Of a stretch of 63,062 bases of DNA, positions 1-63,062 are shown in pieces. The DNA is from Bacteroidota bacterium (lineage in GTDB: Bacteria > Bacteroidota > Bacteroidia > B-17B0 > Aurantibacillaceae), in assembly GCA_021323535.1 (NCBI GenBank), contig JAJONO010000031.1, positions 1 through 63,062 of the forward strand. Direction: 5' to 3'. Numbering within the stretch: position 1 is the stretch's first letter; every line of letters starts with the position of its first letter. The translations under genes were made by a program, and so were the position numbers. The notes under the pieces are model-generated. The model made no database searches, was not told the DNA's origin, and was given only the letters and a program-made list of their open reading frames with translations.

Positions 1-428
1 TAATTCTGTAGATTTCCGTTCTGTATATTTTCGAGAAGCACCCTGGTATGAAGCGATGAGTGTTTACGCTGTTTCTGCTCTTTGATCTTATCCACAGCGC
101 TAACAAGTTCTTCGATGCTTACCGGTTTAAGAATGTAATACGCCGCGCTGTAATTGAGAGCCTGTATGGCGTAATTTCCATAGGCAGTTACGAATACCGT
201 TTCAAAATCAATGTCGTTTAATTGTTCCAGCAGATCGAAGCCTGTTCCTTTCGGCATTTCAACATCTAGGAAAAGAATATCGGGCTTGTGCTTTTTAATT
301 GCTTCAATCCCGGTTGTTACTGAATCAGCCTGGGCAACCAAGGCAACATCCGTACAATATTTAGCAATATATCCCGCAAGAATTTCGCGGCTCAATTGTT
401 CATCTTCAACAATAACGGCTTTAAGCAT
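1..428 (-). CDS. LytTR-family response regulator, partial (receiver domain)
   Basis: The reverse strand from ATG at 428 reads an open frame to the window edge (about 142 residues), so the 3' end is missing. It is a CheY-like receiver: acidic pair E8-D9, phospho-acceptor D55 in FLDVEMP, a VTAYG segment with the conserved Thr, and a later LKPVS with the conserved Lys. The LDVEMP signature and the LytS kinase just upstream are typical of LytTR-output regulators. The LytTR DNA-binding domain itself would lie beyond the window, so that part is inferred. It starts 2 nt after the kinase stop, so the two are probably translated from one message. It should be phosphorylated by the kinase at 431-2572 and act on DNA. 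Confidence 0.88.
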   Translation of the reverse strand, partial: MLKAVIVEDEQLSREILAGYIAKYCTDVALVAQADSVTTGIEAIKKHKPDILFLDVEMPKGTGFDLLEQLNDIDFETVFVTAYGNYAIQALNYSAAYYILKPVSIEELVSAVDKIKEQKQRKHSSLHTRVLLENIQNGNLQN

Positions 429-430
429 AC

Positions 431-2572
431 TTATATTTTTTTCGGGATGAAAATTTCTACTTTGGTTCCGGGATGTTCTTCTCCTGGAAAAGCATCTGCA
501 ACAGTGGCTCGGATATTTACTTTATATAGCTGGTTCATAATGCTGATCCTGTTTTCAATGTTCTGAATGCCTACTGAAGCCTGTGTTTTCTGATTTCTTG
601 TTTTTATTTCGGCCGACTTCCTCCGCCCTATTCCATTATCAGTAATAGAAACCACAAGTTCATTTTCATTCTGAGTGAATAAAATATCAAGTTTTCCTTT
701 TGCATCAAGATAACGAAGGCCATGCCATACCGCGTTTTCAATGTAAGGCTGAATGATCATAGGAGGCAATTCAAAGTCGCCGGGGTCAATACTTTCGTCC
801 ACAAAAAAGCCATAATCGAATTTATCGCTAAAGCGTGCGTGTTCCAGATCGAGGTATAATTTCAGAGTTTCTATTTCTTCCGAAAGCGGAATAAAATCAT
901 GTTTTGAACTATCCATTACTGAACGCATCAACTTCGAAAAATCGGAGAGGTATTTATTCGCGGCGCGTTCGTCATTTTTGGAAATATAATGATTCACCGA
1001 ATTCAAGGCATTAAAAATAAAGTGAGGGTTCATTTGTCCACGTAAGGATTTTATAGCTAGTAACTGATTCGCGCGTCTTTTTTCACGGGCGTTCTTTGTC
1101 ATGATAAATCCACCAATGAGAAGAAACACGATACAAAATACAAGTGTGCTGATAATGGTATTTCTAACTCCAAGCTGATTTTCTTTTAAATTCTGATCCT
1201 GTTTTAATACTTCAATGGATTTTATGCTAAGCTGACGTTCTTTCTCGAGAAGATCGATGCGTTGCTGATTGCGGCCAAGGTTGGTTCCCAGGTTAAGCGC
1301 GTTATTCAATTCACGTTTATGAACTTGTTTTAAAGAGTCTTCCATGTTAGAATACGTTTTAAAATATTCCATGGCCTTAGGGAAATTTCCTTGTTTCAAA
1401 TATTGTTCTGCGAGATATTTTGAGGCTTTTGCACTTTCTTCAAACGTTTGTATTAAAGAGACCGTGTAAGCTGCTGCCCCCATCCAAGTTTGAGGGACGA
1501 GATAACAGCCAGGACTCCAATTATATGAGGTGATACCATTGCTGTTTAAACTTTTCTCGTAATACTCAATAGCTTGAGTATTCTGATTAGTATTAGCATA
1601 TGCATTACCAATTTCAATATTTTGTTTCATCTGGTAATTGGCATCCGTGGCCAGAACATTTGAGCTTGCATTAAGAGTAATGTTGTTGGTTCGTAATTCA
1701 ACTTCCTTTGTTACATTTTTTTGTTCCCTGAAAATAATAGCGAGTAATTCATTCGCCTGTAAAATAAGGGTAGAGTTACGTGACGTTTCTGAAAAAGTTT
1801 TTGCCTGGCTATAAAACTCAATGGCTTTATCGTTATTCTTCTCCGTTTTGTAAACATTACCAATTCCCAATAATGTTTTTATTTCTCCTTCAGGATTTTT
1901 AATACTCTTTTCTTCAGACAATACTTCATTGTAGATAGCGAGACTTTCCTGTGTTTTACCTTGTTTTAATTTTATTTCTGCTAAAAGACGCTTTGCGTCT
2001 GATTTTTCTTTTGCGGTCACATATAAAAAAACATTTTCAAAACATTTATTGAGATAAACCAATGCTTCATCGTTCTTATTTAATTCACTGAGAGACTTTG
2101 CCATCTGTTTATATGCAGAAAATGAAATTGAGCCGTTAAGAATCTGTGTCGAAGTTCTGGACGAAAATTTCCTGGATGTTATTGTCGTGAGTGTATTGAT
2201 ACATTTTTTATAATTCTCAACTGCCAGCTCATGTTGCAATAACTTTTGCTGAATGTTACCAAGAATAAGATAAGCTGAACCCTCTTTAGAATAATCATTG
2301 AGACTAATGCTTAACTCAATTGCTTTGTTTATATGATCAATTGCCCTTAACGGAAACTTATCGGAAAGATATTGCGCCGAATCAAAATAAATAGCAACAG
2401 GATCAACCTGTTTAGTCTTATACCTCGAATAACTTTCATTGACTGCATCACCATCACTTGTACTGGTTGTAATATCCGGAAAACTGGTGCTGTTAATCTG
2501 CGCTAAAGAAATATTTCCTGTTATAAACAGCAAATAAAAAATTACAATCCTGGTATAGTTCCTAAAAGGCAT
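431..2572 (-). CDS. LytS-type sensor histidine kinase with TPR sensor region
   Basis: Inner-membrane histidine kinase of the LytS/YehU type, partner of the adjacent response regulator. I start it at 2572 because this gives a signal peptide (MPFRNYTRIVIFYLLF, then a LAQ cleavage site); an upstream ATG at 2605 only adds a polar stretch. Layout: signal peptide, about 430 residues of tetratricopeptide-like helices that would be periplasmic, one membrane segment near residues 480-500 (TLVFCIVFLLIGGFI), then the His_kinase region with phospho-acceptor H517 in MNPHFIFNALNS and an ATP-binding domain with an N box (IIQPYIENAVWHGL) and G box (TDNGIG). TPR plus LytS is a common Bacteroidota architecture; the ligand is unknown. 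Confidence 0.9.
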   Translation of the reverse strand: MPFRNYTRIVIFYLLFITGNISLAQINSTSFPDITTSTSDGDAVNESYSRYKTKQVDPVAIYFDSAQYLSDKFPLRAIDHINKAIELSISLNDYSKEGSAYLILGNIQQKLLQHELAVENYKKCINTLTTITSRKFSSRTSTQILNGSISFSAYKQMAKSLSELNKNDEALVYLNKCFENVFLYVTAKEKSDAKRLLAEIKLKQGKTQESLAIYNEVLSEEKSIKNPEGEIKTLLGIGNVYKTEKNNDKAIEFYSQAKTFSETSRNSTLILQANELLAIIFREQKNVTKEVELRTNNITLNASSNVLATDANYQMKQNIEIGNAYANTNQNTQAIEYYEKSLNSNGITSYNWSPGCYLVPQTWMGAAAYTVSLIQTFEESAKASKYLAEQYLKQGNFPKAMEYFKTYSNMEDSLKQVHKRELNNALNLGTNLGRNQQRIDLLEKERQLSIKSIEVLKQDQNLKENQLGVRNTIISTLVFCIVFLLIGGFIMTKNAREKRRANQLLAIKSLRGQMNPHFIFNALNSVNHYISKNDERAANKYLSDFSKLMRSVMDSSKHDFIPLSEEIETLKLYLDLEHARFSDKFDYGFFVDESIDPGDFELPPMIIQPYIENAVWHGLRYLDAKGKLDILFTQNENELVVSITDNGIGRRKSAEIKTRNQKTQASVGIQNIENRISIMNQLYKVNIRATVADAFPGEEHPGTKVEIFIPKKI

Positions 2573-2674
2573 TTGTCTTATAAACGTAACAAAGATACAT
2601 AACATTAAAAAGTTAATATTTGTTTCCGGGCCCTAAAAGCACCGTATTTGAAGGCATAACCCAACCACTCGTCT

Positions 2675-2707
2675 GTTTCACCAAGTCGCCCGGCCGTTTC
2701 ACTAAGT
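2675..2707 (+). promoter_or_regulatory. Paired 12-bp direct repeats, candidate LytTR-type operator
   Basis: GTTTCACCAAGT at 2675-2686 and GTTTCACTAAGT at 2696-2707 match at 11 of 12 positions and are 21 bp apart, two helical turns. They lie just upstream of the -33 region for the VWA gene. LytTR regulators are known to bind such paired direct repeats, and a LytS/response-regulator pair lies next door. The link is inference. Confidence 0.5.
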
Positions 2708-2735
2708 GCTCGTTTTAATACACTCGTTCCTGCAA

Positions 2736-2743
2736 TAATTTTG
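2736..2743 (+). promoter_or_regulatory. Promoter -7 box (TAATTTTG) of the VWA gene
   Basis: TAATTTTG fits the Bacteroidota TAnnTTTG box, 37 nt before the ATG at 2781. No clear TTTG -33 box is at the right distance, which would suit an activator-dependent promoter. Confidence 0.45.
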
Positions 2744-2780
2744 AAATAAATAACGGCCCTAACCATTAAAATTTAAAATC

Positions 2781-4049
2781 ATGAAAAACAAACAATCAAT
2801 TAAAAAGGGGACCATTTATCTGGCGCTTTCATCGTTTATTTTCCTTGCCTGCACCTTTAACCCCCGTGCAAATGCAGCTTCAAGAGGAGAAGCCGGAATA
2901 GAAACACGAAAAGAAATTACGAACCTTGGAGTTGAACCTAATAATGTGATGGTGGCCGCCCCAACTTACACCACTGATACAAAAACCGGGAAACGTAAGA
3001 TCAAAATTGCTTTATTACTCGATACAAGTAACAGCATGGATGGTCTTATTGATCAGGCCAAGGCTCAACTCTGGAAAATTGTAAATGAACTTGCCCTTGC
3101 ACGTTACGGAGAAGAAAAACCTGAACTGGAAATTGCACTTTATGAATATGGTAATCAGGGGTTGTCAAAAGCCACAGGATATATCCGCCAGGTGTCTAAA
3201 TTCAGTAATGATTTGGATAGCATTTCTACTAAATTATTTTCGTTAACCACTAATGGAGGCGATGAGTATTGCGGACATGCCATTCAGACCGCTACAAAAC
3301 AATTGAGCTGGTTACCTGGTTCGACCGATCTGCAGGTTATTTTCATTGCAGGAAACGAGCCTTTCACCCAGGGGTTGGTTAACGCGAATACTTCTTGTGC
3401 AAGAGCAAAAGAAAAAGATATTTTTATTAATACCATTTTTTGTGGAGATTATGAAGAAGGTTTAAATACAGGTTGGAAAAACGGCGCTTTACTTGCCGAA
3501 GGAAATTACATGTGCATTAACCAGAATGCGAAAACACAATACATTGAAACACCTTACGATTCTGAAATTGCTGCACTGAACAGTAAGCTGAACGCTACTT
3601 ATGTGCCTTACGGAGGGATTGGCGAAAGCAGACTAAACATGCAGCTGGCAACTGACGGCGCAGCTGCAAATTATGGTACCGCCAATACAAGTGAACGGGT
3701 TGTTTCAAAAACAAGCGCTGTTTATACAAATGTTACCTGGGACGCGGTTGATGCTACAAGCAAAACAAAAGACTTTAAGATCACAAAAGTCAAAGAACAG
3801 GATCTTCCAAAAGAGTTGAAGGGGAAAACCGATAAAGAGAAGGAAGAATATATAGCTAAAAAAACGAAAGAACGCGAAGAAGTTTCGAAACAGATCACCG
3901 ATCTCAATAAGAAACGTATTGAATACATCGCAGAAAAGAAAAAAGAGCTTGCAAAAACAAACGCAACTAACATGCTTGATGATGCCATGATGAAAGCGAT
4001 TCGCGAGCAGGCAAAAAAGAAGAATTTTACATTCGCTTCAACAAATTAA
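2781..4049 (+). CDS. VWA-domain lipoprotein
   Basis: 422 residues. The N terminus is a lipoprotein signal with lipobox FLAC near residue 24, so the protein is probably anchored in the envelope. A von Willebrand factor A domain follows (about 70-300) with the metal-ion-dependent adhesion motif DxSxS at D81 (DTSNSMDG). The last 110 residues are rich in Lys and Glu, contain many KE/KK pairs and probably form a coiled coil. The role is unknown; VWA domains bind proteins through a metal ion. It is divergent from the LytS gene, with paired direct repeats between them, so control by that two-component system is plausible. A strong terminator follows. Confidence 0.8.
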   Translation: MKNKQSIKKGTIYLALSSFIFLACTFNPRANAASRGEAGIETRKEITNLGVEPNNVMVAAPTYTTDTKTGKRKIKIALLLDTSNSMDGLIDQAKAQLWKIVNELALARYGEEKPELEIALYEYGNQGLSKATGYIRQVSKFSNDLDSISTKLFSLTTNGGDEYCGHAIQTATKQLSWLPGSTDLQVIFIAGNEPFTQGLVNANTSCARAKEKDIFINTIFCGDYEEGLNTGWKNGALLAEGNYMCINQNAKTQYIETPYDSEIAALNSKLNATYVPYGGIGESRLNMQLATDGAAANYGTANTSERVVSKTSAVYTNVTWDAVDATSKTKDFKITKVKEQDLPKELKGKTDKEKEEYIAKKTKEREEVSKQITDLNKKRIEYIAEKKKELAKTNATNMLDDAMMKAIREQAKKKNFTFASTN

Positions 4050-4080
4050 AACTGGTTTCGTTGTTGTTGTTTGAAAGGGT

Positions 4081-4107
4081 CGGCGCTGTAACGCCGGCTT
4101 TTTTATT
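4081..4107 (+). terminator. Rho-independent terminator after the VWA gene
   Basis: CGGCG (4081-4085), loop CTGTAA, CGCCG (4092-4096), then GCTTTTTTATT. It overlaps the end of the convergent acetyltransferase gene. Confidence 0.8.
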
Positions 4108-4570
4108 GGTTGAAATTCTGAAGCTGCCCATATGTGAGCTTACCATTGATCCACTCCGGATCCAGAACTGAATTATATTTTTTATAGAATTTAATCGCAG
4201 GCTCGTTCCATTCCAGTACCTGCCATTCCATCCTACGCACCTTTTGTTCTTTTGCCACATTAGCCACAGCATTAAAAAGAATTCTTCCGTATCCTTTACC
4301 GCGTTCTTTTTCTGTTACAATAATATCTTCCAAAAATAAACACTTCCCTTTCCAGGTCGAATATTTGTAATAATAAAGTGCTATGCCTACAATAACGTCT
4401 TGCTTTTCCAGAACAAAAAATTCGAAGAGCCTGTCTTTACCAAATCCCCAGTTGAGCATTTCGGTAATTGTAACTTCTACTTCATCCGGAGCCTTTTCGT
4501 ATTCCGCAAGTTCTTTTATTAATTCAAGTACGCCTGCAAGATCGGCTTCCGTTCCTTTTCTGATATTCAT
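4103..4570 (-). CDS. GNAT-family N-acetyltransferase (diamine/thialysine acetyltransferase-like)
   Basis: 155 residues, the full length of a single GNAT domain. The acetyl-CoA loop is visible as KERGKGYG (RxxGxG/A type) after the FLEDIIV strand, followed by MEWQVLEWNEPAIKFYKKY, which matches motif B of the spermidine/thialysine acetyltransferase group. That subgroup assignment is by resemblance, and the substrate is not proven. It lies 3 nt after the stop of the gene at 4574-4936, so it is the last gene of a three-gene unit with the ferredoxin gene. Confidence 0.85.
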   Translation of the reverse strand: MNIRKGTEADLAGVLELIKELAEYEKAPDEVEVTITEMLNWGFGKDRLFEFFVLEKQDVIVGIALYYYKYSTWKGKCLFLEDIIVTEKERGKGYGRILFNAVANVAKEQKVRRMEWQVLEWNEPAIKFYKKYNSVLDPEWINGKLTYGQLQNFNQ

Positions 4571-4573
4571 GAT

Positions 4574-4936
4574 CTATTTCGAATAAATGACTTTAAGAAT
4601 TACTTTTTGAAGAACCCGTTTAATGATGAGTGTTGCCAGAATTTCATGCCTTGTTTTATTACCATTTTCATTCATGGCTTCATGAAGTTGTTTCTCGGAA
4701 ATATCAATTCTGTATAAGAGCTGCTGAAGTTTAGAATATCCTGAAGATGAGACCCTGTCTAATGCCTGTATAAGATTGTGTTGAATGTGATCAAAAGAAT
4801 CTTCCAGGGGTTCAAGATACTCTATGGCGCCACTCATTTCAAAATCACGTAATAATTGTTCTTTGAATTTTATAAGAAGTTCTTCGGCGCTTAGTCCGGT
4901 TTTTCTGAGTTCCTCTTCTCTGATTAGTTCGTTCAT
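4574..4936 (-). CDS. Hypothetical protein, all-helical, 120 aa
   Basis: I do not recognise the family. The 120 residues are charged and predicted mostly helical (for example LSAEELLIKFKEQLLRDF), with no signal peptide or membrane segment, so it is probably cytoplasmic. Its ATG overlaps the ferredoxin stop by 4 nt (ATGA arrangement), which argues for translation coupled to the ferredoxin and makes it a real gene. The acetyltransferase gene follows after 3 nt. Confidence 0.65.
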   Translation of the reverse strand: MNELIREEELRKTGLSAEELLIKFKEQLLRDFEMSGAIEYLEPLEDSFDHIQHNLIQALDRVSSSGYSKLQQLLYRIDISEKQLHEAMNENGNKTRHEILATLIIKRVLQKVILKVIYSK

Positions 4937-5247
4937 TTAAAATCCTTTAAGAGCAAACGTTCAACCGGTTTTTTATTGAGAATATGAGATTCAATGATTT
5001 CCTTAATGTCTTCTTTTTTTACACCAACGTAAAAAGTACCATCGGGATAAATGGCCACCGTTGGACCAAAATCGCAAATACCCAGGCAACCACTTTTATT
5101 GGCCCGTGTTTTAAGATTCACGTTCAGATCCTTTAATTGTTTCTTAAACTCAGCTACAAGCTCTAGTCCATGCGCCTCGCCACAACTCAGTTTTTCGGAT
5201 CCGGTGCGCTGGTTGGTGCAAACAAAAATATGTATATCAAAAATCAT
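4933..5247 (-). CDS. Thioredoxin-like [2Fe-2S] ferredoxin
   Basis: 104 residues. Four cysteines at C10, C22, C54 and C58 (C-x11-C ... C-x3-C) match the thioredoxin-fold 2Fe-2S ferredoxins, the same fold as the NuoE/HydC electron-transfer domain. The segment SGCLGICDFGPTVAIYPDG around the last two cysteines is the most characteristic part. It is cytoplasmic and its electron partner is unknown. It is the first gene of a unit with the 120-residue protein and the acetyltransferase. Confidence 0.88.
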   Translation of the reverse strand: MIFDIHIFVCTNQRTGSEKLSCGEAHGLELVAEFKKQLKDLNVNLKTRANKSGCLGICDFGPTVAIYPDGTFYVGVKKEDIKEIIESHILNKKPVERLLLKDFK

Positions 5248-5290
5248 AATTAACTGTAAAGATATTAATCCTTTATGGTTTTAAAACAAA

Positions 5291-5321
5291 AAATCCCCTC
5301 CGCATATAACGAAAGGGATTT
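5291..5321 (-). terminator. Terminator of the T9SS protein gene
   Basis: On the reverse strand AAATCCC and GGGATTT pair around a 17-nt loop, followed by a T run. It lies 20 nt after the stop of the gene at 5341. Confidence 0.65.
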
Positions 5322-5340
5322 AAGATTTTAGATAAAAGAA

Positions 5341-6363
5341 TTATTCTATCGCAATTTTCTTCACCGATGAAGTGTTACCGATTTTTACATTCATCAAGTA
5401 AATACCTTTTGAAAGTCCGCTTACATCCACATTTGTTTTAATAACGTTATCGTTTCCGAGAGTTTGTTCCTTTACTGTTTGTCCAACAAGATTAGTAAGA
5501 CTTACGCTCACGTTTTCATTCGATTTATTATCGAGAGAAATATTGATCATATCAGAAGCAGGATTCGGGAACACAGAAAGATTGTTGTTAATCTCATGCT
5601 GGGTTAAACCTGCAACAATAGCTGTATTCACATAAAACGAGTTGCTTTTTGAAACTACTGTTCCGGTAGTAGTGGTTTGGTATTCGGCTGATAGAACCGG
5701 GAATTTATTAGAGCTATGGTAGTAGGTATATTGCCTCGAAACCATAGTCTGGGTACTTCCTCCAAGTGACATATTAACCGTTAGCGACACAATTACCTGC
5801 AGGCAGTTGCTAAGCGTCATTCCGCCCGGCATTACTACGGTTCCTGTACCAGATCCCTGAACATTAATAGATCCATCAAGGCTGTTGGTTAATGTTCCTG
5901 TTACCTGCGAGCCCCCAAAGGCATCGTTAGCATTGTAGCCCATACTCACCGGCCATGTTACAAAAATTCCTGTATTTGTAAAATTAATGGCTATAGAGTT
6001 GGAAGGAAATGCAAGTCCCTGAAACTCTAAAGTAGTGGCGGTAGCTTTAAAGTATGTGATACTACTATTGGATCCGCTCATGGTTTCTGCAATGGTTGCG
6101 TTTGGAAATGATGCCGCGTACGCTGTGGAAGCAACAGTTGTGTATGTTTTACTCTCAACGAATGAGTTCGAAGTGAGTGAACTAAAGTCCCAGTTTTGGT
6201 TCGCTCCTGTAGTTTTAGGAACCGCTGTAGTTGAATCGTACTGTTGGTTATTATTTACGTCGCCAACAGTAAAGTCGTTGAAAGCCTTTGTGAGACTTAA
6301 TTGTGCCTTACTTACCTGAAGAGTAAAAGCGAAAAGAGCCAGAGAAAAGTAGATTTTTTTCAT
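5341..6363 (-). CDS. Secreted protein with type A T9SS sorting domain
   Basis: 340 residues from ATG 6363, chosen because it gives a clean signal peptide (MKKIYFSLALFAFTLQVSKAQ); the frame continues upstream to 6435 without a signal-like start. The body is Ser/Thr/Gly-rich, with no catalytic motif that I recognise. The last 80 residues begin with SVFPNPASDMINISL and end with GIYLMNVKIGNTSSVKKIAIE, a por secretion (type A) tail that sends the protein across the outer membrane by the type IX system. Export is therefore well supported; the function is unknown. It is monocistronic, with its own terminator. Confidence 0.85.
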   Translation of the reverse strand: MKKIYFSLALFAFTLQVSKAQLSLTKAFNDFTVGDVNNNQQYDSTTAVPKTTGANQNWDFSSLTSNSFVESKTYTTVASTAYAASFPNATIAETMSGSNSSITYFKATATTLEFQGLAFPSNSIAINFTNTGIFVTWPVSMGYNANDAFGGSQVTGTLTNSLDGSINVQGSGTGTVVMPGGMTLSNCLQVIVSLTVNMSLGGSTQTMVSRQYTYYHSSNKFPVLSAEYQTTTTGTVVSKSNSFYVNTAIVAGLTQHEINNNLSVFPNPASDMINISLDNKSNENVSVSLTNLVGQTVKEQTLGNDNVIKTNVDVSGLSKGIYLMNVKIGNTSSVKKIAIE

Positions 6364-6507
6364 GGTTTTTTGGTTTAAAAATTTGAATATAAAAATAAGA
6401 CAAATTTTTAAACACACAAGTAAAGACTCTGACATTTAACGATTTAGGAACAAAAAAAGGGAAGTTGGATGCCTGATTTTTCATTTATCAGTCAACATTT
6501 CAAATTT

Positions 6508-7269
6508 CTAACGCAGTCTCCATTTGATCTCTTTCATATCGAACTCGCGCTCTTTTCCGGAAGAGTCTTCCAGCAACAAAAGTCCGTTCCGGCTCACTCC
6601 TTTTACAAGAAGTTTTTCAACCTGGTTCCCGATTTCGAAATCGAGCCACTTATTAAGCCCAAAGAAATGTTTAATATAATTTTCGGAAATAGTCTCGCGT
6701 TTTCCGTTCCTTAAAAGCATATAATATTTTTCGAGTCGGCTGCACAGCAATTTAAGCACATCGGCAAGATCATGTTCTTTTCGTGTCAGGATCTGAATGG
6801 AGGTTGCATGGATCTTGTCATCAAATTCACCTTGCCTTACATTGAGACCAATTCCCATAACGCTCCAGTGCATGTGGTTATGGTTAACAACGTTCTCTAT
6901 CAGTATCCCGGCAATTTTTTTCCCATCTACAAGAATGTCATTGGGCCATTTTATTTTTATGTCAAATTGACTATGATCCAGAATCTCCGTCATAACGTCA
7001 TAACATCCTAAAGCTGCAATCTGGTAAAGATAAAACTGATCTTTAAGGTCGAGAAAGGATGGTTTTAAAACTACAGAAACCGTTAGATTGCTTCCCGGAC
7101 GTGTGTTCCAGACGTTCCCCCTCTGCCCTCTTCCACTTGTTTGATTCGCCGTGTGAATAACACTTCCCTCAGGCAGGTTAACGTTCTTTAACAGCTCAAT
7201 GGCATAAGAATTGGTGCTATCTACTTCAGGTAGAAAAATGAGATTAGCACCAATAAAAAGTGTTTCCAT
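6508..7269 (-). CDS. birA: Biotin--[acetyl-CoA-carboxylase] ligase (catalytic form, no repressor domain)
   Basis: 253 residues. It makes biotinyl-AMP and attaches biotin to the lysine of biotin-carboxyl carrier proteins. Visible motifs are EVDSTNSYA (start of the catalytic domain), SGRGQRGNVW (nucleotide/biotin loop) and IKWPNDILVDGKKIAGIL with the conserved Lys of KWPNDI. The N-terminal winged-helix domain of E. coli BirA is absent, as in most Bacteroidota, so it should be an enzyme but not a repressor. It is divergent from rsfS, with which it is often paired in this phylum (recalled, not checked). Confidence 0.93.
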   Translation of the reverse strand: METLFIGANLIFLPEVDSTNSYAIELLKNVNLPEGSVIHTANQTSGRGQRGNVWNTRPGSNLTVSVVLKPSFLDLKDQFYLYQIAALGCYDVMTEILDHSQFDIKIKWPNDILVDGKKIAGILIENVVNHNHMHWSVMGIGLNVRQGEFDDKIHATSIQILTRKEHDLADVLKLLCSRLEKYYMLLRNGKRETISENYIKHFFGLNKWLDFEIGNQVEKLLVKGVSRNGLLLLEDSSGKEREFDMKEIKWRLR

Positions 7270-7287
7270 TAAGGCAAAAAGGTTAAA

Positions 7288-7319
7288 TTTGTTGTTTAAG
7301 TGTAAACCTAATAATTTTT
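7288..7319 (+). promoter_or_regulatory. Promoter of rsfS-ftsH (TTTG-N20-TAATTTTT)
   Basis: TTTG at 7288-7291 and TAATTTTT at 7312-7319 are 20 nt apart, close to the Bacteroidota consensus (TTTG, 17-23 nt, TAnnTTTG). It lies 30 nt before the rsfS ATG. Confidence 0.45.
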
Positions 7320-7349
7320 ATTCAAAGCTAAGCAGCAAAGCCGTTAAAT

Positions 7350-7895
7350 ATGTCCAAAAAACCTGTTAGAAAAGCAATCCCAAAGAAAACTAAAAAAGCA
7401 GCAGCTAAAAAAGTTACCAGGCCAACCAAAGCCGCTAAAAAACCTCTGAGTGATAAAGAGCGTGAAGTAAGGGCAGCTAATCTTATTGCCAATTCTGAAA
7501 AAAAGAAAAAGGTAAATAAGCGTCCTAAAAAAACGGTGACCAAAGAAGAAACCTCTTCATTGCTGGATGCTATTGTTGAAGGAATGCGTGAGAAAAAGGC
7601 CAGGAACATTATGATCATGAACCTTTCAAATATTCCTAACAGAGCTTTTGATTATTTTGTGATCTGCGATGCCGATAGTAAAGTACACGTTGAATCCATT
7701 GCCGATGGTATTGAGGAAACAGTACTAAAACTCTCCGGAGAAAAAGCTTACCATAGCGAAGGTCAACAAAACAGCGAGTGGATACTTATTGATTACATCA
7801 ACATTGTAGCGCACGTTTTCTTACGCGAAATGCGAGACTACTATAACCTCGAGGCCCTATGGGGCGATGCCGAAGTTACTTTAATTAACGATTAA
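7350..7895 (+). CDS. rsfS: Ribosome silencing factor with lysine-rich N-terminal extension
   Basis: 181 residues. The last 115 or so, from SSLLDAIVEGM to the end, are a complete RsfS/DUF143 domain (IMIMNLSNI, FDYFVICDADS, WILIDYINIVAHVFL). RsfS binds ribosomal protein uL14 and blocks subunit joining when nutrients fall. The first 65 residues are an extension very rich in Lys and Ala (KKTKKAAAKKVTRPTKAAKK), which the usual 105-120 residue RsfS lacks and which looks like the tail of histone H1-like proteins. The ATG at 7350 is the only good start before the tail. It is followed after 22 nt by ftsH, probably in one transcript. Confidence 0.92.
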   Translation: MSKKPVRKAIPKKTKKAAAKKVTRPTKAAKKPLSDKEREVRAANLIANSEKKKKVNKRPKKTVTKEETSSLLDAIVEGMREKKARNIMIMNLSNIPNRAFDYFVICDADSKVHVESIADGIEETVLKLSGEKAYHSEGQQNSEWILIDYINIVAHVFLREMRDYYNLEALWGDAEVTLIND

Positions 7896-7917
7896 TATTT
7901 TTAGTGAACTATTACCA

Positions 7918-10026
7918 ATGAGTCAAGAACAAAATACAGACCCCACAAAAGACCAATCAAAAAACGATTCTTCATCGCACGAAGAGGAGCGCAAGAAGCA
8001 GTTTGAGCGCATGAAGGAAAAATTCGGAAGACAAGCCTCTTCCGGCGGCGGAAAACAAGGCGGGAACAGTGGAAATAATTTCTACTGGATCTACGGTATT
8101 GTTATAGCCGTGCTTCTTTTTGTAGTTTTCTATGGAAACAATATGGGATCCCGTCCTATGGAAATTCCGCAAGGAAAATTCTTTGAAATGCTCGCGAAAG
8201 GCGATGTTGTTGAAGTAGCCATCGTTAATAAAACAGCCGCAAGGATTTACATTAATCCCGATACGGCTTATATAGCCAACCGTTACAAAGATCCTAAAAC
8301 CGCGCGTTCATATTTCCCTGAAAAAAAATTCCAGGGCCCTCACTTTACAACCACTGTTCCATCCATTGAAAAATTCATGGAGGGAATGGAAAAAGTTCAG
8401 AACGACGCTAATATCCCTAAAGACAAACAGATCTATGCAAGAAGCGTTGAAGAAACCAACTGGATGAGCGATCAGCTCCCATGGATACTTCCAATTGCGA
8501 TCATGGTTATTTTATGGATCGTGATGATGCGTCGCATGGGTGGCGGATCAAGCGGCGGTCCCGGCCAGATATTCAACATTGGAAAATCGCGCGCGCAGTT
8601 ATTTGATAAAGACACCAACGTGAACATTACCTTTAACGACGTTGCCGGATTAGACGGTGCAAAACTGGAAGTAATGGAAATTGTTGACTTCTTAAAGAAT
8701 CCAAAAAAATATACCGACCTCGGAGCAAAAATTCCTAAAGGAGCCCTTTTAGTTGGCCCTCCGGGAACTGGTAAAACCTTATTGGCAAAAGCCGTTGCAG
8801 GTGAAGCTAAAGTTCCGTTCTTCTCATTAAGCGGATCAGATTTCGTGGAAATGTTTGTGGGTGTTGGTGCAAGCCGCGTGCGTGATTTGTTCCGCCAGGC
8901 GAAAGAAAAGGCGCCATGTATCATTTTCATTGATGAAATTGACGCCATTGGTCGTGCGCGTGGAAAAAGTGCTTCAGCCGGTGCAAACGATGAGCGTGAA
9001 AATACACTGAACCAGTTGTTAACCGAGATGGATGGTTTTGGAACCAACAGTGGTGTTATTATTCTTGCCGCTACTAACCGTGCCGATATCCTCGACCGTG
9101 CCTTAATGCGTGCGGGTCGTTTCGACAGACAGATCTATGTTGATATGCCTGATCTTAATGAAAGAAAAGAAATTTTCCAGGTTCACCTTAAGAAAATTAA
9201 AATTGATGAAAGCGTAAATATTGATTTCCTTGCAAAACAAACGCCCGGATTCAGTGGCGCCGATATCGCTAACATTTGTAACGAAGCTGCTTTAATTGCT
9301 GCGCGTTCAAACAAGAAAACAGTTACAAAACAGGATTTCCTTGATGCGGTTGATCGTATCATCGCCGGGCTTGAAAAGAAAAACAAGATCATTACCAAAG
9401 GTGAAAAACGTGTGATTGCTTTTCACGAAGCCGGACACGCTACTGTAAGCTGGATGCTTGAACATGCCAGTCCGCTTGTAAAAGTAACCATTGTGCCCCG
9501 TGGCCGTTCATTAGGAGCCGCATGGTATTTACCTGAAGAAAGACAGATAACAACCCTTGAACAGATCCAGGATGAAATGTGCGCTGCTTTAGGCGGACGT
9601 GCGGCAGAAGAAATCGTATTCGGAAAAGTTAGTACAGGCGCGTTAAGCGACCTTGAAAAAATTACCAAACAGGCTTTCGCATGTATTGTTTATTACGGTT
9701 TAAATGAAAAGATCGGTAATGTAAGTTATTACGACAGTTCAGGACAGAGTGAATTCACATTTGGAAAACCATACAGTGAAAACCAGGCTAAAACGATTGA
9801 CGAAGAAGTTAAGAAGATGATTGATATTGCTTATGCAAAAACAAAACAGATCTTAATGACCAATAAAGATAAACTTACTTTACTTGCTGAGAAACTACTT
9901 GAGAAAGAAGTTATTTTTAAAGAAGACTTAGAAGATATTTTCGGAAAACGTCCATTCGATAAACACGAAGACGACGCAAAAACGGATCAGCAACAGATTC
10001 CACCGATAAGCGATCAGATCATATAA
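7918..10026 (+). CDS. ftsH: ATP-dependent zinc metalloprotease FtsH
   Basis: 702 residues, membrane-anchored AAA protease that removes damaged membrane proteins and short-lived regulators. Order: charged N-terminal 50 residues, membrane segment about 55-73, periplasmic domain, second membrane segment about 190-206, AAA domain with Walker A GPPGTGKT at 281, Walker [12 protein letters not shown], a second-region arginine segment ([17 protein letters not shown]), and the zinc protease motif HEAGH at 503-507. All catalytic residues are present. It lies downstream of rsfS in the same direction and ends at a strong terminator. Confidence 0.98.
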
Positions 10027-10043
10027 TAATAGATTTAATTGAA

Positions 10044-10076
10044 AACCCGGAAGCAGATAAAGCTTCCGGGTTTTTT
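10044..10076 (+). terminator. Terminator after ftsH
   Basis: CCCGGAAGC (10046-10054) pairs with GCTTCCGGG (10062-10070) around AGATAAA, then TTTTTT. Confidence 0.9.
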
Positions 10077-10083
10077 ATTGATT

Positions 10084-10674
10084 TTAAATCAGTATAAAAG
10101 CAAACACCGTAATCGCATTTATACTTGTAATAGCCCTTAATGAATAAGGATTCTGATTAAGATTGTAAAAGAAAAAAATAAACGAGAAAATTGCAACAAA
10201 CACCGAGAGAAATAAAATCGGACTCGCGCGCTGGATTCTGAATTGTTTTTCGGATGAAGAAACCGAGCCTTTGATTTCTTTCTGAAGCAGAAAATCTTTT
10301 CCAACCTCAAAAGGAGCATATTTTGGAGGAACTTCTATCATGTCGTTGATAGCGAATGAATATTGTTTATCGTTTACATCTGTTACTTTAATAACGGAAA
10401 TAGTTGGCACATGGTTATGAGAATTGCTGTATTCAACAATAACGTTGGTGTGATAATGTGTTTGGTAATGGCACGGGCCAAGAAAACAGAAAACAAGTTC
10501 ACAGTAAATAAAAAAACAAACCACATTGAAAACATTGAAGAGTTTGTAGCTGTTCGTGTTTTTAAACCTCTCGATCTTTTTATGCTCACGGATTTTTTTG
10601 AGCCAGACCAGTTCGGCTACTTCCTCGGGAGAAAGCGGCGTACGGGGCGGACGCTTTTTTCCCTCGTTATTCAT
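10084..10674 (-). CDS. Hypothetical membrane protein
   Basis: 196 residues of unknown family. The first 40 are charged and cytoplasmic (PLSPEEVAELVWLKKI). A membrane segment lies near 45-66 (VFNVVCFFIYCELVFCF), then a soluble, probably extracytoplasmic part of about 80 residues, then two hydrophobic helices near 150-170 and 180-196. Its ATG overlaps the stop of the glycosyltransferase gene by 1 nt, so the two are translationally coupled and this product may serve the same envelope-glycan pathway. That link is inference. Confidence 0.65.
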   Translation of the reverse strand: MNNEGKKRPPRTPLSPEEVAELVWLKKIREHKKIERFKNTNSYKLFNVFNVVCFFIYCELVFCFLGPCHYQTHYHTNVIVEYSNSHNHVPTISVIKVTDVNDKQYSFAINDMIEVPPKYAPFEVGKDFLLQKEIKGSVSSSEKQFRIQRASPILFLSVFVAIFSFIFFFYNLNQNPYSLRAITSINAITVFAFILI

Positions 10675-11633
10675 TAATCCAGGTTTAACTTTTTATCGAG
10701 CAGATAATTGTTTCTCACAGGACTGTTCCTGAGAATTAATTCACCAAGAAATCCTGCCAGAAACATCATGCTTCCAATGACCATGCAGGTTAATGAAATA
10801 TAAAAAGAAGGACGTTGTGTAATTAAACGCGACGGGTGATGCGTAAACACATTATACAATTTATAACAGCCCAGGTAAGCCGCAAATCCAAATCCCAATA
10901 AAAATACAAGTGTACCAACAAATCCGAAGAAATGCATTGGACGTTTTCCGAATTTTGAAAGAAATGTAATCGTAAGAAGATCAAGAAAACCATTAATAAA
11001 ACGGTTCCAGCCAAATTTACTTGTTCCGTATTTCCTGGCCTGGTGCTGAACCACCTTCTCTCCTATTTTATGAAAGCCTGCGGCCTTTGCCATTACAGGA
11101 ATGAAGCGGTGCATTTCGCCGTATACCTCAATACTTTTAATTACTTTCTTTTTATAAGACTTTAAACCGCAATTCATATCGTGCAGTTTAATGCCGGATA
11201 TTTTTCGGTTGGTCCAGTTATATATTTTAGAAGGAAGATTTTTTGTGAATGCGTTATCGTAGCGTTTTTGTTTCCATCCGCTCACCATGTCAAACCCATC
11301 TTTGGTTATCATGTTGTACAGACCAGGAATTTCATCAGGACTATCCTGAAGATCGGCATCCATGGTAATAACTACATCACCTTGCGCGGCTTCAAACCCA
11401 ACATGCAATGCGGGTGACTTTCCGTAATTTCTTCTGAACTTGATTCCTTTTACGTTAGGATTTTTTTTCGCGAGACTTTCAATTACGTCCCATGAATTGT
11501 CGCGGCTCCCATCATCGATAAAAATAATTTCGTAGGAATAATTATTATCGGTGACAACTTTAACGATCCAGTCGTGCAGTTCGGGTAAAGACTCTTCTTC
11601 GTCAAATGAAGGGATTACAATTGATAGATTCAT
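10674..11633 (-). CDS. Family 2 glycosyltransferase, polyprenol-phosphate sugar transferase type (DPM1/GtrB-like)
   Basis: 319 residues. A GT-A domain starts at the N terminus (LSIVIPSFDEEESLPEL) with the nucleotide-sugar motif MDADLQDSPDEI and FIDDGSRD, then RRNYGKSPAL. Two C-terminal membrane helices follow near 235-258 and 275-300. This is the architecture of bactoprenyl-phosphate glucosyl/mannosyl transferases such as GtrB and ArnC, which load a sugar on the lipid carrier at the inner membrane. The exact sugar cannot be read from the sequence. The hypothetical membrane gene follows with a 1-nt overlap. Confidence 0.9.
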   Translation of the reverse strand: MNLSIVIPSFDEEESLPELHDWIVKVVTDNNYSYEIIFIDDGSRDNSWDVIESLAKKNPNVKGIKFRRNYGKSPALHVGFEAAQGDVVITMDADLQDSPDEIPGLYNMITKDGFDMVSGWKQKRYDNAFTKNLPSKIYNWTNRKISGIKLHDMNCGLKSYKKKVIKSIEVYGEMHRFIPVMAKAAGFHKIGEKVVQHQARKYGTSKFGWNRFINGFLDLLTITFLSKFGKRPMHFFGFVGTLVFLLGFGFAAYLGCYKLYNVFTHHPSRLITQRPSFYISLTCMVIGSMMFLAGFLGELILRNSPVRNNYLLDKKLNLD

Positions 11634-11717
11634 AGGTTATTGCGCAAAGAACGCAAATGATAGTCTACAAATTTTACGATTTTTATTGTAAAACTAAAAT
11701 TATACTAAAATTATTGT

Positions 11718-11725
11718 TAATTTTG
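11718..11725 (+). promoter_or_regulatory. -7 box (TAATTTTG) of the SRP RNA gene
   Basis: TAATTTTG matches TAnnTTTG and lies 5 nt before the first base of the closing stem of the SRP RNA, the right place for a start site. No -33 box is visible at the usual distance. Confidence 0.5.
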
Positions 11726-11729
11726 CAGC

Positions 11730-11832
11730 GGGTAAGTCTTTCACGACCAGCTCCTGCTGAATCCCCCAGGCTGGGAACGGAGCAAGGGTAAGCGGTTGTA
11801 GCGGTGCGATGAAAGTAGCTTACCCTTTTTTT
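11730..11832 (+). ncRNA. ffs: Signal recognition particle RNA, small bacterial (4.5S) type
   Basis: About 100 nt. The diagnostic apical hairpin is present: GAATCCCCCAGG, GGGAACGGAGCAAGGGTAAG, with the GGAA-type loop and AGCA internal loop bound by Ffh. The ends pair as GGGTAAG (11730-11736) with CTTACCC (11819-11825), and a T7 run follows directly, so the closing stem also serves as the terminator. It guides membrane-protein synthesis to the Sec translocon together with Ffh and FtsY. Exact ends are estimated from the stem. Confidence 0.9.
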
Positions 11833-11934
11833 ATTGCCTTAACTGAATGTTTTTTTTCAGGTCCTTAATTTCCCCCTCCGTTTTTAACTTCCATTTTATA
11901 TCATTCACTCATTTAAAATGTAGTTTCACTCAAT

Positions 11935-11954
11935 AATGTTAAAATTTTAACATT
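11935..11954. promoter_or_regulatory. Perfect 20-bp palindrome, candidate operator
   Basis: AATGTTAAAATTTTAACATT is self-complementary over all 20 positions. It ends 28 nt before the TATCTTTG box, next to where the -33 element should be. A dimeric regulator site is the simplest reading; the bound protein is unknown. Confidence 0.5.
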
Positions 11955-11982
11955 TCCATTTTAGAAAACGGGCTAAAAGAGG

Positions 11983-11990
11983 TATCTTTG
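11983..11990 (+). promoter_or_regulatory. -7 box (TATCTTTG) of the sigma-factor gene
   Basis: TATCTTTG matches TAnnTTTG exactly. It lies 81 nt before the ATG at 12072, which implies a leader of roughly 75 nt. Confidence 0.5.
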
Positions 11991-12071
11991 TGAATAATCA
12001 TTAAAACTATCCTGCCAATCGAATAGACATTTACTAGCGTTCTAAATCTCTTAACCAGCAAGTAAAAAAGT

Positions 12072-12671
12072 ATGTCTATTCAATCATTAAATGATAATGA
12101 GTTAGTTCAACTCTACGTGGGAGGCCACGAAGACTGTTTAGCCGTTTTATTAACACGCCATAAGGCAAGGATCTTTTCATCTATTATAGTTGTTGTAAGG
12201 GATCGGGCACTGGCCGAGGATATTTTTCAGGATACTTTCTTTAAGGTGATCCAAACTCTTAAAAAAGGTCAGTATAACGAGGAAGGCAAATTCCTCCCCT
12301 GGGTGTTAAGAATTGCCCGTAATCTTATTATAGATCATTTCCGCCGCGCTAAACGAATGCCACCTGTTCCTACTTATGTAAATGAAGATGGTGAAGAAAT
12401 AAGCGTATTTAATATGATCGCTTCTGAAGACGATATTTCGAACTCGAGCCAGGAAATGGCAAAATTCAAACGTAACATCAGGGATCTTATTAACGAGCTT
12501 CCGGCCGACCAGCGCGAGGTTGTAGTTATGAGAACCTACTACGATATGAGTTTTAAAGAAATTGCGGACTTTACGAATGTGTCCATTAATACCGCTCTTG
12601 GAAGAATGCGTTACGCCCTCATCAATCTTAAAAAGATGATTGAAGAGAGAAATGTTGAAGTATCGCTTTAA
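12072..12671 (+). CDS. ECF-type RNA polymerase sigma factor
   Basis: 199 residues with sigma-70 regions 2 and 4. Region 2 shows LAEDIFQDTFFKVIQTL and FLPWVLRIARNLIIDHFRR (core and -10 contacts). Region 4 starts with LPADQREVVVMRTYYDMSF and has the helix-turn-helix EIADFTNVSINTALGRMRYA. No anti-sigma gene is adjacent, as is usual for this highly conserved Bacteroidota ECF group, so control may be at the level of its own transcription. A perfect palindrome lies upstream and a dispersed hairpin 13 nt after the stop. Confidence 0.93.
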   Translation: MSIQSLNDNELVQLYVGGHEDCLAVLLTRHKARIFSSIIVVVRDRALAEDIFQDTFFKVIQTLKKGQYNEEGKFLPWVLRIARNLIIDHFRRAKRMPPVPTYVNEDGEEISVFNMIASEDDISNSSQEMAKFKRNIRDLINELPADQREVVVMRTYYDMSFKEIADFTNVSINTALGRMRYALINLKKMIEERNVEVSL

Positions 12672-12684
12672 GTATTGATTTTTT

Positions 12685-12749
12685 AAGCCGCAGATTTCGT
12701 GGATGTTCGCAGATAAAAAATCTGTAGAAATCCGCGTAATCTGCGGCTT
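12685..12749. repeat. Dispersed hairpin, CAGATTTC family
   Basis: AAGCCGCAGATT (12685-12696) is perfectly complementary to AATCTGCGGCTT (12738-12749); the inner part repeats CGCAGAT and AATCCGCG fragments. A related element is at 41495-41576. Here it starts 13 nt after the sigma-factor stop and could act as a 3' end hairpin. Confidence 0.75.
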
Positions 12750-12824
12750 TCTTATTTAGATACCTTGTTAATCAATTTCATCGAAAAATCGCTTTTCTAC
12801 GTCAATAATTTTGCTATTTTTGCA

Positions 12825-12832
12825 CTTCAAAA
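12825..12832 (+). promoter_or_regulatory. -7 box (TATTTTTG) before etfB
   Basis: TATTTTTG fits TAnnTTTG and ends only 9 nt before the ATG at 12842, so the message would be nearly leaderless. Confidence 0.4.
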
Positions 12833-12841
12833 TTTTTGAAA

Positions 12842-13577
12842 ATGAAGATCCTTGTTGCAATCAGCAATGTACCCGATACCACCACTAAAATTCAGTTTAC
12901 AGATGGTGATACAAAATTCAATAATGCCCTTTGTCATTAATCCTTATGACGAGTGGTATGCGCTTGTTCGCGCCCTCGAATTAAAAGAGGCGAACCTGGC
13001 TGAAAAAGTAACGTTAATTCACGTTGGCCTTGCCGACAGCGAAGCTACTATCCGTAAAGGATTTGCACTTGGAGCCGATGACGCGGTAAGAATCGATGCT
13101 GAAAGTCCTGACGCTTATTTTGTAGCAGAACAAATCGGAACCTATGCAAAAAGCAATGGATATGATTTGATCCTTGTTGGAAAAGAAACCATCAATTATA
13201 ACGGATCCTCGGTTGGAGCAATGGTAGCAGGAGTTCTTGATTTACCATTTGTTTCTTTAGCTACAAAACTGGATGTGGCAGGAAATAAAGCAACAGTTGA
13301 GCATGAGATCGACGGTGGCACACAGGTTGTGGAATGTGAATTACCAATGGTAATAAGCTGTGCCAAAGGAATGGCAGAACAACGGATCCCAAACATGCGT
13401 GGAATTATGGCAGCGCGTACAAAACCTTTACAGGTAATTCCTGCTACTGGAAATGCTGCGTTAACTTCAATTAAATCATACGCTGTGAACCCGGGCAGAA
13501 CCACCTGTAAAATGATCACAGAAGATAACCTTGATGAATTAGTACACCTGTTACACACGGAAGCAAAGGTTATATAA
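12842..13577 (+). CDS. etfB: Electron transfer flavoprotein beta subunit, apparently frameshifted near 12927
   Basis: The EtfB sequence is split over two frames. From ATG 12842 one frame reads MKILVAISNVPDTTTKIQ, the expected EtfB N terminus, and runs to TAA at 12938-12940. A second frame, open from before this point, carries the rest from FVINPYDEWYALVRALELK to 13577, including the usual NGSSVGAMVAGVLDLPFVS segment. From memory of the family, about three residues (GVQ-like) are missing between the two halves, so a net 8-nt deletion explains it better than a single-base slip. The downstream part could start at ATG 12924, but it would lack the first beta strand of the nucleotide-binding fold. 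EtfB with EtfA carries electrons from acyl-CoA dehydrogenases to the respiratory chain. This is either a real lesion or an assembly error. Confidence 0.8.
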
Positions 13578-13641
13578 TTTATGAATTACGATTTCTGAAT
13601 TATGATTCAAAAATCAAAAATTAAACATCAAAAATTAAACT

Positions 13642-14622
13642 ATGTCAGTTCTAGTATATACAGAAATTAATAAAGGAAGAGTAAAAAAATCTTCTCTCGA
13701 AAGCGTAAACTACGCTGCTAAAATTGCCGAATTAACCGGGAGCACAGTTACCGCTTTTGTAAATAATGCTGATGCGGCACAACTGGAGGAAATCGGAAAA
13801 GCCGGAGCAACAAAAATCCTTTCGGCGAAAGTTGATAATTTAAATGCGGACAATATGCTTATCAGCGCCGCGGTTGAACAGGCTGCTAAAGCTGAAGGAG
13901 CTAAAGTGATCGTGTTTGCGTTTGACATTACAGGTAAAGGGGTTGCCCCTCGCCTAGCTGCTAAATTAAAAGCAGGATTGGTTGCAGGAGCGGTAGATTA
14001 TCCGGTTGTTAATGGCGCTGCACTTGAAGTGAAGAAAAATGTTTTTTCCGGAAAAGCAACTGCTGTTTATACCATCAATAGCGATGTAAAAGTGATTTCT
14101 CTTCTTCCTAACAGTTTTCCTGTTAAACTGGGAGAAAATAAAGCAAGTGTTTCTGATTTCTCAGTTGACCTTTCTTCTGTTAAATCAAGAATTACTATTA
14201 AAGAAACTAAATCAAACCAGGTTGGTGGAATGGTTCCGCTTCCTGAAGCCGAACTGGTAGTAAGCGCAGGCCGTGGATTAAAAGGACCAGAGAACTGGGG
14301 GCTTGTAGAAGATCTTGCAAAAGTATTAGGAGCAACAACGGCGTGTTCGCGTCCTGTTGCCGATATGCACTGGCGCCCGCATCATGAACACGTAGGGCAA
14401 ACCGGTGTTGCCATTCGTCCTAATCTTTATATTGCTATAGGTATTTCGGGAGCAATACAACATTTGGCAGGTGTTAACGGAAGTAAAACAATAGTAGTTA
14501 TTAATAATGATAAAGAAGCCCCTTTCTTTAAATCAGCAGATTACGGAATAGTTGGCGACGCTTTTTCTATCCTTCCGAAATTAACGGAAGCGGTAAAAAA
14601 ATTCAAAGCGAATCAGAATTAA
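13642..14622 (+). CDS. etfA: Electron transfer flavoprotein alpha subunit
   Basis: 326 residues. The C-terminal FAD domain is clear: VVSAGRGLKGPENW, then LGATTACSRPVADMHWRPHHEHVGQTG, and LYIAIGISGAIQHLAG; the N-terminal half is the domain that pairs with EtfB. Intact and of normal length. It follows etfB after 64 nt of AT-rich sequence in which short CAAAAATTAAAC-like units repeat. If etfB is really broken, this subunit would have no partner from this locus. Confidence 0.95.
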   Translation: MSVLVYTEINKGRVKKSSLESVNYAAKIAELTGSTVTAFVNNADAAQLEEIGKAGATKILSAKVDNLNADNMLISAAVEQAAKAEGAKVIVFAFDITGKGVAPRLAAKLKAGLVAGAVDYPVVNGAALEVKKNVFSGKATAVYTINSDVKVISLLPNSFPVKLGENKASVSDFSVDLSSVKSRITIKETKSNQVGGMVPLPEAELVVSAGRGLKGPENWGLVEDLAKVLGATTACSRPVADMHWRPHHEHVGQTGVAIRPNLYIAIGISGAIQHLAGVNGSKTIVVINNDKEAPFFKSADYGIVGDAFSILPKLTEAVKKFKANQN

Positions 14623-14657
14623 ACCGTATTTTTTTCTTAAATTAGAAATTGGATTAA

Positions 14658-15275
14658 ATGAAAAAAGTTCGGTTAGAAATTGTGGGACTATCTTACAGCC
14701 AGACTCAAAGCGGGGCCTACGCCCTTGTGTTGGGAGAAAGCACCGGAACCCGAAGATTACCAATCATTATAGGCGGTTTTGAAGCCCAGGCCATTGCGAT
14801 AGAACTCGAAAAAATGAGCCCCAGCCGTCCTTTAACCCACGATCTTTTTAAAGCTTTTGCTGAAACATTCGATGTAAAGGTCAGCGAAGTTCTTATTTAC
14901 AATCTTGTAGAGGGTATTTTTTACGCTAAACTGGTATGTAACGATGGTACAAAGGATGTTGAAATAGACGCACGTACAAGCGATGCCATTGCTTTAGCGG
15001 TTAGGTTCAACTGCCCTATTTACACTTACGAATTCATTCTTAAAAGCGCAGGAATTGTTCTGGATGATGATACTGCCGGGATGACTGGTGAAGCTGAATC
15101 CCAGACTCAGAAAGAGCATGCAGAAGAGGTTAAGTCTTCATCTACCGGAGGCGATGCCTATAAGGAAAAAAGTACTGAGGAGCTTAAAAATATGCTTCAA
15201 ACAGCTTTAGATGAAGAGCAATACGAAATGGCCTCCAAGATACGCGACGAACTGAATCAACGTAAAAAATCTTAG
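14658..15275 (+). CDS. Bifunctional nuclease-family (DUF151) protein with C-terminal UVR motif
   Basis: 205 residues. Residues 1-135 are the BFN/DUF151 domain (VLGESTGTRRLPIIIGGFEAQ, RPLTHDLF, DARTSDAIALAVRFNCPIY), a family shown to have DNase/RNase activity in plants and Thermotoga. An acidic linker follows, then a UVR motif near 172-203 (EELKNMLQTALDEEQYEMA), the helical hairpin that UvrB, UvrC and Clp adaptors use for protein contact. It is downstream of etfBA in the same direction with a 35-nt gap and ends at a strong bidirectional terminator. Confidence 0.88.
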   Translation: MKKVRLEIVGLSYSQTQSGAYALVLGESTGTRRLPIIIGGFEAQAIAIELEKMSPSRPLTHDLFKAFAETFDVKVSEVLIYNLVEGIFYAKLVCNDGTKDVEIDARTSDAIALAVRFNCPIYTYEFILKSAGIVLDDDTAGMTGEAESQTQKEHAEEVKSSSTGGDAYKEKSTEELKNMLQTALDEEQYEMASKIRDELNQRKKS

Positions 15276-15319
15276 ATCTTTCGTGAAGTAGATCAGAGAC
15301 CTACTTCACAATAAATAAA

Positions 15320-15356
15320 AAACCCCGAAGTAATTTTAAATCTACTTCGGGGTTTT
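15320..15356. terminator. Bidirectional terminator
   Basis: CCCCGAAGTA (15323-15332) pairs with TACTTCGGGG (15343-15352), flanked by A and T runs on both sides, between two convergent genes. Confidence 0.9.
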
Positions 15357-15373
15357 AATTTTATGAAAAATGA

Positions 15374-15739
15374 TTAATCTTTTTTGGTTCCAGCTGAGCC
15401 GGGTTGTGGCGCAGAAGTTTCAGTGCTTTTTTTGTCTTCGCTTCTGGCAGTGCTCTTAGGTTTCACACCCGAAGATGTCCCCTTTTCGTTGATAGCCATC
15501 CTTGTTCCGCTTTTCTTAACCGGAGTTTCTTCTTTTTTTCCAATAGTAGCCTCATCCTTTTTTTCTTTATCAGGAGAATTGGTCGCCGCAGGCGTAGAAG
15601 TTGTACCATCATCGTTTACTGTTACAGCTGCAGGAGGTTCCTGAGTTTTAGACTTTGTTTTAGTTCCTTTTGTAGTCTGAGCATTAACAGCAACTGAGAA
15701 AAAAGCCACAAGTGCTAAGGTTAAAATAGATTTTTTCAT
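15374..15739 (-). CDS. Small secreted low-complexity protein
   Basis: 121 residues. A signal peptide (MKKSILTLALVAFFSVAVNA, then Q) is followed by about 100 residues dominated by Thr, Lys, Ser, Glu and Pro (KGTKTKSKTQEPPAAV, GTRMAINEKGTSSG) with no fold that I recognise; it is probably disordered and extracytoplasmic. Two GT-rich, Lys-rich short blocks look loosely repeated. It is a single gene, convergent with the nuclease gene. The function is unknown. Confidence 0.65.
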   Translation of the reverse strand: MKKSILTLALVAFFSVAVNAQTTKGTKTKSKTQEPPAAVTVNDDGTTSTPAATNSPDKEKKDEATIGKKEETPVKKSGTRMAINEKGTSSGVKPKSTARSEDKKSTETSAPQPGSAGTKKD

Positions 15740-15840
15740 TGGGTTTGATTTATAATTTAAATTAAAGATAGCTATTTTTTGTATTAAACTAAAATTATAA
15801 CATTTTTTAGGCGCAAGTCAATTACTGTGTTGTAATATCA

Positions 15841-16749
15841 CTACCTACCTTCTTGTATTTTCGTGTATTTGGTAGTATTCGCCGGATCAATCAACATGAG
15901 TGTTTCCGTGACTTTTGTTTTTTCTTCGGGGAGACCTCCTTTGAAGATGTTAATGATCTCGTCGGCTTTTGAATTAAAAAACAATTGCATGTTAAAGGAA
16001 GCGGGACGGGCATTATAAACCGGCTTAAGAAGCTCGAGCGATTTTAAAACATTGGCCCTGCCCTCATCGGCTTTTTCCCACATAATATCCAGACCTGTGA
16101 AACTGTATTGGTACAAACAATCTCTTATTCCCTGAAAAACGGGCTGCAAGGTGTTTTCAATAAGCCAGTACCTGTTCTTGTTGCTTTCAGTGCTTCTCCA
16201 GCCTTTTAACTCAGCAGGAGCCGATTGTGCGTTGTTAAGAATAGTTTGGGCCTTTTGCCAGTGTGGTGTGCCTCCAAGAGGTGAAAACGAGTCATAATCA
16301 ACAGCAAGGATCACATAAGCATAAAATGCAAGAATGGATGTAAGGTTATTCTGAAAGGAATTATCATTAAAATCAAGGGTGGTAAATTGCTGGAACTGGA
16401 ACTGGAAATTATCGTCCTCGTAGTTGAAGATAGGCGTGTAATAAGAGCTTTTAAAAACCGGGCGGCGAACCTGCACCTGAATGGAGCCTTCATATTCATC
16501 GGTTGATAATTGTTGCTGTATAACAATGAGCATAGAACAATCAATACGTTCATTCACAGTGTATACGTCGTTGGTCCACTTACGGTTATTCATAAATTCG
16601 AACACTGATTTTTTCATCTGTTCGAAGATCTGTTTCTGAGTGGTTCCCTGTATCTGATCGGTATTAATGTTCACCTGACAGTTGAGCTCCTGCGCGTAAA
16701 ACGAGCTGCTAAGCGTTATGATCATTAGAACTATAAGTGCTTTTTTCAT
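15841..16749 (-). CDS. porD: PorD/DUF4835 family protein (type IX secretion-linked)
   Basis: 302 residues with a signal peptide (MKKALIVLMIITLSSSFYAQ). The body matches what I recall of DUF4835, named PorD for its link to type IX secretion: ELNCQVNINTDQIQGT at the start, then SYYTPIFNYEDDNFQFQF, FYAYVILAVDYDSFSPLGG and GWRSTESNKNRYWLIENT. It is probably periplasmic. Its ATG overlaps the coaBC stop by 4 nt, so it is translated after CoaBC; the bamD-rpoZ-coaBC-porD order is common in Bacteroidota. The role in secretion rests on family naming, not on a motif. Confidence 0.82.
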   Translation of the reverse strand: MKKALIVLMIITLSSSFYAQELNCQVNINTDQIQGTTQKQIFEQMKKSVFEFMNNRKWTNDVYTVNERIDCSMLIVIQQQLSTDEYEGSIQVQVRRPVFKSSYYTPIFNYEDDNFQFQFQQFTTLDFNDNSFQNNLTSILAFYAYVILAVDYDSFSPLGGTPHWQKAQTILNNAQSAPAELKGWRSTESNKNRYWLIENTLQPVFQGIRDCLYQYSFTGLDIMWEKADEGRANVLKSLELLKPVYNARPASFNMQLFFNSKADEIINIFKGGLPEEKTKVTETLMLIDPANTTKYTKIQEGR

Positions 16750-17939
16750 TGTTTAAATTCAAGAATGTAGTTAACGATATCCTGCGCCACTTCCTGCTTA
16801 TTCTTTAACTCAAAATTAGTTATTTTATTGTGTTTATCAATGATTGTAACTTTATTTGTGTCGCCCGCAAAACCGCTCCCCTTCTCTGTTGCCGAATTTG
16901 CTACAATAATATCCAGGTTCTTTTCTTTCAGTTTTTTCGCTGCATAGATTTCAATGTCATTTGTCTCCAATGCAAAGCCAACCAAAAGCTGCCGGGCCTT
17001 CATTTTTCCAAGTTCAGCAAGAATATCGTTTGTTTTTATAAGTTCCAGGTTCAGGTGCTCTTCCTTTTTTTTGATTTTGGAAACACTCACCTCTTTTGGC
17101 CTGTAATCTGCTACAGCTGCCGAACACACGGCTATATCACAATCTTTGAAATGTTCAACAGAGGCAGTATACATTTCCCCGCTACTTTCTACATGAATTA
17201 CTTTTATTGATTTGTCAGCTACAATCTGTGATGATGGCCCAAGCACCAGGATTACATTGGCACCCTGTTTTGCAAAAGTTTCGGCAATGGCAATGCCCAT
17301 TTTTCCTGAACTACGGTTGCCAATAAATCTTACAGGGTCAATAGCCTCATAAGTAGGACCCGCGTTGACCAATACTTTTTTTCCGGCAAATGGTAACGAG
17401 AGTTGAAGGTAATTTTTAAGAAACGTAACAATGTTCTCTGGTTCGGCCATTCTTCCTTCACCTGATAAACCACTGGCTAGTTCGCCACTTTCGGCAGGAA
17501 CGACAAGGTTTCCGAAGGATTTTAATTTATCGAGGTTTTGTTTTGTAGAGGCATGCTGGTACATATCCAGGTCCATGGCGGGAGCAACAATTGTTTTTGT
17601 TTTGGCAGAGAGATACGTAGCTAAGAGAACATTGTCGCAAATACCGTTGGCCATTTTAGCGAGCGTATTCGCTGTAAGCGGCGCCACTAAAAGAATATCG
17701 GCCCATTCGGCCAAATGAACATGATTGTTCCAGTTGTTATTGGAATCAAAAAAATCAATCACCACCTCGTTCTTGCTTAGAACAGAAAGTGTTTGCGGTG
17801 TAACGAATTCAGAAGCGCTTTTTGTCATTACCACTTTTACTTCCGCGCCTTCTTTTATAAGTAAGCGAACAAGATGTGCGCATTTATAAGCGGCAATTCC
17901 GCCGGTGACACCAAGAATTATTTTTTTCTGAAACAACAT
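16746..17939 (-). CDS. coaBC: Bifunctional phosphopantothenoylcysteine decarboxylase/phosphopantothenate--cysteine ligase
   Basis: 397 residues, two steps of coenzyme A synthesis. The N-terminal flavin-dependent decarboxylase shows GVTGGIAAYKCAHLVR, PLTANTLAKMANG and APAMDLDMYQH; the C-terminal ligase starts near 185 with KKVLVNAGPTYEAIDPVRFI and GNRSSGKMG and has AVADYRPKEVS and KTNDILAELG. Both halves are complete. It lies between rpoZ and porD; an intergenic hairpin with a T run separates it from rpoZ, so part of the transcription may stop before it. Confidence 0.96.
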   Translation of the reverse strand: MLFQKKIILGVTGGIAAYKCAHLVRLLIKEGAEVKVVMTKSASEFVTPQTLSVLSKNEVVIDFFDSNNNWNNHVHLAEWADILLVAPLTANTLAKMANGICDNVLLATYLSAKTKTIVAPAMDLDMYQHASTKQNLDKLKSFGNLVVPAESGELASGLSGEGRMAEPENIVTFLKNYLQLSLPFAGKKVLVNAGPTYEAIDPVRFIGNRSSGKMGIAIAETFAKQGANVILVLGPSSQIVADKSIKVIHVESSGEMYTASVEHFKDCDIAVCSAAVADYRPKEVSVSKIKKKEEHLNLELIKTNDILAELGKMKARQLLVGFALETNDIEIYAAKKLKEKNLDIIVANSATEKGSGFAGDTNKVTIIDKHNKITNFELKNKQEVAQDIVNYILEFKQ

Positions 17940-17953
17940 CTATTAAAGCAAAA

Positions 17954-17980
17954 AGGCAGTAAAGCCAAAGCTTACTGCCC
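17954..17980 (-). terminator. Hairpin with T run between rpoZ and coaBC
   Basis: On the reverse strand GGGCAGTAAGC and GCTTTACTGCC pair closely and a TTTTTG run follows, 22 nt after the rpoZ stop and before the coaBC start. It may terminate or attenuate the operon. Confidence 0.6.
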
Positions 17981-18001
17981 TTTTAAGAATATATTTATTG
18001 A

Positions 18002-18331
18002 TTATTCCGTTCCAGGTTTATTCGGGTTACGGTAGTAGATCTTGTCTTCAAGAAACTCTTGAATTGAGATAAGAGACGGTTTAGGTAATTTCTCGTAATG
18101 TTTAGAGATTTCAATCTGCTCACGGTTTTCGAACACTTCTTCAAGGTTATCGGTGTGGCTGCTGAATTCCTGTAACTTACCCGAAAGTTCTTCCTTTATT
18201 TCAGAACTGATCTGGTTAGCACGTTTGCTCATGATAGCTACAGCTTCATAAATGTTACCAGTTGGTCCGTCAAACTTGCGAATGTCGCGGGTTGCAATAC
18301 TCTGATCAGCGTTTGTTTTCTTAAAATCCAT
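18002..18331 (-). CDS. rpoZ: DNA-directed RNA polymerase omega subunit (Bacteroidota type)
   Basis: 109 residues. The omega core is seen in TGNIYEAVAIMSKRANQIS, followed by an acidic helical part (EIKEELSGKLQEFSSHTDNL) and the C-terminal block LPKPSLISIQEFLEDKIYYR, which this phylum's omega proteins share. Omega helps fold the beta' subunit. Its ATG overlaps the end of bamD by 11 nt, so it is translationally coupled. Confidence 0.85.
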   Translation of the reverse strand: MDFKKTNADQSIATRDIRKFDGPTGNIYEAVAIMSKRANQISSEIKEELSGKLQEFSSHTDNLEEVFENREQIEISKHYEKLPKPSLISIQEFLEDKIYYRNPNKPGTE

Positions 18332-19133
18332 TTTTTTCGTTTTTGTCTTTAATTCGTTTGCAGCTATTATAGATCGATTCTGCGCGGCTAAGGTACGAAC
18401 TTTTTGGGTATAAATCCAGAAATTTCACATAATTCTCAAGCGCACCGTCTATTCTCTCCATTTTTTTGTTTTGAAAGCTGTTTAGGGCCAGTAGATAATA
18501 TGAGTCTATCATAATATAGTACATCTCGTCGTTGCGGTTACTGGCAGGAAAATCCTTGATAAAATTCTTTGTAGAAACGATGGCTGCTTTCCAATCATCA
18601 AGTTTAAAATACTGCTTGGCTATCTCGTAATCTTTTCTTTCAAGCTTTTCATGAAGTTTGTCTATTACCATGTTGCAGCTGTCAATTCTCGGGCTCTCGG
18701 GGTACGTGTCAATAAAGGACTGGTATTCCTTTATGGCATTCTTGGTACTTGTCTGGTCGAGCTTATAATTTGCCGAGGTTAGATAAAAACAATAAGCATT
18801 CATGTATAAACATTCCTCAGTGTGTTTACTCATTGGGAACTGACGGGTAAAATTTTTAAAATGGTATTGGGCCAGTAAGTAGTCGCCGAGATAATATTCG
18901 CTCCAGGTATAATAAAAGTAAACCTCTTCGGCTTTGTCGGTTCCTTTTACTACGGGAATCAGTTCCCCGTAAAGCTCCGACGATTTCATGTATTGCTCCT
19001 TGTCAAAATACTCCTTTGCTTTAACAAGTTTAAGTTCGTAGTTAGAGCTCTTAAGAAGCTTGTTGAATTTGTCGCATGAACTGATAGAAATTGCCAGCAG
19101 AACAAGAATAGATATTTTTTTAAGGATACTCAG
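18321..19133 (-). CDS. bamD: Outer membrane assembly lipoprotein BamD, non-canonical start
   Basis: BamD is the TPR lipoprotein of the BAM complex that inserts outer-membrane beta barrels. Visible: lipobox ISSC, then the conserved YELKLVKAKEYFDKEQY, LYGELIPVVKGTDKAEEVYF, LAQYHFKNFTRQFPMSKHTE and LYPKSSYLSRAESIY; total about 270 residues, normal for the phylum. The first ATG in this frame (18989) would lose the signal peptide and lipidation Cys. Between the in-frame TAA upstream and the lipobox there is no ATG, GTG or TTG. The best start is CTG at 19133 (SILKKISILVLLAISISSC follows), with ATT at 19145 as the alternative. A start-codon mutation or a sequencing error are other readings. rpoZ overlaps the end by 11 nt. 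Confidence 0.88.
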   Translation of the reverse strand: MSILKKISILVLLAISISSCDKFNKLLKSSNYELKLVKAKEYFDKEQYMKSSELYGELIPVVKGTDKAEEVYFYYTWSEYYLGDYLLAQYHFKNFTRQFPMSKHTEECLYMNAYCFYLTSANYKLDQTSTKNAIKEYQSFIDTYPESPRIDSCNMVIDKLHEKLERKDYEIAKQYFKLDDWKAAIVSTKNFIKDFPASNRNDEMYYIMIDSYYLLALNSFQNKKMERIDGALENYVKFLDLYPKSSYLSRAESIYNSCKRIKDKNEKNGF

Positions 19134-19194
19134 AGTCGCAAAAATAGTGTTTTTTAGAAATGTAAAGGGTTAAAATTTGTAAAGACAAAGAAAA

Positions 19195-19220
19195 AGCGCG
19201 GGAAACACACGACCCGCGCT
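19195..19220 (-). terminator. Terminator of the large T9SS repeat-protein gene
   Basis: GCGCGGG (19196-19202) pairs with CCCGCGC (19213-19219); on the reverse strand a TTTTTCTTT run follows. It lies just upstream of bamD and insulates it. Confidence 0.85.
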
Positions 19221-19246
19221 TCTTTTACACACAAACATAAGTACAG

Positions 19247-22200
19247 CTATTTTTGGATACTAACATGTCCGGTCTTGTGATAAGTTTTACCGTCCAGTCC
19301 TTTGTATTCTACTTTATAAACATAAACATCGCTTTTGCAGTCTACGCCTTTGTAGGTTCCTGGCCAGCCCACAGTCTGGTCTTCGCTTGTAAATAATTTT
19401 TCGCCCCAGCGATCAAATATTGCCATTTTTACGTCAGAAATACTGTAACCGTAAACGTAAAAGATATCATTGACCCCATCTGCATTTGGTGTAATAATGT
19501 TCGGAATATAAACCCCGAAATCGGTAACAATATCAATACAAACTTCGTCATTAGTTTTACAGCCAAACTGGTTAACCGCTTGTATAACATAACATCCGCT
19601 GCGTTTAGCATAGATTTGTGATTCAGGACAAACATGACACCAGATCTCTTCTCCGTCTATCCAGGTTAAGGTTCCTGTTCCACTTGCTTTAATGAATTTA
19701 TAGGCATCCAGGTTAAATGTTGTATCTCTTCCCGCAAATACCACAGGTCTGGGATTTACAACCACTTCAACAGTTCCTGTTCCTCCGCAATTGCCATTGT
19801 ATGAAGAATACACCGTATAAATGATGCCCGACATTGGAGAGGCATTTACCTGTGCCCCGTTTGTAATATCAAGTCCAGTTGATGGAACCCATGAATATGT
19901 ATTACCACCGCTCACATTTATTTTAGCGGTTTCTCCCTCGCAGATAACCACTTTCGCAGGCAGATTTGCACTTGCCCATGGAATAACCACAATCGAATAC
20001 GAATGAACTTCGGCACAGGTAATTGTTCCCTGGGTATTATAACCAACCACGGTATAATTTGTAGACGTTGCTGGCGTGGCCACTACAACATTTCCAACAC
20101 TTGATGAAAGGGTTTGTGCCGGGAACCAGCTATAGGACTGTGCCCCTGTTGCTGAAATAGTGGTGCTTTGTCCTTCGCATAAATAATAATTCGGTGAGCT
20201 AACGTTAAGGTTCGGTTGAGGGATCACCTGAATTGGAATACTTCCCGAAGCCATACACATTCCGTTGAAACCAACAACGGTGTAAGTTGTAGTGTTTGCA
20301 GGATTAGCTACAACAAATGGACCTGTTACCCCACTTAAACCAACAGGAGGACTCCAACTGAATGATTGTGCCCCGTTAACCGAAAGATTTGTAGGATAAC
20401 CTGCGCAAACAGTGTATTGTGTAGCGTTTATAATAAGATTTGGCACAGGAATAACTGTAACAGTAATATAGGCCACATTTGTACAGGTGTTTTGCGTTCC
20501 AAGTATCGTATAGGTTTCGTTTGCTAAAGGCCCCGCACTAACAACCTGACCGGAAGTAGTTGACAAACCATTTGAAGGCGCCCAGTTATAACTTGTTGCC
20601 CCGTTAGCGGTAAGATTAATTGAGCTTCCCGCGCAAATAGTTGGTGTAGCCGGATTTATGGTTATAGTTGGATTTGGAATAACATTGAGCATTGCCTGCT
20701 GCATCAGACCAAAACATCCGGCCGAACTTCCGATAACATTGTATTGCGTTGAAACAAGAGGATTAGCAACTACCACAGGTCCAACTACTGTATTAAGATT
20801 GGTTCCGGGATTCCATGCGTAATTTGTGGCGCCTGAGGCCGTAAACGAAGCCGAAGTACCGTAACAGATGTTGGCAACCGCCGGAGTAACTGTAATTGTC
20901 GGATTAGGAACAATGGTAACAACCTGGGTGGTTGTATTACTGCATTGGCCGTTCGCTCCCATCATGGTAATGGTTGCGGTAGTAGGCGCAGAAGGATATG
21001 GCATTAATGGTACAAGTGTGGCAGGTGAACCATTTGTGTTCCCTACCATGCTAACATTCGGACTAACGGTCCACGAATATACTGTACCACCTGAACCTGA
21101 TACCTGGATACTGTTTGGTGATCCGTTAATTAACTGAGCGCATAATGTGTTGCTTGAAACCGTAATGGCAATGGTTGGCGAAGGAATTACAGTTACCGTG
21201 GTAATGAGAACTCCTGTACAAACACCCGTTGTTCCCGTAATTGTATAAACAGTTGTTGACGCAGGATTAACCGAGAATGTATTTGAGGTAAGCTGGGTTA
21301 CTCCTGCAGATGTATTCCAAACATAACTTGTTGCACCTGTCACGGTATGCAAAATAGGAGGATCAGTTGAACATTTTACAGGATTCAAAGGCACTACATT
21401 TAAGTTTAAAGGCGCCTGGGTATTCTGAAGATTAAACGTAGCCGTTCCTGCACAGGAATTGACTGTATTGGTAATACTTACTGAGTAAATACCGGCAACG
21501 TTCGCTATAATTGTCGGGGTTCCTTGCCCTGAAACAATTCCTGGCCCGGCCCACACAATTGTATTTGTAGCCGAATTAGGCGCCACAATGATCTGAGATG
21601 TGGTGTTGGTACAGGTAATAGGTCCCGAACTTGTAATCGTGGGAGAAATAGCCGCCGGATTTCCGGTAACTGTTGTTGTGATAATATTTTGTAAAGGCGG
21701 GCAACCCGGAGACGAAACCGTGCAGGTATAAACTCCATTTAAGTTAACTGTAATGGTTGCCGAGTTAGACGGACCAACAATTCCCGGGCCGCTCCAATTA
21801 TAAGTTACAGGTGTTGTAGTTGTTGAAGCAATACAATTTGCAGTAAGTTGTGTACAGGTTAATGGTCCATTATTATTGGCTGTAGCAGCCATAGTTGGTG
21901 TTGTATTACAAACCGGACAGCAGGCAAAGTCTCCAGGGCTGTTGTTAAAACCGGTAACCTGTGTAAACGTAATAGAGGCACCGGCCATAGTTCCTATAAA
22001 AAATCCGTTGGTAAGGTTATTCTTAACATAAACCATATTGCCAATAATGGCAAATCCACCACCCGCTGTAGCGTTTGGCATATTCACAAGGCTCCATGTT
22101 TGCATTACACCACCGGTCTGGTTATAAAGAGTTAAACTCTGTCCACCCGAAGTGGTTGTTTTTAAAATGTAAAAATTACAGTTGCAATCCGTAACAATAT

Positions 22201-22660
22201 CATAAGGGCCGCCTCCGTTAAAACCTGTAATGGTTGTTAGCAAAGTTCCTGCACCTGATCCGGTAGAAACATAAACCTGTCCGGTCCCCCCCACTAGGTT
22301 ATAAATTTTACATCCGCATCCGCCAATATTTACTGCCGATCCGTTACCGGTTGAAGCACCGGTATTTACCCAGGCTGTTCCGCTCCAATACCAATATGTT
22401 CCTCCGCTTGTTACATAGAAAGTTGGACTAAGTGCGCCGCCATTGATATTTGGCATTAAAGTTAAACCGCTTCCAAAAGTAGGTATACCAGTGCTGGAAG
22501 GATTTGTAGCCGAAAGAGGCAAAGCAGGATTATAAAATTGAATAGTTGCTCCACCATCCATATACACATTTGGGCTTGGACAGATGGGTGTTATTTGGGA
22601 AAACAAATTGGCTTGGGAAATCAATAACAAAAAAAAGAGAATGGTTGTTTTTTTTATCAT
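19247..22660 (-). CDS. Large secreted repeat protein with type B T9SS sorting (gliding motility-associated C-terminal) domain
   Basis: 1137 residues: signal peptide (MIKKTTILFFLLLISQANLFSQ), an N-terminal part of about 230 residues that looks like a beta-propeller-type surface domain, then Ig/PKD-like repeats of about 80 residues. At least five adjacent copies (about 590-1000) share the pattern ICxGxSxxxTAxGAxxYxWxP...TYTVxG and pairs of Cys. The last 90 residues (YIPNIITPNADGVNDIFYV, FDRWGEKLF, GTYKGVDCKSDVYVYKVEY) are the CHU_C/type B tail recognised by the T9SS. It is a likely cell-surface or released adhesin; binding target unknown. Monocistronic with its own terminator. Confidence 0.9.
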   Translation of the reverse strand: MIKKTTILFFLLLISQANLFSQITPICPSPNVYMDGGATIQFYNPALPLSATNPSSTGIPTFGSGLTLMPNINGGALSPTFYVTSGGTYWYWSGTAWVNTGASTGNGSAVNIGGCGCKIYNLVGGTGQVYVSTGSGAGTLLTTITGFNGGGPYDIVTDCNCNFYILKTTTSGGQSLTLYNQTGGVMQTWSLVNMPNATAGGGFAIIGNMVYVKNNLTNGFFIGTMAGASITFTQVTGFNNSPGDFACCPVCNTTPTMAATANNNGPLTCTQLTANCIASTTTTPVTYNWSGPGIVGPSNSATITVNLNGVYTCTVSSPGCPPLQNIITTTVTGNPAAISPTITSSGPITCTNTTSQIIVAPNSATNTIVWAGPGIVSGQGTPTIIANVAGIYSVSITNTVNSCAGTATFNLQNTQAPLNLNVVPLNPVKCSTDPPILHTVTGATSYVWNTSAGVTQLTSNTFSVNPASTTVYTITGTTGVCTGVLITTVTVIPSPTIAITVSSNTLCAQLINGSPNSIQVSGSGGTVYSWTVSPNVSMVGNTNGSPATLVPLMPYPSAPTTATITMMGANGQCSNTTTQVVTIVPNPTITVTPAVANICYGTSASFTASGATNYAWNPGTNLNTVVGPVVVANPLVSTQYNVIGSSAGCFGLMQQAMLNVIPNPTITINPATPTICAGSSINLTANGATSYNWAPSNGLSTTSGQVVSAGPLANETYTILGTQNTCTNVAYITVTVIPVPNLIINATQYTVCAGYPTNLSVNGAQSFSWSPPVGLSGVTGPFVVANPANTTTYTVVGFNGMCMASGSIPIQVIPQPNLNVSSPNYYLCEGQSTTISATGAQSYSWFPAQTLSSSVGNVVVATPATSTNYTVVGYNTQGTITCAEVHSYSIVVIPWASANLPAKVVICEGETAKINVSGGNTYSWVPSTGLDITNGAQVNASPMSGIIYTVYSSYNGNCGGTGTVEVVVNPRPVVFAGRDTTFNLDAYKFIKASGTGTLTWIDGEEIWCHVCPESQIYAKRSGCYVIQAVNQFGCKTNDEVCIDIVTDFGVYIPNIITPNADGVNDIFYVYGYSISDVKMAIFDRWGEKLFTSEDQTVGWPGTYKGVDCKSDVYVYKVEYKGLDGKTYHKTGHVSIQK

Positions 22661-22857
22661 TTTGTTTAGTGTGTAAGGTTCATCATAAAATTAATCATTC
22701 CTTAAGCTAAAATTGACTTGTTTGTAGGAAGGAACCATATACTTATTGAAGACGGCCTTTTACTGAGTAAAGCACTAGAGTGAATTTTAACATATTAATT
22801 TGTTGATAGTTTTTGCTTAATAATTGTTTAAAAGTTCTCACCTTTGCTAGTCCTGAA

Positions 22858-25275
22858 ATGAGCCACTATCTTAACGAACTGAATAACGCCCAGAGAGCCG
22901 CTGCTGAGGCAACCGAGGGTCCTGTAATGATCATTGCCGGAGCCGGTTCCGGTAAAACCCGCGTACTTACTTACCGTATTGCACACATTATGGAAAAGGG
23001 TACCGACGCGTTCAATATTTTGTCACTTACTTTTACCAATAAAGCGGCCAGGGAAATGAAGGCCAGGATTGCTAAAATTGTAGGTGAAAAAGAAGCAAAA
23101 AACCTCTGGATGGGCACTTTTCACAGCATTTTCGCTAAAATTTTACGGATTGAAGCTGAGAAAATCGGATATCCCAACAATTTTACCATTTACGATACCG
23201 ATGACAGTAAAAGTGTTATCAAAGAGATATTGAAACAAATGAATCTCGATGATAAGGTGTATAAACCTTCACTTGTTCTGAACAGGATCAGCGACGCTAA
23301 AAACAAACTCATTTCCGCACAGCAATACCTCAATAATCCTATCACACAACAGGAAGACCAGAGCAGCCGGAAACCTTTACTGGGACAGATCTTTCTGAAT
23401 TACCAGAGAAGAAATTTCAAGGCCGGGGCCATGGATTTTGATGATCTTTTGTACCAGACAAATGTCCTTCTGCGCGACTTTCCGGATGTGTTATTAAAAT
23501 ACCAGAACAAGTTCCGTTACATATTGGTGGATGAGTACCAGGATACGAACTTTTCGCAATACGTGATCATAAAACAACTGGCCGCAAGATTTCAGAATAT
23601 TTGTGTGGTGGGTGATGACGCCCAGAGTATTTACGCTTTCAGGGGCGCAAATATTCAGAATATTTTAAACTTCGAAAAAGATTATCCTGACCTCAAGGTG
23701 TTCAAACTTGAACAAAACTACAGAAGTACGCAAACCATTGTAGAGGCAGCAAACCAGATCATTGCAAATAATAAGGACCAGTTTAAAAAACGTGTCTTTA
23801 CCGATAATGAAGAGGGACAAAAAATAAAAGTGATCCGCGCCAATACCGACAATGAAGAGGGACAAAAAATAGTGAACAGTATTTTTGAAACGCGTATGCA
23901 GAACCAGGCTAAGAACAGCGATTTTGCTATTCTTTACCGCACAAACGCGCAGTCACGTTCGTTTGAGGAATCGTTAAGGCGATTGAATATTCCTTATAGA
24001 ATTTACGGTGGTGTAAGTTTCTACCAAAGGAAAGAAATTAAAGATCTTCTCGCTTATTTCAGACTTACAATTAATAACAAAGACGATGAAAGCCTAAAGA
24101 GGGTTATCAATTATCCGGCAAGAGGTATTGGACAAGCCACCATTGATAAAATTTATATTGCTTCGGAAGAACAGGGTTTAAGCATGTTTGAAATCATCAG
24201 TAACCTGAAAGAATTCAATCTGGGGATTGGTGGTGGAATTGCATCCAAAATAAATGACTTTGTTGTTCAGATAAAAACCTATTCACATATGCTTCCTTTT
24301 AAAGACGCATATGAAATTGCTAACCACATTGCTGTAACAAGCGGGATTGTAAAGGAGCTTTATGACGAAAGCAAGCAAACTCCTGAAGGCGTTAGCAGGT
24401 ATGAAAATGTGCAGGAACTTTTAAATGGTATAAAAGATTTTGTTGAGCAGGAAAGAACCCCACAGGAAGACGAACTTAACGATGTGATCAAATCTACTTT
24501 TGTAACACCCGAAGGAGATCTTTTCAGTGAAACACCAAAAGACAATCAACTTCGCACACTGGACGAATTCATGCAGGAAATTACCTTGCTTACGGATGCC
24601 GACAAAGACAAGGATGACGAAAAAAATGCAGATAAGGTGAGTATGATGACGGTTCATGCGGCGAAGGGACTTGAATTCAAATATGTTTATGTTGTAGGGC
24701 TGGAGGAAAATCTTTTCCCGTCACAACTTTCTCTTAATAGCAGAAGTGATCTTGAAGAAGAAAGAAGGTTGTTTTATGTTGCGGTAACACGCGCCGAAAA
24801 ACAGGCCACTTTAAGTTTTGCAGCTACCCGTTATCGCTTTGGAAACCTTATTTATTGCGAACCAAGTCGTTTCATTGACGAAATTGATGAGCGTTATATT
24901 GATTTGCCGGAAGAACCAAAAGCAGCCAGTTTCGGAGATGATTTTTTTGACAAGTTCAGAAGTGATTATAGTGGCGCATCTAAAAAAGATGTAAGTCCTA
25001 AAAACACACAAGCTAATAAAACTGTAAATTTTAATCCGTCGCAGAAAAAACTCATCAACATACACTCCAAAAGTCTTGGTAGTTCCTCTAAACCTGTGGA
25101 TCTGGCTTCGAACCAGAACCTGCACGAGGGCGATCTGGTGGAGCATGAAAAATTCGGAAAAGGAACCATTCTTACATTAGAAGGAAAATGGCCGGAAACA
25201 AAAGCCATGATCCAGTTTGAAAACGCAGGGAACAAAAACCTGCTTCTGAAATTCGCGCGATTGGTTAAAGTATAA
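22858..25275 (+). CDS. uvrD: UvrD/PcrA-family superfamily 1 DNA helicase
   Basis: 805 residues. I start at ATG 22858 (MSHYLNELNNAQRAAAEATE), because the extra residues from TTG 22813 are not helicase-like. Motifs in order: Q motif LNNAQ, Walker A GAGSGKTR at residue 28, LTFTNKAAREMK (Ia), DFDDLL, VDEYQDTN (Walker B), GDDAQSIYAFRGA (III), QNYRST (IV), VSMMTVHAAKGLEFKYVYV (V) and VAVTRAEKQATLSFA (VI). A PcrA-like C-terminal tail ends in GDLVEHEKFGKGTILTLEG, a Tudor-like element that PcrA uses for RNA polymerase contact. It unwinds 3'-5' in excision and mismatch repair. Divergent from the repeat-protein gene. Confidence 0.95.
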   Translation: MSHYLNELNNAQRAAAEATEGPVMIIAGAGSGKTRVLTYRIAHIMEKGTDAFNILSLTFTNKAAREMKARIAKIVGEKEAKNLWMGTFHSIFAKILRIEAEKIGYPNNFTIYDTDDSKSVIKEILKQMNLDDKVYKPSLVLNRISDAKNKLISAQQYLNNPITQQEDQSSRKPLLGQIFLNYQRRNFKAGAMDFDDLLYQTNVLLRDFPDVLLKYQNKFRYILVDEYQDTNFSQYVIIKQLAARFQNICVVGDDAQSIYAFRGANIQNILNFEKDYPDLKVFKLEQNYRSTQTIVEAANQIIANNKDQFKKRVFTDNEEGQKIKVIRANTDNEEGQKIVNSIFETRMQNQAKNSDFAILYRTNAQSRSFEESLRRLNIPYRIYGGVSFYQRKEIKDLLAYFRLTINNKDDESLKRVINYPARGIGQATIDKIYIASEEQGLSMFEIISNLKEFNLGIGGGIASKINDFVVQIKTYSHMLPFKDAYEIANHIAVTSGIVKELYDESKQTPEGVSRYENVQELLNGIKDFVEQERTPQEDELNDVIKSTFVTPEGDLFSETPKDNQLRTLDEFMQEITLLTDADKDKDDEKNADKVSMMTVHAAKGLEFKYVYVVGLEENLFPSQLSLNSRSDLEEERRLFYVAVTRAEKQATLSFAATRYRFGNLIYCEPSRFIDEIDERYIDLPEEPKAASFGDDFFDKFRSDYSGASKKDVSPKNTQANKTVNFNPSQKKLINIHSKSLGSSSKPVDLASNQNLHEGDLVEHEKFGKGTILTLEGKWPETKAMIQFENAGNKNLLLKFARLVKV

Positions 25276-25447
25276 ATTTAACTTTTCGAAAAAGAATTCT
25301 ACTAAATCTCTTTTAGAAAACGACTTTTTAACACCTCTCCATAAAGTATCATTGGGAATTTATTAAGCGGCAAAATCCGATGAGTGAAAAAATTTGGTTT
25401 ACATTTTTTTTTAAATATATTTAACACATCTAAAAAACAACCTTCAC
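25276..25447 (+). promoter_or_regulatory. Upstream region of the M43 protease gene, with promoter at 25393-25423
   Basis: TTTG at 25393-25396 and TATATTTA at 25416-25423 are 19 nt apart, one base from the Bacteroidota consensus. The rest of this 172-nt gap shows nothing further that I can name. Confidence 0.55.
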
Positions 25448-27724
25448 ATGAGAAAAAAATTACAATTATTTTGCCTTATGCTGTTTGGCGGCATTGTACT
25501 TACCGCGCAAACACAGCCCATTGGCAGAACCTGTGCAACTGAAATCCCTGATGGAAAATGGGATGAATGGTTCAACAAAGAGGTAGAAAAAGTAAGAGCT
25601 TACTATGCTACTCACCGCGGCGTGGCCATGCCTAACTATGTTATTCCTGTAGTGGTTCACGTTATTCACTCTGGTGGTGCAGTTGGTGTTGGCGATAATA
25701 TTTCGCAGGCACAGGTTGTTGATCAGATACAGATCATCAATGACGATTTTAAAGGAATTGGTTTCAACTCTGGAAATGTTCCTGCCGTATTTGCTCCGGC
25801 TCTTGCAGATTGCCAGATCAGCTTTTGCCTTGCAACCAAAGATCCTACAAATAATACTATGCCTGAGCCTGGAATTGACCGTATCAGCGCTACAACTATC
25901 CCTGGAATTAGTTCTATTCCAAGCGGAGGGTTTTCAACGGCACAAATTAATAGTACCATTAAACCTGCAACTATCTGGGATCCCACAAAATATTGTAACA
26001 TGTGGGTTCTCAAATTAACAAGCGGTTTATTAGGTTATGCTACTTTTCCTGCCGGTACTACTCTTCCCGGTGTTTCAGGTGGAGGAAGCAATACTGTAGA
26101 TGGTGTTGTTATGGGTCACAATTACTTTGGAAGTATTGGTTCGGCCGCAGGTTCTGCTCCATATCACAAAGGAAGAACAACTACTCATGAATTGGGCCAT
26201 TGGTTAGGTCTTCGTCACGTTTGGGGCGATGGAAACTGTTTAACCGACTATTGTAACGATACGCCATGGGCAAAACAATCTAACTTTGGCTGCCCTACCC
26301 ACCCGGCTTATGTGAATCGTTGTGGAACGGGTCAGAGTCCTAACGGAGAAATGATACAGAACTTTATGGATTATACCGATGATCCTTGCATGTTCATGTT
26401 CACACAGGATCAGAAAACAAGGATGCAGACGGCAATGAGCCAGGGAACATACCGTAACCTTTTAGGAACACATGGTTTATGTGCGGGGTCAGGCCCTCCA
26501 CCACCACCCGCTCCACCAACAGCAGCGTTTGATGTTAACGGCCAGCCATGTGTAGGTCAGGCTTTCACGCCAGCAAATAATTCAACCGGAGGACCAACTC
26601 CAACATTTATCTGGTCAGCTTCTCCAAGCGCTTCATTTAATCCCGGTAACAACGTTGCCAGCCCGGCAATAACATTCACTGCGCCTGGTCAATACACCCT
26701 TTATGTAACAGCTACCAATACAGCCGGAACATCAACTTCATCAATGGTTATCGGTAACGTGGGTACTTGTCCTAAGGCACCTGTTTGCCTTGATACTATC
26801 CGCCAGATCAAGCCTATTGATACAATGACTACTTACAAGGCTCCGTTTAACAGCCTGGTGTTAGGTTGTCAAAGCGGCTGGACAGGTTTCCTTTCAGGAA
26901 CAAACTGCTACAAGGATAAAGAATTTGCGCAGTACTATCCACCTACAACTTATAGCGATACTCCTCTTCCACAGGTAAACAGTATGATCGTTATCTTCTA
27001 TAAGCCAGGAACAAAAGCTACTTCAAGTACAGCTGCAACCCCTATTAACTGTAAAGTGTATAGTGGATCGCCTCAAACGGGCCCGTCCTCACAGATCGCG
27101 ACTATTTCAGATGCTCTTGGCGCTATTGCAAGCAGCACCACTGCTACAACACAAGTAAGTTATTGCGGAGATCCAACGGTTGTTTACAGCGCTTCACTTA
27201 TACCGTACAAATTTAACTTTGCTTCTCCGGCAATCATTCCGGCAACTGGGTTCTTCGGTGCGGTTGAAACACCTTTTTCTTCACCTGTTGATTCGATCCA
27301 GATCATGTCCAATACATTAACCAATCTGAGCAACGATTCGAGTTCGTGGGTTCTTCAGTTCAGTAATAACTGGCGAACGTTGAGATGGAACCGTGGCGCA
27401 AAAGTTCAGCTCGCCATTTTACCACAGATCACCTGCCGTCCGGTTGTTGGTATGCCAGAACCATCAGTGTTTGAATCAAACATCCTCATTATGCCAAATC
27501 CAAGCAGTGGCGTTTTCAACTTGGTATTTACACTTCCTCGCGAAGAAAAAATAAGCGTGAAGATCTATAACACGATCGGGCAGCTAATATCCGATGACAG
27601 GTTTGAAAGCGTTACAAATAATGCCCTGACCGCGGACCTGAGCAACAGAGCGAATGGAATTTATATAATGGAGATAAGTAACGGAAAAGAAAAAGTGACG
27701 AGAAAGATAGTCGTCGCGAAATAA
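25448..27724 (+). CDS. Secreted M43 (pappalysin/cytophagalysin-like) zinc metalloprotease with T9SS type A tail
   Basis: 758 residues. A signal peptide (MRKKLQLFCLMLFGGIVLTAQ) is followed by an M43 protease domain: zinc site HELGHWLGLRH at 247-257 (all three His present), CNDTP with nearby Cys, and the downstream Met-turn segment NFMDYTDDPCMFMFT. A proline-rich hinge precedes a PKD-like domain (about 360-435), then a region of about 220 residues of unknown fold. The C terminus (ILIMPNPSSGVFNLVF ... IYIMEISNGKEKVTRKIVVA) is a type A T9SS tail. It is a likely extracellular protease that cleaves other proteins for nutrition. It has its own promoter and terminator. Confidence 0.92.
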   Translation: MRKKLQLFCLMLFGGIVLTAQTQPIGRTCATEIPDGKWDEWFNKEVEKVRAYYATHRGVAMPNYVIPVVVHVIHSGGAVGVGDNISQAQVVDQIQIINDDFKGIGFNSGNVPAVFAPALADCQISFCLATKDPTNNTMPEPGIDRISATTIPGISSIPSGGFSTAQINSTIKPATIWDPTKYCNMWVLKLTSGLLGYATFPAGTTLPGVSGGGSNTVDGVVMGHNYFGSIGSAAGSAPYHKGRTTTHELGHWLGLRHVWGDGNCLTDYCNDTPWAKQSNFGCPTHPAYVNRCGTGQSPNGEMIQNFMDYTDDPCMFMFTQDQKTRMQTAMSQGTYRNLLGTHGLCAGSGPPPPPAPPTAAFDVNGQPCVGQAFTPANNSTGGPTPTFIWSASPSASFNPGNNVASPAITFTAPGQYTLYVTATNTAGTSTSSMVIGNVGTCPKAPVCLDTIRQIKPIDTMTTYKAPFNSLVLGCQSGWTGFLSGTNCYKDKEFAQYYPPTTYSDTPLPQVNSMIVIFYKPGTKATSSTAATPINCKVYSGSPQTGPSSQIATISDALGAIASSTTATTQVSYCGDPTVVYSASLIPYKFNFASPAIIPATGFFGAVETPFSSPVDSIQIMSNTLTNLSNDSSSWVLQFSNNWRTLRWNRGAKVQLAILPQITCRPVVGMPEPSVFESNILIMPNPSSGVFNLVFTLPREEKISVKIYNTIGQLISDDRFESVTNNALTADLSNRANGIYIMEISNGKEKVTRKIVVAK

Positions 27725-27743
27725 AACTCAAGTCTTTTAAGAA

Positions 27744-27771
27744 AGCCCGCAGAACTTACTGCGGGTTTTTT
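27744..27771 (+). terminator. Terminator after the M43 protease gene
   Basis: CCCGCAG (27746-27752) pairs with CTGCGGG (27759-27765), then TTTTTT. Confidence 0.9.
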
Positions 27772-27799
27772 ATTTGGAACAAAATGAGTTTATTTGTTT

Positions 27800-28498
27800 A
27801 TGCAATTGTACCGGTTACTTTTACTTGTTTCCATTATATTAATTTTCAAAAGTTGTATGCTTCCTTCAAGAATGGACAGAAATGTTTCTAAATACTATGA
27901 AGATGTTAAACCAAAAATGGTAATCCACAACAACGATATTTTATCTGTTAATGATGATAAACTACCATACGTAGAAGACTATAATGAAAGCCATTTCAGG
28001 TATTTTTTATTTGTACCATTAATTGCTTACAACTATAGCGGTGAGAAAATCATGTGTCATATTAATCCAAGGATTTATGGCGGTTACATATCCGGTACAA
28101 TTTATAAATTCATGGAAGATTCAGTAAATACATCTTCGTTGAAAAAAAAGAAAGTTGAACTCGACCTGGAACACGTACCTTACAAGATTTATCACAAGTA
28201 TAATTCACACATTGTCTTCCTTAATATTTATACTATTTTTTTTGCAACACAATGGAAAAAACAGTTGATCTCAAATAGACAGGATTCCCTCGTTGTAAAA
28301 TATTCAATCAAAGATTCTCTCAACAAAATAATTAAAACCGAAAGGATTAATATCGCGTTAGCCCCTTCTTTTTCATTAAAATCCAGTGAACAGAACAAGG
28401 ACAGATTCATATACAATCATATGACCGGGCACGATTATAGAATGAAAGCAGTTTGTGACAAACTTACTGCTAAAATTATTAATGACTTAAAAAACTAA
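27800..28498 (+). CDS. Hypothetical lipoprotein
   Basis: 232 residues from ATG 27800; the in-frame TTG at 27794 only adds two residues. The N terminus MQLYRLLLLVSIILIFKSC is a lipoprotein signal with the lipid Cys in FKSC. The mature part has many Tyr, Lys and Asn and contains a hydrophobic stretch (HIVFLNIYTIFFAT) near 140. No family recognised. Its stop is 2 nt before the MBL gene, so they may share a message, but I see no functional link. Codon use seems more AT-rich than in its neighbours. Confidence 0.65.
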   Translation: MQLYRLLLLVSIILIFKSCMLPSRMDRNVSKYYEDVKPKMVIHNNDILSVNDDKLPYVEDYNESHFRYFLFVPLIAYNYSGEKIMCHINPRIYGGYISGTIYKFMEDSVNTSSLKKKKVELDLEHVPYKIYHKYNSHIVFLNIYTIFFATQWKKQLISNRQDSLVVKYSIKDSLNKIIKTERINIALAPSFSLKSSEQNKDRFIYNHMTGHDYRMKAVCDKLTAKIINDLKN

Positions 28499-28500
28499 TT

Positions 28501-29340
28501 ATGAAACTACACGCTGTAAACGCAGGACATTTTAAATTAGATGGTGGCGCTATGTTTGGTGTTGTACCAAAAAGTATCTGGAACAAAGTAAACCCTGCCG
28601 ATGAAAATAATATGTGCAGCTGGGCGCTCCGTTGTTTACTGATTGAAGACGGAAACAGGCTCATTCTTGTAGATAACGGTATGGGCGATAAACAGGACCA
28701 GAAATTCTTTGGCTATTATTACCTCCATGGAAACGATACGCTGGCCGGATCGCTTAAAAAACTCGGTTACAGCTACGATGACATCACAGACGTAGTTCTT
28801 ACCCACCTTCACTTCGATCATTGCGGAGGGAGCATTAAATACAATTCTGACCGCACAAAACTTGAGCCGGCTTTTAAGAACGCTACATTTTATTGCAATG
28901 AAAAACATTGGGAATGGGCCATTCATCCCAATCTTAGAGAGAAAGCAAGTTTTCTGAAGGAAAATATATTACCAATAAAGGAAAGCGGGCAATTAAAATT
29001 TATCGATAAAAACACCGAACTTCTTCCCGGGTTTACTTTTAAAGAAGTGAACGGGCATACTGAAGCCATGATGTTACCGGTTATTGAATACAAAGACACC
29101 ACCATTGCTTATATGGCCGACCTGGTTCCAAGCGCAGGGCACATTCCAATTCCTTATGTAATGGGTTATGATATGCGCCCCCTTGAAACGCTAAAGGAAA
29201 AAGAATTGATACTTAATGAGGCTGCAGAAAATAACTGGACCTTATTCTTTGAACATGACCCGCAAATAGAATGCGTAAGGCTTGAAAAAACCGAAAAAGG
29301 GGTACGTAAAAAAGAGAGCTTTAAATTAAGCGAGATTTAA
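28501..29340 (+). CDS. MBL-fold metallo-hydrolase (lactonase-like)
   Basis: 279 residues. The metallo-beta-lactamase signature THLHFDHCGG starts at 101, with the His/Asp metal ligands H102, H104, D106 and H107. Further ligands are likely in VNGHTEAMM and in YMADLVPS (the bridging Asp). The arrangement resembles the AHL-lactonase/AttM-like group, but the substrate is not decided by sequence. Cytoplasmic, no signal peptide. It follows the lipoprotein gene by 2 nt and is convergent with secG; no terminator is visible between them. Confidence 0.85.
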   Translation: MKLHAVNAGHFKLDGGAMFGVVPKSIWNKVNPADENNMCSWALRCLLIEDGNRLILVDNGMGDKQDQKFFGYYYLHGNDTLAGSLKKLGYSYDDITDVVLTHLHFDHCGGSIKYNSDRTKLEPAFKNATFYCNEKHWEWAIHPNLREKASFLKENILPIKESGQLKFIDKNTELLPGFTFKEVNGHTEAMMLPVIEYKDTTIAYMADLVPSAGHIPIPYVMGYDMRPLETLKEKELILNEAAENNWTLFFEHDPQIECVRLEKTEKGVRKKESFKLSEI

Positions 29341-29423
29341 GAAACTATTCTTCATAATCACATCCTACAGATTTCGCGCAGGACAGATCTAACTTTAAAC
29401 GTTAAGGAAAATTTTCAGAAAAA

Positions 29424-29771
29424 TTATGGTTGTTTAGCAGGAACGTTAGCGCCGTTATTTTGCGCAGGTTGTGTAGCAGGAACATTGCTAACAGCGTTTC
29501 CGGCCCTGTCTTTTGTAATTGCTTTGTTATCCTCGCTGTTACCCGAAGCAGCACCTGATTTTGGAGCCATGGCAATACTTAAAACGATTAACGCGATGGC
29601 TAATCCCCAGGTAGCTTTTTCAATGAATTCTGTTCCGCGTTTAACACCCATGATCTGAGTTGCAGCGCCGAACTGACTTTGAATACCACCACCTTTAGAG
29701 TTTTGAACAAGAACAACTATTACCAACAGGAAACAAACTAGAATTATTAAAATGGATAAGGCGGTATTCAT
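29424..29771 (-). CDS. secG: Preprotein translocase subunit SecG
   Basis: 115 residues: two membrane helices (about 3-22, LSILIILVCFLLVIVVLVQ, and 53-70) joined by the conserved loop NSKGGGIQSQFGAA, then an Ala/Asn/Pro-rich tail of 40 residues that is long for SecG but common in this phylum. It assists SecYE in protein export. It is the last gene of the sigma-54 activator/phosphatase/lptE block, 12 nt after the hypothetical gene. Confidence 0.93.
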   Translation of the reverse strand: MNTALSILIILVCFLLVIVVLVQNSKGGGIQSQFGAATQIMGVKRGTEFIEKATWGLAIALIVLSIAMAPKSGAASGNSEDNKAITKDRAGNAVSNVPATQPAQNNGANVPAKQP

Positions 29772-29783
29772 ATTACTACTTAA

Positions 29784-30761
29784 TTATTGGTTACTTTTTA
29801 ATTTTTGAATCAGGGATGCAAAGTAAGCACTTTTTTGTGGATATTTCAAACTTAATATTTCATAAGCGCGAATTGCTTTGTTAATATTGCCCTGAAGGGC
29901 ATAGATTCTTGCAAGTGTCTCAGTTACAAGATGTTCGCTTTCAAGCAAACTTTCTTTCGCTTTAATATCAGATTTAAAGAACTTCTGGTCCTCCTTGTTA
30001 CGTATGGCTCCAGGGTTAGCGTCAATGATTTTATCCATGATAGCCTTCTTCTTATCTTTTTCTTTACGAAGCTGAATTTCTTTGTCTTTTGCCTTTTGCG
30101 CCTCTTTCTCTTTTTCTTTGCTTACTTCCTCTTCAATTTCGGAATACGATTGTCCATTATTTTTCTTGAGGAACGTTAACCAATCCCCGAAACTTTCAGG
30201 CTGATCGGTTTTTAAATCTTCCTTATGAAATTCATTGGTTTTTAAAATTTCTTTCTCTACAAAAGAATTTACTAATGCCTTTTCAATTTCAAGAGCTACT
30301 ATAGTTTCGCTGTCGGGTTCTTGTTTCCTGTCTCGTATTTCCTGTTTCTCATTTTCCGGCTTCTTGTTCTCGATTTCGCTCGAACTGACACTAACTTGAT
30401 TCTCGCTTTTTGATTCCTGGTTCTCTTCCACCAATACTTCTGCAGACTTAAGAATATCCAGTTCTTTTTTCGTTTCCTCTTTTTGAGTTTTAACTTCAAT
30501 CTTTTGACTTAGATCTTCTACTTCATTTTCGAGCTGATGAATAAGTTTGTAAAGATGGCTTCGGTTAGTAGCTACAATCGCTGTTTTTTTAAGGCTTTGC
30601 TGGTACACTGAGGCATCCCATTTTTTTGATGCGAGACTAAGAAGTAGATGCCCCGACTGGAAATACGGAAAGTCCTTCACAAGTTGCTGCAACTCGGGAA
30701 TAACTTCTTTGTTGAGAAGCTGAGGATTCTTAATGTATTTTAAAAGTTCTTCGGCGCGCAT
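29784..30761 (-). CDS. Hypothetical charged protein with TPR-like C terminus
   Basis: 325 residues, no signal peptide. The first 80 are helical and fairly well structured (LLNKEVIPELQQLVKDFPYF), then about 150 residues of Glu/Lys/Gln-rich, probably disordered or coiled-coil sequence, including a KEKEKEAQKAKDKE stretch. The last 50 (TLARIYALQGNINKAIRAYE) look like one TPR. It starts at the stop of lptE and lies before secG; a gene of this type between lptE and secG is conserved in Bacteroidota as I recall. The role is unknown, perhaps in envelope assembly. Confidence 0.7.
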   Translation of the reverse strand: MRAEELLKYIKNPQLLNKEVIPELQQLVKDFPYFQSGHLLLSLASKKWDASVYQQSLKKTAIVATNRSHLYKLIHQLENEVEDLSQKIEVKTQKEETKKELDILKSAEVLVEENQESKSENQVSVSSSEIENKKPENEKQEIRDRKQEPDSETIVALEIEKALVNSFVEKEILKTNEFHKEDLKTDQPESFGDWLTFLKKNNGQSYSEIEEEVSKEKEKEAQKAKDKEIQLRKEKDKKKAIMDKIIDANPGAIRNKEDQKFFKSDIKAKESLLESEHLVTETLARIYALQGNINKAIRAYEILSLKYPQKSAYFASLIQKLKSNQ

Positions 30762-31273
30762 TACCAGTTATTGAAAGCTCTGTTAAAAACATCTTCGGTT
30801 ATTTGCCTGTAAATTTCAGTTACCAGATCCGCCTCCACAGCGGCAATATTTTCGGTACTCTTAAAATCAGCAAAACGTGAAAACACCTGTTCAAAATTTT
30901 TAGATGCCTCAAACTTGTTGGTATATTTTACCTGTACACTGATGGTTAACCTGTTCATAGCAGCCTGGTCGGTACTAAGAATAGCAATTGGAGCTACATT
31001 GTAATCTGAAATATATCCTTCGAACTGAAGATCGGCATTTTGTTTTATGAGCGCGAGACGGGTTTGTTGCGACACCACATCACGTAATTTTTCGGTGAAA
31101 CGCTGAGATAAGCTTGGCGCCCCTAACGTTGTATTATTTGTAAAAAAACCTACAGAAACCGTTTTTGCTTCTTCCGGAATAGACGCCCCACTCAATGAAA
31201 TTCTCGGATGACACGATTGAAATGTTACACACAGTACCATCAAAAACAAAATTATAATTCTTACGCTTCTCAT
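30761..31273 (-). CDS. lptE: LPS-assembly lipoprotein LptE
   Basis: 170 residues. Lipoprotein signal with lipid Cys in FQSC (near residue 20). The mature part matches the Bacteroidota LptE family: IPEEAKTVSVGFFTNNTTLG, SQRFTEKLRDVVSQQTRLAL and LQFEGYISDYNVAP. LptE plugs the LptD barrel that places lipopolysaccharide in the outer membrane. It overlaps both neighbours by 1 nt (the phosphatase stop at its start, and the hypothetical start at its end), so the four genes are tightly coupled. Confidence 0.88.
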   Translation of the reverse strand: MRSVRIIILFLMVLCVTFQSCHPRISLSGASIPEEAKTVSVGFFTNNTTLGAPSLSQRFTEKLRDVVSQQTRLALIKQNADLQFEGYISDYNVAPIAILSTDQAAMNRLTISVQVKYTNKFEASKNFEQVFSRFADFKSTENIAAVEADLVTEIYRQITEDVFNRAFNNW

Positions 31274-33231
31274 CAGTTCAGTTTAATTCCTATGGCAGAG
31301 ATATCATCGGTTTGTTCCGTATTCTTTTTCCAGTTATTTAATTCTTCTTCTATATTTTGTTTTTGCTGTTTAAATCCGAGGTGAGCCGAAGACGACAACC
31401 ATTCTTTAAACTGCTTCACTTTAATTTTTTTACCGGCAGGACCGCCGAACTGATCAACGATCCCATCAGAAAATAAATATACTTTTAAATTTTCACTTAT
31501 AGTGACTTTCTGTTCCGTAAAATTTTCCTGTCGCTCGTAAACCCCTATTGGTTGTTTATTTGGCTTAAGTTCCAGAATTTCATTAGTATTATTTAACAAA
31601 AGGGCCGTAGAGTTTGCCCCCGCATACAACAGTTCTTTATCATTAAAAGCAATAATTGCCATATCCATTCCATCACGTTTGTCGGAACCATCGATACTCA
31701 AAATAGTGATGACCTCTTTTCTTAAATGATCAAGAATAAGCGCCGGAGAAATAATTCCTTTTTCATTAACGATCTGGTTCAGCAATGTAATTCCTATCAT
31801 ACTCATAAAAGCTCCTGGAACACCATGGCCCGTACAATCGGCCAGAGCTATAATCTTATACCCCTTATGTTCGGTGAACCAGTAAAAATCGCCACTTACA
31901 ATATCGCGCGGTTTAAATATCACGAAAGCGTCCTTTACCGAATTTTTCAGTTTTTCTTCGCTGATGATAAGTGCACTCTGAATTTTCTGGGCATAATTAA
32001 TACTGTCTGTAATATCCTTATGTTTTTCTTCAATGAGCTGTTTTTGTTCAGAGATGATAGAATTTCTTTCTTTGAGGATCTTATTATTTCTGAAAAATGT
32101 TACCACATAAAATAATAATGCCAGAACAATGATGGTACCAAGAATAATAACGCCCAGCTGTTTTTGTTTTTCCTGTTCAACTTTACTAAGAGCAAGATCT
32201 TTTTCAAGCAACTCAGATTGTTTCTGCTCCATTTGAATATCAGATTCCAGCTGGGAGATCTTACTACTTGATTCTTCTTTCTCAAAAACAGCATTCAGTT
32301 TATTTTTAAGGATCATGTATTCGTACGCTTTTTTGTAATCTCCCATCTGTGAAAAAACCTGGTCATACGTATCATAAACTTCTACCTGGAGTTTTTTAAA
32401 TTCGTAACGGTTGGCAATGTTCAGGGCAGAATCGGCAAGTAAGAGAGCCTGCGTATAATTCTTTCTGTCTTTTTCGAGGAGAGCTATATTATTGAGCGAG
32501 CCTCCCACGCCAAGCAGGTCATTGTCTTTGAGACGGTACTCGAGCCCCATCATAAAATATTTTCGTGCCGAATCGGGCTTCTGTTTTACAAGATAAACAA
32601 TACCAAGGTTATTATAATCATTACCAAGCTGATCGGTACGGTTATTTAATTCATCGTCTTTAACCGATCGCAAAAAATATTCAAATGCCATGTCCCAATC
32701 GCCCCGGTTACCATAAGCTATACCCATGTTGTTGTAGGCCTTTGAAACAGGAATTTTTAATTTATATTTTTTGATGGCGGCAATCTGCTTATTAAAATAT
32801 TCAATAGCTTTTGAAAAATTTCCCTGGCTGATACTAATTAGTCCGAGTTCGCCATACGCATCATACAACCAGCTTTTTTTGTTTTCGGTTTTAATAGCGT
32901 TATTCAATAACAAGTTGCAATAATAAATACTTGAATCTACCTGGCCCAGGATACGCAGGATGGTGGCTTTGCGTATATAGCGTTTAAAGAATTTTTTATT
33001 AGGATCGTACTTACTGTAATAGTACATGGACTTATTAATATGTACGAGGGCTTTTTTAGGGTTGCTCAGAAAATCCCCTGATAATGCAAGGTACGCATTA
33101 GACTTAGTGGTATCATTTGCATTTGAAGATACAATAGCATTGAGCGAGTCCCTGTTGTATTTCTGACCTGTTAAGGATAACGAAATACAATGGGCTATAA
33201 ATAAAAAAAATATAAGGCGTTTATTCCTCAA
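31273..33231 (-). CDS. TPR-containing SpoIIE-family serine phosphatase, TTG start
   Basis: About 652 residues. I use TTG at 33231 because it gives a signal peptide (RNKRLIFFLFIAHCISLSLTG) and overlaps the sigma-54 activator stop by 11 nt; the ATG at 33294 only adds sequence that lies in that gene's end. Order: signal peptide, six or so TPRs (about 40-300), membrane segment near 380 (VIILGTIIVLALLFYVVTFF), coiled coil, then the PP2C/SpoIIE domain with ADCTGHGVPGAFMS, DGMDMAI, FSDGIVDQFGG and TDDISAIGI, metal-binding Asp residues present. It should dephosphorylate a phospho-serine/threonine protein in response to a periplasmic signal. The target is unknown. Confidence 0.88.
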   Translation of the reverse strand: MRNKRLIFFLFIAHCISLSLTGQKYNRDSLNAIVSSNANDTTKSNAYLALSGDFLSNPKKALVHINKSMYYYSKYDPNKKFFKRYIRKATILRILGQVDSSIYYCNLLLNNAIKTENKKSWLYDAYGELGLISISQGNFSKAIEYFNKQIAAIKKYKLKIPVSKAYNNMGIAYGNRGDWDMAFEYFLRSVKDDELNNRTDQLGNDYNNLGIVYLVKQKPDSARKYFMMGLEYRLKDNDLLGVGGSLNNIALLEKDRKNYTQALLLADSALNIANRYEFKKLQVEVYDTYDQVFSQMGDYKKAYEYMILKNKLNAVFEKEESSSKISQLESDIQMEQKQSELLEKDLALSKVEQEKQKQLGVIILGTIIVLALLFYVVTFFRNNKILKERNSIISEQKQLIEEKHKDITDSINYAQKIQSALIISEEKLKNSVKDAFVIFKPRDIVSGDFYWFTEHKGYKIIALADCTGHGVPGAFMSMIGITLLNQIVNEKGIISPALILDHLRKEVITILSIDGSDKRDGMDMAIIAFNDKELLYAGANSTALLLNNTNEILELKPNKQPIGVYERQENFTEQKVTISENLKVYLFSDGIVDQFGGPAGKKIKVKQFKEWLSSSAHLGFKQQKQNIEEELNNWKKNTEQTDDISAIGIKLN

Positions 33232-34444
33232 TATGATATTCGTTGATCTTACGGTATAAAGTTCTTTCGCTGATTCCCAATTCTTTTGCGGCATACTTAC
33301 GTTTACCTTTGTGTTTACGCAAAGCCTTTTTGATCATATCAATCTCTTTATCCTGCAGCGACAATGTTTCTTCCACTTCAATGGTATGAGGTTCCCCGGC
33401 TTTCTGGATCACACTCGGATGAAGTTTTATAGAGCTTCCGTTATCCAACATGTCGCCGTTATTATACAGGTTGCTTAGTACCTGAACATCGTCATTGCTC
33501 ATCGTACTCACTTTTCCATTGCCGGAAAGGAGATCATAGACCACTTTTTTAAGATCATTGAGCTCACCTTTCATGTCGCGCATCACTTTAAAAATAAGTT
33601 CGCGGTCGTTCGAGGAAAAAGCTCCTGCTTCTGAACTGATCACTGAAGGAACATTGTTTGAGGTATATTGCGGAAGATATTTCAGGAGAATTTCTGCATT
33701 GATATCTTTATTTTTTTCGATAATAGAGATCTGTTCCGTAATATTTTTAAGCTGACGGATATTCCCGGGCCAAAAATAATTTACAAGAACCTGCTCAGCA
33801 TCCGAATTCAATTTCACTACGGGCATTTTATATTTAGCGGCAAAATCATTGGCGAACTTCCGGAAAAGTAAATGAATATCTTCTTTTCTTTCTCTTAAAG
33901 GCGGAAGATAAATAGGGACCGTATTTAACCTGTAATACAGATCGGCCCTGAATTTTTCTTTTTCGAGTGCCTGGTAAAAATTAATATTTGTTGCTGCAAC
34001 AACACGTACATCGGTTTTTTGTACTTTACTACTGCCCACACGAATGTATTCGCCCGCTTCGAGAACACGTAATAATCTTGCCTGAGTAGCCAGAGGTAGT
34101 TCCCCTACTTCATCCAGGAAAATTGTTCCGCCGTTAGCTACCTCAAAATAACCTTTACGTGCTTCAGTAGCCCCTGTAAATGCTCCTTTTTCGTGACCAA
34201 ATAATTCGCTGTCGATGGTTCCTTCGGGAATGGCGCCGCAGTTTACTGCAATATAAGGACCATGTTTTCGGGCGCTTAATGAATGTATAATTTGCGGGAA
34301 AACTTCTTTACCAGTTCCGCTCTCGCCGTTTATTACAACGTTAAGATCAGTTGGAGCCACTTGTCTTGCTATATCAACAGCACGTTCAAGCAGTGCGGTG
34401 TTTCCTATAATACCATATTTTTGTTTGAGATCCTGTATTGTCAT
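33221..34444 (-). CDS. Sigma-54-dependent transcriptional activator without receiver domain
   Basis: 407 residues. I start at ATG 34444 (MTIQDLKQKYGIIGN), the family-like N terminus; the TTG at 34474 lies in a repeated sequence. AAA+ domain: Walker A NGESGTGKE at about 40, sigma-54 contact loop GAFTGA, Walker B GGTIFLDEVGELP. The C-terminal Fis-type helix-turn-helix is KYAAKELGISERTLYRKIN. It lacks an N-terminal input domain, so activity must be set by level or by an interacting partner. It heads the operon with the phosphatase, lptE, hypothetical gene and secG; miaB lies upstream beyond a small inserted gene. Confidence 0.93.
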   Translation of the reverse strand: MTIQDLKQKYGIIGNTALLERAVDIARQVAPTDLNVVINGESGTGKEVFPQIIHSLSARKHGPYIAVNCGAIPEGTIDSELFGHEKGAFTGATEARKGYFEVANGGTIFLDEVGELPLATQARLLRVLEAGEYIRVGSSKVQKTDVRVVAATNINFYQALEKEKFRADLYYRLNTVPIYLPPLRERKEDIHLLFRKFANDFAAKYKMPVVKLNSDAEQVLVNYFWPGNIRQLKNITEQISIIEKNKDINAEILLKYLPQYTSNNVPSVISSEAGAFSSNDRELIFKVMRDMKGELNDLKKVVYDLLSGNGKVSTMSNDDVQVLSNLYNNGDMLDNGSSIKLHPSVIQKAGEPHTIEVEETLSLQDKEIDMIKKALRKHKGKRKYAAKELGISERTLYRKINEYHIEE

Positions 34445-34460
34445 TCCTTTATCTTTTGTA

Positions 34461-34983
34461 GAATCAGGAGCCAAGAGACAAGATACAAGATTTGCATCTT
34501 TTACTCCAGGGTTTGCCTGAATGTAAATATCATTTTTTGTACTTCGGTCGTTAAGCTCAAACAGCTTGCCAAAGTTTCTTTATTGCCATATTGTCGTCTT
34601 TCACAAATCAACAATTGCCTTTGCAATTCATATGCAGAAGATAATGATGTTGAAACAAATTCTGCAAAATGTTTTCTTGTACGTTTTCCAGAACCTTCTG
34701 CAATGTTAGAAGGAATAGAACAGGAACTTCGGTTTATCTGGTCAATCATATTGAATCGTTCAGATTTAGGTAAACCTTCTGAGTACTTGTAGATCAAATC
34801 TGTAAGATCCATTGATTTTTTCCAGATGGAAAGATTTAAAAAATTGTGTGCCATATTCAAAATTTTAGCACAAGAACTTAAATCCTCTGTCTTGATTTTA
34901 ATCTGTTTAATAAATCAAACAACTTATTTACCTAAATCACATCCACAATCAATCTTGTTTCCTGATTCCAGATTCTTGTCTCT
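34461..34983. repeat. Related inverted sequences flanking the four-helix-bundle gene
   Basis: GAATCAGGAGCCAAGAGACA near 34461-34480, then AGATACAAGATT, is partly complementary to AATCTTGTTTCCTGATTC (34951-34968) and ATTCTTGTCTCT (34972-34983) on the other side of the gene at 34501-34860. The match is imperfect. It is consistent with a gene brought in between related repeats. Confidence 0.45.
34501..34860 (-). CDS. Four-helix-bundle protein, 23S rRNA intervening-sequence (IVS)/S23 family
   Basis: 119 residues; the start is either M1 or M3 (MAHNFLNLSIWKKSMDL). The family is recognisable from FLNLSIWKKSMDLTDLIYKY, INRSSCSIPSNIAEGSGK and FAEFVSTSLSSAYELQRQL. Relatives sit in 23S rRNA intervening sequences, alone in Bacteroidota chromosomes, and as Avd accessory proteins of diversity-generating retroelements; no rRNA, reverse transcriptase or target cassette is here. 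It lies between miaB and the sigma-54 activator, flanked by related inverted sequences, which suggests an insertion. Confidence 0.85.
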   Translation of the reverse strand: MNMAHNFLNLSIWKKSMDLTDLIYKYSEGLPKSERFNMIDQINRSSCSIPSNIAEGSGKRTRKHFAEFVSTSLSSAYELQRQLLICERRQYGNKETLASCLSLTTEVQKMIFTFRQTLE

Positions 34984-36418
34984 ATGAAACCACCTTGCCA
35001 ATCAGCGTCGAACTCGTACACGCATCAACAAAAACATTCACGTAATCGCCTTTTTTGTAATGTTCGCGGGGGAAAACAACTACACTATTCTGAGAATTTC
35101 TTCCCATTAACATGTCGTCGCTTTTTTTAGAAAATCCTTCTACTAAAACCCTGTGAATTTTTCCTACTCCCTGTTCGGTGCGAATGCCACTGTGCTTGCG
35201 CTGAAGATCCACAACTTCCTGTAGCCTTCTCTTCTTTACTTCTTCAGGAACATCATCGGTATATTTTCTTTCGGCCAGAGTTTTAGGACGTTCGCTGTAC
35301 ATGAACATGTAAGCAAAATCGTACTGAACTTTTTCCATGAGACTGATCGTTTCTTTGTGTTCCTCTTCTGTTTCCCCACAGAAACCTGTAATAATATCGG
35401 TACTGATACCGCAATCAGGAATAATTCTTCTGATGGCTTCCATTCTTTCAAGGTACCACTCGCGTGAATAACCACGGTTCATTTTTTCAAGAACATTGGA
35501 GTTGCCGCTTTGAACGGGTAAATGAATATTGTTGCAGATGTTTTCGTACTTCGCCATAATGTGAAGCACTTCATCGGTCATGTCTTTTGGATGAGAAGTT
35601 GAAAAGCGCACACGCAGATCCGGATCCAGTAAAGCAACTTTTTCCAGTAACTGTGCAAAATTCAATGAAGCTGCTTTTTGTTCTTCAGTAAGTTGTTCTT
35701 TTTTTAATCCGCCACCGGTCCATAAATAACTGTCTACGTTCTGGCCAAGTAAAGTTACTTCTCTGTAACCCTGAGCGAATAGATCTTTGGCTTCATGAAG
35801 AATAGTTTCCGGATCGCGGCTTCTTTCTCTTCCTCGCGTAAAAGGAACCACGCAAAAACTACACATATTATCGCAGCCACGTGTAATGCTTATAAATGCA
35901 GTAACACCGTTTGTACCAAGACGCACAGGGGTTAAATCGGCATAAGTTTCTTCCTTACTTAATATAACGTTAATGGCACGATGCCCGTCTTCGGCCTGTT
36001 CCAGGAGGTTAGGAAGATCGCGGTAAGCGTCGGGACCAACTACTATATCCACCAGTTTTTCCTGTTCAAGGAACTGTGCCTTTAAGCGCTCAGCCATACA
36101 GCCAAGAACGCCAACAAGGGCTTTAGGATTTTTTTGTTTTACACGTTTAAAATCATTGAGGCGATTACGTACTTTTGATTCAGCTCCTTCGCGTATGGCA
36201 CAGGTGTTCACAAAAATCACATCGGCCTCTTCGAAGTTCTGAGTGGTACTATATCCTTTATCTATTAATATAGAGGCTACAATTTCGCTATCACTAAAGT
36301 TCATCTGGCAGCCATAGCTCTCCAAAAACAGCTTTTTAGAGCCAGTATTTTTAGAATTAACATTTAAAGCCTGACCCTGGATGCTTTCGTCGATCACTTT
36401 ATTTTCTGAATTGTTCAT
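34982..36418 (-). CDS. miaB: tRNA-2-methylthio-N6-dimethylallyladenosine synthase MiaB
   Basis: 478 residues from ATG 36418 (MNNSENKV); the ATG at 36451 is less likely. Order: methylthiotransferase N-terminal domain with Cys in [26 protein letters not shown] and GCMAERLK, radical SAM motif CDNMCSFC near 178-186, [13 protein letters not shown], and the C-terminal TRAM domain ([18 protein letters not shown]). It adds a methylthio group to isopentenyl-adenosine 37 of tRNAs that read UNN codons. All six cluster cysteines can be seen. Divergent from topA. Confidence 0.96.
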
Positions 36419-36625
36419 TTGGACTTGCGAAATTAGTGAAAATAATGCCAAATTGGCATATTTTTAACAATTTTGATGCCTTTTATCGAAATTTAAGAAC
36501 GATTGAGCCATTAATTTGGAGTTTGTAATAATATTTATTTTTCTTTGCAGCTTTTAAAACCCACATTTCAAAATCTGAAAGGAATTAAACCTTTAGAATT
36601 TTGTTTGACATTTTGAACATTATAC

Positions 36626-39139
36626 ATGAGTAAAAACCTGGTTATAGTTGAGTCTCCTGCGAAAGCAAAAACAATAGAAGGATTTTTAGGGAAAGATTTT
36701 ACGGTAAGATCGAGTTTTGGCCACGTACGCGATCTCGTTAAAAAAGGCTACGGTGTTGATATTGAAAAGAATTTTACTCCTACTTATGAGGTTCAGCCCG
36801 ATAAGGAAAAAGTAATAAACGAACTCAAAAAATTAAGTAAGAATGCCGAAATGGTTTGGCTCGCATCCGATGAGGACCGCGAGGGAGAAGCCATCAGCTG
36901 GCATTTATTTGAGACGTTAGGTCTTGATAAAAAGAAAACAAAACGTATTGTTTTTCATGAGATCACGAAACCTGCCATTGAGAAGGCGATCAAAAATCCC
37001 CGTGAAATAGATATTAATTTAGTGAACGCGCAACAGGCGCGCCGTATTCTTGACCGTTTGGTTGGTTTCGAACTCTCTCCAATTTTGTGGAGAAAAGTGC
37101 GCCCGAGCCTTTCTGCCGGAAGGGTACAATCGGTGGCCGTTAGGTTAATTGTTGAGCGCGAAAGAGAAATTCAAAACCACGTTTCTACGTCGGCTTTTAA
37201 AGTATCTGCATTATTTTTTGTAGAGAAGTCTGTTTTAAAAGCAGAACTTGATACACGATTCAAAACCGAAAAAGAAGCTCAGGCTTTCCTCGAAAAATGT
37301 AAGAACGCTATCTATAATATAAATAGCCTCGAAACAAAACCAGCGAAACGTTCGCCTGCTGCTCCTTTTACAACATCTACTTTACAGCAGGAAGCCGCGC
37401 GTAAATTAGGTTTCAGCGTGGCGCAAACCATGATGATAGCCCAGCGTTTATACGAAGCCGGTAAGATTACCTACATGCGTACCGATTCTGTGAATCTCTC
37501 GGAAACCGCAATGGGACAAGCCAAAGAAGCTATCACCGGAAATTACGGTGCAAAATATTATCAGCCACGTCAATATAAAACAAAAAGCAAAGGTGCCCAG
37601 GAAGCTCACGAGGCCATTCGTCCTACATATATTCAAACACAGGAAGTGGATGGCGAGCGTAACGAACAACGTTTATATGAATTGATCTGGAAACGTACCA
37701 TTGCCAGCCAGATGGCCGATGCTGAATTGGAAAAAACAACAGCGAAGATCGGAATCAATACCACGTCTGAATTATTTGTTGCACAAGGTGAAGTTTTAAA
37801 ATTTGATGGTTTCTTAAAAGTATATATTGAAGGTACCGACGAGGAAAGTGATGAAGAAAATTCATCAATGCTTCCTCCAATGAAAGAAGGCGATAAACTT
37901 AAATTAAAAGAAATCGTTGCTCAGGAAAGATTTACTCACCACCCGCCGCGTTATACCGAGGCGAGCTTAGTAAAGAAACTGGAAGAGCTTGGAATTGGTC
38001 GTCCGAGTACTTATGCGCCAACGATAAGTACTGTACAAAAGCGTAATTACGTTGAGAAAACCGACAAAGAAGGAACACCGCGTAATTATGTGATGTTGAA
38101 TTTTGATGGTAGCAACATTAAAAAAGAAATTAAAACTGAAAATACAGGGGCCGAAAAATCAAAGCTCTTCCCTACTGATATTGGTATGGTGGTGAATGAT
38201 TTTCTTCTCCAGTATTTCCCTGATATTCTCGATTTTCATTTTACCGCAAAAGTTGAAGAAGAGTTTGATGAAATTGCTGATGGTAAAATTGAATGGACAA
38301 AAATGCTGAAAGAGTTTTATAAACCTTTCCATAAAACCGTTGAGAAAACCATTGATAATAGCGAGCGTGCTTCGGGCGAGCGTCATTTAGGAAAAGATCC
38401 TGTATCAGGAAAAGATGTGATTGTTCGTATTGGCCGTTTCGGGCCCCTTGCTCAAATCGGAGTAACCAACGAAGAAACAGGTGAAAAACCACGATTCGCA
38501 GGGCTTCGCAAGGACCAGCGTATGGAAACCATTACTCTTGATGAAGCATTGTTACTCTTTAAAATGCCCCGTGTAGTTGGCGAGTTTGAAGAAAAGGAAA
38601 TGAAAGTGGGTATTGGCAGATTTGGTCCGTACGTAGTACATAACAGTGTATTTACAAGTCTTGGTAAAGAAGATGACCCTTATACCATTGGAGCGGAACG
38701 TTGCATTGAATTGATTTTAGCGAAACGTAAAAAGGACGCAGAAAAGCTTATTAAACAATTTGACGAGAATCCTGATCTCAAAGTATTAAACGGTCGTTGG
38801 GGTCCGTTCATTGCTTTAGGAAGAGAAAATTTCAGAATTCCGAAAGGAACTGAGCCTGCGAAATTAACCTTTGGCGATGTAGTTCAGATCATCGGTGGAA
38901 TTGATAAATACGAACAGGTGATCGAAAATTCGAAATTCAAAGCCGGAAAAAAAGGTGGTAAAAAAGCGGCGAAGAAAAAAACAGCTTCTGCCGGAGAACC
39001 AAAATTAAAAGTGGTTAAGAAAGCGGCGCCTAAGAAAACCACCGTAAAGAAAGCAGCTGCTAAAAAAGCTGCGCCTGCAAAGAAAACAACAGTAAAAAAA
39101 GCCGCTCCAAAAAAAGCAGCAGCTAAGAAGAAAAAATAA
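36626..39139 (+). CDS. topA: DNA topoisomerase I with lysine/alanine-rich C-terminal tail
   Basis: 837 residues. N-terminal Toprim domain (LVIVESPAKAKTIEGFLG, ASDEDREGEAISWHL), then the central domain with catalytic Tyr283 in ITYMRTDSVNLS, and LEELGIGRPSTYAPTI. It relaxes negative supercoils. The C terminus has three or four type C repeats (GRFGPLAQIG, GRFGPYVVHN, GRWGPFIALG) in place of zinc fingers, then a tail of about 60 residues of KKAAPKK/AAKK-like repeats resembling eukaryotic histone H1 tails. The tail is longer than needed for activity and probably binds DNA. Monocistronic with its own terminator. Confidence 0.97.
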   Translation: MSKNLVIVESPAKAKTIEGFLGKDFTVRSSFGHVRDLVKKGYGVDIEKNFTPTYEVQPDKEKVINELKKLSKNAEMVWLASDEDREGEAISWHLFETLGLDKKKTKRIVFHEITKPAIEKAIKNPREIDINLVNAQQARRILDRLVGFELSPILWRKVRPSLSAGRVQSVAVRLIVEREREIQNHVSTSAFKVSALFFVEKSVLKAELDTRFKTEKEAQAFLEKCKNAIYNINSLETKPAKRSPAAPFTTSTLQQEAARKLGFSVAQTMMIAQRLYEAGKITYMRTDSVNLSETAMGQAKEAITGNYGAKYYQPRQYKTKSKGAQEAHEAIRPTYIQTQEVDGERNEQRLYELIWKRTIASQMADAELEKTTAKIGINTTSELFVAQGEVLKFDGFLKVYIEGTDEESDEENSSMLPPMKEGDKLKLKEIVAQERFTHHPPRYTEASLVKKLEELGIGRPSTYAPTISTVQKRNYVEKTDKEGTPRNYVMLNFDGSNIKKEIKTENTGAEKSKLFPTDIGMVVNDFLLQYFPDILDFHFTAKVEEEFDEIADGKIEWTKMLKEFYKPFHKTVEKTIDNSERASGERHLGKDPVSGKDVIVRIGRFGPLAQIGVTNEETGEKPRFAGLRKDQRMETITLDEALLLFKMPRVVGEFEEKEMKVGIGRFGPYVVHNSVFTSLGKEDDPYTIGAERCIELILAKRKKDAEKLIKQFDENPDLKVLNGRWGPFIALGRENFRIPKGTEPAKLTFGDVVQIIGGIDKYEQVIENSKFKAGKKGGKKAAKKKTASAGEPKLKVVKKAAPKKTTVKKAAAKKAAPAKKTTVKKAAPKKAAAKKKK

Positions 39140-39144
39140 ATCAG

Positions 39145-39170
39145 AAACGCCGGAAACCCCGGCGTTTTTT
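39145..39170 (+). terminator. Terminator after topA
   Basis: ACGCCGG (39147-39153) pairs with CCGGCGT (39159-39165), loop AAACC, then TTTTTT. It overlaps the end of the convergent kinase-like gene. Confidence 0.88.
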
Positions 39171-39678
39171 ATTTTTGGATTATTGCTTTTAGTTCCTCAA
39201 CCAGTTCCTGTTCACTTTTGTTTTCGTTGTTGATCCTGAAATCTGTTGAAAGATCTCTTTTCAGAACCATTTCATTGATCATATTTACCTGATCGTCGGA
39301 AACATTAATGTGAGCAAATGTATCACGTGTTTTCACCCGTTCAAGGCAAAGAAGAGTGTTTACTTCCAACCGGATCGTAACGACTTGAAAATCTTTTCTC
39401 AGATTGGCCAGCATGGTATCAAAACTATTGGTTAAGCCAGTGGATTCAAAGACAATCCTGGAATTTATATTTAACGCATTTTTTATTCCATTCTCAATGA
39501 TTTGAAATACTTCTTTAATATAATCGTCGTTGGTTATGTGTCGTTCCTTTTTAATTTCTTTTGCCCAATCCTCCACCCTTATAAATTTTATATTAAAATG
39601 TTTATCGAACAAACTTCCAATAAAAGTCTTCCCACTTCCTTTAGGGCCAATTAATAAATAGATCTTTTTCTTATTCAT
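39169..39678 (-). CDS. P-loop kinase-like ATPase
   Basis: 169 residues from ATG 39678 (MNKKKIYLLIGPKGSGKTFIG); an upstream ATG adds only a poor stretch. Walker A GPKGSGKT lies at the very N terminus, followed by RVEDWAKEI and later VFESTGLTNSFDTMLANL, typical of AAA_18/AAA_33-type small kinases similar to shikimate or adenylate kinase. No substrate loop identifies it further. A TATTTTTG box lies just 4 nt before the ATG, so a leaderless message is possible. Confidence 0.75.
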   Translation of the reverse strand: MNKKKIYLLIGPKGSGKTFIGSLFDKHFNIKFIRVEDWAKEIKKERHITNDDYIKEVFQIIENGIKNALNINSRIVFESTGLTNSFDTMLANLRKDFQVVTIRLEVNTLLCLERVKTRDTFAHINVSDDQVNMINEMVLKRDLSTDFRINNENKSEQELVEELKAIIQK

Positions 39679-39694
39679 AACGCAAAAATAAAAA

Positions 39695-39721
39695 AAACGT
39701 ATGAGCAAGGCCCATACGTTT
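39695..39721 (-). terminator. Hairpin with T run between the TerB-like and kinase-like genes
   Basis: AAACGTATG (39695-39703) pairs with CATACGTTT (39713-39721); on the reverse strand a run of Ts follows. It lies 120 nt after the stop of the TerB-like gene. Confidence 0.6.
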
Positions 39722-40465
39722 TTGTTTTTGAGGAAATTGTAAGTGGAGGTTCCTCAAATGAAATATGTTTTTGGTGTCACATATCTTTATGGTTATAAGT
39801 TACACGTTAACAAATAACGAATAACGATTAATCTTTAATGTTAAGCCGCTTTCTCAAAAAACACCGGATCACCTTTAATACTTTCAAGTTCCTTTTTAAA
39901 GTCGTCTATCATGTCCTGCTCTTCCGATGAAATGTCGTCATGCGCCTCGGCTACACGTTCCATTACACGAATAAACTTGTCTTTTATTTCGGGGCTAACG
40001 TAGTGGCTATTCAGTTTTACCTGGTGAAGTGCAAACTCATAAGCTGTTTTTGAATCCAGTTTATCTCTGTCGAATAACTGAAAAACAATATCTGAGATAT
40101 CAAGCATGGGGTTTTTATCTCCTAACTCTTCTTCAAGAATTTCGTGAAACTGTTCACGTTCTTCCCTCTGCACTTTTCCATCCACTTTTGCTATGGCATA
40201 GGCCATCTCGCCTATCGCATAGTATAAACTCTCTAATGATGTCATTTTTTTAAACTTTAATGTTCCTGAAATAATAGTTTAAAGAAGCGTGCCTTACAGC
40301 ATTTATTTAACAGGTTTTTAGATAATCAACGCTAAATAGAAGCTGAAGTCTAACAAGAATTGACATCCCTCGAATTAAAAAATTAATAAGGCGTCTGTGA
40401 AAATCTGTGAAAACCTGCTGCTGAAAAATTCATGTAACACAAATTTGATATATCTTTAATTTTAA
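39722..40465. other. Non-coding stretches around the TerB-like gene
   Basis: The gaps 39722-39840 and 40246-40465 hold no gene. The first has short AACGAATAACG-like units (39806-39832). The second has GTCTGTGAAAATCTGTGAAAA near 40390-40415, a fragment of the CAGATTTC repeat family, and a possible -7 box TATCTTTA at 40451. Confidence 0.4.
39841..40245 (-). CDS. TerB-like (DUF533-type) helical protein
   Basis: 134 residues, no signal peptide. The sequence starts with a TerB-like pattern, SLYYAIGEMAYAIAKVDGKVQREERE (helix, then VDGxV...E), and repeats it with KFIRVMERVAEAHDDISSEEQ, the two acidic Asp/Glu-rich turns expected from the TerB fold, which may bind a metal. Assignment is by this pattern only. 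TerB-like proteins occur in tellurite-resistance and stress systems, but no other ter gene is here, so the role is unknown. Confidence 0.7.
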   Translation of the reverse strand: MTSLESLYYAIGEMAYAIAKVDGKVQREEREQFHEILEEELGDKNPMLDISDIVFQLFDRDKLDSKTAYEFALHQVKLNSHYVSPEIKDKFIRVMERVAEAHDDISSEEQDMIDDFKKELESIKGDPVFFEKAA

Positions 40466-41005
40466 ATGGAAAACGGTCCCCGGCTTTCTCACAGAGGTAT
40501 GTTGATCGCCTTTTTACTCGGTGCACCTTTAGGTTTACTGGTAATAGCTGCTCTCTTGGCAGCGATTGCTTATTGCGTATATATGATAAATCCATGGCTC
40601 ACTTTTATTCTGCTTATGTATATCGGAGCCGTTATCTGGATGTGTGCCGCAATGATACTTATTCTTCTTCCTATAGGCAGATATATTGAATGGTGCGTTA
40701 TCAAAAAACAATCCCTCCTGCGCATATCTCTCACAAGTTCTTTTCTGGTTAGTCTGGGTATGTGGCTCACGTTCGGACTAAAAAACTATTACGACATATT
40801 TCAATTATTTTCGTTTGCAGGAGTGGATTTCTTTGCAGAACCATTAGCTTCCAACCACTTTTTTTTGGTTCCCCTGATAGGATTCGCCGTCACATTTGTA
40901 TTAGGTACTTTTACGATCGCGTTTCTGGTATGTTACGTTATCAGGAAACGTGTAAATAATGCTTTATTAAAAGATAGCATTAACAATTCGTTTAATTTTC
41001 ATTAG
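40466..41005 (+). CDS. Hypothetical four-helix membrane protein
   Basis: 179 residues with about four membrane helices: 12-36, 42-70, 85-105 and 135-165 (for example GAPLGLLVIAALLAAIAYCV and FLVPLIGFAVTFVLG). No family recognised. Short soluble ends and a loop rich in Phe/Tyr. It stands alone, with the next gene 58 nt downstream in the same direction. A TATCTTTA box ends 7 nt before the ATG. Confidence 0.65.
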   Translation: MENGPRLSHRGMLIAFLLGAPLGLLVIAALLAAIAYCVYMINPWLTFILLMYIGAVIWMCAAMILILLPIGRYIEWCVIKKQSLLRISLTSSFLVSLGMWLTFGLKNYYDIFQLFSFAGVDFFAEPLASNHFFLVPLIGFAVTFVLGTFTIAFLVCYVIRKRVNNALLKDSINNSFNFH

Positions 41006-41063
41006 GATTTTTTAGATTTTATCTGGCGATATTAACTCTACTTTGGCTGAAAATTATTTCGCT

Positions 41064-41480
41064 ATGAAAAAACTATTCACACTCTTCGCTCTCACATTGT
41101 TCACTCACTCCGTTTTTGCCCAGGATCCATGGAAAAAAGAGCAGATCATGCCAACTAAAGAACTGGCTGATAAAATAAACAGTAAAAAGAATGTCCCAAT
41201 TATTCTGAATACTGGTCCAATGGATCAGATCAAAGGCGCTGTGAAAATAGGAGCTGTAAATTCGCCTGAAGGCATACAGAAGCTAAAAAATAATCTTGCA
41301 ACGGCAGATAAAAACACAGAAGTGGTTATTTATTGCGGATGTTGTTCTTATGCTAATTGTCCTAACATACGGCCTGCCTTTAACGAAGCTGTAAAACTTG
41401 GATTTAAAAAAGTAAAGGTTCTTGATATTCCAGAAGGACTTGGTGTTGACTGGACAGCTAAGGGCTTTCCGCAGGAATAA
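41064..41480 (+). CDS. Secreted rhodanese-like protein with Cys-rich active loop
   Basis: 138 residues from ATG 41064, which gives a signal peptide (MKKLFTLFALTLFTHSVFAQ); the frame start at 41043 does not. A rhodanese-like domain follows with the sulfur-carrying loop in VVIYCGCCSYANCPNIRPAF: four Cys close together rather than the usual single Cys. From memory, related Bacteroidota proteins share this CGCC...CPN loop. It is probably periplasmic and may transfer sulfur or bind a thiophilic metal. A dispersed hairpin begins 14 nt after its stop. Confidence 0.8.
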   Translation: MKKLFTLFALTLFTHSVFAQDPWKKEQIMPTKELADKINSKKNVPIILNTGPMDQIKGAVKIGAVNSPEGIQKLKNNLATADKNTEVVIYCGCCSYANCPNIRPAFNEAVKLGFKKVKVLDIPEGLGVDWTAKGFPQE

Positions 41481-41494
41481 TTCTCCATTTTTTT

Positions 41495-41576
41495 AGCCAC
41501 GGATTTCACAGATTTTCAGGACTTTTCACTGCTGCCAATGAAATTTCATCTGCGTTAATCTGTGAAATCTGCGACT
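41495..41576. repeat. Dispersed hairpin, CAGATTTC family
   Basis: AGCCACGGATTTCACAGATT (41495-41514) pairs with 41557-41576 at 17 of 20 positions. It resembles the hairpin at 12685-12749 and lies 14 nt after the rhodanese stop, and before the GNAT gene. Confidence 0.7.
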
Positions 41577-41594
41577 TATAATTATCTTAGCTCT

Positions 41595-42104
41595 ATGCAG
41601 ATTCTCCCAAGCATTCCAACCGATATTGATATCATCTTTGAGTTTTACGACAAAGCCATCGCCTTTCAGAAAGCTAATTCAAATCAACACTGGTTACCTT
41701 TTGAACGTTCTTTAATTGAAAAAGAAATTGAAGAACATCGTCAATGGAAAATTGTAATGGAAGGTAAGATCGTATGCATTTTCGCTATTACCTTCAGCGA
41801 TCCAAATATATGGGGAGAAAGAAATACTGTACCTGCTATTTACATTCACCGCATTGTTACGAATCCCGACTTCAGGGGAAATAACTTTGTAGGAAATATT
41901 GTTGATTGGGCAAAGATCTACGGAAAACAACATGAAAAACGTTATGTCAGAATGGATACCTGGGGCGATAATCTTAAACTCAAATCGTATTATGAAAAGT
42001 TTGGATTCAGTTATCTGGGCATTATAACTCCTCAAAGGGTCAACGAGTTACCTGCTCATTACAGTTCCATCACTTTAAGTCTTTTCGAGCTTCCAATCCC
42101 CTAA
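41595..42104 (+). CDS. GNAT-family acetyltransferase
   Basis: 169 residues from ATG 41595 (MQILPSIPTDIDIIFEFY); an earlier in-frame start at 41562 lies in the repeat. GNAT fold: IVCIFAITFSD, the AcCoA strand IYIHRIVTNPDFRGNNFVGNIVDWA (motif A with RGNNF in place of the usual RGxGxG), and YVRMDTWGDNLKLKSYYEKFGFSYLG (motif B). The loop has one Gly fewer than the consensus, so activity should be checked. Substrate unknown. Confidence 0.8.
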   Translation: MQILPSIPTDIDIIFEFYDKAIAFQKANSNQHWLPFERSLIEKEIEEHRQWKIVMEGKIVCIFAITFSDPNIWGERNTVPAIYIHRIVTNPDFRGNNFVGNIVDWAKIYGKQHEKRYVRMDTWGDNLKLKSYYEKFGFSYLGIITPQRVNELPAHYSSITLSLFELPIP

Positions 42105-42208
42105 AAAAGGGATTCTCACATCAATTTACAGTTATTAACATAGGGTTTTTATTTACTTCTTAAAATGGAACGGTAATTGTAGCTTCAATACGGTAATTTT
42201 ATTAGCCA

Positions 42209-42817
42209 ATGCAATTCCCATCTATATCTGTGAAACTACGGTTAAATGTATTTTTTTTCGCTTTGTTCTTTTTTTCGGCTGGAATTAAATCACAGATATT
42301 AACGTTGGACGAGCTTGTTTTGTACCCCCGATTAAATGCCGATGTTATTTCCGAGAAACTTGTGTCTAAAGGTTGGAACGTGAATTCACTCGAATTTGTT
42401 GCCGATAGTCATTTCGTTAGAAGAACATGGATGGTTCCCAATAACTACAACGACCTTAAATCTTATGTGTTGTTTTACGATTTCACAAATGATACTTCTG
42501 AGAACCACCTGATCTACCAGTTCTCTGATAAAAAAATTCTTAGCGGTTATCAAACCCAGCTTGATAAAGCAGGATTTACCCATCTTAAACAAAAATCAAA
42601 AGGAAAAAAGAACCGTAAGGAAAAGATTGACCCGGGCGTTTATAAAGAAAAAACAGAAGTTTATTATTCTGAAAAACACATTACTGTGATCGAACTCAGA
42701 GAAGTATTCATATACGGAATGAACTCCTACCTGGTTTATACTTATAAGGCTAATTCAGGAATAGGAAAGAATACAGTACAGGAAACAGGAAATAAGGTAC
42801 CAAAAATTCAGGACTAA
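42209..42817 (+). CDS. Hypothetical secreted protein, tandem paralogue 1
   Basis: 202 residues with a signal peptide (LRLNVFFFALFFFSAGIKSQ). The mature part starts QILTLDELVLYPRL and contains GWNVNSLEFVADS, VRRTWMVPNNYNDLKSYVLFYDF, LIYQFSDKK and a K-rich stretch before VYYSEKHITVIELREVFIYGMNSY. The same order of motifs occurs in the next gene, so the two are tandem duplicates. No known domain recognised. Export is probable, but there is no T9SS tail. Confidence 0.7.
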   Translation: MQFPSISVKLRLNVFFFALFFFSAGIKSQILTLDELVLYPRLNADVISEKLVSKGWNVNSLEFVADSHFVRRTWMVPNNYNDLKSYVLFYDFTNDTSENHLIYQFSDKKILSGYQTQLDKAGFTHLKQKSKGKKNRKEKIDPGVYKEKTEVYYSEKHITVIELREVFIYGMNSYLVYTYKANSGIGKNTVQETGNKVPKIQD

Positions 42818-42861
42818 CATCCCGGAGCATCCCCTTCCTCCGGCTAACTAAATTAATTATT

Positions 42862-43446
42862 ATGAAAAATCAGGTTTACGCTTTTAAGAGTGCTTCGAGG
42901 TATGCATTCATTATTTTACTTATCACATTAGGAACGTCAATTTCAAGGGCTCAGATCCTCACTCTTGACGAACTGATTGAAATGCCAACCATATCCCAGG
43001 AAAAAATTGAAACTAACCTGGAAAGTAAAGGTTGGAAAACCCGTAATGTTGAATATGTAACGGATAGTAATCTTGTAAGAAGAAGCTGGATGATCGATAA
43101 CAAATACAATACTCTTAAATCTTATGTTCAGCTTTATGACTTTCTTAAAGACAATGAAGAGAATACTATTTCATACCAGTTTTCGGACCGTAAAGCTTAC
43201 GACGAATTTAAAGAACTTATGAAAAAGACAGGTTTTAAGGAAATTTCTAAACCTAAAAAGAAGAAAAAGAAAAAAAATGAGGATAAAAACATTTATAAGG
43301 AAAAGGAAGATCTTTATTATTCTGAAAAGAAAAACTCGCTTATCTCTTTAAAAGAAGTGTTTGTTTATGGTATGAACACTTTCGTATTATACTCCTACAA
43401 AGCCAGCTCCCGTACGGCCAAAGATATTATGGCGAAAGAAAAATAG
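42862..43446 (+). CDS. Hypothetical secreted protein, tandem paralogue 2
   Basis: 194 residues; signal peptide region FIILLITLGTSISRAQ. It shares QILTLDELIEMPTIS, GWKTRNVEYVTDSNLVRRSWM, NTLKSYVQLYDF, ISYQFSDRKAYDE, KKKKKKKNEDKN and YYSEKKNSLISLKEVFVYGMNTF with the gene 44 nt upstream. The two lysine-rich stretches are in the same place. No family recognised. The pair is likely one transcript and one duplicated function. Confidence 0.7.
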   Translation: MKNQVYAFKSASRYAFIILLITLGTSISRAQILTLDELIEMPTISQEKIETNLESKGWKTRNVEYVTDSNLVRRSWMIDNKYNTLKSYVQLYDFLKDNEENTISYQFSDRKAYDEFKELMKKTGFKEISKPKKKKKKKNEDKNIYKEKEDLYYSEKKNSLISLKEVFVYGMNTFVLYSYKASSRTAKDIMAKEK

Positions 43447-43481
43447 TGCAAAACTATTAACAGGCCATTCATTTAATTTTA

Positions 43482-43489
43482 TATTTTTG
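43482..43489 (+). promoter_or_regulatory. -7 box (TATTTTTG) of the SnoaL-like gene
   Basis: TATTTTTG fits TAnnTTTG and ends 12 nt before the ATG at 43502, implying a very short leader. Confidence 0.4.
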
Positions 43490-43501
43490 GTTACTATAAA
43501 C

Positions 43502-43861
43502 ATGAGGCCAAAAGAAATTGTAAAGCAATGGGTGGACGTTTTTAATACCGCAGACGCCGACGCTCTCGCAGAATTTTATACCAGCAATGCCACTAACCAC
43601 CAGGTGGCAAATGAACCTTTTACCGGTAAAGAAGCTATAAGAACCATGTTTAGAAATGAATTTGCTCAGGCAAACATGGTTTGTATCATTGAAAATATTT
43701 TCGAAGATGGAAACTGGGCAATACTTGAATGGAAGGCCCCTGACGGATTAAGAGGCTGTGGCTTTTTTGAATTCGAAAACGAAAAAATTAAATTTCAGAG
43801 AGGGTACTGGGATAAATTATCATTTTTAAGAATACACAAACTACCTTTTCCAACCGAATAA
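43502..43861 (+). CDS. SnoaL/NTF2-like small protein
   Basis: 119 residues from ATG 43502; the frame's TTG at 43487 overlaps the -7 box and is not a likely start. The opening KEIVKQWVDVFNTADADALAEFYTSNA, then PFTGKEAIRTMFRNEFA and a beta-rich C half ending GYWDKLSFLRIHKLPFP, is the pattern of the SnoaL-like polyketide cyclase/NTF2 fold, a cone with a hydrophobic pocket. It may be an isomerase, cyclase or binding protein. It is followed after 1 nt by the lipoprotein gene. Confidence 0.8.
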   Translation: MRPKEIVKQWVDVFNTADADALAEFYTSNATNHQVANEPFTGKEAIRTMFRNEFAQANMVCIIENIFEDGNWAILEWKAPDGLRGCGFFEFENEKIKFQRGYWDKLSFLRIHKLPFPTE

Positions 43862-43862
43862 C

Positions 43863-44933
43863 ATGAAAATAAAAATCGTTATATTAAGTCTGCTTTTAAT
43901 TGCCGTAAGTTGCAAGAATAAGAAAACCGAAGAGGAAGAACTTCCATATGTTACCACTGGCAACCCGCCGCCACCGGCCGACCTGAACAATACACTTGGG
44001 TTTAAAATGCTGAAACGCATCTGCGCCATCTGGAGCGGGCCGGTTACCTCTACTACCCCACTCGGCGGATATCCGGAGTGGATCGTTGATTTCAGACCAA
44101 TTTCCGAAAATCAGGTTTCTGCAAAGAATGAACTGGACACTTTAAATGATATTCACATGTCGTTTTTCGTGGCCCTTTATAACAACCAGTATAAAGTAGC
44201 TTTTCGGAATGGAGGTTCTTTCGCAGGAAATAAACGTGTATCATATTTTCTTGCCGACAGTATCTATGAGAGCGGAAACTATGGATTTTATCGTTTTTCT
44301 GAAGTACTTAAAGGAAGAAAACGTGCTTTTACCGATGTGATCTTTAAAGCAGATAGTTTATACATTAAATCTTATACGAATAAATATAATACACAAACAA
44401 ATTCAACACCTCATATGGTTTGGAGCGCCAAGATGAGAGATACTTCATCTGCTGTGCCGGCAAGAAACAATTTCATGTTTCCGAAAAAGACATTAACCAA
44501 GGATTTTACAACCACATTCAATGGCCAGACTGAAGCCATTTATTTTAACACAACCACCGAGCCATATCCCGAAAGCGCTCAGCCTTATCTTGGTCAAACC
44601 AGCGCCACGTATTCTTTTGCTGCCGGCTACACACCTGTTCCAACGAAGAAAGTTTTCCTGATCATCACCACTCAACCTTTATTCAATGGAATGATGTTCA
44701 TGCCGCAGAACTTAAAATTCAGATCGCGTTACGTGATACTTGCAGCAAACGATAACAGTTATACATTCAACTACATGCATCCCGGTACATATTACTACTA
44801 TGCCTTCTACGACAATGATGGAAATAATATGGCCAATCCTGGCGACTGGATCAGCACTACGAATACAACGTTTACTTTAGGTAATCAATCTACTGTAGTC
44901 ACAGGCACACAAATTAATTTTACGCTTCCATGA
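43863..44933 (+). CDS. Hypothetical lipoprotein
   Basis: 356 residues. Lipoprotein signal MKIKIVILSLLLIAVSC, then an acidic stretch (KKTEEEE) and a mature part rich in Tyr, Asn and Thr, probably beta-rich. Two features stand out: SAKMRDTSSAVPARNNFMFP near residue 200 and an ending with a run of Thr/Ser (STTNTTFTLGNQSTVVTGTQ). No family recognised. It is placed between the SnoaL-like and DinB-like genes with very short spacing (1 nt; 4-nt ATGA overlap), so the three are probably one unit. Confidence 0.65.
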   Translation: MKIKIVILSLLLIAVSCKNKKTEEEELPYVTTGNPPPPADLNNTLGFKMLKRICAIWSGPVTSTTPLGGYPEWIVDFRPISENQVSAKNELDTLNDIHMSFFVALYNNQYKVAFRNGGSFAGNKRVSYFLADSIYESGNYGFYRFSEVLKGRKRAFTDVIFKADSLYIKSYTNKYNTQTNSTPHMVWSAKMRDTSSAVPARNNFMFPKKTLTKDFTTTFNGQTEAIYFNTTTEPYPESAQPYLGQTSATYSFAAGYTPVPTKKVFLIITTQPLFNGMMFMPQNLKFRSRYVILAANDNSYTFNYMHPGTYYYYAFYDNDGNNMANPGDWISTTNTTFTLGNQSTVVTGTQINFTLP

Positions 44934-45373
44934 TACAACAGGCTATTGAAAGAATGCAGTATTTGTGCGACACAATTCCTGCTTTACTTTTAAATATGGA
45001 CGAAGAAGAGTTTTCGAAAAAACCAGCACCTGGGAAATGGAGTAAAAAAGAAATTCTGGGACATTTGATCGATAGCGCTGCCAACAATCACCAGCGTTTT
45101 GTACGTGTACAGTTTGAAGAAACTCCACTCATAAAATATGATCAGGATAATTGGGTAAAATACAGCTCGCATCAGAATATAGATCGTGAAAAAGTCATTG
45201 CTTTCTGGGCGCAGCATAACAAATATCTTATCGAAATTATAAAGAACATTCCTAGATCTGCTCTTTCACGAACATGTCATTGCGGCGATGAACAACCTGT
45301 TACGCTTGAGTTCATTATTATTGATTATGTAAGGCACCAGGAATATCATTTGAAGCAGATTGTAGTGTATTAA
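44930..45373 (+). CDS. DinB-like/DUF664-type four-helix protein
   Basis: 147 residues. The DinB fold shows in APGKWSKKEILGHLIDSAANNHQRF (helix with the first His ligands), KVIAFWAQHNKYLIEII and YVRHQEYHLKQIV (last His ligands). These proteins form a metal-binding helical bundle and include thiol transferases (bacillithiol-type) and others. The reaction cannot be assigned. The ATG overlaps the lipoprotein stop by 4 nt (ATGA). Confidence 0.82.
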   Translation: MIQQAIERMQYLCDTIPALLLNMDEEEFSKKPAPGKWSKKEILGHLIDSAANNHQRFVRVQFEETPLIKYDQDNWVKYSSHQNIDREKVIAFWAQHNKYLIEIIKNIPRSALSRTCHCGDEQPVTLEFIIIDYVRHQEYHLKQIVVY

Positions 45374-45829
45374 TTTATTTCGAAAACATTCAACCCCTTC
45401 AGGGTTGTACGAAAAAACGTTGTTTTTTCTATTCACATTTAATCCCTCCGGGATTGTATACAAGACCTACCTGTAATATTCTAATGACCAATTATTACAT
45501 CATTGTCCTATCTATTTTCATCTTTAGCTTCGTGATTCAACTCCGAAGGGGTTAATATAAACCGTAACAATGGAATTGTTCACATTTAATCCCTCCGGGA
45601 TTGTATACGAAAGATCCTTATACTACTTTAAGCCCCTTATTACATTGCTGTTCTATTTAACGCATAATAGCCTACCACCTGGAATGCAGGTAAGAGATGT
45701 CTTATGTTTTGACAAATCCTTGTATGAGAATCATTCCTTTTCTTATTTCCAACTCCGAAGGAGTTGAACGTGAATAGTAACAATGAAATTGTTACGAACC
45801 AACCCTGAAGGGGTTGAATGTGTAATTGA
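45374..45829. repeat. 456-nt gene-free cluster of short palindromes (REP-like)
   Basis: Six related palindromes lie here: CAACCCCTTCAGGGTTG (45391-45407), AATCCCTCCGGGATT (45441-45455), AACTCCGAAGGGGTT (45539-45553), AATCCCTCCGGGATT again (45588-45602), CAACTCCGAAGGAGTTG (45750-45766) and CAACCCTGAAGGGGTTG (45800-45816). A 30-bp direct repeat is perfect at 45432-45461 and 45579-45608. AATTGTT-type palindromes also occur (GTAACAATGAAATTGTTAC near 45778). No convincing gene; the 65-codon frame here overlaps the palindromes. The set looks like the REP-type repeats mobilised by RAYT transposases, but no such transposase is in the window. Confidence 0.8.
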
Positions 45830-47935
45830 TCAAATCCTCACCCCAATCACACAAACATCATCGAGTTGCTCGAGGTTACCTTTCCACGAATTGAATTCAC
45901 TTTCGAGGAGCTCTTTTTGTTTTTGAAGAGGTTGGGATGAAACAGAAAATAAAAATTCTTCCAGTTGTTTGTATTTGAATTTCTTCCCTTTTGGTCCGCC
46001 AAACTGGTCGGCATAACCATCGGTAAAAGAATAAACAGTATCGTTTTTTTGAAGCTCAACTTTTTGTTGCGTAAATTTCTGTTCCACCGAATGGCTATAA
46101 CCAACAGGAATTTTATCTGCTTTCAGAATCATCATTTCATTGCCTCTTTTGATCCACACAGGATTATTTGCGGCGCCTGCCAGAAGCTCTGTTCTGTTTT
46201 TATTAATGCGGCAAACAGTCATATCCATTCCATCTTTATTTTCACCTGCAATTCCTTTTTGTTTTAAGGAAGCGATTATCTTTTCGCGAAGAGCTGTTAG
46301 TATTTCCCGAGGTTCGAGAATATTTTTCTCAAGTACCACTTCAGTGAGAAGCGACGTGGCCAGCATGCTCATGAATCCACCCGGCACGCCATGTCCGGTA
46401 CAGTCTACAGTTGCATAAAAAGTGTATCCGTCTTTTTCACAGCACCAGTAAAAATCACCGCTCACAATATCCTTTGGTTTGAAGAGCACAAAACTATCTC
46501 CTACAATTGATCTGAATTCATCTTCGGCAGGTAAAATGGCCCGCTGAATCTTCTGGGCATAATTAATACTGTCAATGATTTCTTTATTCTGATGCTCCAC
46601 AATTTGTTTTTGCTGAAGCACCTCTTCATTTTTAAGATTGAGCTTACGGTTCCCTTTTCTTACTTCCAGGTACATTTTTGTTGCCACGCCAAGAAGGCCA
46701 AGTAATAAAATTGTACCAATGATAAATATTTTTCTCTCACGGTCCTTGTAATCGAGATCCTTTTGAAGAGAGTTGTTTTTCAGATTTGCTTCGGCAATTT
46801 CTTTCGACTTCTTTTCATTCTGATAAATGGCCTCCATTTCCGCGGTTTGCTCAGCCACATCTTTTTTATGTAATGCTTCCTGTATCTCAATGATCTCATC
46901 ATCGCATTGGATAAGTTTTTCGGAATTCCTTTTCACTTTTAAGAAATCCCTCATTCTAAAAAGTATATCGAGCCTGGATTTTTTGTCGTTTGTAGGACGT
47001 GAAATCAGCTCAGCCTCCATGATACATTTTTCAGCTTTATCTAATTGTTTTAAGCGGAGATAAATTGTGGTTACATTAGCCAATGAGGTTGCCAGTGCAA
47101 GTTCTCTGCCCTTTAGTTGTCTTTTCAGTTCTATGGATTTTAGATAAACGTCGAGAGCTTTCTGGTCCTGATTCGTTTTTTCATACAGCAGGGCAAGGCT
47201 GTTATAGTTGGATGCGAGAAGCGCGGGTATATTCGATTTTTCGGCGCCTGCAATAGAGAGTTTAAAGTACTTTTCCGCTGAATCGTATTGCTTGCGATCC
47301 CGGTAAAGCACGCCAATCTGTCGGTAATTACTGATCATTTTGTTCTCGGCATCATCATTTTTAATTAGCAAAGCCTTATAAGCGATTTTTGCCTTTTCAA
47401 AATACTCGAAAGCTTTTAGCGAATTATCGTATTTTTTAAAAAGCGTTCCCATCTGGCTCGTCACAAAAAATTTTTCTTCCGGGTAATTATCACTTTTATT
47501 GAGCACTTCTATGTAAATAGACAAGGCTTTGTCAAGCATGTTGGCTTCTACATAAACATCTGCTATAAATCTTTGGGAGCGATTAGCCATTTGAGGTTTA
47601 TTCAGTTTGGTAAAGATGTCACTGGCCTCTCTGAACTTTTTTACGGCTGTGCCGGAATCGTTAAGTATTTGCACATCCTGTTTGCCGGTGAGCATTAATA
47701 ACATAGCCGCCTGTTCTCTTTTTCCGGTTTCCCTGAAAACATTGATGGCGGCGTTAAGATTTTTGATGGCGCTTTTTGAAGAATCCCTGTAAATCTTTTC
47801 AACCCGGTTAAGTACCACATCGTAATCACGTTCGGTAATATCTCCAAAAGTTTTATACAGATTAGGATTCTGACAATAATGTGTTCGTACAGATAAAAGA
47901 AGAAAAGCAAAAAGTAAGATTTTAAAGGGCTTCAC
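45830..47935 (-). CDS. TPR-containing SpoIIE-family serine phosphatase
   Basis: 701 residues. Signal peptide (FKILLFAFLLLSVRTHYCQ), a TPR solenoid of about 320 residues (LARGYF-type units such as IAGAEKSNIPALLASNYNS), a coiled coil from about 365, a membrane segment near 400 (IFIIGTILLLGLLGVATKMY), then the SpoIIE/PP2C domain: VDCTGHGVPGGFMS, DGMDMTV, FTDGYADQFGG and LDDVCVIGVRI. Metal-binding Asp residues are present. The gene follows the giant GAF phosphatase gene by 6 nt on the same strand, and their catalytic domains are clearly paralogous, as is the one at 31273-33231. Confidence 0.9.
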   Translation of the reverse strand: MKPFKILLFAFLLLSVRTHYCQNPNLYKTFGDITERDYDVVLNRVEKIYRDSSKSAIKNLNAAINVFRETGKREQAAMLLMLTGKQDVQILNDSGTAVKKFREASDIFTKLNKPQMANRSQRFIADVYVEANMLDKALSIYIEVLNKSDNYPEEKFFVTSQMGTLFKKYDNSLKAFEYFEKAKIAYKALLIKNDDAENKMISNYRQIGVLYRDRKQYDSAEKYFKLSIAGAEKSNIPALLASNYNSLALLYEKTNQDQKALDVYLKSIELKRQLKGRELALATSLANVTTIYLRLKQLDKAEKCIMEAELISRPTNDKKSRLDILFRMRDFLKVKRNSEKLIQCDDEIIEIQEALHKKDVAEQTAEMEAIYQNEKKSKEIAEANLKNNSLQKDLDYKDRERKIFIIGTILLLGLLGVATKMYLEVRKGNRKLNLKNEEVLQQKQIVEHQNKEIIDSINYAQKIQRAILPAEDEFRSIVGDSFVLFKPKDIVSGDFYWCCEKDGYTFYATVDCTGHGVPGGFMSMLATSLLTEVVLEKNILEPREILTALREKIIASLKQKGIAGENKDGMDMTVCRINKNRTELLAGAANNPVWIKRGNEMMILKADKIPVGYSHSVEQKFTQQKVELQKNDTVYSFTDGYADQFGGPKGKKFKYKQLEEFLFSVSSQPLQKQKELLESEFNSWKGNLEQLDDVCVIGVRI

Positions 47936-47941
47936 AATGTA

Positions 47942-50900
47942 CTATATTTTCACGCCAATTACACAAACGTCGTCGATCTGCTCCAGCGAACCTTTCCAGG
48001 CTTCAAATGTAGAGTCAAGGATCTGTTTCTGTTCTGTCATTGGTTTGTCACAAATACTTAGCACTTTTTCCTTGAAATTTTTGAATTTGAATTTCTTTCC
48101 ATTGCCGCCGCCAAACTGGTCGGCATAACCATCGGTCAGAAGATAAATCGTATCGCCGGGTAACACATCGATCTCGGTAAGATCAAATCGTTTTCCATCT
48201 GTTGAATGCCCACCGATAGAGAATTTGTTCGGACGGTACTCAATGATCTCTTTATTTCTTACTAGTAAGAGCGGACGATGAGCGCCCGAATACTGTAATT
48301 TATTTTTTGTTTTGTAGTAAGCACAAAGTGCAATATCCATACCATCATTGGCCGAAGCTTCAGAACTTTTTTTGATCAGTTGAACCAAACGCTCATCAAT
48401 TGCGGTTAACGCGGCAGCAGGGTCGTAGATCTTCTGATCGTTTACGACTTTGTACATGATATCGCTGCAAATTAACGACATGAAAGCTCCTGGCACACCA
48501 TGCCCGGTACAATCAGCGGCTGCAAACACCGTAGTTCCGTTTTCGAAATGATCGAACCAGTAAAAGTCGCCCGATACAATATCCTTAGGTTTGTAAAGAA
48601 TGAAACTGTCGGTAAAATTGCGATTAAATTCATCAATATTAGGAGCAATAGCTTGCTGAATTTTTTTCGCGTATTTGATACTGTCGGTAATATCCTTGTT
48701 CTTTTCCTCAATGATCGCTTTTTGCTTATGAACCTCGGCTGTGCGTTCCTCCACTTTTACTTCCAGATTCTGATATAGGCTGGCGTTATCGAGCGCGATA
48801 GCAATAGACAGCGCCATGTTCTTGAGAATGTTAACGTGAAAATCCTGGAACGCATTTTTAGTAAAGCACTGCGCCGTTACAACGCCAATCTTTTTCTCTT
48901 TGGTATAAAGCGGTAAATAAATAAGCGATTCAGGAAGTTCACCTACAATTGATTTTTTAAGATGATTGGTATACTTGATATAATCTTTCTGATGATCGTT
49001 AATGATCACTTCAAGATCTTTTTCGAAACACATCACGGCGTAACGTTCTTTATCGTTAAGCGATACTTCAACATACGGAAGCTTCTCCCCTTTTTCAATA
49101 AAGCCGGAGAATCCGATAGTCTGATTTTGTTCGTTATACAAACCTATACCGAATGATTCGGCATTAAGTATAGATCTTACATTTTCATAAACTTTAGATA
49201 CAATGGTTTCTACCGAAAGTGATGAAGCAATGGCTTTAGCGATCTCAGCGGAAAGTTTTACGTCGTTAAAGTTTTTCTCAAGTAATTCTTTTTGTTTGGT
49301 AACTTCTTTGGTACGTTCTGCTACCATATCCTCCATGTTCTGATACAGGAAGGCATTGTCAATAGCGATGGCAACATATACAGCAAGATTCTTGAGGATC
49401 TGAACATGATAATCGGTATAAGCGTTGCTTTTGGTACTTTGTACTGTAATAACACCAATTACTTTTTCTTTAAGAACCATTGGAAGGTAAATAACTGATT
49501 GTGTATCGAGGCCCGCAAACATCTGTGGTTTTACTTTGCCAACATAGGATTCGACTTCGCCTTTAAAATCGTTGATGATGATATCGCGATTGTCATTATA
49601 ACAGAGATAGGTGAGTTTATCTTTCTCCGTAATATCATAAACCATGGCCGAAAATTTGTCTTCCCCTTCAATGAAAAGAGGATAAACAATTTTCTTCGTG
49701 TCTTTGTTGTAGAGTCCAACCCCAAAACACACCGCGTCCATAAGACTTGTGATCTTGGCATACACCTTATCAATGATCTCTTCAACAGATAAGGTAGATG
49801 TAATGTCGTTACCGATTTTGGTAAGCGTACGCTGATCTTCGAATGTTTTTTCGAGCTGATCTTTTTGTTTGATTACCTCTAACGTTCTTTCCTTCACCTT
49901 TTCTTCGAGATTCTGGTAAAGATTCGCGTTATCGAGGGCGATACCAATTGATACCGCAAGATTTTTTAAGATGTTGAATTGGTATTCTGAATACGCATTT
50001 GGCTCAAAACTCTGTACGGTGAACACACCTATAATTTTTCCTTTTGCGTAAAGAGGAATGTATGCGATCGATGTAGAGTCTTTACCCGACACCGGTGCTT
50101 TCATACCCGAAATATATTTCTTGTACTCTTTTGAATAATCGTTAATTAAAATTTCAACTTCGTTAGTGAAGCAATATGCAGCAAGCCTGTTAGGATCGTT
50201 TGCGAGGTAAGCAAAATCTTCCATGACCTGGTCGTTCTCCACAAATCCTTTGAACTCCAGATTTTTATTGGCAGGATTATAAACACCAATACCAAACATG
50301 GTAGCATCCATCAGCTTATTTACATTTTCATATAATTTGCTGTTAATGGTTTCAACCGATAAAGACGCGCTGATATCTTCCGCTATCTGGCTCAACAACC
50401 TCGTATTTTCGTAGGCTGTGGTGATCTCATCGGTTCGCTCTTTTACACGCTCCTCCATTCCTGAATAAAGGGAAGCATTATCTAAAGCGATAGCCGTGTA
50501 AAGCGCCAGATTTTTTAATAACTGGAGGTGATAATCGTTATAAGCGTGTGGCACATAACTCTGAACAGTAATTACGCCAATCCTTTTATTATTTTGTGTT
50601 AGAGGAATGTAAAGAATTGATTCCGTATTTTTTCCCGGAAGCGAATTACGTGTGGCCACTTTATTGCTTTTCACAAATTCTTCTGTGAAATTCTGGATCA
50701 CAATTTCTTTTTGTGTCTGGAAACAAATCACGGCAGGACGGCCACTATCACTTAAAGCGTAACTGTAATCGTCGAGCCTGTTGGCTTCTTCAATAGCCCC
50801 TCTGAACCATACCCTGTCTGACTCCTGGTCATAGATACCAATACCAAACATGGTAGCATCCATTAACTTATTGATACGGTTATAGACTTTACTGATGATT

Positions 50901-53900
50901 TCTTCAATGGAGAACGTTGTCGAAATTTCTTGTCCGATCTCACTTACGAGGCGGGTGTTTTCGAAAGTTTTCTCGATCTGTTCTTTTTGTTTTACAACCT
51001 CCGAAGTACGTTCGTTCACTTTCTCTTCCATATTCTGGTAAAGAGCCGCGTTATCGAGCGCAATACCAATGGAAATAGCCAGGTTCTTTAAAATATTAAG
51101 CTGGTAAGCAGAGTAAGCGTCTTTCTCCAGACTCTGAACAGTAAGAACACCGATGGTACTTTCTTTAGAAACTATAGGTAAATAAATGATGGAAACATTC
51201 TGGTTACCAAGAATTGGATTTTTCGTTTCTTTAAGATACCGGGTATATTCAACAGCAAAATTATTAATAACAATATCTTCTTTCCTGTTAAAACAAATAC
51301 AACCCAGCCTTTCTTCATTCGATACTTCCATAGCGAAATCGTCAAGCCTGGCGCCATTCTCAATAAACCCTTTGAATTCGAGACATTGGTTCTGCGGATT
51401 AAAAATGGCGATCCCGAAAGTTTCGGCTTTCATTAACACGTTAATGTTTTTGTAAACCGAAGAAATAATGGTTTGTACTGAAAGAGACGCGCTGATCTCT
51501 TTTGCGATCTCACTCAATAACTGAGTATCGTTGTAATTTTTTTCGATCTCGGCCGTGCGCTCATGAACCCTTTCTTCCATGTCGTTGTATAACGACGCGT
51601 TATCGATAGCGATGGCGGTATAAACGGCGAGACTTTTTATGAGTTGTAAATGATAATCGTTGTATGCATCCGGAACATAACTCTGAACCGTAAGTACGCC
51701 GATCTTTTTGTCGTTCTGTGTTACCGGAACATAAATAATAGATTCTGTAGCGTCGCCCTGTAAAACTTTAATGTCTGTGATCTTCTTGTTTTTTACAAAT
51801 TCTTCGCTGAAATTATTGATCACATATTCCTTCTGGTTGGTATAACACCATACGGCGGGACGTTCGGTTTGCGAAAGTGTATAAAAATATTCGTCGAGTT
51901 CTTTGCCATTCTCAATAACACCGCTGAAATTGATTCGTCCGCTTTCCCTGTCAAAAATACCTATACCAAACATAGTGGCATCCATAAGTTTATTTACACT
52001 GGTATAAACTTTACTGATGATCTCGCGGATAGAAAACGTACTTGAAATTTCTTTACCGATCTCACTCACGAGACGCGTGTTCTCGAACGTTTTTTCGATC
52101 TGTTCTTTTTGCTTTACAACTTCTTTGGTACGCTCGTTTACTTTTTCCTCCATGTTTTCATAGAGGTAAGCATTCTCAAGCGCGGTGGCTGTATAAGTAG
52201 CAAGTGTTTTTAAAATTTCGAGATGGTGTGGTTGGTAAGCGTGATACTGGAAACTCTGAACCGTGATAACGCCAATGAGTTTCTCTCCAATCATCATTGG
52301 TGTAAACATAAGGGAGTTTGGCATGTCGCCACTCACTACCCTGATCTGTTTTACATATTTGGTATATTCGGTTTTATTATCGTTCAGGAAAATATCCTTA
52401 CGGTTCTTGATGCACCAAACGGTGTAATTATTATCATCGGTTAAAGGAACAGTCATTACTTCATCGTAAAGCTCCCCCCTTTCCATTTCAAACTTATATT
52501 CAACCGAATTTGTTTCAGGCTTGTAGATACGTACCCCGAAACATTCAACCGACATAACTTCGTTGATACTGTGATATAATTTTTTGAAGATCTTACCGAG
52601 GTTCAGATTAGAAGTTATTTCCCTTCCAATTTCATTGATCTTTTTATTGATCTGATAAGCGCGTTCAATTTCTTCTTTGCTTTTAACGAGTTCCTGGGTT
52701 CTTTCTTCTACCTTTTGTTCCTGTTCCTCATACAGTTTTGCATTTTCAATAGCAATAGCGGTGTACGTGGCAAGGTTGCGGAAAATATTTAAATGGTAAT
52801 TCCCGTAAGCGTTCTTATTAAAACTCTGAACAGTGATAACACCTAAGAGACTATCTTTATATTTTAATGGAAGATAAATGATCGATTCTACATTTCGTCC
52901 CGCTTTTGGCTGGGCCGATTGTTTAATGTATTTACCGATTTCTGATTCAAAATCGTTGATGACAATTTCCTGTTCCTTGTTATAACAAACTACGGTAAGG
53001 CGGTTATTATCGGTGATATCGTACTTAATATCTTCAAATGTTTCACCGTCTTCGATATAAAGAGGGAAAATAATCGTGTCATCAGCTTTGTTGAATAAGC
53101 CGATCCCAAAACCTTTTGCATCCATTAACGAGTTTACACTTTTATAAACCGTGTTAACAATGGTAGCAACCGAGAGGCTTGAGATGATCTGCTGGCCCAC
53201 CTGGCTCATGACTGTGAGGCTGTTCGAAAAATTTTCGAGCTCCTTGGCACGTTCTTCGAGAATGGCTTTTTCGGCGGCCGACTGAAGTACGGTATTCTGA
53301 AGTTCGAAACTTTTAGAAAGCTGTTCGGTTTTTAAACTCCTTACATCTTCTTTGGCCTGGTGAAATATTTTGTAATATCTGAATGCTTCTGTAACATTTC
53401 CCTGTTGTTCATATAACTCAGCTAGTTTTTCGCTTGACTGGTAAACGGCTTCCTTTGATCCTATCTTCAATGATAAATCATACGCCATTTTGAGATACTC
53501 GATAGCTTTTGATATATCGTTTTTTTGAATGTACAGATAACCAATATTAGTGAGGTTTGTTGCTTCGCCTACTTTGAAAGAAACACGTCGGCGTATATCG
53601 AGACTTTTGTTATAATATTCTTCGGCCTTATCAAATTTCTTAAGGGCCGCATAGGTACGCCCCATTCCATCATAAGTGTATGCTTCAACCTGTATGGATT
53701 TTATTTCGTTAACAACTGTAAGACAATCTTCAAAATAATTAAGGGCCTTATCGTATTGTTTAAGATTGTAATAGGTTTCCCCTAATCCGTTCTGGATCTT
53801 CACCAGGCTGGATTTGTGATTGTGTTTACGGCAGAGTTTTTCTCCTTCGAGCAGGGCCTCAAGAGCTTTTTCATTCTGGTGAATCGTGTAGTATACCGTG

Positions 53901-54319
53901 CCAATGCCATTAAGGGCATCGGCCATTCCGGGTTCAAAACTGATTTTAGAATTAAGATCATAACCCATCTTGTAACACTTCAGAGCCGCATCGTAATCAG
54001 ACATGAAATAAAAATTGGTTCCGAGGTTCACGTAAACAACGGCGCCATTTTGTTTGTCCTTAAGAGCTTTAAAAAGATTATTAGCTTCAAGAGAATATTT
54101 TACACCATCGTCGTTCCTGGAGGTCCAGATATAACAGGCTCCAATGGTACGTTTGGCAAAGGCAATTCCTTTTGTGTAATCAAGTCCGGTTGATTTTTCA
54201 AGCGCCTCATTGGCCAGTTCCAACGCTTTAGCGGAATTTTCGCGATTCAGGTTCCAGGCCTCGCGGTTTAACTCATCAATTTCATGAGTTAAAGTATTGG
54301 TAAGGGGCAATTCCGACAT
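47942..54319 (-). CDS. Giant TPR-8xGAF-SpoIIE serine phosphatase
   Basis: 2125 residues, without signal peptide or membrane segment, so probably cytoplasmic. Order: N-terminal TPR solenoid (about 1-330), coiled coil, eight GAF domains in tandem, coiled coil (KAIIEEKNKDITDSIKYAKK), SpoIIE/PP2C domain (about 1890-2125) with ADCTGHGVPGAFMS, DGMDIAL, LTDGYADQFGG and IDDVCVIGVKI. The GAF copies are marked by an SIIYLPL-type strand at about residues 476, 669, 861, 1043, 1235, 1418, 1608 and 1800, a regular 182-193 residue step. Each is joined to the next by a coiled helix with ERTxE (YENMEEKVNERTKEV). GAF 3-4 and 5-6 are close copies of one another. The ligands are unknown; cyclic nucleotides or small molecules are usual for GAF domains. 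Confidence 0.92.
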   Translation of the reverse strand: MSELPLTNTLTHEIDELNREAWNLNRENSAKALELANEALEKSTGLDYTKGIAFAKRTIGACYIWTSRNDDGVKYSLEANNLFKALKDKQNGAVVYVNLGTNFYFMSDYDAALKCYKMGYDLNSKISFEPGMADALNGIGTVYYTIHQNEKALEALLEGEKLCRKHNHKSSLVKIQNGLGETYYNLKQYDKALNYFEDCLTVVNEIKSIQVEAYTYDGMGRTYAALKKFDKAEEYYNKSLDIRRRVSFKVGEATNLTNIGYLYIQKNDISKAIEYLKMAYDLSLKIGSKEAVYQSSEKLAELYEQQGNVTEAFRYYKIFHQAKEDVRSLKTEQLSKSFELQNTVLQSAAEKAILEERAKELENFSNSLTVMSQVGQQIISSLSVATIVNTVYKSVNSLMDAKGFGIGLFNKADDTIIFPLYIEDGETFEDIKYDITDNNRLTVVCYNKEQEIVINDFESEIGKYIKQSAQPKAGRNVESIIYLPLKYKDSLLGVITVQSFNKNAYGNYHLNIFRNLATYTAIAIENAKLYEEQEQKVEERTQELVKSKEEIERAYQINKKINEIGREITSNLNLGKIFKKLYHSINEVMSVECFGVRIYKPETNSVEYKFEMERGELYDEVMTVPLTDDNNYTVWCIKNRKDIFLNDNKTEYTKYVKQIRVVSGDMPNSLMFTPMMIGEKLIGVITVQSFQYHAYQPHHLEILKTLATYTATALENAYLYENMEEKVNERTKEVVKQKEQIEKTFENTRLVSEIGKEISSTFSIREIISKVYTSVNKLMDATMFGIGIFDRESGRINFSGVIENGKELDEYFYTLSQTERPAVWCYTNQKEYVINNFSEEFVKNKKITDIKVLQGDATESIIYVPVTQNDKKIGVLTVQSYVPDAYNDYHLQLIKSLAVYTAIAIDNASLYNDMEERVHERTAEIEKNYNDTQLLSEIAKEISASLSVQTIISSVYKNINVLMKAETFGIAIFNPQNQCLEFKGFIENGARLDDFAMEVSNEERLGCICFNRKEDIVINNFAVEYTRYLKETKNPILGNQNVSIIYLPIVSKESTIGVLTVQSLEKDAYSAYQLNILKNLAISIGIALDNAALYQNMEEKVNERTSEVVKQKEQIEKTFENTRLVSEIGQEISTTFSIEEIISKVYNRINKLMDATMFGIGIYDQESDRVWFRGAIEEANRLDDYSYALSDSGRPAVICFQTQKEIVIQNFTEEFVKSNKVATRNSLPGKNTESILYIPLTQNNKRIGVITVQSYVPHAYNDYHLQLLKNLALYTAIALDNASLYSGMEERVKERTDEITTAYENTRLLSQIAEDISASLSVETINSKLYENVNKLMDATMFGIGVYNPANKNLEFKGFVENDQVMEDFAYLANDPNRLAAYCFTNEVEILINDYSKEYKKYISGMKAPVSGKDSTSIAYIPLYAKGKIIGVFTVQSFEPNAYSEYQFNILKNLAVSIGIALDNANLYQNLEEKVKERTLEVIKQKDQLEKTFEDQRTLTKIGNDITSTLSVEEIIDKVYAKITSLMDAVCFGVGLYNKDTKKIVYPLFIEGEDKFSAMVYDITEKDKLTYLCYNDNRDIIINDFKGEVESYVGKVKPQMFAGLDTQSVIYLPMVLKEKVIGVITVQSTKSNAYTDYHVQILKNLAVYVAIAIDNAFLYQNMEDMVAERTKEVTKQKELLEKNFNDVKLSAEIAKAIASSLSVETIVSKVYENVRSILNAESFGIGLYNEQNQTIGFSGFIEKGEKLPYVEVSLNDKERYAVMCFEKDLEVIINDHQKDYIKYTNHLKKSIVGELPESLIYLPLYTKEKKIGVVTAQCFTKNAFQDFHVNILKNMALSIAIALDNASLYQNLEVKVEERTAEVHKQKAIIEEKNKDITDSIKYAKKIQQAIAPNIDEFNRNFTDSFILYKPKDIVSGDFYWFDHFENGTTVFAAADCTGHGVPGAFMSLICSDIMYKVVNDQKIYDPAAALTAIDERLVQLIKKSSEASANDGMDIALCAYYKTKNKLQYSGAHRPLLLVRNKEIIEYRPNKFSIGGHSTDGKRFDLTEIDVLPGDTIYLLTDGYADQFGGGNGKKFKFKNFKEKVLSICDKPMTEQKQILDSTFEAWKGSLEQIDDVCVIGVKI
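48750..53220 (-). repeat. Eight tandem GAF-domain coding repeats
   Basis: The coding region is periodic at about 570 bp. Parts of the linkers are alike at DNA level (for example TCGATCTGTTCTTTTTG near 50976 and near 52096, about 1,120 bp apart, which is two units), as expected if pairs of domains were duplicated. Confidence 0.8.
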
Positions 54320-54398
54320 AGTGAATAAGTTTTAAATATAACTTATTTCTGCCAGACTATCAAGGATTAAATAAAACCTTATAAATCAATAATATAGC

Positions 54399-56174
54399 CT
54401 ATTCAATAACCATCTCAAAAGGTAGTCTTGCCTGAACCCCTTTTGCAGAAATAATTGTTTGAATATGCTTCAGATAAGAATAGGTAACGCCCAGATTTTT
54501 CTGAATAATGCGTGTTTCAACATCATCTTCTGCTTTTCCAAGAAGTTCTTCGAAAGGATGTTTTTGTTTCGGCATTTCTATCAGCTTGTAATCTTTAAGA
54601 TTTGCTTTTTTGGCAGCATAAGCGATGGCGTCATCCAGGCCCCCAATTTCATCCACTAATCCTATTTTAATAGCGTCGGCACCAGACCAAACCCTTCCCT
54701 GACCTATGCTGTCCACCGCGCTTTGTTCCATCTTTCTACCTTCGGCAACACGTTTTGTAAATACGTCGTAAATTTTTTCCACGCTCTTCTGAATGTATTC
54801 ATGTTCTTTTTCTTTTATGGGAAGGAACGGCGAACCAAGATGGCTATGTTTATTGGTATTTACGGTATCAATGGTAATTCCCAGCTTTTGTTCGAATGCT
54901 TTCTGAAGGTTCGGAATAATTCCGAAGACACCTATTGAACCTGTAATTGTATTTGGCTGGGCGAAAATTCTGTCAGCCGCGCAGCTGATATAGTAACCGC
55001 CACTGGCTGCAAGGTTACCCATACTCACAATAAAAGGTTTTGCTTTTTTAGCAAGAACTACTTCTCTCCACATTACATCGCTTGCAAGAGCACTTCCACC
55101 CGGTGAATTTACACGAAGGATTATTGCTTTTACTTTATCGTTTAGTCTTGCTTCGCGGATAGCTTTGGCGATTCTGTCGCTTCCAATTTCATCGTTGCCG
55201 CCATCACCACTTGAAATATTTCCACTTGCGTAGATCACTACGATCTGTGTGTTTCTGTCTTTCGCATCAAATTTTGTTTTAGGATCATATTTTCCAAATT
55301 CCAGAAAATTGAGTTTATCTTTTTCGGCCACGCCGGTTTTCTTTTTTAGTTCAGTTATTACTTCATCTTCGTAAGCTGTAGCGTCAACCAGTTTTCCAAC
55401 GGCCGATTCAGGGTCTTCGATGGAAAGTTCGTTGGCCCATTTATTAAGATCATCAATGCTTACTTTTCTTTCCTTTGCAATTCCTTCGAGCATGGAGTTC
55501 CAGATACTATTGAGAAATGTTTCGGACTGAAGGCGATTGGCTTCGCTCATTTTATCGAGCAGAAAAGGCTCCACGGCACTTTTAAATTTCCCATGGCGGA
55601 ACACCTGCATATCCACGCCTAATTTTTCGAGTGTTTGCTTGTAAAACATTAAACTCATGCTCAATCCTTTGAACTCAATGGCCCCCTGAGGATTTACGAA
55701 TACTTTAGAGGCCGCTGAAGCCAGGTAATATGACCGCTGATCATACACTTCTGCATAACAATAAACAAACTTTCCTGACTTTTTAAAATCGAGAAGCGCG
55801 TTGCGGAGCTCAGTAACATTGGCGTAGCCCGCCATAAGATTCTTCATATCAAGATAAATACCTTTGATCTTATCGTCGGCCGACGCCGCTTTAATTTTGC
55901 GAAGAAGCATGTTCAATCCTATCCCGTCGGCCTGTGAGAATTGTTTTAGCCCTTCAATTTCCGCAAAAGGATTTTCCACTTCACGATCGATGATTGACCC
56001 ATCGAGTTCTATCCTTAGAATAGAATTATCTTTTACAATGGAGGTTGCATGCTCGTCTTTGAGCGCCCCGCCAATACTTGATTTAATGGCTCCAACAATG
56101 ATTAGTACCGCTATAACAGTAGCTATAATAATACCAATTACCGATCCGAAAAATGCGCCAAAGAACTGCTTCAT
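54399..56174 (-). CDS. sppA: Signal peptide peptidase SppA, long (67-kDa) type
   Basis: 591 residues. One N-terminal membrane helix (SVIGIIIATVIAVLIIVGAI) anchors it in the inner membrane, followed by two tandem S49 protease domains. The nucleophile is S391 in GNLAASGGYYISCAADRIFA and the catalytic Lys is K157 in SYYLASAASKVFVNP, as in E. coli SppA, with VNSPGGSALASD nearby. It degrades leftover signal peptides. Divergent from the folK fusion gene. Complete. Confidence 0.95.
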   Translation of the reverse strand: MKQFFGAFFGSVIGIIIATVIAVLIIVGAIKSSIGGALKDEHATSIVKDNSILRIELDGSIIDREVENPFAEIEGLKQFSQADGIGLNMLLRKIKAASADDKIKGIYLDMKNLMAGYANVTELRNALLDFKKSGKFVYCYAEVYDQRSYYLASAASKVFVNPQGAIEFKGLSMSLMFYKQTLEKLGVDMQVFRHGKFKSAVEPFLLDKMSEANRLQSETFLNSIWNSMLEGIAKERKVSIDDLNKWANELSIEDPESAVGKLVDATAYEDEVITELKKKTGVAEKDKLNFLEFGKYDPKTKFDAKDRNTQIVVIYASGNISSGDGGNDEIGSDRIAKAIREARLNDKVKAIILRVNSPGGSALASDVMWREVVLAKKAKPFIVSMGNLAASGGYYISCAADRIFAQPNTITGSIGVFGIIPNLQKAFEQKLGITIDTVNTNKHSHLGSPFLPIKEKEHEYIQKSVEKIYDVFTKRVAEGRKMEQSAVDSIGQGRVWSGADAIKIGLVDEIGGLDDAIAYAAKKANLKDYKLIEMPKQKHPFEELLGKAEDDVETRIIQKNLGVTYSYLKHIQTIISAKGVQARLPFEMVIE

Positions 56175-56306
56175 AATAAGATGTTTTTGTTTTAGTTATT
56201 AAGGAACAAACCATAGCCTGCATTCATTTCCATCGCTGGCTTATTCCTATATTTGTAATTAATTTGTAAAAATAAGCAGTTTAATTTCTAAATTGCTAAA
56301 GATTGT

Positions 56307-57374
56307 ATGAACGAGGTTTTTTTATGTTTGGGCGGAAATTTAGGCGACCGTTTGCAGAATCTTAATACTGCTAAAGCTCTTGTATCTGAGTCGTTCGGCA
56401 AAATCATTACACAGTCGAACATCTACGAAACCGACGCCTGGGGAAGCAAATCAAAGAACAAATTCCTGAACCAGGTCATTCATATCAAAACCAGGGCAGC
56501 CGCGGAAATCCTTCTGAAAAAGATACTCGAAATTGAGAAAAAACTGGGCCGTGTTCGTACAAAAAACAAGAACGGCGACAGGATCATAGACATTGATGTG
56601 CTTTTTTTTAATAAGGACGTTATTGCCGGAAACCATTTCCAGGTGCCACATCCACGACTTCATTTAAGGCGTTTTGTATTGCAGCCTCTTAACGACATTG
56701 CACCTGATTTTATTCATCCTTTACTTGGCAAAAGTATAAGCGTTTTGCTCGAAGAATGCGAAGACACCCTTGAGGTAAAAGCGATAAACCAGGTACATTA
56801 CATTTGTATTGAAGGAAACATTGGTTCGGGAAAAACCACATTAGCTAAAGAATTATCGTCTAAACTCAACGCTGGGTTTCTCCCTGAACAATTTGAAAAG
56901 AACGACCTTCTTCCTTTATTCTACAGGGAGCCTGAGGTTTATGCCTTTCCTCTCGAATATAGTTTTCTGCTAAGCAGGTTTCAACAAATAAGAGATGTTT
57001 TTAAAAACGGAAAACATCTTGTAGTGAGCGATTACAGTATTTATAAATGTCTTTGGTTCGCTAAGGTAAATCTCTCCAAAAAAGATTATACTTTTTTCAA
57101 GAAACATTTTAACGCGCTGGAACAACAATTGCCAAAACCTGATCTGGTTATTTACCTAGATACATCTACCAAAAATCTGAAAAAGAACATTAAGACGAGG
57201 GGACGTTCCTACGAACAAAAAATTCCTGTTAACTATCTCGAGAGAGTAACTCAGCAATATAATAAGGGCATGAAAAAACTGAAGGGTCCTAAAAAACTGG
57301 TGATACCGGTAAGGAGCTATCATCCGCATCTCAACTCTGAGTTAATAAAAACCATAAAAAACGCTTTGCATTAA
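56307..57374 (+). CDS. folK: HPPK (FolK) fused to deoxynucleoside kinase
   Basis: 355 residues, two enzymes in one chain. Residues 1-155: 6-hydroxymethyl-dihydropterin pyrophosphokinase (FLCLGGNLGDRLQNL, GRVRTKNKNGDRIIDIDVLFF, VPHPRLHLRRFVLQPLNDI), which supplies folate synthesis. From about 160: a dNK-type P-loop kinase with Walker A GNIGSGKTT near 170, LPEQFEKND, VVSDYSIYKC (DRS-like) and KTRGRSYEQ (lid arginines). Coupling of folate and deoxynucleoside salvage in one protein is known in some Bacteroidota. Both active sites appear intact. Divergent from sppA, upstream of the OmpA-like gene. Confidence 0.93.
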   Translation: MNEVFLCLGGNLGDRLQNLNTAKALVSESFGKIITQSNIYETDAWGSKSKNKFLNQVIHIKTRAAAEILLKKILEIEKKLGRVRTKNKNGDRIIDIDVLFFNKDVIAGNHFQVPHPRLHLRRFVLQPLNDIAPDFIHPLLGKSISVLLEECEDTLEVKAINQVHYICIEGNIGSGKTTLAKELSSKLNAGFLPEQFEKNDLLPLFYREPEVYAFPLEYSFLLSRFQQIRDVFKNGKHLVVSDYSIYKCLWFAKVNLSKKDYTFFKKHFNALEQQLPKPDLVIYLDTSTKNLKKNIKTRGRSYEQKIPVNYLERVTQQYNKGMKKLKGPKKLVIPVRSYHPHLNSELIKTIKNALH

Positions 57375-57376
57375 AG

Positions 57377-57407
57377 TTTGGTAATCTAAAGGAAAATTCT
57401 ATTTTTA
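57377..57407 (+). promoter_or_regulatory. Promoter of the OmpA-like gene (TTTG-N19-TATTTTTA)
   Basis: TTTG at 57377-57380 and TATTTTTA at 57400-57407, 19 nt apart, one base from consensus. The ATG at 57417 is 9 nt after the box, so the leader is very short. Confidence 0.55.
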
Positions 57408-57416
57408 TACTTTAAA

Positions 57417-59345
57417 ATGATGAAGAAGATTCCCATTATATTCTTTTTATGTCTCTTATGTTTTTCAATGTGGTCGCAGGTTACAATTATTGGCCATAAC
57501 CAGCTAAACAATTCAAAAATCTATAACACAAAAATATTTGTAAAAGACGGAAATGATATTGTCCAGAAATCGGATACTAAAACCTCTTCTGACTTTACAA
57601 TAAAGCTTGATTTCGGGAAAATTTACAGGATCTATTTCCAGAACGCCCAGTGCCCGGTGATGTTCATGGAAGTTATTGCCAACAATATTCCTATCGATAA
57701 AAAGGCCTATAACATGGTTTACGAATTGAATGTGCCTTTCTTTTACAAAACTGATGAGGACGTTGATACAACTGTTTTTGTAAAGCCATTCCATAAGGTG
57801 GTTTATAACGGCCTCACTAAAATGGTGGACGATACTGCTTATAATAACGCTTTCGCGAGGAAGATCATTAAAATTAAGGAGGATGTAAATCCATACGACC
57901 AGAAAGCTGATGCACCTAAGATTGAGTTACCGGTAACAATCGCCGGCCGTGCTTGCCTTAACGGAAACCTGAAATTATCCATCACTAACAAGAGTATCAC
58001 CTTATTCAACAAAAAAGGGCAAATCATTAAATCTACCAGAACGAACCGGTCAGGAATGTTCGCCTTTACGGGAATAAAGGCTTCGGAAGTAGGTAAAATA
58101 AAAATTGAATCAAAAGAGAACGATCTTAACAATGGCGAAATCACTTTATTTAATTCTGATCATAAAAAAGTAAGTACAGCAAAATACGCGACGGGCGGTT
58201 GCGAGATAAGTCTGAAAGACGAAGACGTTAAAAATCTAACCGATAACAATTTCACATACAATGTAGGAGGAAAATTAATTCTCGCGTCAGCCGGACAAAA
58301 GAAATTCCTGGTTAATAAGACTATTTACCTGGCCAATAAACGTAATACTATTATCCGTAAAACAACCACGAATGTACTTGGAACATTTGTGTTTGAAGAT
58401 GTAAAACCCGATAATACTTACTTTATTGGTGTTGACTCAAAAGAAGTTGGTAACGGAGAGAGAATTGATTTCCTGAACAAGGACGATAAATTTGTAGCGA
58501 ATATGGATACACTGGCAGCTGCAAGAAGATCTATAAAAATAACCAGCGATTACAACAAGACATTCAATGACATTACCATTGGCGAAGATGAAATGAGAAT
58601 GAATGTAAAAGCGAAACTGTATGGAGATAACATTAACAACCCTATTGGTAAACTAAAAATACTTTTACTTAACGACGATTACCAGGTCATTGACAGCGCT
58701 CTTACCGATGACTTCGGGCAGTTTCGTTTCAAATACCTTCCTTTCTTAAAACGCTTTTATCTGAGTGCAGAGAATTCGAATAACATTCTTGATGTGTTCA
58801 ATAATATTCTTGTATACAGCACCGAAGATAACATGATCAAAATCATGACACACGAAAAAGGCGCTAAATTCAAATACAAGCCTCTTGCTACCGAAATGAG
58901 CAAACTAAAAGACATTGAAATTGATGATCCGTGGCTTGACCTGGTTACCGGTGAACCAAAAAGCAATAAACGTAGTATTAGCGGCGCCAAACGCACCATC
59001 GTTGAAAACCTTCTTTTTGATTTCGGAAAATATGATTTGTTGCCACAGGCCCGGGAAATTCTTGACAAAGTTATTCTTGTGATGAACACTAATAAAAACG
59101 TTAAACTGGAACTAAGTGCGCACACCGATAGCAAAGGTAACGATGCCGATAATTTAAAACTGAGCCAGATGCGCGCCAAAGCCGCACGTGAATATGTATC
59201 GAAAGCCGGCATTGAAGAATCAAGACTTATTTCAGTAGGTTACGGAGAAAGCAAACTCCTTAACAAATGTGGCAATAACGTAAATTGCAGTGAAGTTGAA
59301 CATGCACAAAACAGGAGGGTTGAGTTCAAAATTTTAGAAGAGTAA
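57417..59345 (+). CDS. OmpA-family outer-membrane protein with repeated beta-rich domains
   Basis: 642 residues. A signal peptide (PIIFFLCLLCFSMWSQ) is followed by a body of repeated CarboxypepD/SdrD-like domains (similar blocks such as NKSITLFNKKGQIIKSTRTN and NKTIYLANKRNTIIRKTTTN, each with a following FAFTGIKA / FVFEDVKP strand), then the C-terminal OmpA peptidoglycan-binding domain: LLFDFGKYDLLPQAREILD, LSAHTDSKGND, RAKAAREYVSKAGI, VGYGES and NRRVEFKI. It should link the outer membrane to the cell wall. An ATG pair (57417, 57420) makes the start ambiguous by one residue. gldC follows in the same direction. Confidence 0.88.
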   Translation: MMKKIPIIFFLCLLCFSMWSQVTIIGHNQLNNSKIYNTKIFVKDGNDIVQKSDTKTSSDFTIKLDFGKIYRIYFQNAQCPVMFMEVIANNIPIDKKAYNMVYELNVPFFYKTDEDVDTTVFVKPFHKVVYNGLTKMVDDTAYNNAFARKIIKIKEDVNPYDQKADAPKIELPVTIAGRACLNGNLKLSITNKSITLFNKKGQIIKSTRTNRSGMFAFTGIKASEVGKIKIESKENDLNNGEITLFNSDHKKVSTAKYATGGCEISLKDEDVKNLTDNNFTYNVGGKLILASAGQKKFLVNKTIYLANKRNTIIRKTTTNVLGTFVFEDVKPDNTYFIGVDSKEVGNGERIDFLNKDDKFVANMDTLAAARRSIKITSDYNKTFNDITIGEDEMRMNVKAKLYGDNINNPIGKLKILLLNDDYQVIDSALTDDFGQFRFKYLPFLKRFYLSAENSNNILDVFNNILVYSTEDNMIKIMTHEKGAKFKYKPLATEMSKLKDIEIDDPWLDLVTGEPKSNKRSISGAKRTIVENLLFDFGKYDLLPQAREILDKVILVMNTNKNVKLELSAHTDSKGNDADNLKLSQMRAKAAREYVSKAGIEESRLISVGYGESKLLNKCGNNVNCSEVEHAQNRRVEFKILEE

Positions 59346-59384
59346 GTGGGTACCCTCTCCCCCTTATTTAATCCTTATATACTT

Positions 59385-59708
59385 ATGAAAACAAGCGAAA
59401 TTAAATTTAAAGTTACCGTTGACGAAAATAATTTACCTCACAAAATAGAATGGGACGCTCCTGATACAGGAGAAAAAAGCGAATGCAGAAGCGCCATGAT
59501 CGCTCTCTGGGATTCAAATGAAAATAATACTCTGCGGATTGATTTATGGACGAAAGATATGACGGTTGACGAAATGAAAAAGTTCTACCACCAGAACATT
59601 ATGACCCTTACCGATACTTATGTAAGAGCCACCAATGATAACATCTCTGCCGAAAAAGTAAGGGAGTTGATGAGACAGATCGGGAAAGAAACCGGGGTAC
59701 TTAAATAG
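59385..59708 (+). CDS. gldC: Gliding motility protein GldC
   Basis: 107 residues from ATG 59385. It matches the GldC family: TSEIKFKVTVDENNLPHKIE, WDAPDTGEKSECRSAMIALWD, LRIDLWTKDMTVDEMKKFY and MRQIGKETGVLK. No signal peptide; cytoplasmic. GldC is needed or helpful for gliding in Flavobacterium and is kept in many non-gliding Bacteroidota. It is 39 nt downstream of the OmpA-like gene and convergent with rsmD. Confidence 0.9.
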   Translation: MKTSEIKFKVTVDENNLPHKIEWDAPDTGEKSECRSAMIALWDSNENNTLRIDLWTKDMTVDEMKKFYHQNIMTLTDTYVRATNDNISAEKVRELMRQIGKETGVLK

Positions 59709-59717
59709 TTCTTGTCA

Positions 59718-59813
59718 ATTTCCCGCAAAGCACGCAAAGATTTCGCAAAGGACAGCAAAGTTATTCAGGCTTGGCGTTTCTTCGCGAAACCTTAGCGGCA
59801 CTTTGCGAGAAAT
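59718..59813. repeat. Dispersed hairpin, GCAAAG family
   Basis: ATTTCCCGCAAAG (59718-59730) is complementary to CTTTGCGAGAAAT (59801-59813) at 11 of 13 positions; GCAAAG recurs four times inside. It lies 9 nt after gldC and at the end of convergent rsmD. Another trace of the family is at 11641-11660. Confidence 0.65.
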
Positions 59814-60349
59814 CAGGGGAGTTTCTCGAAGAAAGAAAAATTCACGTTACCATATTTCCTGTGTTGCGAAAAATGATCTTTAGAACTCAGGTCGGTTTTT
59901 GGTCCGTGCTCAATAATGAGTAATCCATTTTCATTGAGAATGTCTTTTTCAAAAACGAGTGAATGAATTTCTTCAATGTTGGGTAGATCGTAAGGAGGAT
60001 CGGCGAAAATGAGATCGTATTTTGTTTTGCTTTTCTTTAAGTAATCAAACACATCTCCTTTTACAGCGTTAATATCAAACCCAAGTTCTTTACTGGTTGA
60101 CCTGAGGAAACCGGCACATTGAAAATTTTTATCAATGGATGTAATATGTTTACATCCCCGCGAAGCAAACTCAAGAGAAATATGTCCGGTTCCGCTGAAC
60201 AGATCCAGAAATTTTACAGAATCAAAATCAATTTTATTTGTGAGGATATTAAACAGGCCCTCTTTCGCGAAATCTGTTGTTGGCCTTACAGGTAATCCTT
60301 TAGGAACCTTAATGACCCTACCCTTATGACTTCCGTTTATAATGCGCAC
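59813..60349 (-). CDS. rsmD: 16S rRNA (guanine966-N2)-methyltransferase RsmD
   Basis: 178 residues. The SAM-dependent fold is seen in VKFLDLFSGTGHISLEFASRG (motif I), ITSIDKNFQC and the catalytic DPPY in YDLIFADPPYDLPN. The N terminus RIINGSHKGRVIKVPKGLPVRPTTD is the substrate part typical of RsmD. It overlaps the DUF3822 gene by 13 nt, so they are coupled. The GCAAAG hairpin marks its 3' end. Confidence 0.94.
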   Translation of the reverse strand: MRIINGSHKGRVIKVPKGLPVRPTTDFAKEGLFNILTNKIDFDSVKFLDLFSGTGHISLEFASRGCKHITSIDKNFQCAGFLRSTSKELGFDINAVKGDVFDYLKKSKTKYDLIFADPPYDLPNIEEIHSLVFEKDILNENGLLIIEHGPKTDLSSKDHFSQHRKYGNVNFSFFEKLP

Positions 60350-61191
60350 AGATGCTGGTTTGTAAGTGAGAAAAAATAGTGATCGGGTAATTTTACATCG
60401 GCAAAACTCTTACTGAACGATTTGTCATTTACCGCGAGTGTAACAGTCTTTACATATTTACGGATCGATTTCAGGAGTTCTCCATCCGCTTCTATTTGTC
60501 CGGCTACAGACAGTTTACAGGTTAAAGGATTAAGTTCGTATTGCTCCATCATAAACAGCAAATAATATAGAACATCTTCGTTGGTTTCGTAATTGAACAC
60601 GTTATAGTAAAGAAGTTTATTATTTTCTTTAGCTGCCAGTTCAAAAACACCTTTGTTGAAATTGAGGAAGAGGTTACAGCTCTTTAATGAATTATTGCTG
60701 AACAGCAGGTTGATGTTAACAGCGCCTGCATGTCTCACTGTAGCATTCTTAAATTGTTTTTCAAGAAAAGGAACAAGATCGTTTTCTATACTGTAACAAA
60801 AATTGATGTTATCGAACCGGTATGAATAAGAATTCTTCATCTCCTCTTCCCCACTCGAAAATTTCAGGAACGATTTTGCGTTTTCGAACATGGCAAAAGA
60901 TTCGGGCGTTAAAGAAAAATGATGGTTGAGCACACAGATATTTACCTGTTTAAATTTTCTTTGAGTTAAACGATAATTATTAAAGAGAAATGTGAGATGA
61001 TCGTTTAAGGAGTTACCTTTTATTCCGCCAGCGTTTATTCTCACATGACAGATCTCAGAAACCGATGTAAAGTCTGCATTAAAGACAGCGAACATAAACA
61101 ACTGATTTTCAATAAATAACGAAAGATTTAAGTCGCCTCCCGGTTCTTTATCGGATTTAAAATAATCGGTTATATAAGCTTCGTTGTTCAC
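60337..61191 (-). CDS. DUF3822-family protein
   Basis: 284 residues. I recognise the family from the pairing with rsmD (13-nt overlap) and its length rather than from a named motif; it looks like an actin-like ATPase fold duplicate of the PilM/FtsA type (SLFIENQLFMFAVFNADF, and LFLNFNKGVFELAAKENNKL in the second half). No signal peptide. It is a conserved Bacteroidota gene of unknown function; a role in ribosome or cell-wall assembly is a guess. Confidence 0.75.
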   Translation of the reverse strand: MNNEAYITDYFKSDKEPGGDLNLSLFIENQLFMFAVFNADFTSVSEICHVRINAGGIKGNSLNDHLTFLFNNYRLTQRKFKQVNICVLNHHFSLTPESFAMFENAKSFLKFSSGEEEMKNSYSYRFDNINFCYSIENDLVPFLEKQFKNATVRHAGAVNINLLFSNNSLKSCNLFLNFNKGVFELAAKENNKLLYYNVFNYETNEDVLYYLLFMMEQYELNPLTCKLSVAGQIEADGELLKSIRKYVKTVTLAVNDKSFSKSFADVKLPDHYFFSLTNQHLCAL

Positions 61192-61302
61192 TTATTTAAA
61201 GGAAAGCTAAGATATGCCTAAAGCCTGCAACATCAAAATTTTTTTAAAAGCGATTAAACCTTTCCCTACATTTATAATCCTACTGAAAAGAAAATACAAC
61301 AT

Positions 61303-62265
61303 ATGAAAACTTCAAGAATCACTTTTGTAATGGTAGCCACGATGGTTGCTGCTTCTCTTACCTTCACATCCTGCAGGAAGAAAGACACTCAAAAAGACGA
61401 ACCGGACAGCGAACAGGGAACCGCACAGGATAATAACCTCGCCGAAAATGCCGATAATGATCTAACCGCTATGGGCAGCCAGTTGTCTGAAAACTCAACA
61501 TTAACAACGTACAAGCTCATTGAACCAATTTCAGGATTCATGTTTGCGGCTGCCTGCGCCACTATTTCCTCATCGTACACTACCATTGCAACTACTTCAG
61601 TAGCTGTTTCGCACACGGTTGATTTTGGAACAACAGGTTGCACAGGAGCCGATGGCCGTGTAAGAAAAGGAAAAGTGATCTTCAATTTCCCGAATGTTTC
61701 AGCTTCTACAAAATGGTACAGGAACCCGGGCTTTAAAATGGTGGTAACATCCTCGGGCTATTATGTAGACGGAAACCTTGTTGCCATCAATGGTAAAACC
61801 GTAACCAACACTACTTCTTCAAGCCTTCCTCCGGGACCAAATCCGGGAACCAATCTTACCTGGAGCATTGTTTCTGACATTCAGATTACAAAAGCCAATA
61901 ATGAAGTAATAAGCTGGAATTGTAACCGCACCAAAGAACTTTACAATACCAGTGATGTAAACTGCTACAACGGACAATCGAATGCGATTAACTGGCTAAA
62001 AGCTGTAGTTCTTATTAACGGATCATCGAGCGGTGTAAATGCAAAAGGCGAAAACTATACAGCTACAGCTTCGAACCTTATCAGGGATTTTAACTGTACA
62101 CCAAATCCTATTGCCCAGCCTCACCGTCACCCATTCATCAGCGGTACCATTTCTTATGTACCAGGCAGCCGTCCTGTAAGAACCATTAACTTTGGTACCG
62201 GTACCTGCGATTTAAACGCTACTATCACCATCAATGGCCAGACTTACGCCATTACTCTGCCATAA
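61303..62265 (+). CDS. Hypothetical lipoprotein
   Basis: 320 residues. Signal MKTSRITFVMVATMVAASL with lipid Cys in FTSC near residue 24, then a disordered acidic linker (DEPDSEQGTAQDNN). The mature part is Thr/Asn/Gly-rich, contains several Cys and a C-terminal block (PFISGTISYVPGSRPVR, TCDLNATITINGQTYAI). It is probably beta-rich. No family recognised. A terminator lies 20 nt after its stop, and another lipoprotein gene follows in the same direction. Confidence 0.65.
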   Translation: MKTSRITFVMVATMVAASLTFTSCRKKDTQKDEPDSEQGTAQDNNLAENADNDLTAMGSQLSENSTLTTYKLIEPISGFMFAAACATISSSYTTIATTSVAVSHTVDFGTTGCTGADGRVRKGKVIFNFPNVSASTKWYRNPGFKMVVTSSGYYVDGNLVAINGKTVTNTTSSSLPPGPNPGTNLTWSIVSDIQITKANNEVISWNCNRTKELYNTSDVNCYNGQSNAINWLKAVVLINGSSSGVNAKGENYTATASNLIRDFNCTPNPIAQPHRHPFISGTISYVPGSRPVRTINFGTGTCDLNATITINGQTYAITLP

Positions 62266-62284
62266 TAAACTTTAAAATTATTAT

Positions 62285-62316
62285 AGAAAGGCTGTCTGAA
62301 CGACGGCCTTTTTTTA
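62285..62316 (+). terminator. Terminator after the lipoprotein gene
   Basis: AAGGCTGTC pairs with GACGGCCTT (one mismatch) around TGAAC, then a T7 run. Confidence 0.75.
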
Positions 62317-62340
62317 TGGTATTTTTTGTAAATTAGTCTC

Positions 62341-63062
62341 ATGAAAATTCTGAAACCATTTCTTTTCGCGGCGCTGTTCATTACCATAACGGCTGTGTCG
62401 TGCAAAAAGGATAAAAAAGACCCGGAGCCTGAAACACCAGTAAATGAAACAGGAACCATGAAACTAGGTTTTGTAAATATGGTAGACAACCAGGCGCTGG
62501 TGTTCAACCAGGATTACGTTAATCCAAAAGGAGATACTTTCAAAGTTTCAAAATTCAATTACTACATCTCTAATGTTATTCTTGTAAAAAGTGATAACTC
62601 CACTTATGTTGAACCTAACAGTTATCACCTCGTAAAACATTCTTCACCATCAACAACACTTATTACGATTGCCAATGTCCCGAAGGGGACTTACAAATCA
62701 GTAAGTTTTACTCTGGGAGTTGACAGTGCTCGTAATTGTTCAGGCGCACAGGATGGCGATCTTTCAACAAGCGTGGCGGGAGACATGTTCTGGACATGGA
62801 GCACAGGCTACATTATGTTTAAACTTGAAGGAACAGCACCTAAATCGGGAGCCACTGCAAAAATCCTTGAATACCACATTGGTGGTTACGGTGGGGTAAA
62901 CAAAGTTCAGAAAGCTTTCTCGATTAATTTTGGAGGAAGCACTACTGTTGATCTCGCAGCTTCAGCAACAAAACAAATCAATTTTAAAGTGGACGTGAAT
63001 GAGTTCTTCAAGAACCCTGCCCTTATTGATTTTACAACTCAATACTCGCAAATGTCGGCCGG
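62341..63062 (+). CDS. MbnP-like lipoprotein, partial (3' end beyond window)
   Basis: At least 240 residues, cut off at the window edge. It starts at ATG 62341 with a lipoprotein signal (LKPFLFAALFITITAVSC) and a charged linker (KKDKKDPEPETP). The mature part, with MKLGFVNMVDNQALVFNQ, KFNYYISNVILVK, FTLGVDSARNCSGAQDGDLS and MFWTWSTGYIMFKLEG, matches the MbnP-like domain, named from the partner of methanobactin export/copper proteins. Conserved Trp/Asp residues in FWTWSTGY may bind metal. The role here is inferred from the family only. Confidence 0.82.
   Translation, partial: MKILKPFLFAALFITITAVSCKKDKKDPEPETPVNETGTMKLGFVNMVDNQALVFNQDYVNPKGDTFKVSKFNYYISNVILVKSDNSTYVEPNSYHLVKHSSPSTTLITIANVPKGTYKSVSFTLGVDSARNCSGAQDGDLSTSVAGDMFWTWSTGYIMFKLEGTAPKSGATAKILEYHIGGYGGVNKVQKAFSINFGGSTTVDLAASATKQINFKVDVNEFFKNPALIDFTTQYSQMSA

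Follow-up and report, generated by a model that had tools for sequence, protein, structure and literature searches.

Over what distance long coiled-coil linkers can carry a signal, and whether sensors arranged in series add, gate or cooperate, are questions raised by a single gene at positions 47942 to 54319 of the window, the 63,062-nucleotide stretch of DNA analysed here. The gene starts with ATG and runs without internal stops to encode P0001, a protein of 2125 residues; an earlier note on this DNA had placed such a reading frame at these coordinates, which stand and are to be read on the minus strand, as are all parts of the gene given below. The open reading frame translation and Pfam place a TPR region at the N-terminus (approximately residues 13 to 345, 53285..54283, outer bounds approximate), recognised by TPR_12 in four stretches and by other TPR models, and a SpoIIE/PP2C phosphatase domain at the C-terminus (residues 1927 to 2124, 47948..48541; PF07228, 64.7 bits against a cut-off of 25). 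Between them the GAF_2 model matches in eight stretches (318.6 bits against 28.6), and the eight GAF domains counted earlier are thus borne out by HMM calls. The description of the protein as cytoplasmic is also reasonable, because a Kyte-Doolittle scan of P0001 gave no evident membrane helix (best 19-residue mean 1.47 versus 2.17 in a neighbouring paralogue). Misassembly from repeats, which could have produced such an array artificially, is made unlikely by the longest exact repeat within the gene being 27 nt, by the divergence of its internal DNA repeats (67-73% identity at a period of 1122 nt, or two GAFs) and by the presence of mostly complete orthologues in other genomes.

These orthologues allow the array to be viewed as a family. 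The GAF part finds matches at E up to 1e-50 in 44 of the 87 family genomes, and the measured set comprises 35 of these together with the named contigs PLYR and JANYCL, giving 40 open reading frames at 39 loci. Nine matching genomes (G068, G070, G072, G078, G080, G082, G083, G085 and G086) lie outside this set, although JANYCL may represent the same species as G072, as do further copies such as G007:C21, G052:C113 and G092:C448. Setting aside six reading frames of other or unproven architecture (G041a, G041b, G066, G076, G012b and G054) and a second, cut copy in G052 leaves 33 proteins of the TPR-GAFn-SpoIIE type, a typing based on a first GAF at residues 363-383 and a tail of 267-276 residues, with Pfam applied to the window protein only; 13 genomes were additionally typed by alignment to P0001. 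Contig ends cut G098 before the array and G053 and G092 behind it, so the true number of GAFs in G098 and G092 may be higher.

Across these 33 relatives the number of GAFs ranges from 2 to 12 and is even in 30, and the sequences of the units indicate that the repeat unit of the array is a pair, one odd-type GAF followed by one even-type GAF. In P0001, Pfam, an array GAF profile and the unit tree together delimit the odd-type units as GAF1 (residues 368-538, 52706..53218), GAF3 (745-919, 51563..52087), GAF5 (1119-1293, 50441..50965) and GAF7 (1493-1667, 49319..49843), and the even-type units as GAF2 (555-728, 52136..52657), GAF4 (929-1102, 51014..51535), GAF6 (1303-1476, 49892..50413) and GAF8 (1684-1857, 48749..49270), with short intra-pair linkers preceding GAF4 and GAF6. 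On a tree of 133 labelled units the odd/even split requires one change; in 200 within-protein shuffles, which test the parity purity of clades, the mean was 44.7 changes and the lowest value 37. A second tree, built with IQ-TREE from 127 labelled units, also gives one change, while its deep odd/even branch by itself has a weak support of 31. Judged by eye, the main clades of the FastTree drawing are parity-pure, with G052 shifted by the loss of its GAF2. The unit trees drew on 23 (FastTree) and 22 (IQ-TREE) of the 33 proteins after near-duplicates were dropped.

This pairing bears directly on the suggestion that eight GAFs sum several signals. They might be independent sensors, each reading a different signal for the phosphatase to add up, and their pockets could differ, since the seven unit pairs compared inside P0001 are just 36-69% identical and the loops of odd and even types are unlike. 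The units are nevertheless copies of two alternating types built on common residues: four columns (two G, one P and one Q) are the same in all 213 GAF units, and a Cys is kept in 197 of them. The counts, moreover, suggest gain and loss of whole pairs, which fits a repeated single input better than eight. Eight independent signals are therefore unsupported as originally put and appear very improbable; two alternating types on a common invariant core point instead to one or two kinds of input, repeated.

Whether the pairing has a functional meaning is a separate matter. Copy number may have drifted neutrally: the copies most alike, those two apart, would recombine unequally and so add or remove 1122-nt blocks, while selection acts on helical phase only, and parity would then mean nothing for function. 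The DNA repeat period is exactly one pair, and units two apart can be more alike than neighbours (69% for GAF3/5 and 55% for GAF4/6 versus 45% for GAF3/4), so recombination alone would favour pairs; yet GAF5/7 (40%), GAF1/3 (42%) and GAF2/4 (36%) are no more alike than neighbours, and the process by itself leaves unexplained why the odd/even split is found in all lineages examined. Nor does it account for the G052 array, in which seven units remain after the loss of a single GAF and an exceptional linker, 11 residues shorter, sits at the resulting odd-odd joint, although an imprecise deletion could also have left this joint as a mere scar. Such neutral change is a real possibility, if on balance somewhat doubtful. 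A more ambitious view, which we offer tentatively and consider rather unlikely, would make the GAF pair a repeating allosteric unit: rod length would set gain or cooperativity, each pair would contribute a constant turn of the coiled coil, extra pairs would adjust the strength with which a ligand switches the phosphatase, lineages would tune their response as pairs (one to six) are gained or lost whole with the phase kept, and G052 would have been repaired by its compensating 11-residue shift.

The second rule of the array, beside the even number of GAFs, concerns the helices that connect them. The eight helical ERTxE linkers noted earlier are all present, with exactly eight ERT-x-E motifs in P0001, one after each GAF, at residues 539 (the first, 52697..52705), 729, 920, 1103, 1294, 1477, 1668 and 1858. 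The steps between them are 190, 191, 183, 191, 183, 191 and 190 residues, inside the previously estimated 182-193, and form two classes, of about 190 and of 183, that differ by one heptad. The same arithmetic runs through the family: among the 40 reading frames, lengths were obtained for 167 of the 173 inter-GAF helices, and every one is 62 residues long (n=116), shorter by 7 (55; n=47) or shorter by 11 (51; n=4), so that helical phase is fixed across these 167. By HMM coordinates in 32 proteins, with G052 set aside, the linker between pairs is 16 residues in 60 of 60 cases, and that within pairs is 16 in 46 of 90 and 9 in 44 of 90. An exact ERT stands behind 154 of the 213 units and RT behind at least 199, and by eye the eight linkers of P0001 follow the same a/d pattern with R set at position d.

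With an ERT signature in a heptad repeat, placed between signalling domains, the linkers of P0001 count as S-helices by sequence, and they resemble the published S-helix in having ERT in the central heptad and, in the available text of that report, a site between sensor and output domains with PP2C among the outputs (PMC1592074). They depart from it in number and position, since P0001 carries eight per chain, seven of them joining GAF to GAF, whereas the S-helix described there lies between two domains and inter-GAF linkers form a different class (PMC1592074). A dependence on linker length in heptads has been described for a LOV histidine kinase (PMC6798134), and PPM phosphatases are described as dimerised and activated through coiled-coil linkers (PMC12143880).

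AlphaFold models of single chains, shallow as they are (9 and 7 sequences, pTM 0.40 and 0.32), join GAF7 to GAF8 by a continuous 63-residue helix, and GAF3 to GAF4 and GAF5 to GAF6 each by a continuous helix of 56 residues. The sole pair-to-pair helix modelled, from GAF4 to GAF5, is broken at its ERT with low confidence, ending at 367 and restarting at 374 in model numbering, and the passage of a signal from pair to pair may, on this model, not be smooth. The segment from GAF8 to the phosphatase, consisting of the last S-helix and an output helix (residues 1858-1900, 48620..48748, bounds set by hand), is modelled partly with low confidence, at 372-403 in model numbering. The earlier idea of a long lever toward the catalytic end thus gains from the common phase of the measured helices and from the continuous helices of three modelled pairs, with the broken GAF4-GAF5 helix as a reservation.

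What the GAFs might sense is less apparent. Cyclic-nucleotide-binding GAFs of the phosphodiesterase type are marked by an NKXnFX3DE motif, and a pattern search of P0001 for it gave no match. In fold, the GAF7-GAF8 part is best matched by the GAF-A/GAF-B tandems of vertebrate PDE5, PDE6 and PDE2 (PDE5A 3lfv, Z 21.8), in which two in-line GAFs are connected by a long helix; because the rmsd across both GAFs is 13.6, the likeness to PDE5A is limited to order and rough layout, and the vertebrate enzymes have one GAF pair and another output domain against the four pairs of P0001. A passive role may be considered here, in which the coiled coil serves merely to hold the phosphatase at a given distance from a partner bound to the TPRs, with the GAFs as ligand-free structural beads. 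The missing cyclic-nucleotide motif is in line with this, and spacing evidently tolerates the loss or gain of whole pairs, since copy numbers run from 2 to 12 between ends of similar length. A bare spacer would have no obvious need, however, for two unit types that stay distinct across the arrays examined, nor for the invariant G, G, P and Q columns and the conserved Cys, even if a fold core could explain these conserved residues. We regard the spacer as an unlikely account of the array.

At the output end, searching the PDB by sequence returned a single match at E up to 0.01, SiaA of Pseudomonas aeruginosa (6k4e, E 2.8e-32), and the same entry came first (Z 27.3) among 1000 re-aligned Foldseek candidates for the modelled phosphatase, so that by both searches the nearest solved phosphatase domain is that of SiaA, the phosphatase of the SiaABC partner switch, which was solved as the PP2C domain alone. 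The six active-site residues of SiaA (D457, D474, G477, D600, G601 and D653; PMC7647112) have identical counterparts, mapped by hand on the alignment, in D1918 (just ahead of the Pfam stretch), D1936, G1939, D2063, G2064 and D2116 of P0001, and the catalytic Asp motifs reported earlier are hence confirmed. At 191.8 bits, with the best stretch at residues 1850-2124, P0001 falls below the 700-bit cut-off of the SiaA equivalog NF038263; judged by its sequence, P0001 has a SiaA-like catalytic domain and is not SiaA.

The earlier note had found neither ligands nor target visible; for the ligand this still holds, while the target now has a candidate. A SiaC-like protein is suggested because the phosphatase domain is SiaA-like and the genome contains four SiaC genes, at three loci with DUF6272 (SiaB-like) genes. 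Measured start to start, none of the four is more than 2.1 kb from a SpoIIE gene, and all four proteins carry YFNT where the phosphorylated T of P. aeruginosa SiaC lies in LNT (PMC7647112). The gene for P0001 itself has no siaB or siaC adjacent to it. A STAS-domain antagonist in a partner switch of the RsbV/RsbW type is an alternative target, and the genome does encode two STAS proteins, of which one has an NSSG site, as well as a single strong RsbW-like ATPase (135 residues). The listed SpoIIE domains are absent, however, from contigs C111 and C42, which hold one STAS gene and the RsbW-like gene, and the other STAS contig, C125, has a single one about 93 kb away, so that none of these genes stands near a listed SpoIIE domain as the SiaC genes do; the phosphatase is, moreover, closer to SiaA than to RsbU-type or SpoIIE structures. 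A STAS target seems rather unlikely. The genome holds 94 SpoIIE domains against four SiaC and two STAS proteins, which raises the question of how many separate inputs feed into so small a set of known partners. This number, together with the pair-wise array and the heptad rule, goes beyond the earlier reading.

Taken with SiaC as the candidate target, P0001 would be a soluble serine/threonine phosphatase of the SiaA type in which S-helix coiled coils link four GAF pairs in line into a rod-shaped sensor, the TPR domain forming the input end. It would most likely act as a parallel homodimer, although this is not certain because those coiled coils between prokaryotic GAFs that were known by 2006 had an antiparallel arrangement (PMC1592074). 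The coiled coil could change in twist or stability in response to a ligand or a redox change at the GAFs, or to a partner bound to the TPRs; this change would travel in helical register from pair to pair as far as the last S-helix, which would assemble the two PP2C domains into an active dimer. The phosphatase might then strip phosphate from a SiaC-like phosphoprotein, opposing a SiaB-like kinase. Dimerisation, a ligand, the way in which control runs, and SiaC as target are what we infer here, and the scheme as a whole is put forward with as much confidence as doubt.

Parts of this design are known elsewhere. RsbZ, the general stress phosphatase of Clostridioides difficile, likewise combines tandem GAFs, a coiled-coil linker and a PPM phosphatase; its GAFs are N-terminal, and an array of eight and TPRs, which the available text does not mention for RsbZ, are features of P0001 (PMC12143880). 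Cyanobacteriochromes, compared by description only, also carry several GAFs per chain ('seven GAF domains' in some descriptions) and bind bilins. The open-licence literature searched yielded no description of the TPR-GAF8-SpoIIE architecture, which is weak evidence of absence. With one to six pairs between similar ends, and linkers that vary by 7 or 11 residues and by no other amount, the family provides a natural length series, a ruler for how far a signal can travel along a helical rod.

Three other GAF proteins of the genome were considered as paralogues of the array and set aside: one of 1778 residues has a single match to the array GAF profile (33.7 bits), one of 1260 residues a weak match (14.3 bits), and for one of 2277 residues no match was reported. 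The neighbourhood was compared at 24 loci, representing 20 distinct array genes (four present twice), with some 1 to 8 kb of downstream flank and tblastn at E up to 1e-25. The downstream gene at 45830-47935 lies 6 nt behind the array gene, but its role as a conserved partner was not upheld: SpoIIE genes resembling it follow the array only in G008 (32% over 647 residues) and G044 (28% over 492 residues), both too distant to be called the same gene, and tblastn gave none behind the G016 array (L039, 8 kb flank). Upstream, SppA was not found at 13 of the 20 array genes and is present at seven, so this arrangement is conserved across only part of the genus.

The tandem GAF array is more regular than the earlier note recognised. 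The gene (47942-54319) lies on the minus strand, which had been left unstated, starts with ATG and encodes 2125 residues, in which Pfam finds several TPR models, eight GAF_2 stretches and one SpoIIE domain. The ERT-x-E motif occurs exactly eight times, once behind each GAF, at spacings of 190, 191, 183, 191, 183, 191 and 190 residues, so the architecture described previously is correct on the evidence of the reading frame, Pfam and motif spacing. Nor is the gene an artefact of repeat misassembly, given that its longest exact internal repeat is 27 nt and that both sister genomes and named Bacteroidetes and Bacteroidia MAGs contain orthologues. DNA repeats within it recur every 1122 nt, equal to two GAFs, at 67-73% identity. 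The striking features of the array are its pairing and its strict helical phase.

A GAF-unit profile made from the eight window units was used to count units in 40 ORFs of 39 loci. The 33 proteins taken as TPR-GAFn-SpoIIE, three of which (in relatives G053, G098 and G092) are cut by contig ends, carry 12 GAFs (one protein), 10 (two), 8 (two), 7 (one), 6 (sixteen), 4 (seven), 3 (two) or 2 (two), and the count is even in 30 of the 33. Moreover, a FastTree tree built on 140 units of 23 proteins shows units at odd and at even positions to be of different types: the odd/even label changes only once over 133 labelled units (relative G052 excluded), against a mean of 44.7 and a minimum of 37 changes in 200 within-protein shuffles of the label. 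A quick IQ-TREE run on 127 labelled units likewise gives one change, with low support (31) for the lone deep branch. Recombination alone may lie behind the pair rule and is a serious rival. The best reading of the single change on the trees is that the oldest split among units separates odd from even, that the two-GAF proteins (contig PLYR and relative G065) are similar to the ancestral form, and that the arrays are (odd-even)n. The seven units of G052 run odd-odd-even-odd-even-odd-even, as if GAF2 had been lost, and three units each are found in G102 and G089.

The helical phase was measured between two fixed reference points, one in the last helix of a GAF and the other in the GAF that follows. 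Across the 167 of 173 inter-GAF stretches measurable in this way, the length is 62 residues (116), 55 (47) or 51 (4), with no other value among them; the six remaining linkers are 16 or 9 by profile coordinates, matching 62 and 55. In coiled coils, two turns take seven residues and three take eleven (PMC6798134). Profile coordinates in 32 proteins place 16 at all 60 pair-to-pair linkers, and within pairs 16 in 46 and 9 in 44 of 90. The four 51-residue linkers comprise the odd-odd joint of G052 and three in G041a, which has no TPR match. In contrast to the linkers, the GAF bodies show single-residue gaps, even across the eight window units. With the R of ERT set at heptad position d, the published S-helix register, the eight window linkers show by eye the same a/d pattern, the two short ones having one heptad fewer.

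A 2006 description of the S-helix presents it as a parallel coiled coil that carries an ERT signature, lies between sensor domains and outputs such as PP2C, and was proposed to prevent constitutive activation; the prokaryotic inter-GAF coiled coils known then were, according to the same paper, antiparallel and without the signature (PMC1592074). The ERT found here is therefore informative, and either orientation is possible. It is exact behind 154 of 213 units, with RT retained in at least 199. Further, later work describes a LOV histidine kinase whose activity varies with linker length at a seven-residue period (PMC6798134), and RsbU, whose catalytic domains are dimerised by a coiled-coil linker, as is predicted for other PPM phosphatases (PMC12143880). 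The nearest layout among the descriptions found is C. difficile RsbZ, with tandem GAFs and a PPM domain (PMC12143880). In light of these precedents, the array is a new arrangement of known parts (GAF, S-helix and PP2C).

AlphaFold models were made of GAF7-GAF8-phosphatase (nine sequences, pLDDT 74.5, pTM 0.40) and of GAF3-GAF6 (seven sequences, pLDDT 73.6, pTM 0.32). In the former, a single 63-residue helix joins GAF7 and GAF8, and stretch 372-403, from GAF8 to the phosphatase, has pLDDT below 50. In the latter, 56-residue helices lie inside both pairs, GAF3-4 and GAF5-6, with a low-confidence break at the ERT between them. This break speaks against a perfectly continuous rod; it may reflect a hinge or a failure of the prediction. 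Among re-aligned Foldseek candidates, the first model best matches the SiaA PP2C domain (Z 27.3), and its GAF part best matches PDE5A GAF-A/B (Z 21.8), though with an rmsd of 13.6 across both domains.

Invariant columns across 213 GAF units include two G, one P and one Q, and a Cys is present in 197 of these units. This Cys occupies column 85 of the 213-unit alignment and is found in all eight window units. The NKXnFX3DE motif is absent from the window protein. Because the units have invariant residues in common, their sequences argue for one or two kinds of input that are repeated, and some of the conserved residues may have a purely structural role in the fold. For the conserved Cys, a redox or thiol-linked signal is a worthwhile candidate.

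The longest arrays, L058 (G008) with 12 GAFs and L094 (G051) and L095 (G044) with 10 each, carry phosphatase domains 44-46% identical to that of the window, below the 58-61% of G067 and G073 from another genus; such divergence would suggest domain swap or paralogy. In G066 (L104:2010-6299), a six-GAF array built from this unit family lacks TPRs and has a HisKA-HATPase histidine kinase at its end in place of the phosphatase; its five linkers are all 16, the phase unchanged. Array-type GAFs are also mixed with PAS domains ahead of SpoIIE at L097:3529-9585 (G054; 2019 aa, six PAS_9 stretches) and in L105 and L108 (G041 and G076).

At E up to 0.01, the sole PDB sequence relative of the phosphatase domain is SiaA 6k4e. 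The six SiaA active-site residues named in PMC7647112 have identical counterparts when mapped by hand on the alignment. The window protein falls below the SiaA equivalog cut-off, and by sequence the domain is thus classed as SiaA-like, not SiaA. The four SiaC genes of the genome (G000) fall in three loci, all of which also contain SiaB-like DUF6272 genes, and every SiaC gene starts within 2.1 kb of the start of a SpoIIE gene. Positions this close to one make up no more than 7.4% of the genome, and three such loci would arise by chance with a probability of about 0.0004, a rough figure that ignores SpoIIE gene clustering. A YFNT site resembling the SiaC T68 site is kept in all four SiaC proteins. 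Against SiaC as the target, the window gene adjoins neither siaB nor siaC, and the genome also encodes two STAS proteins and an RsbW-like protein. The compact locus L115:4236-7231 has, on one strand, a SpoIIE phosphatase, two SiaB-like genes (DUF6272 confirmed by scan for one) and two SiaC genes, in that order.

This 5.3 Mb genome carries 94 SpoIIE domains, two of them at 31279-31854 and 45833-46432 of the window, but just four SiaC and two STAS proteins. Across a sample of 246 further Bacteroidota genomes, each at least 90% complete, the highest first-look count among the matches listed is 21; the 41 genomes that had no match do not appear there. However, large sets occur outside this genus too, since G031, of the same class but another family and from a separate sample, has 47 matches. 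Within the genus, where counts run from 1 upward among the matches listed, 25 members were compared: all 13 array-bearing members have at least 29 matches and 11 of 12 array-less ones at most 20, the exception being G001 with 31. Kinship alone could explain this association.

An SppA gene lies upstream of the window gene; among 20 distinct array genes with flanking sequence (24 loci), it was found in 7 (L039, L059, L062, L063, L098, L110 and L037/L018) and not found in 13, so that orthology is based on sequence and is backed by gene order in only part of the genus. Six nt behind the array gene, also on the minus strand, lies a TPR-transmembrane-SpoIIE gene (45830-47935), whose phosphatase end includes a 76-nt stretch 83% identical to that of the array gene; a distantly similar gene follows 2 of 20 distinct orthologous arrays (G008 and G044). 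Of the 87 family genomes, 44 matched the GAF part at E up to 1e-50, and a sample of the order, also of 87 genomes, likewise gave 44 matches. The N-terminal part of the array protein also has a second match, at G007:C21:252280-254292, which contains two internal TAG stops and is apparently decayed.
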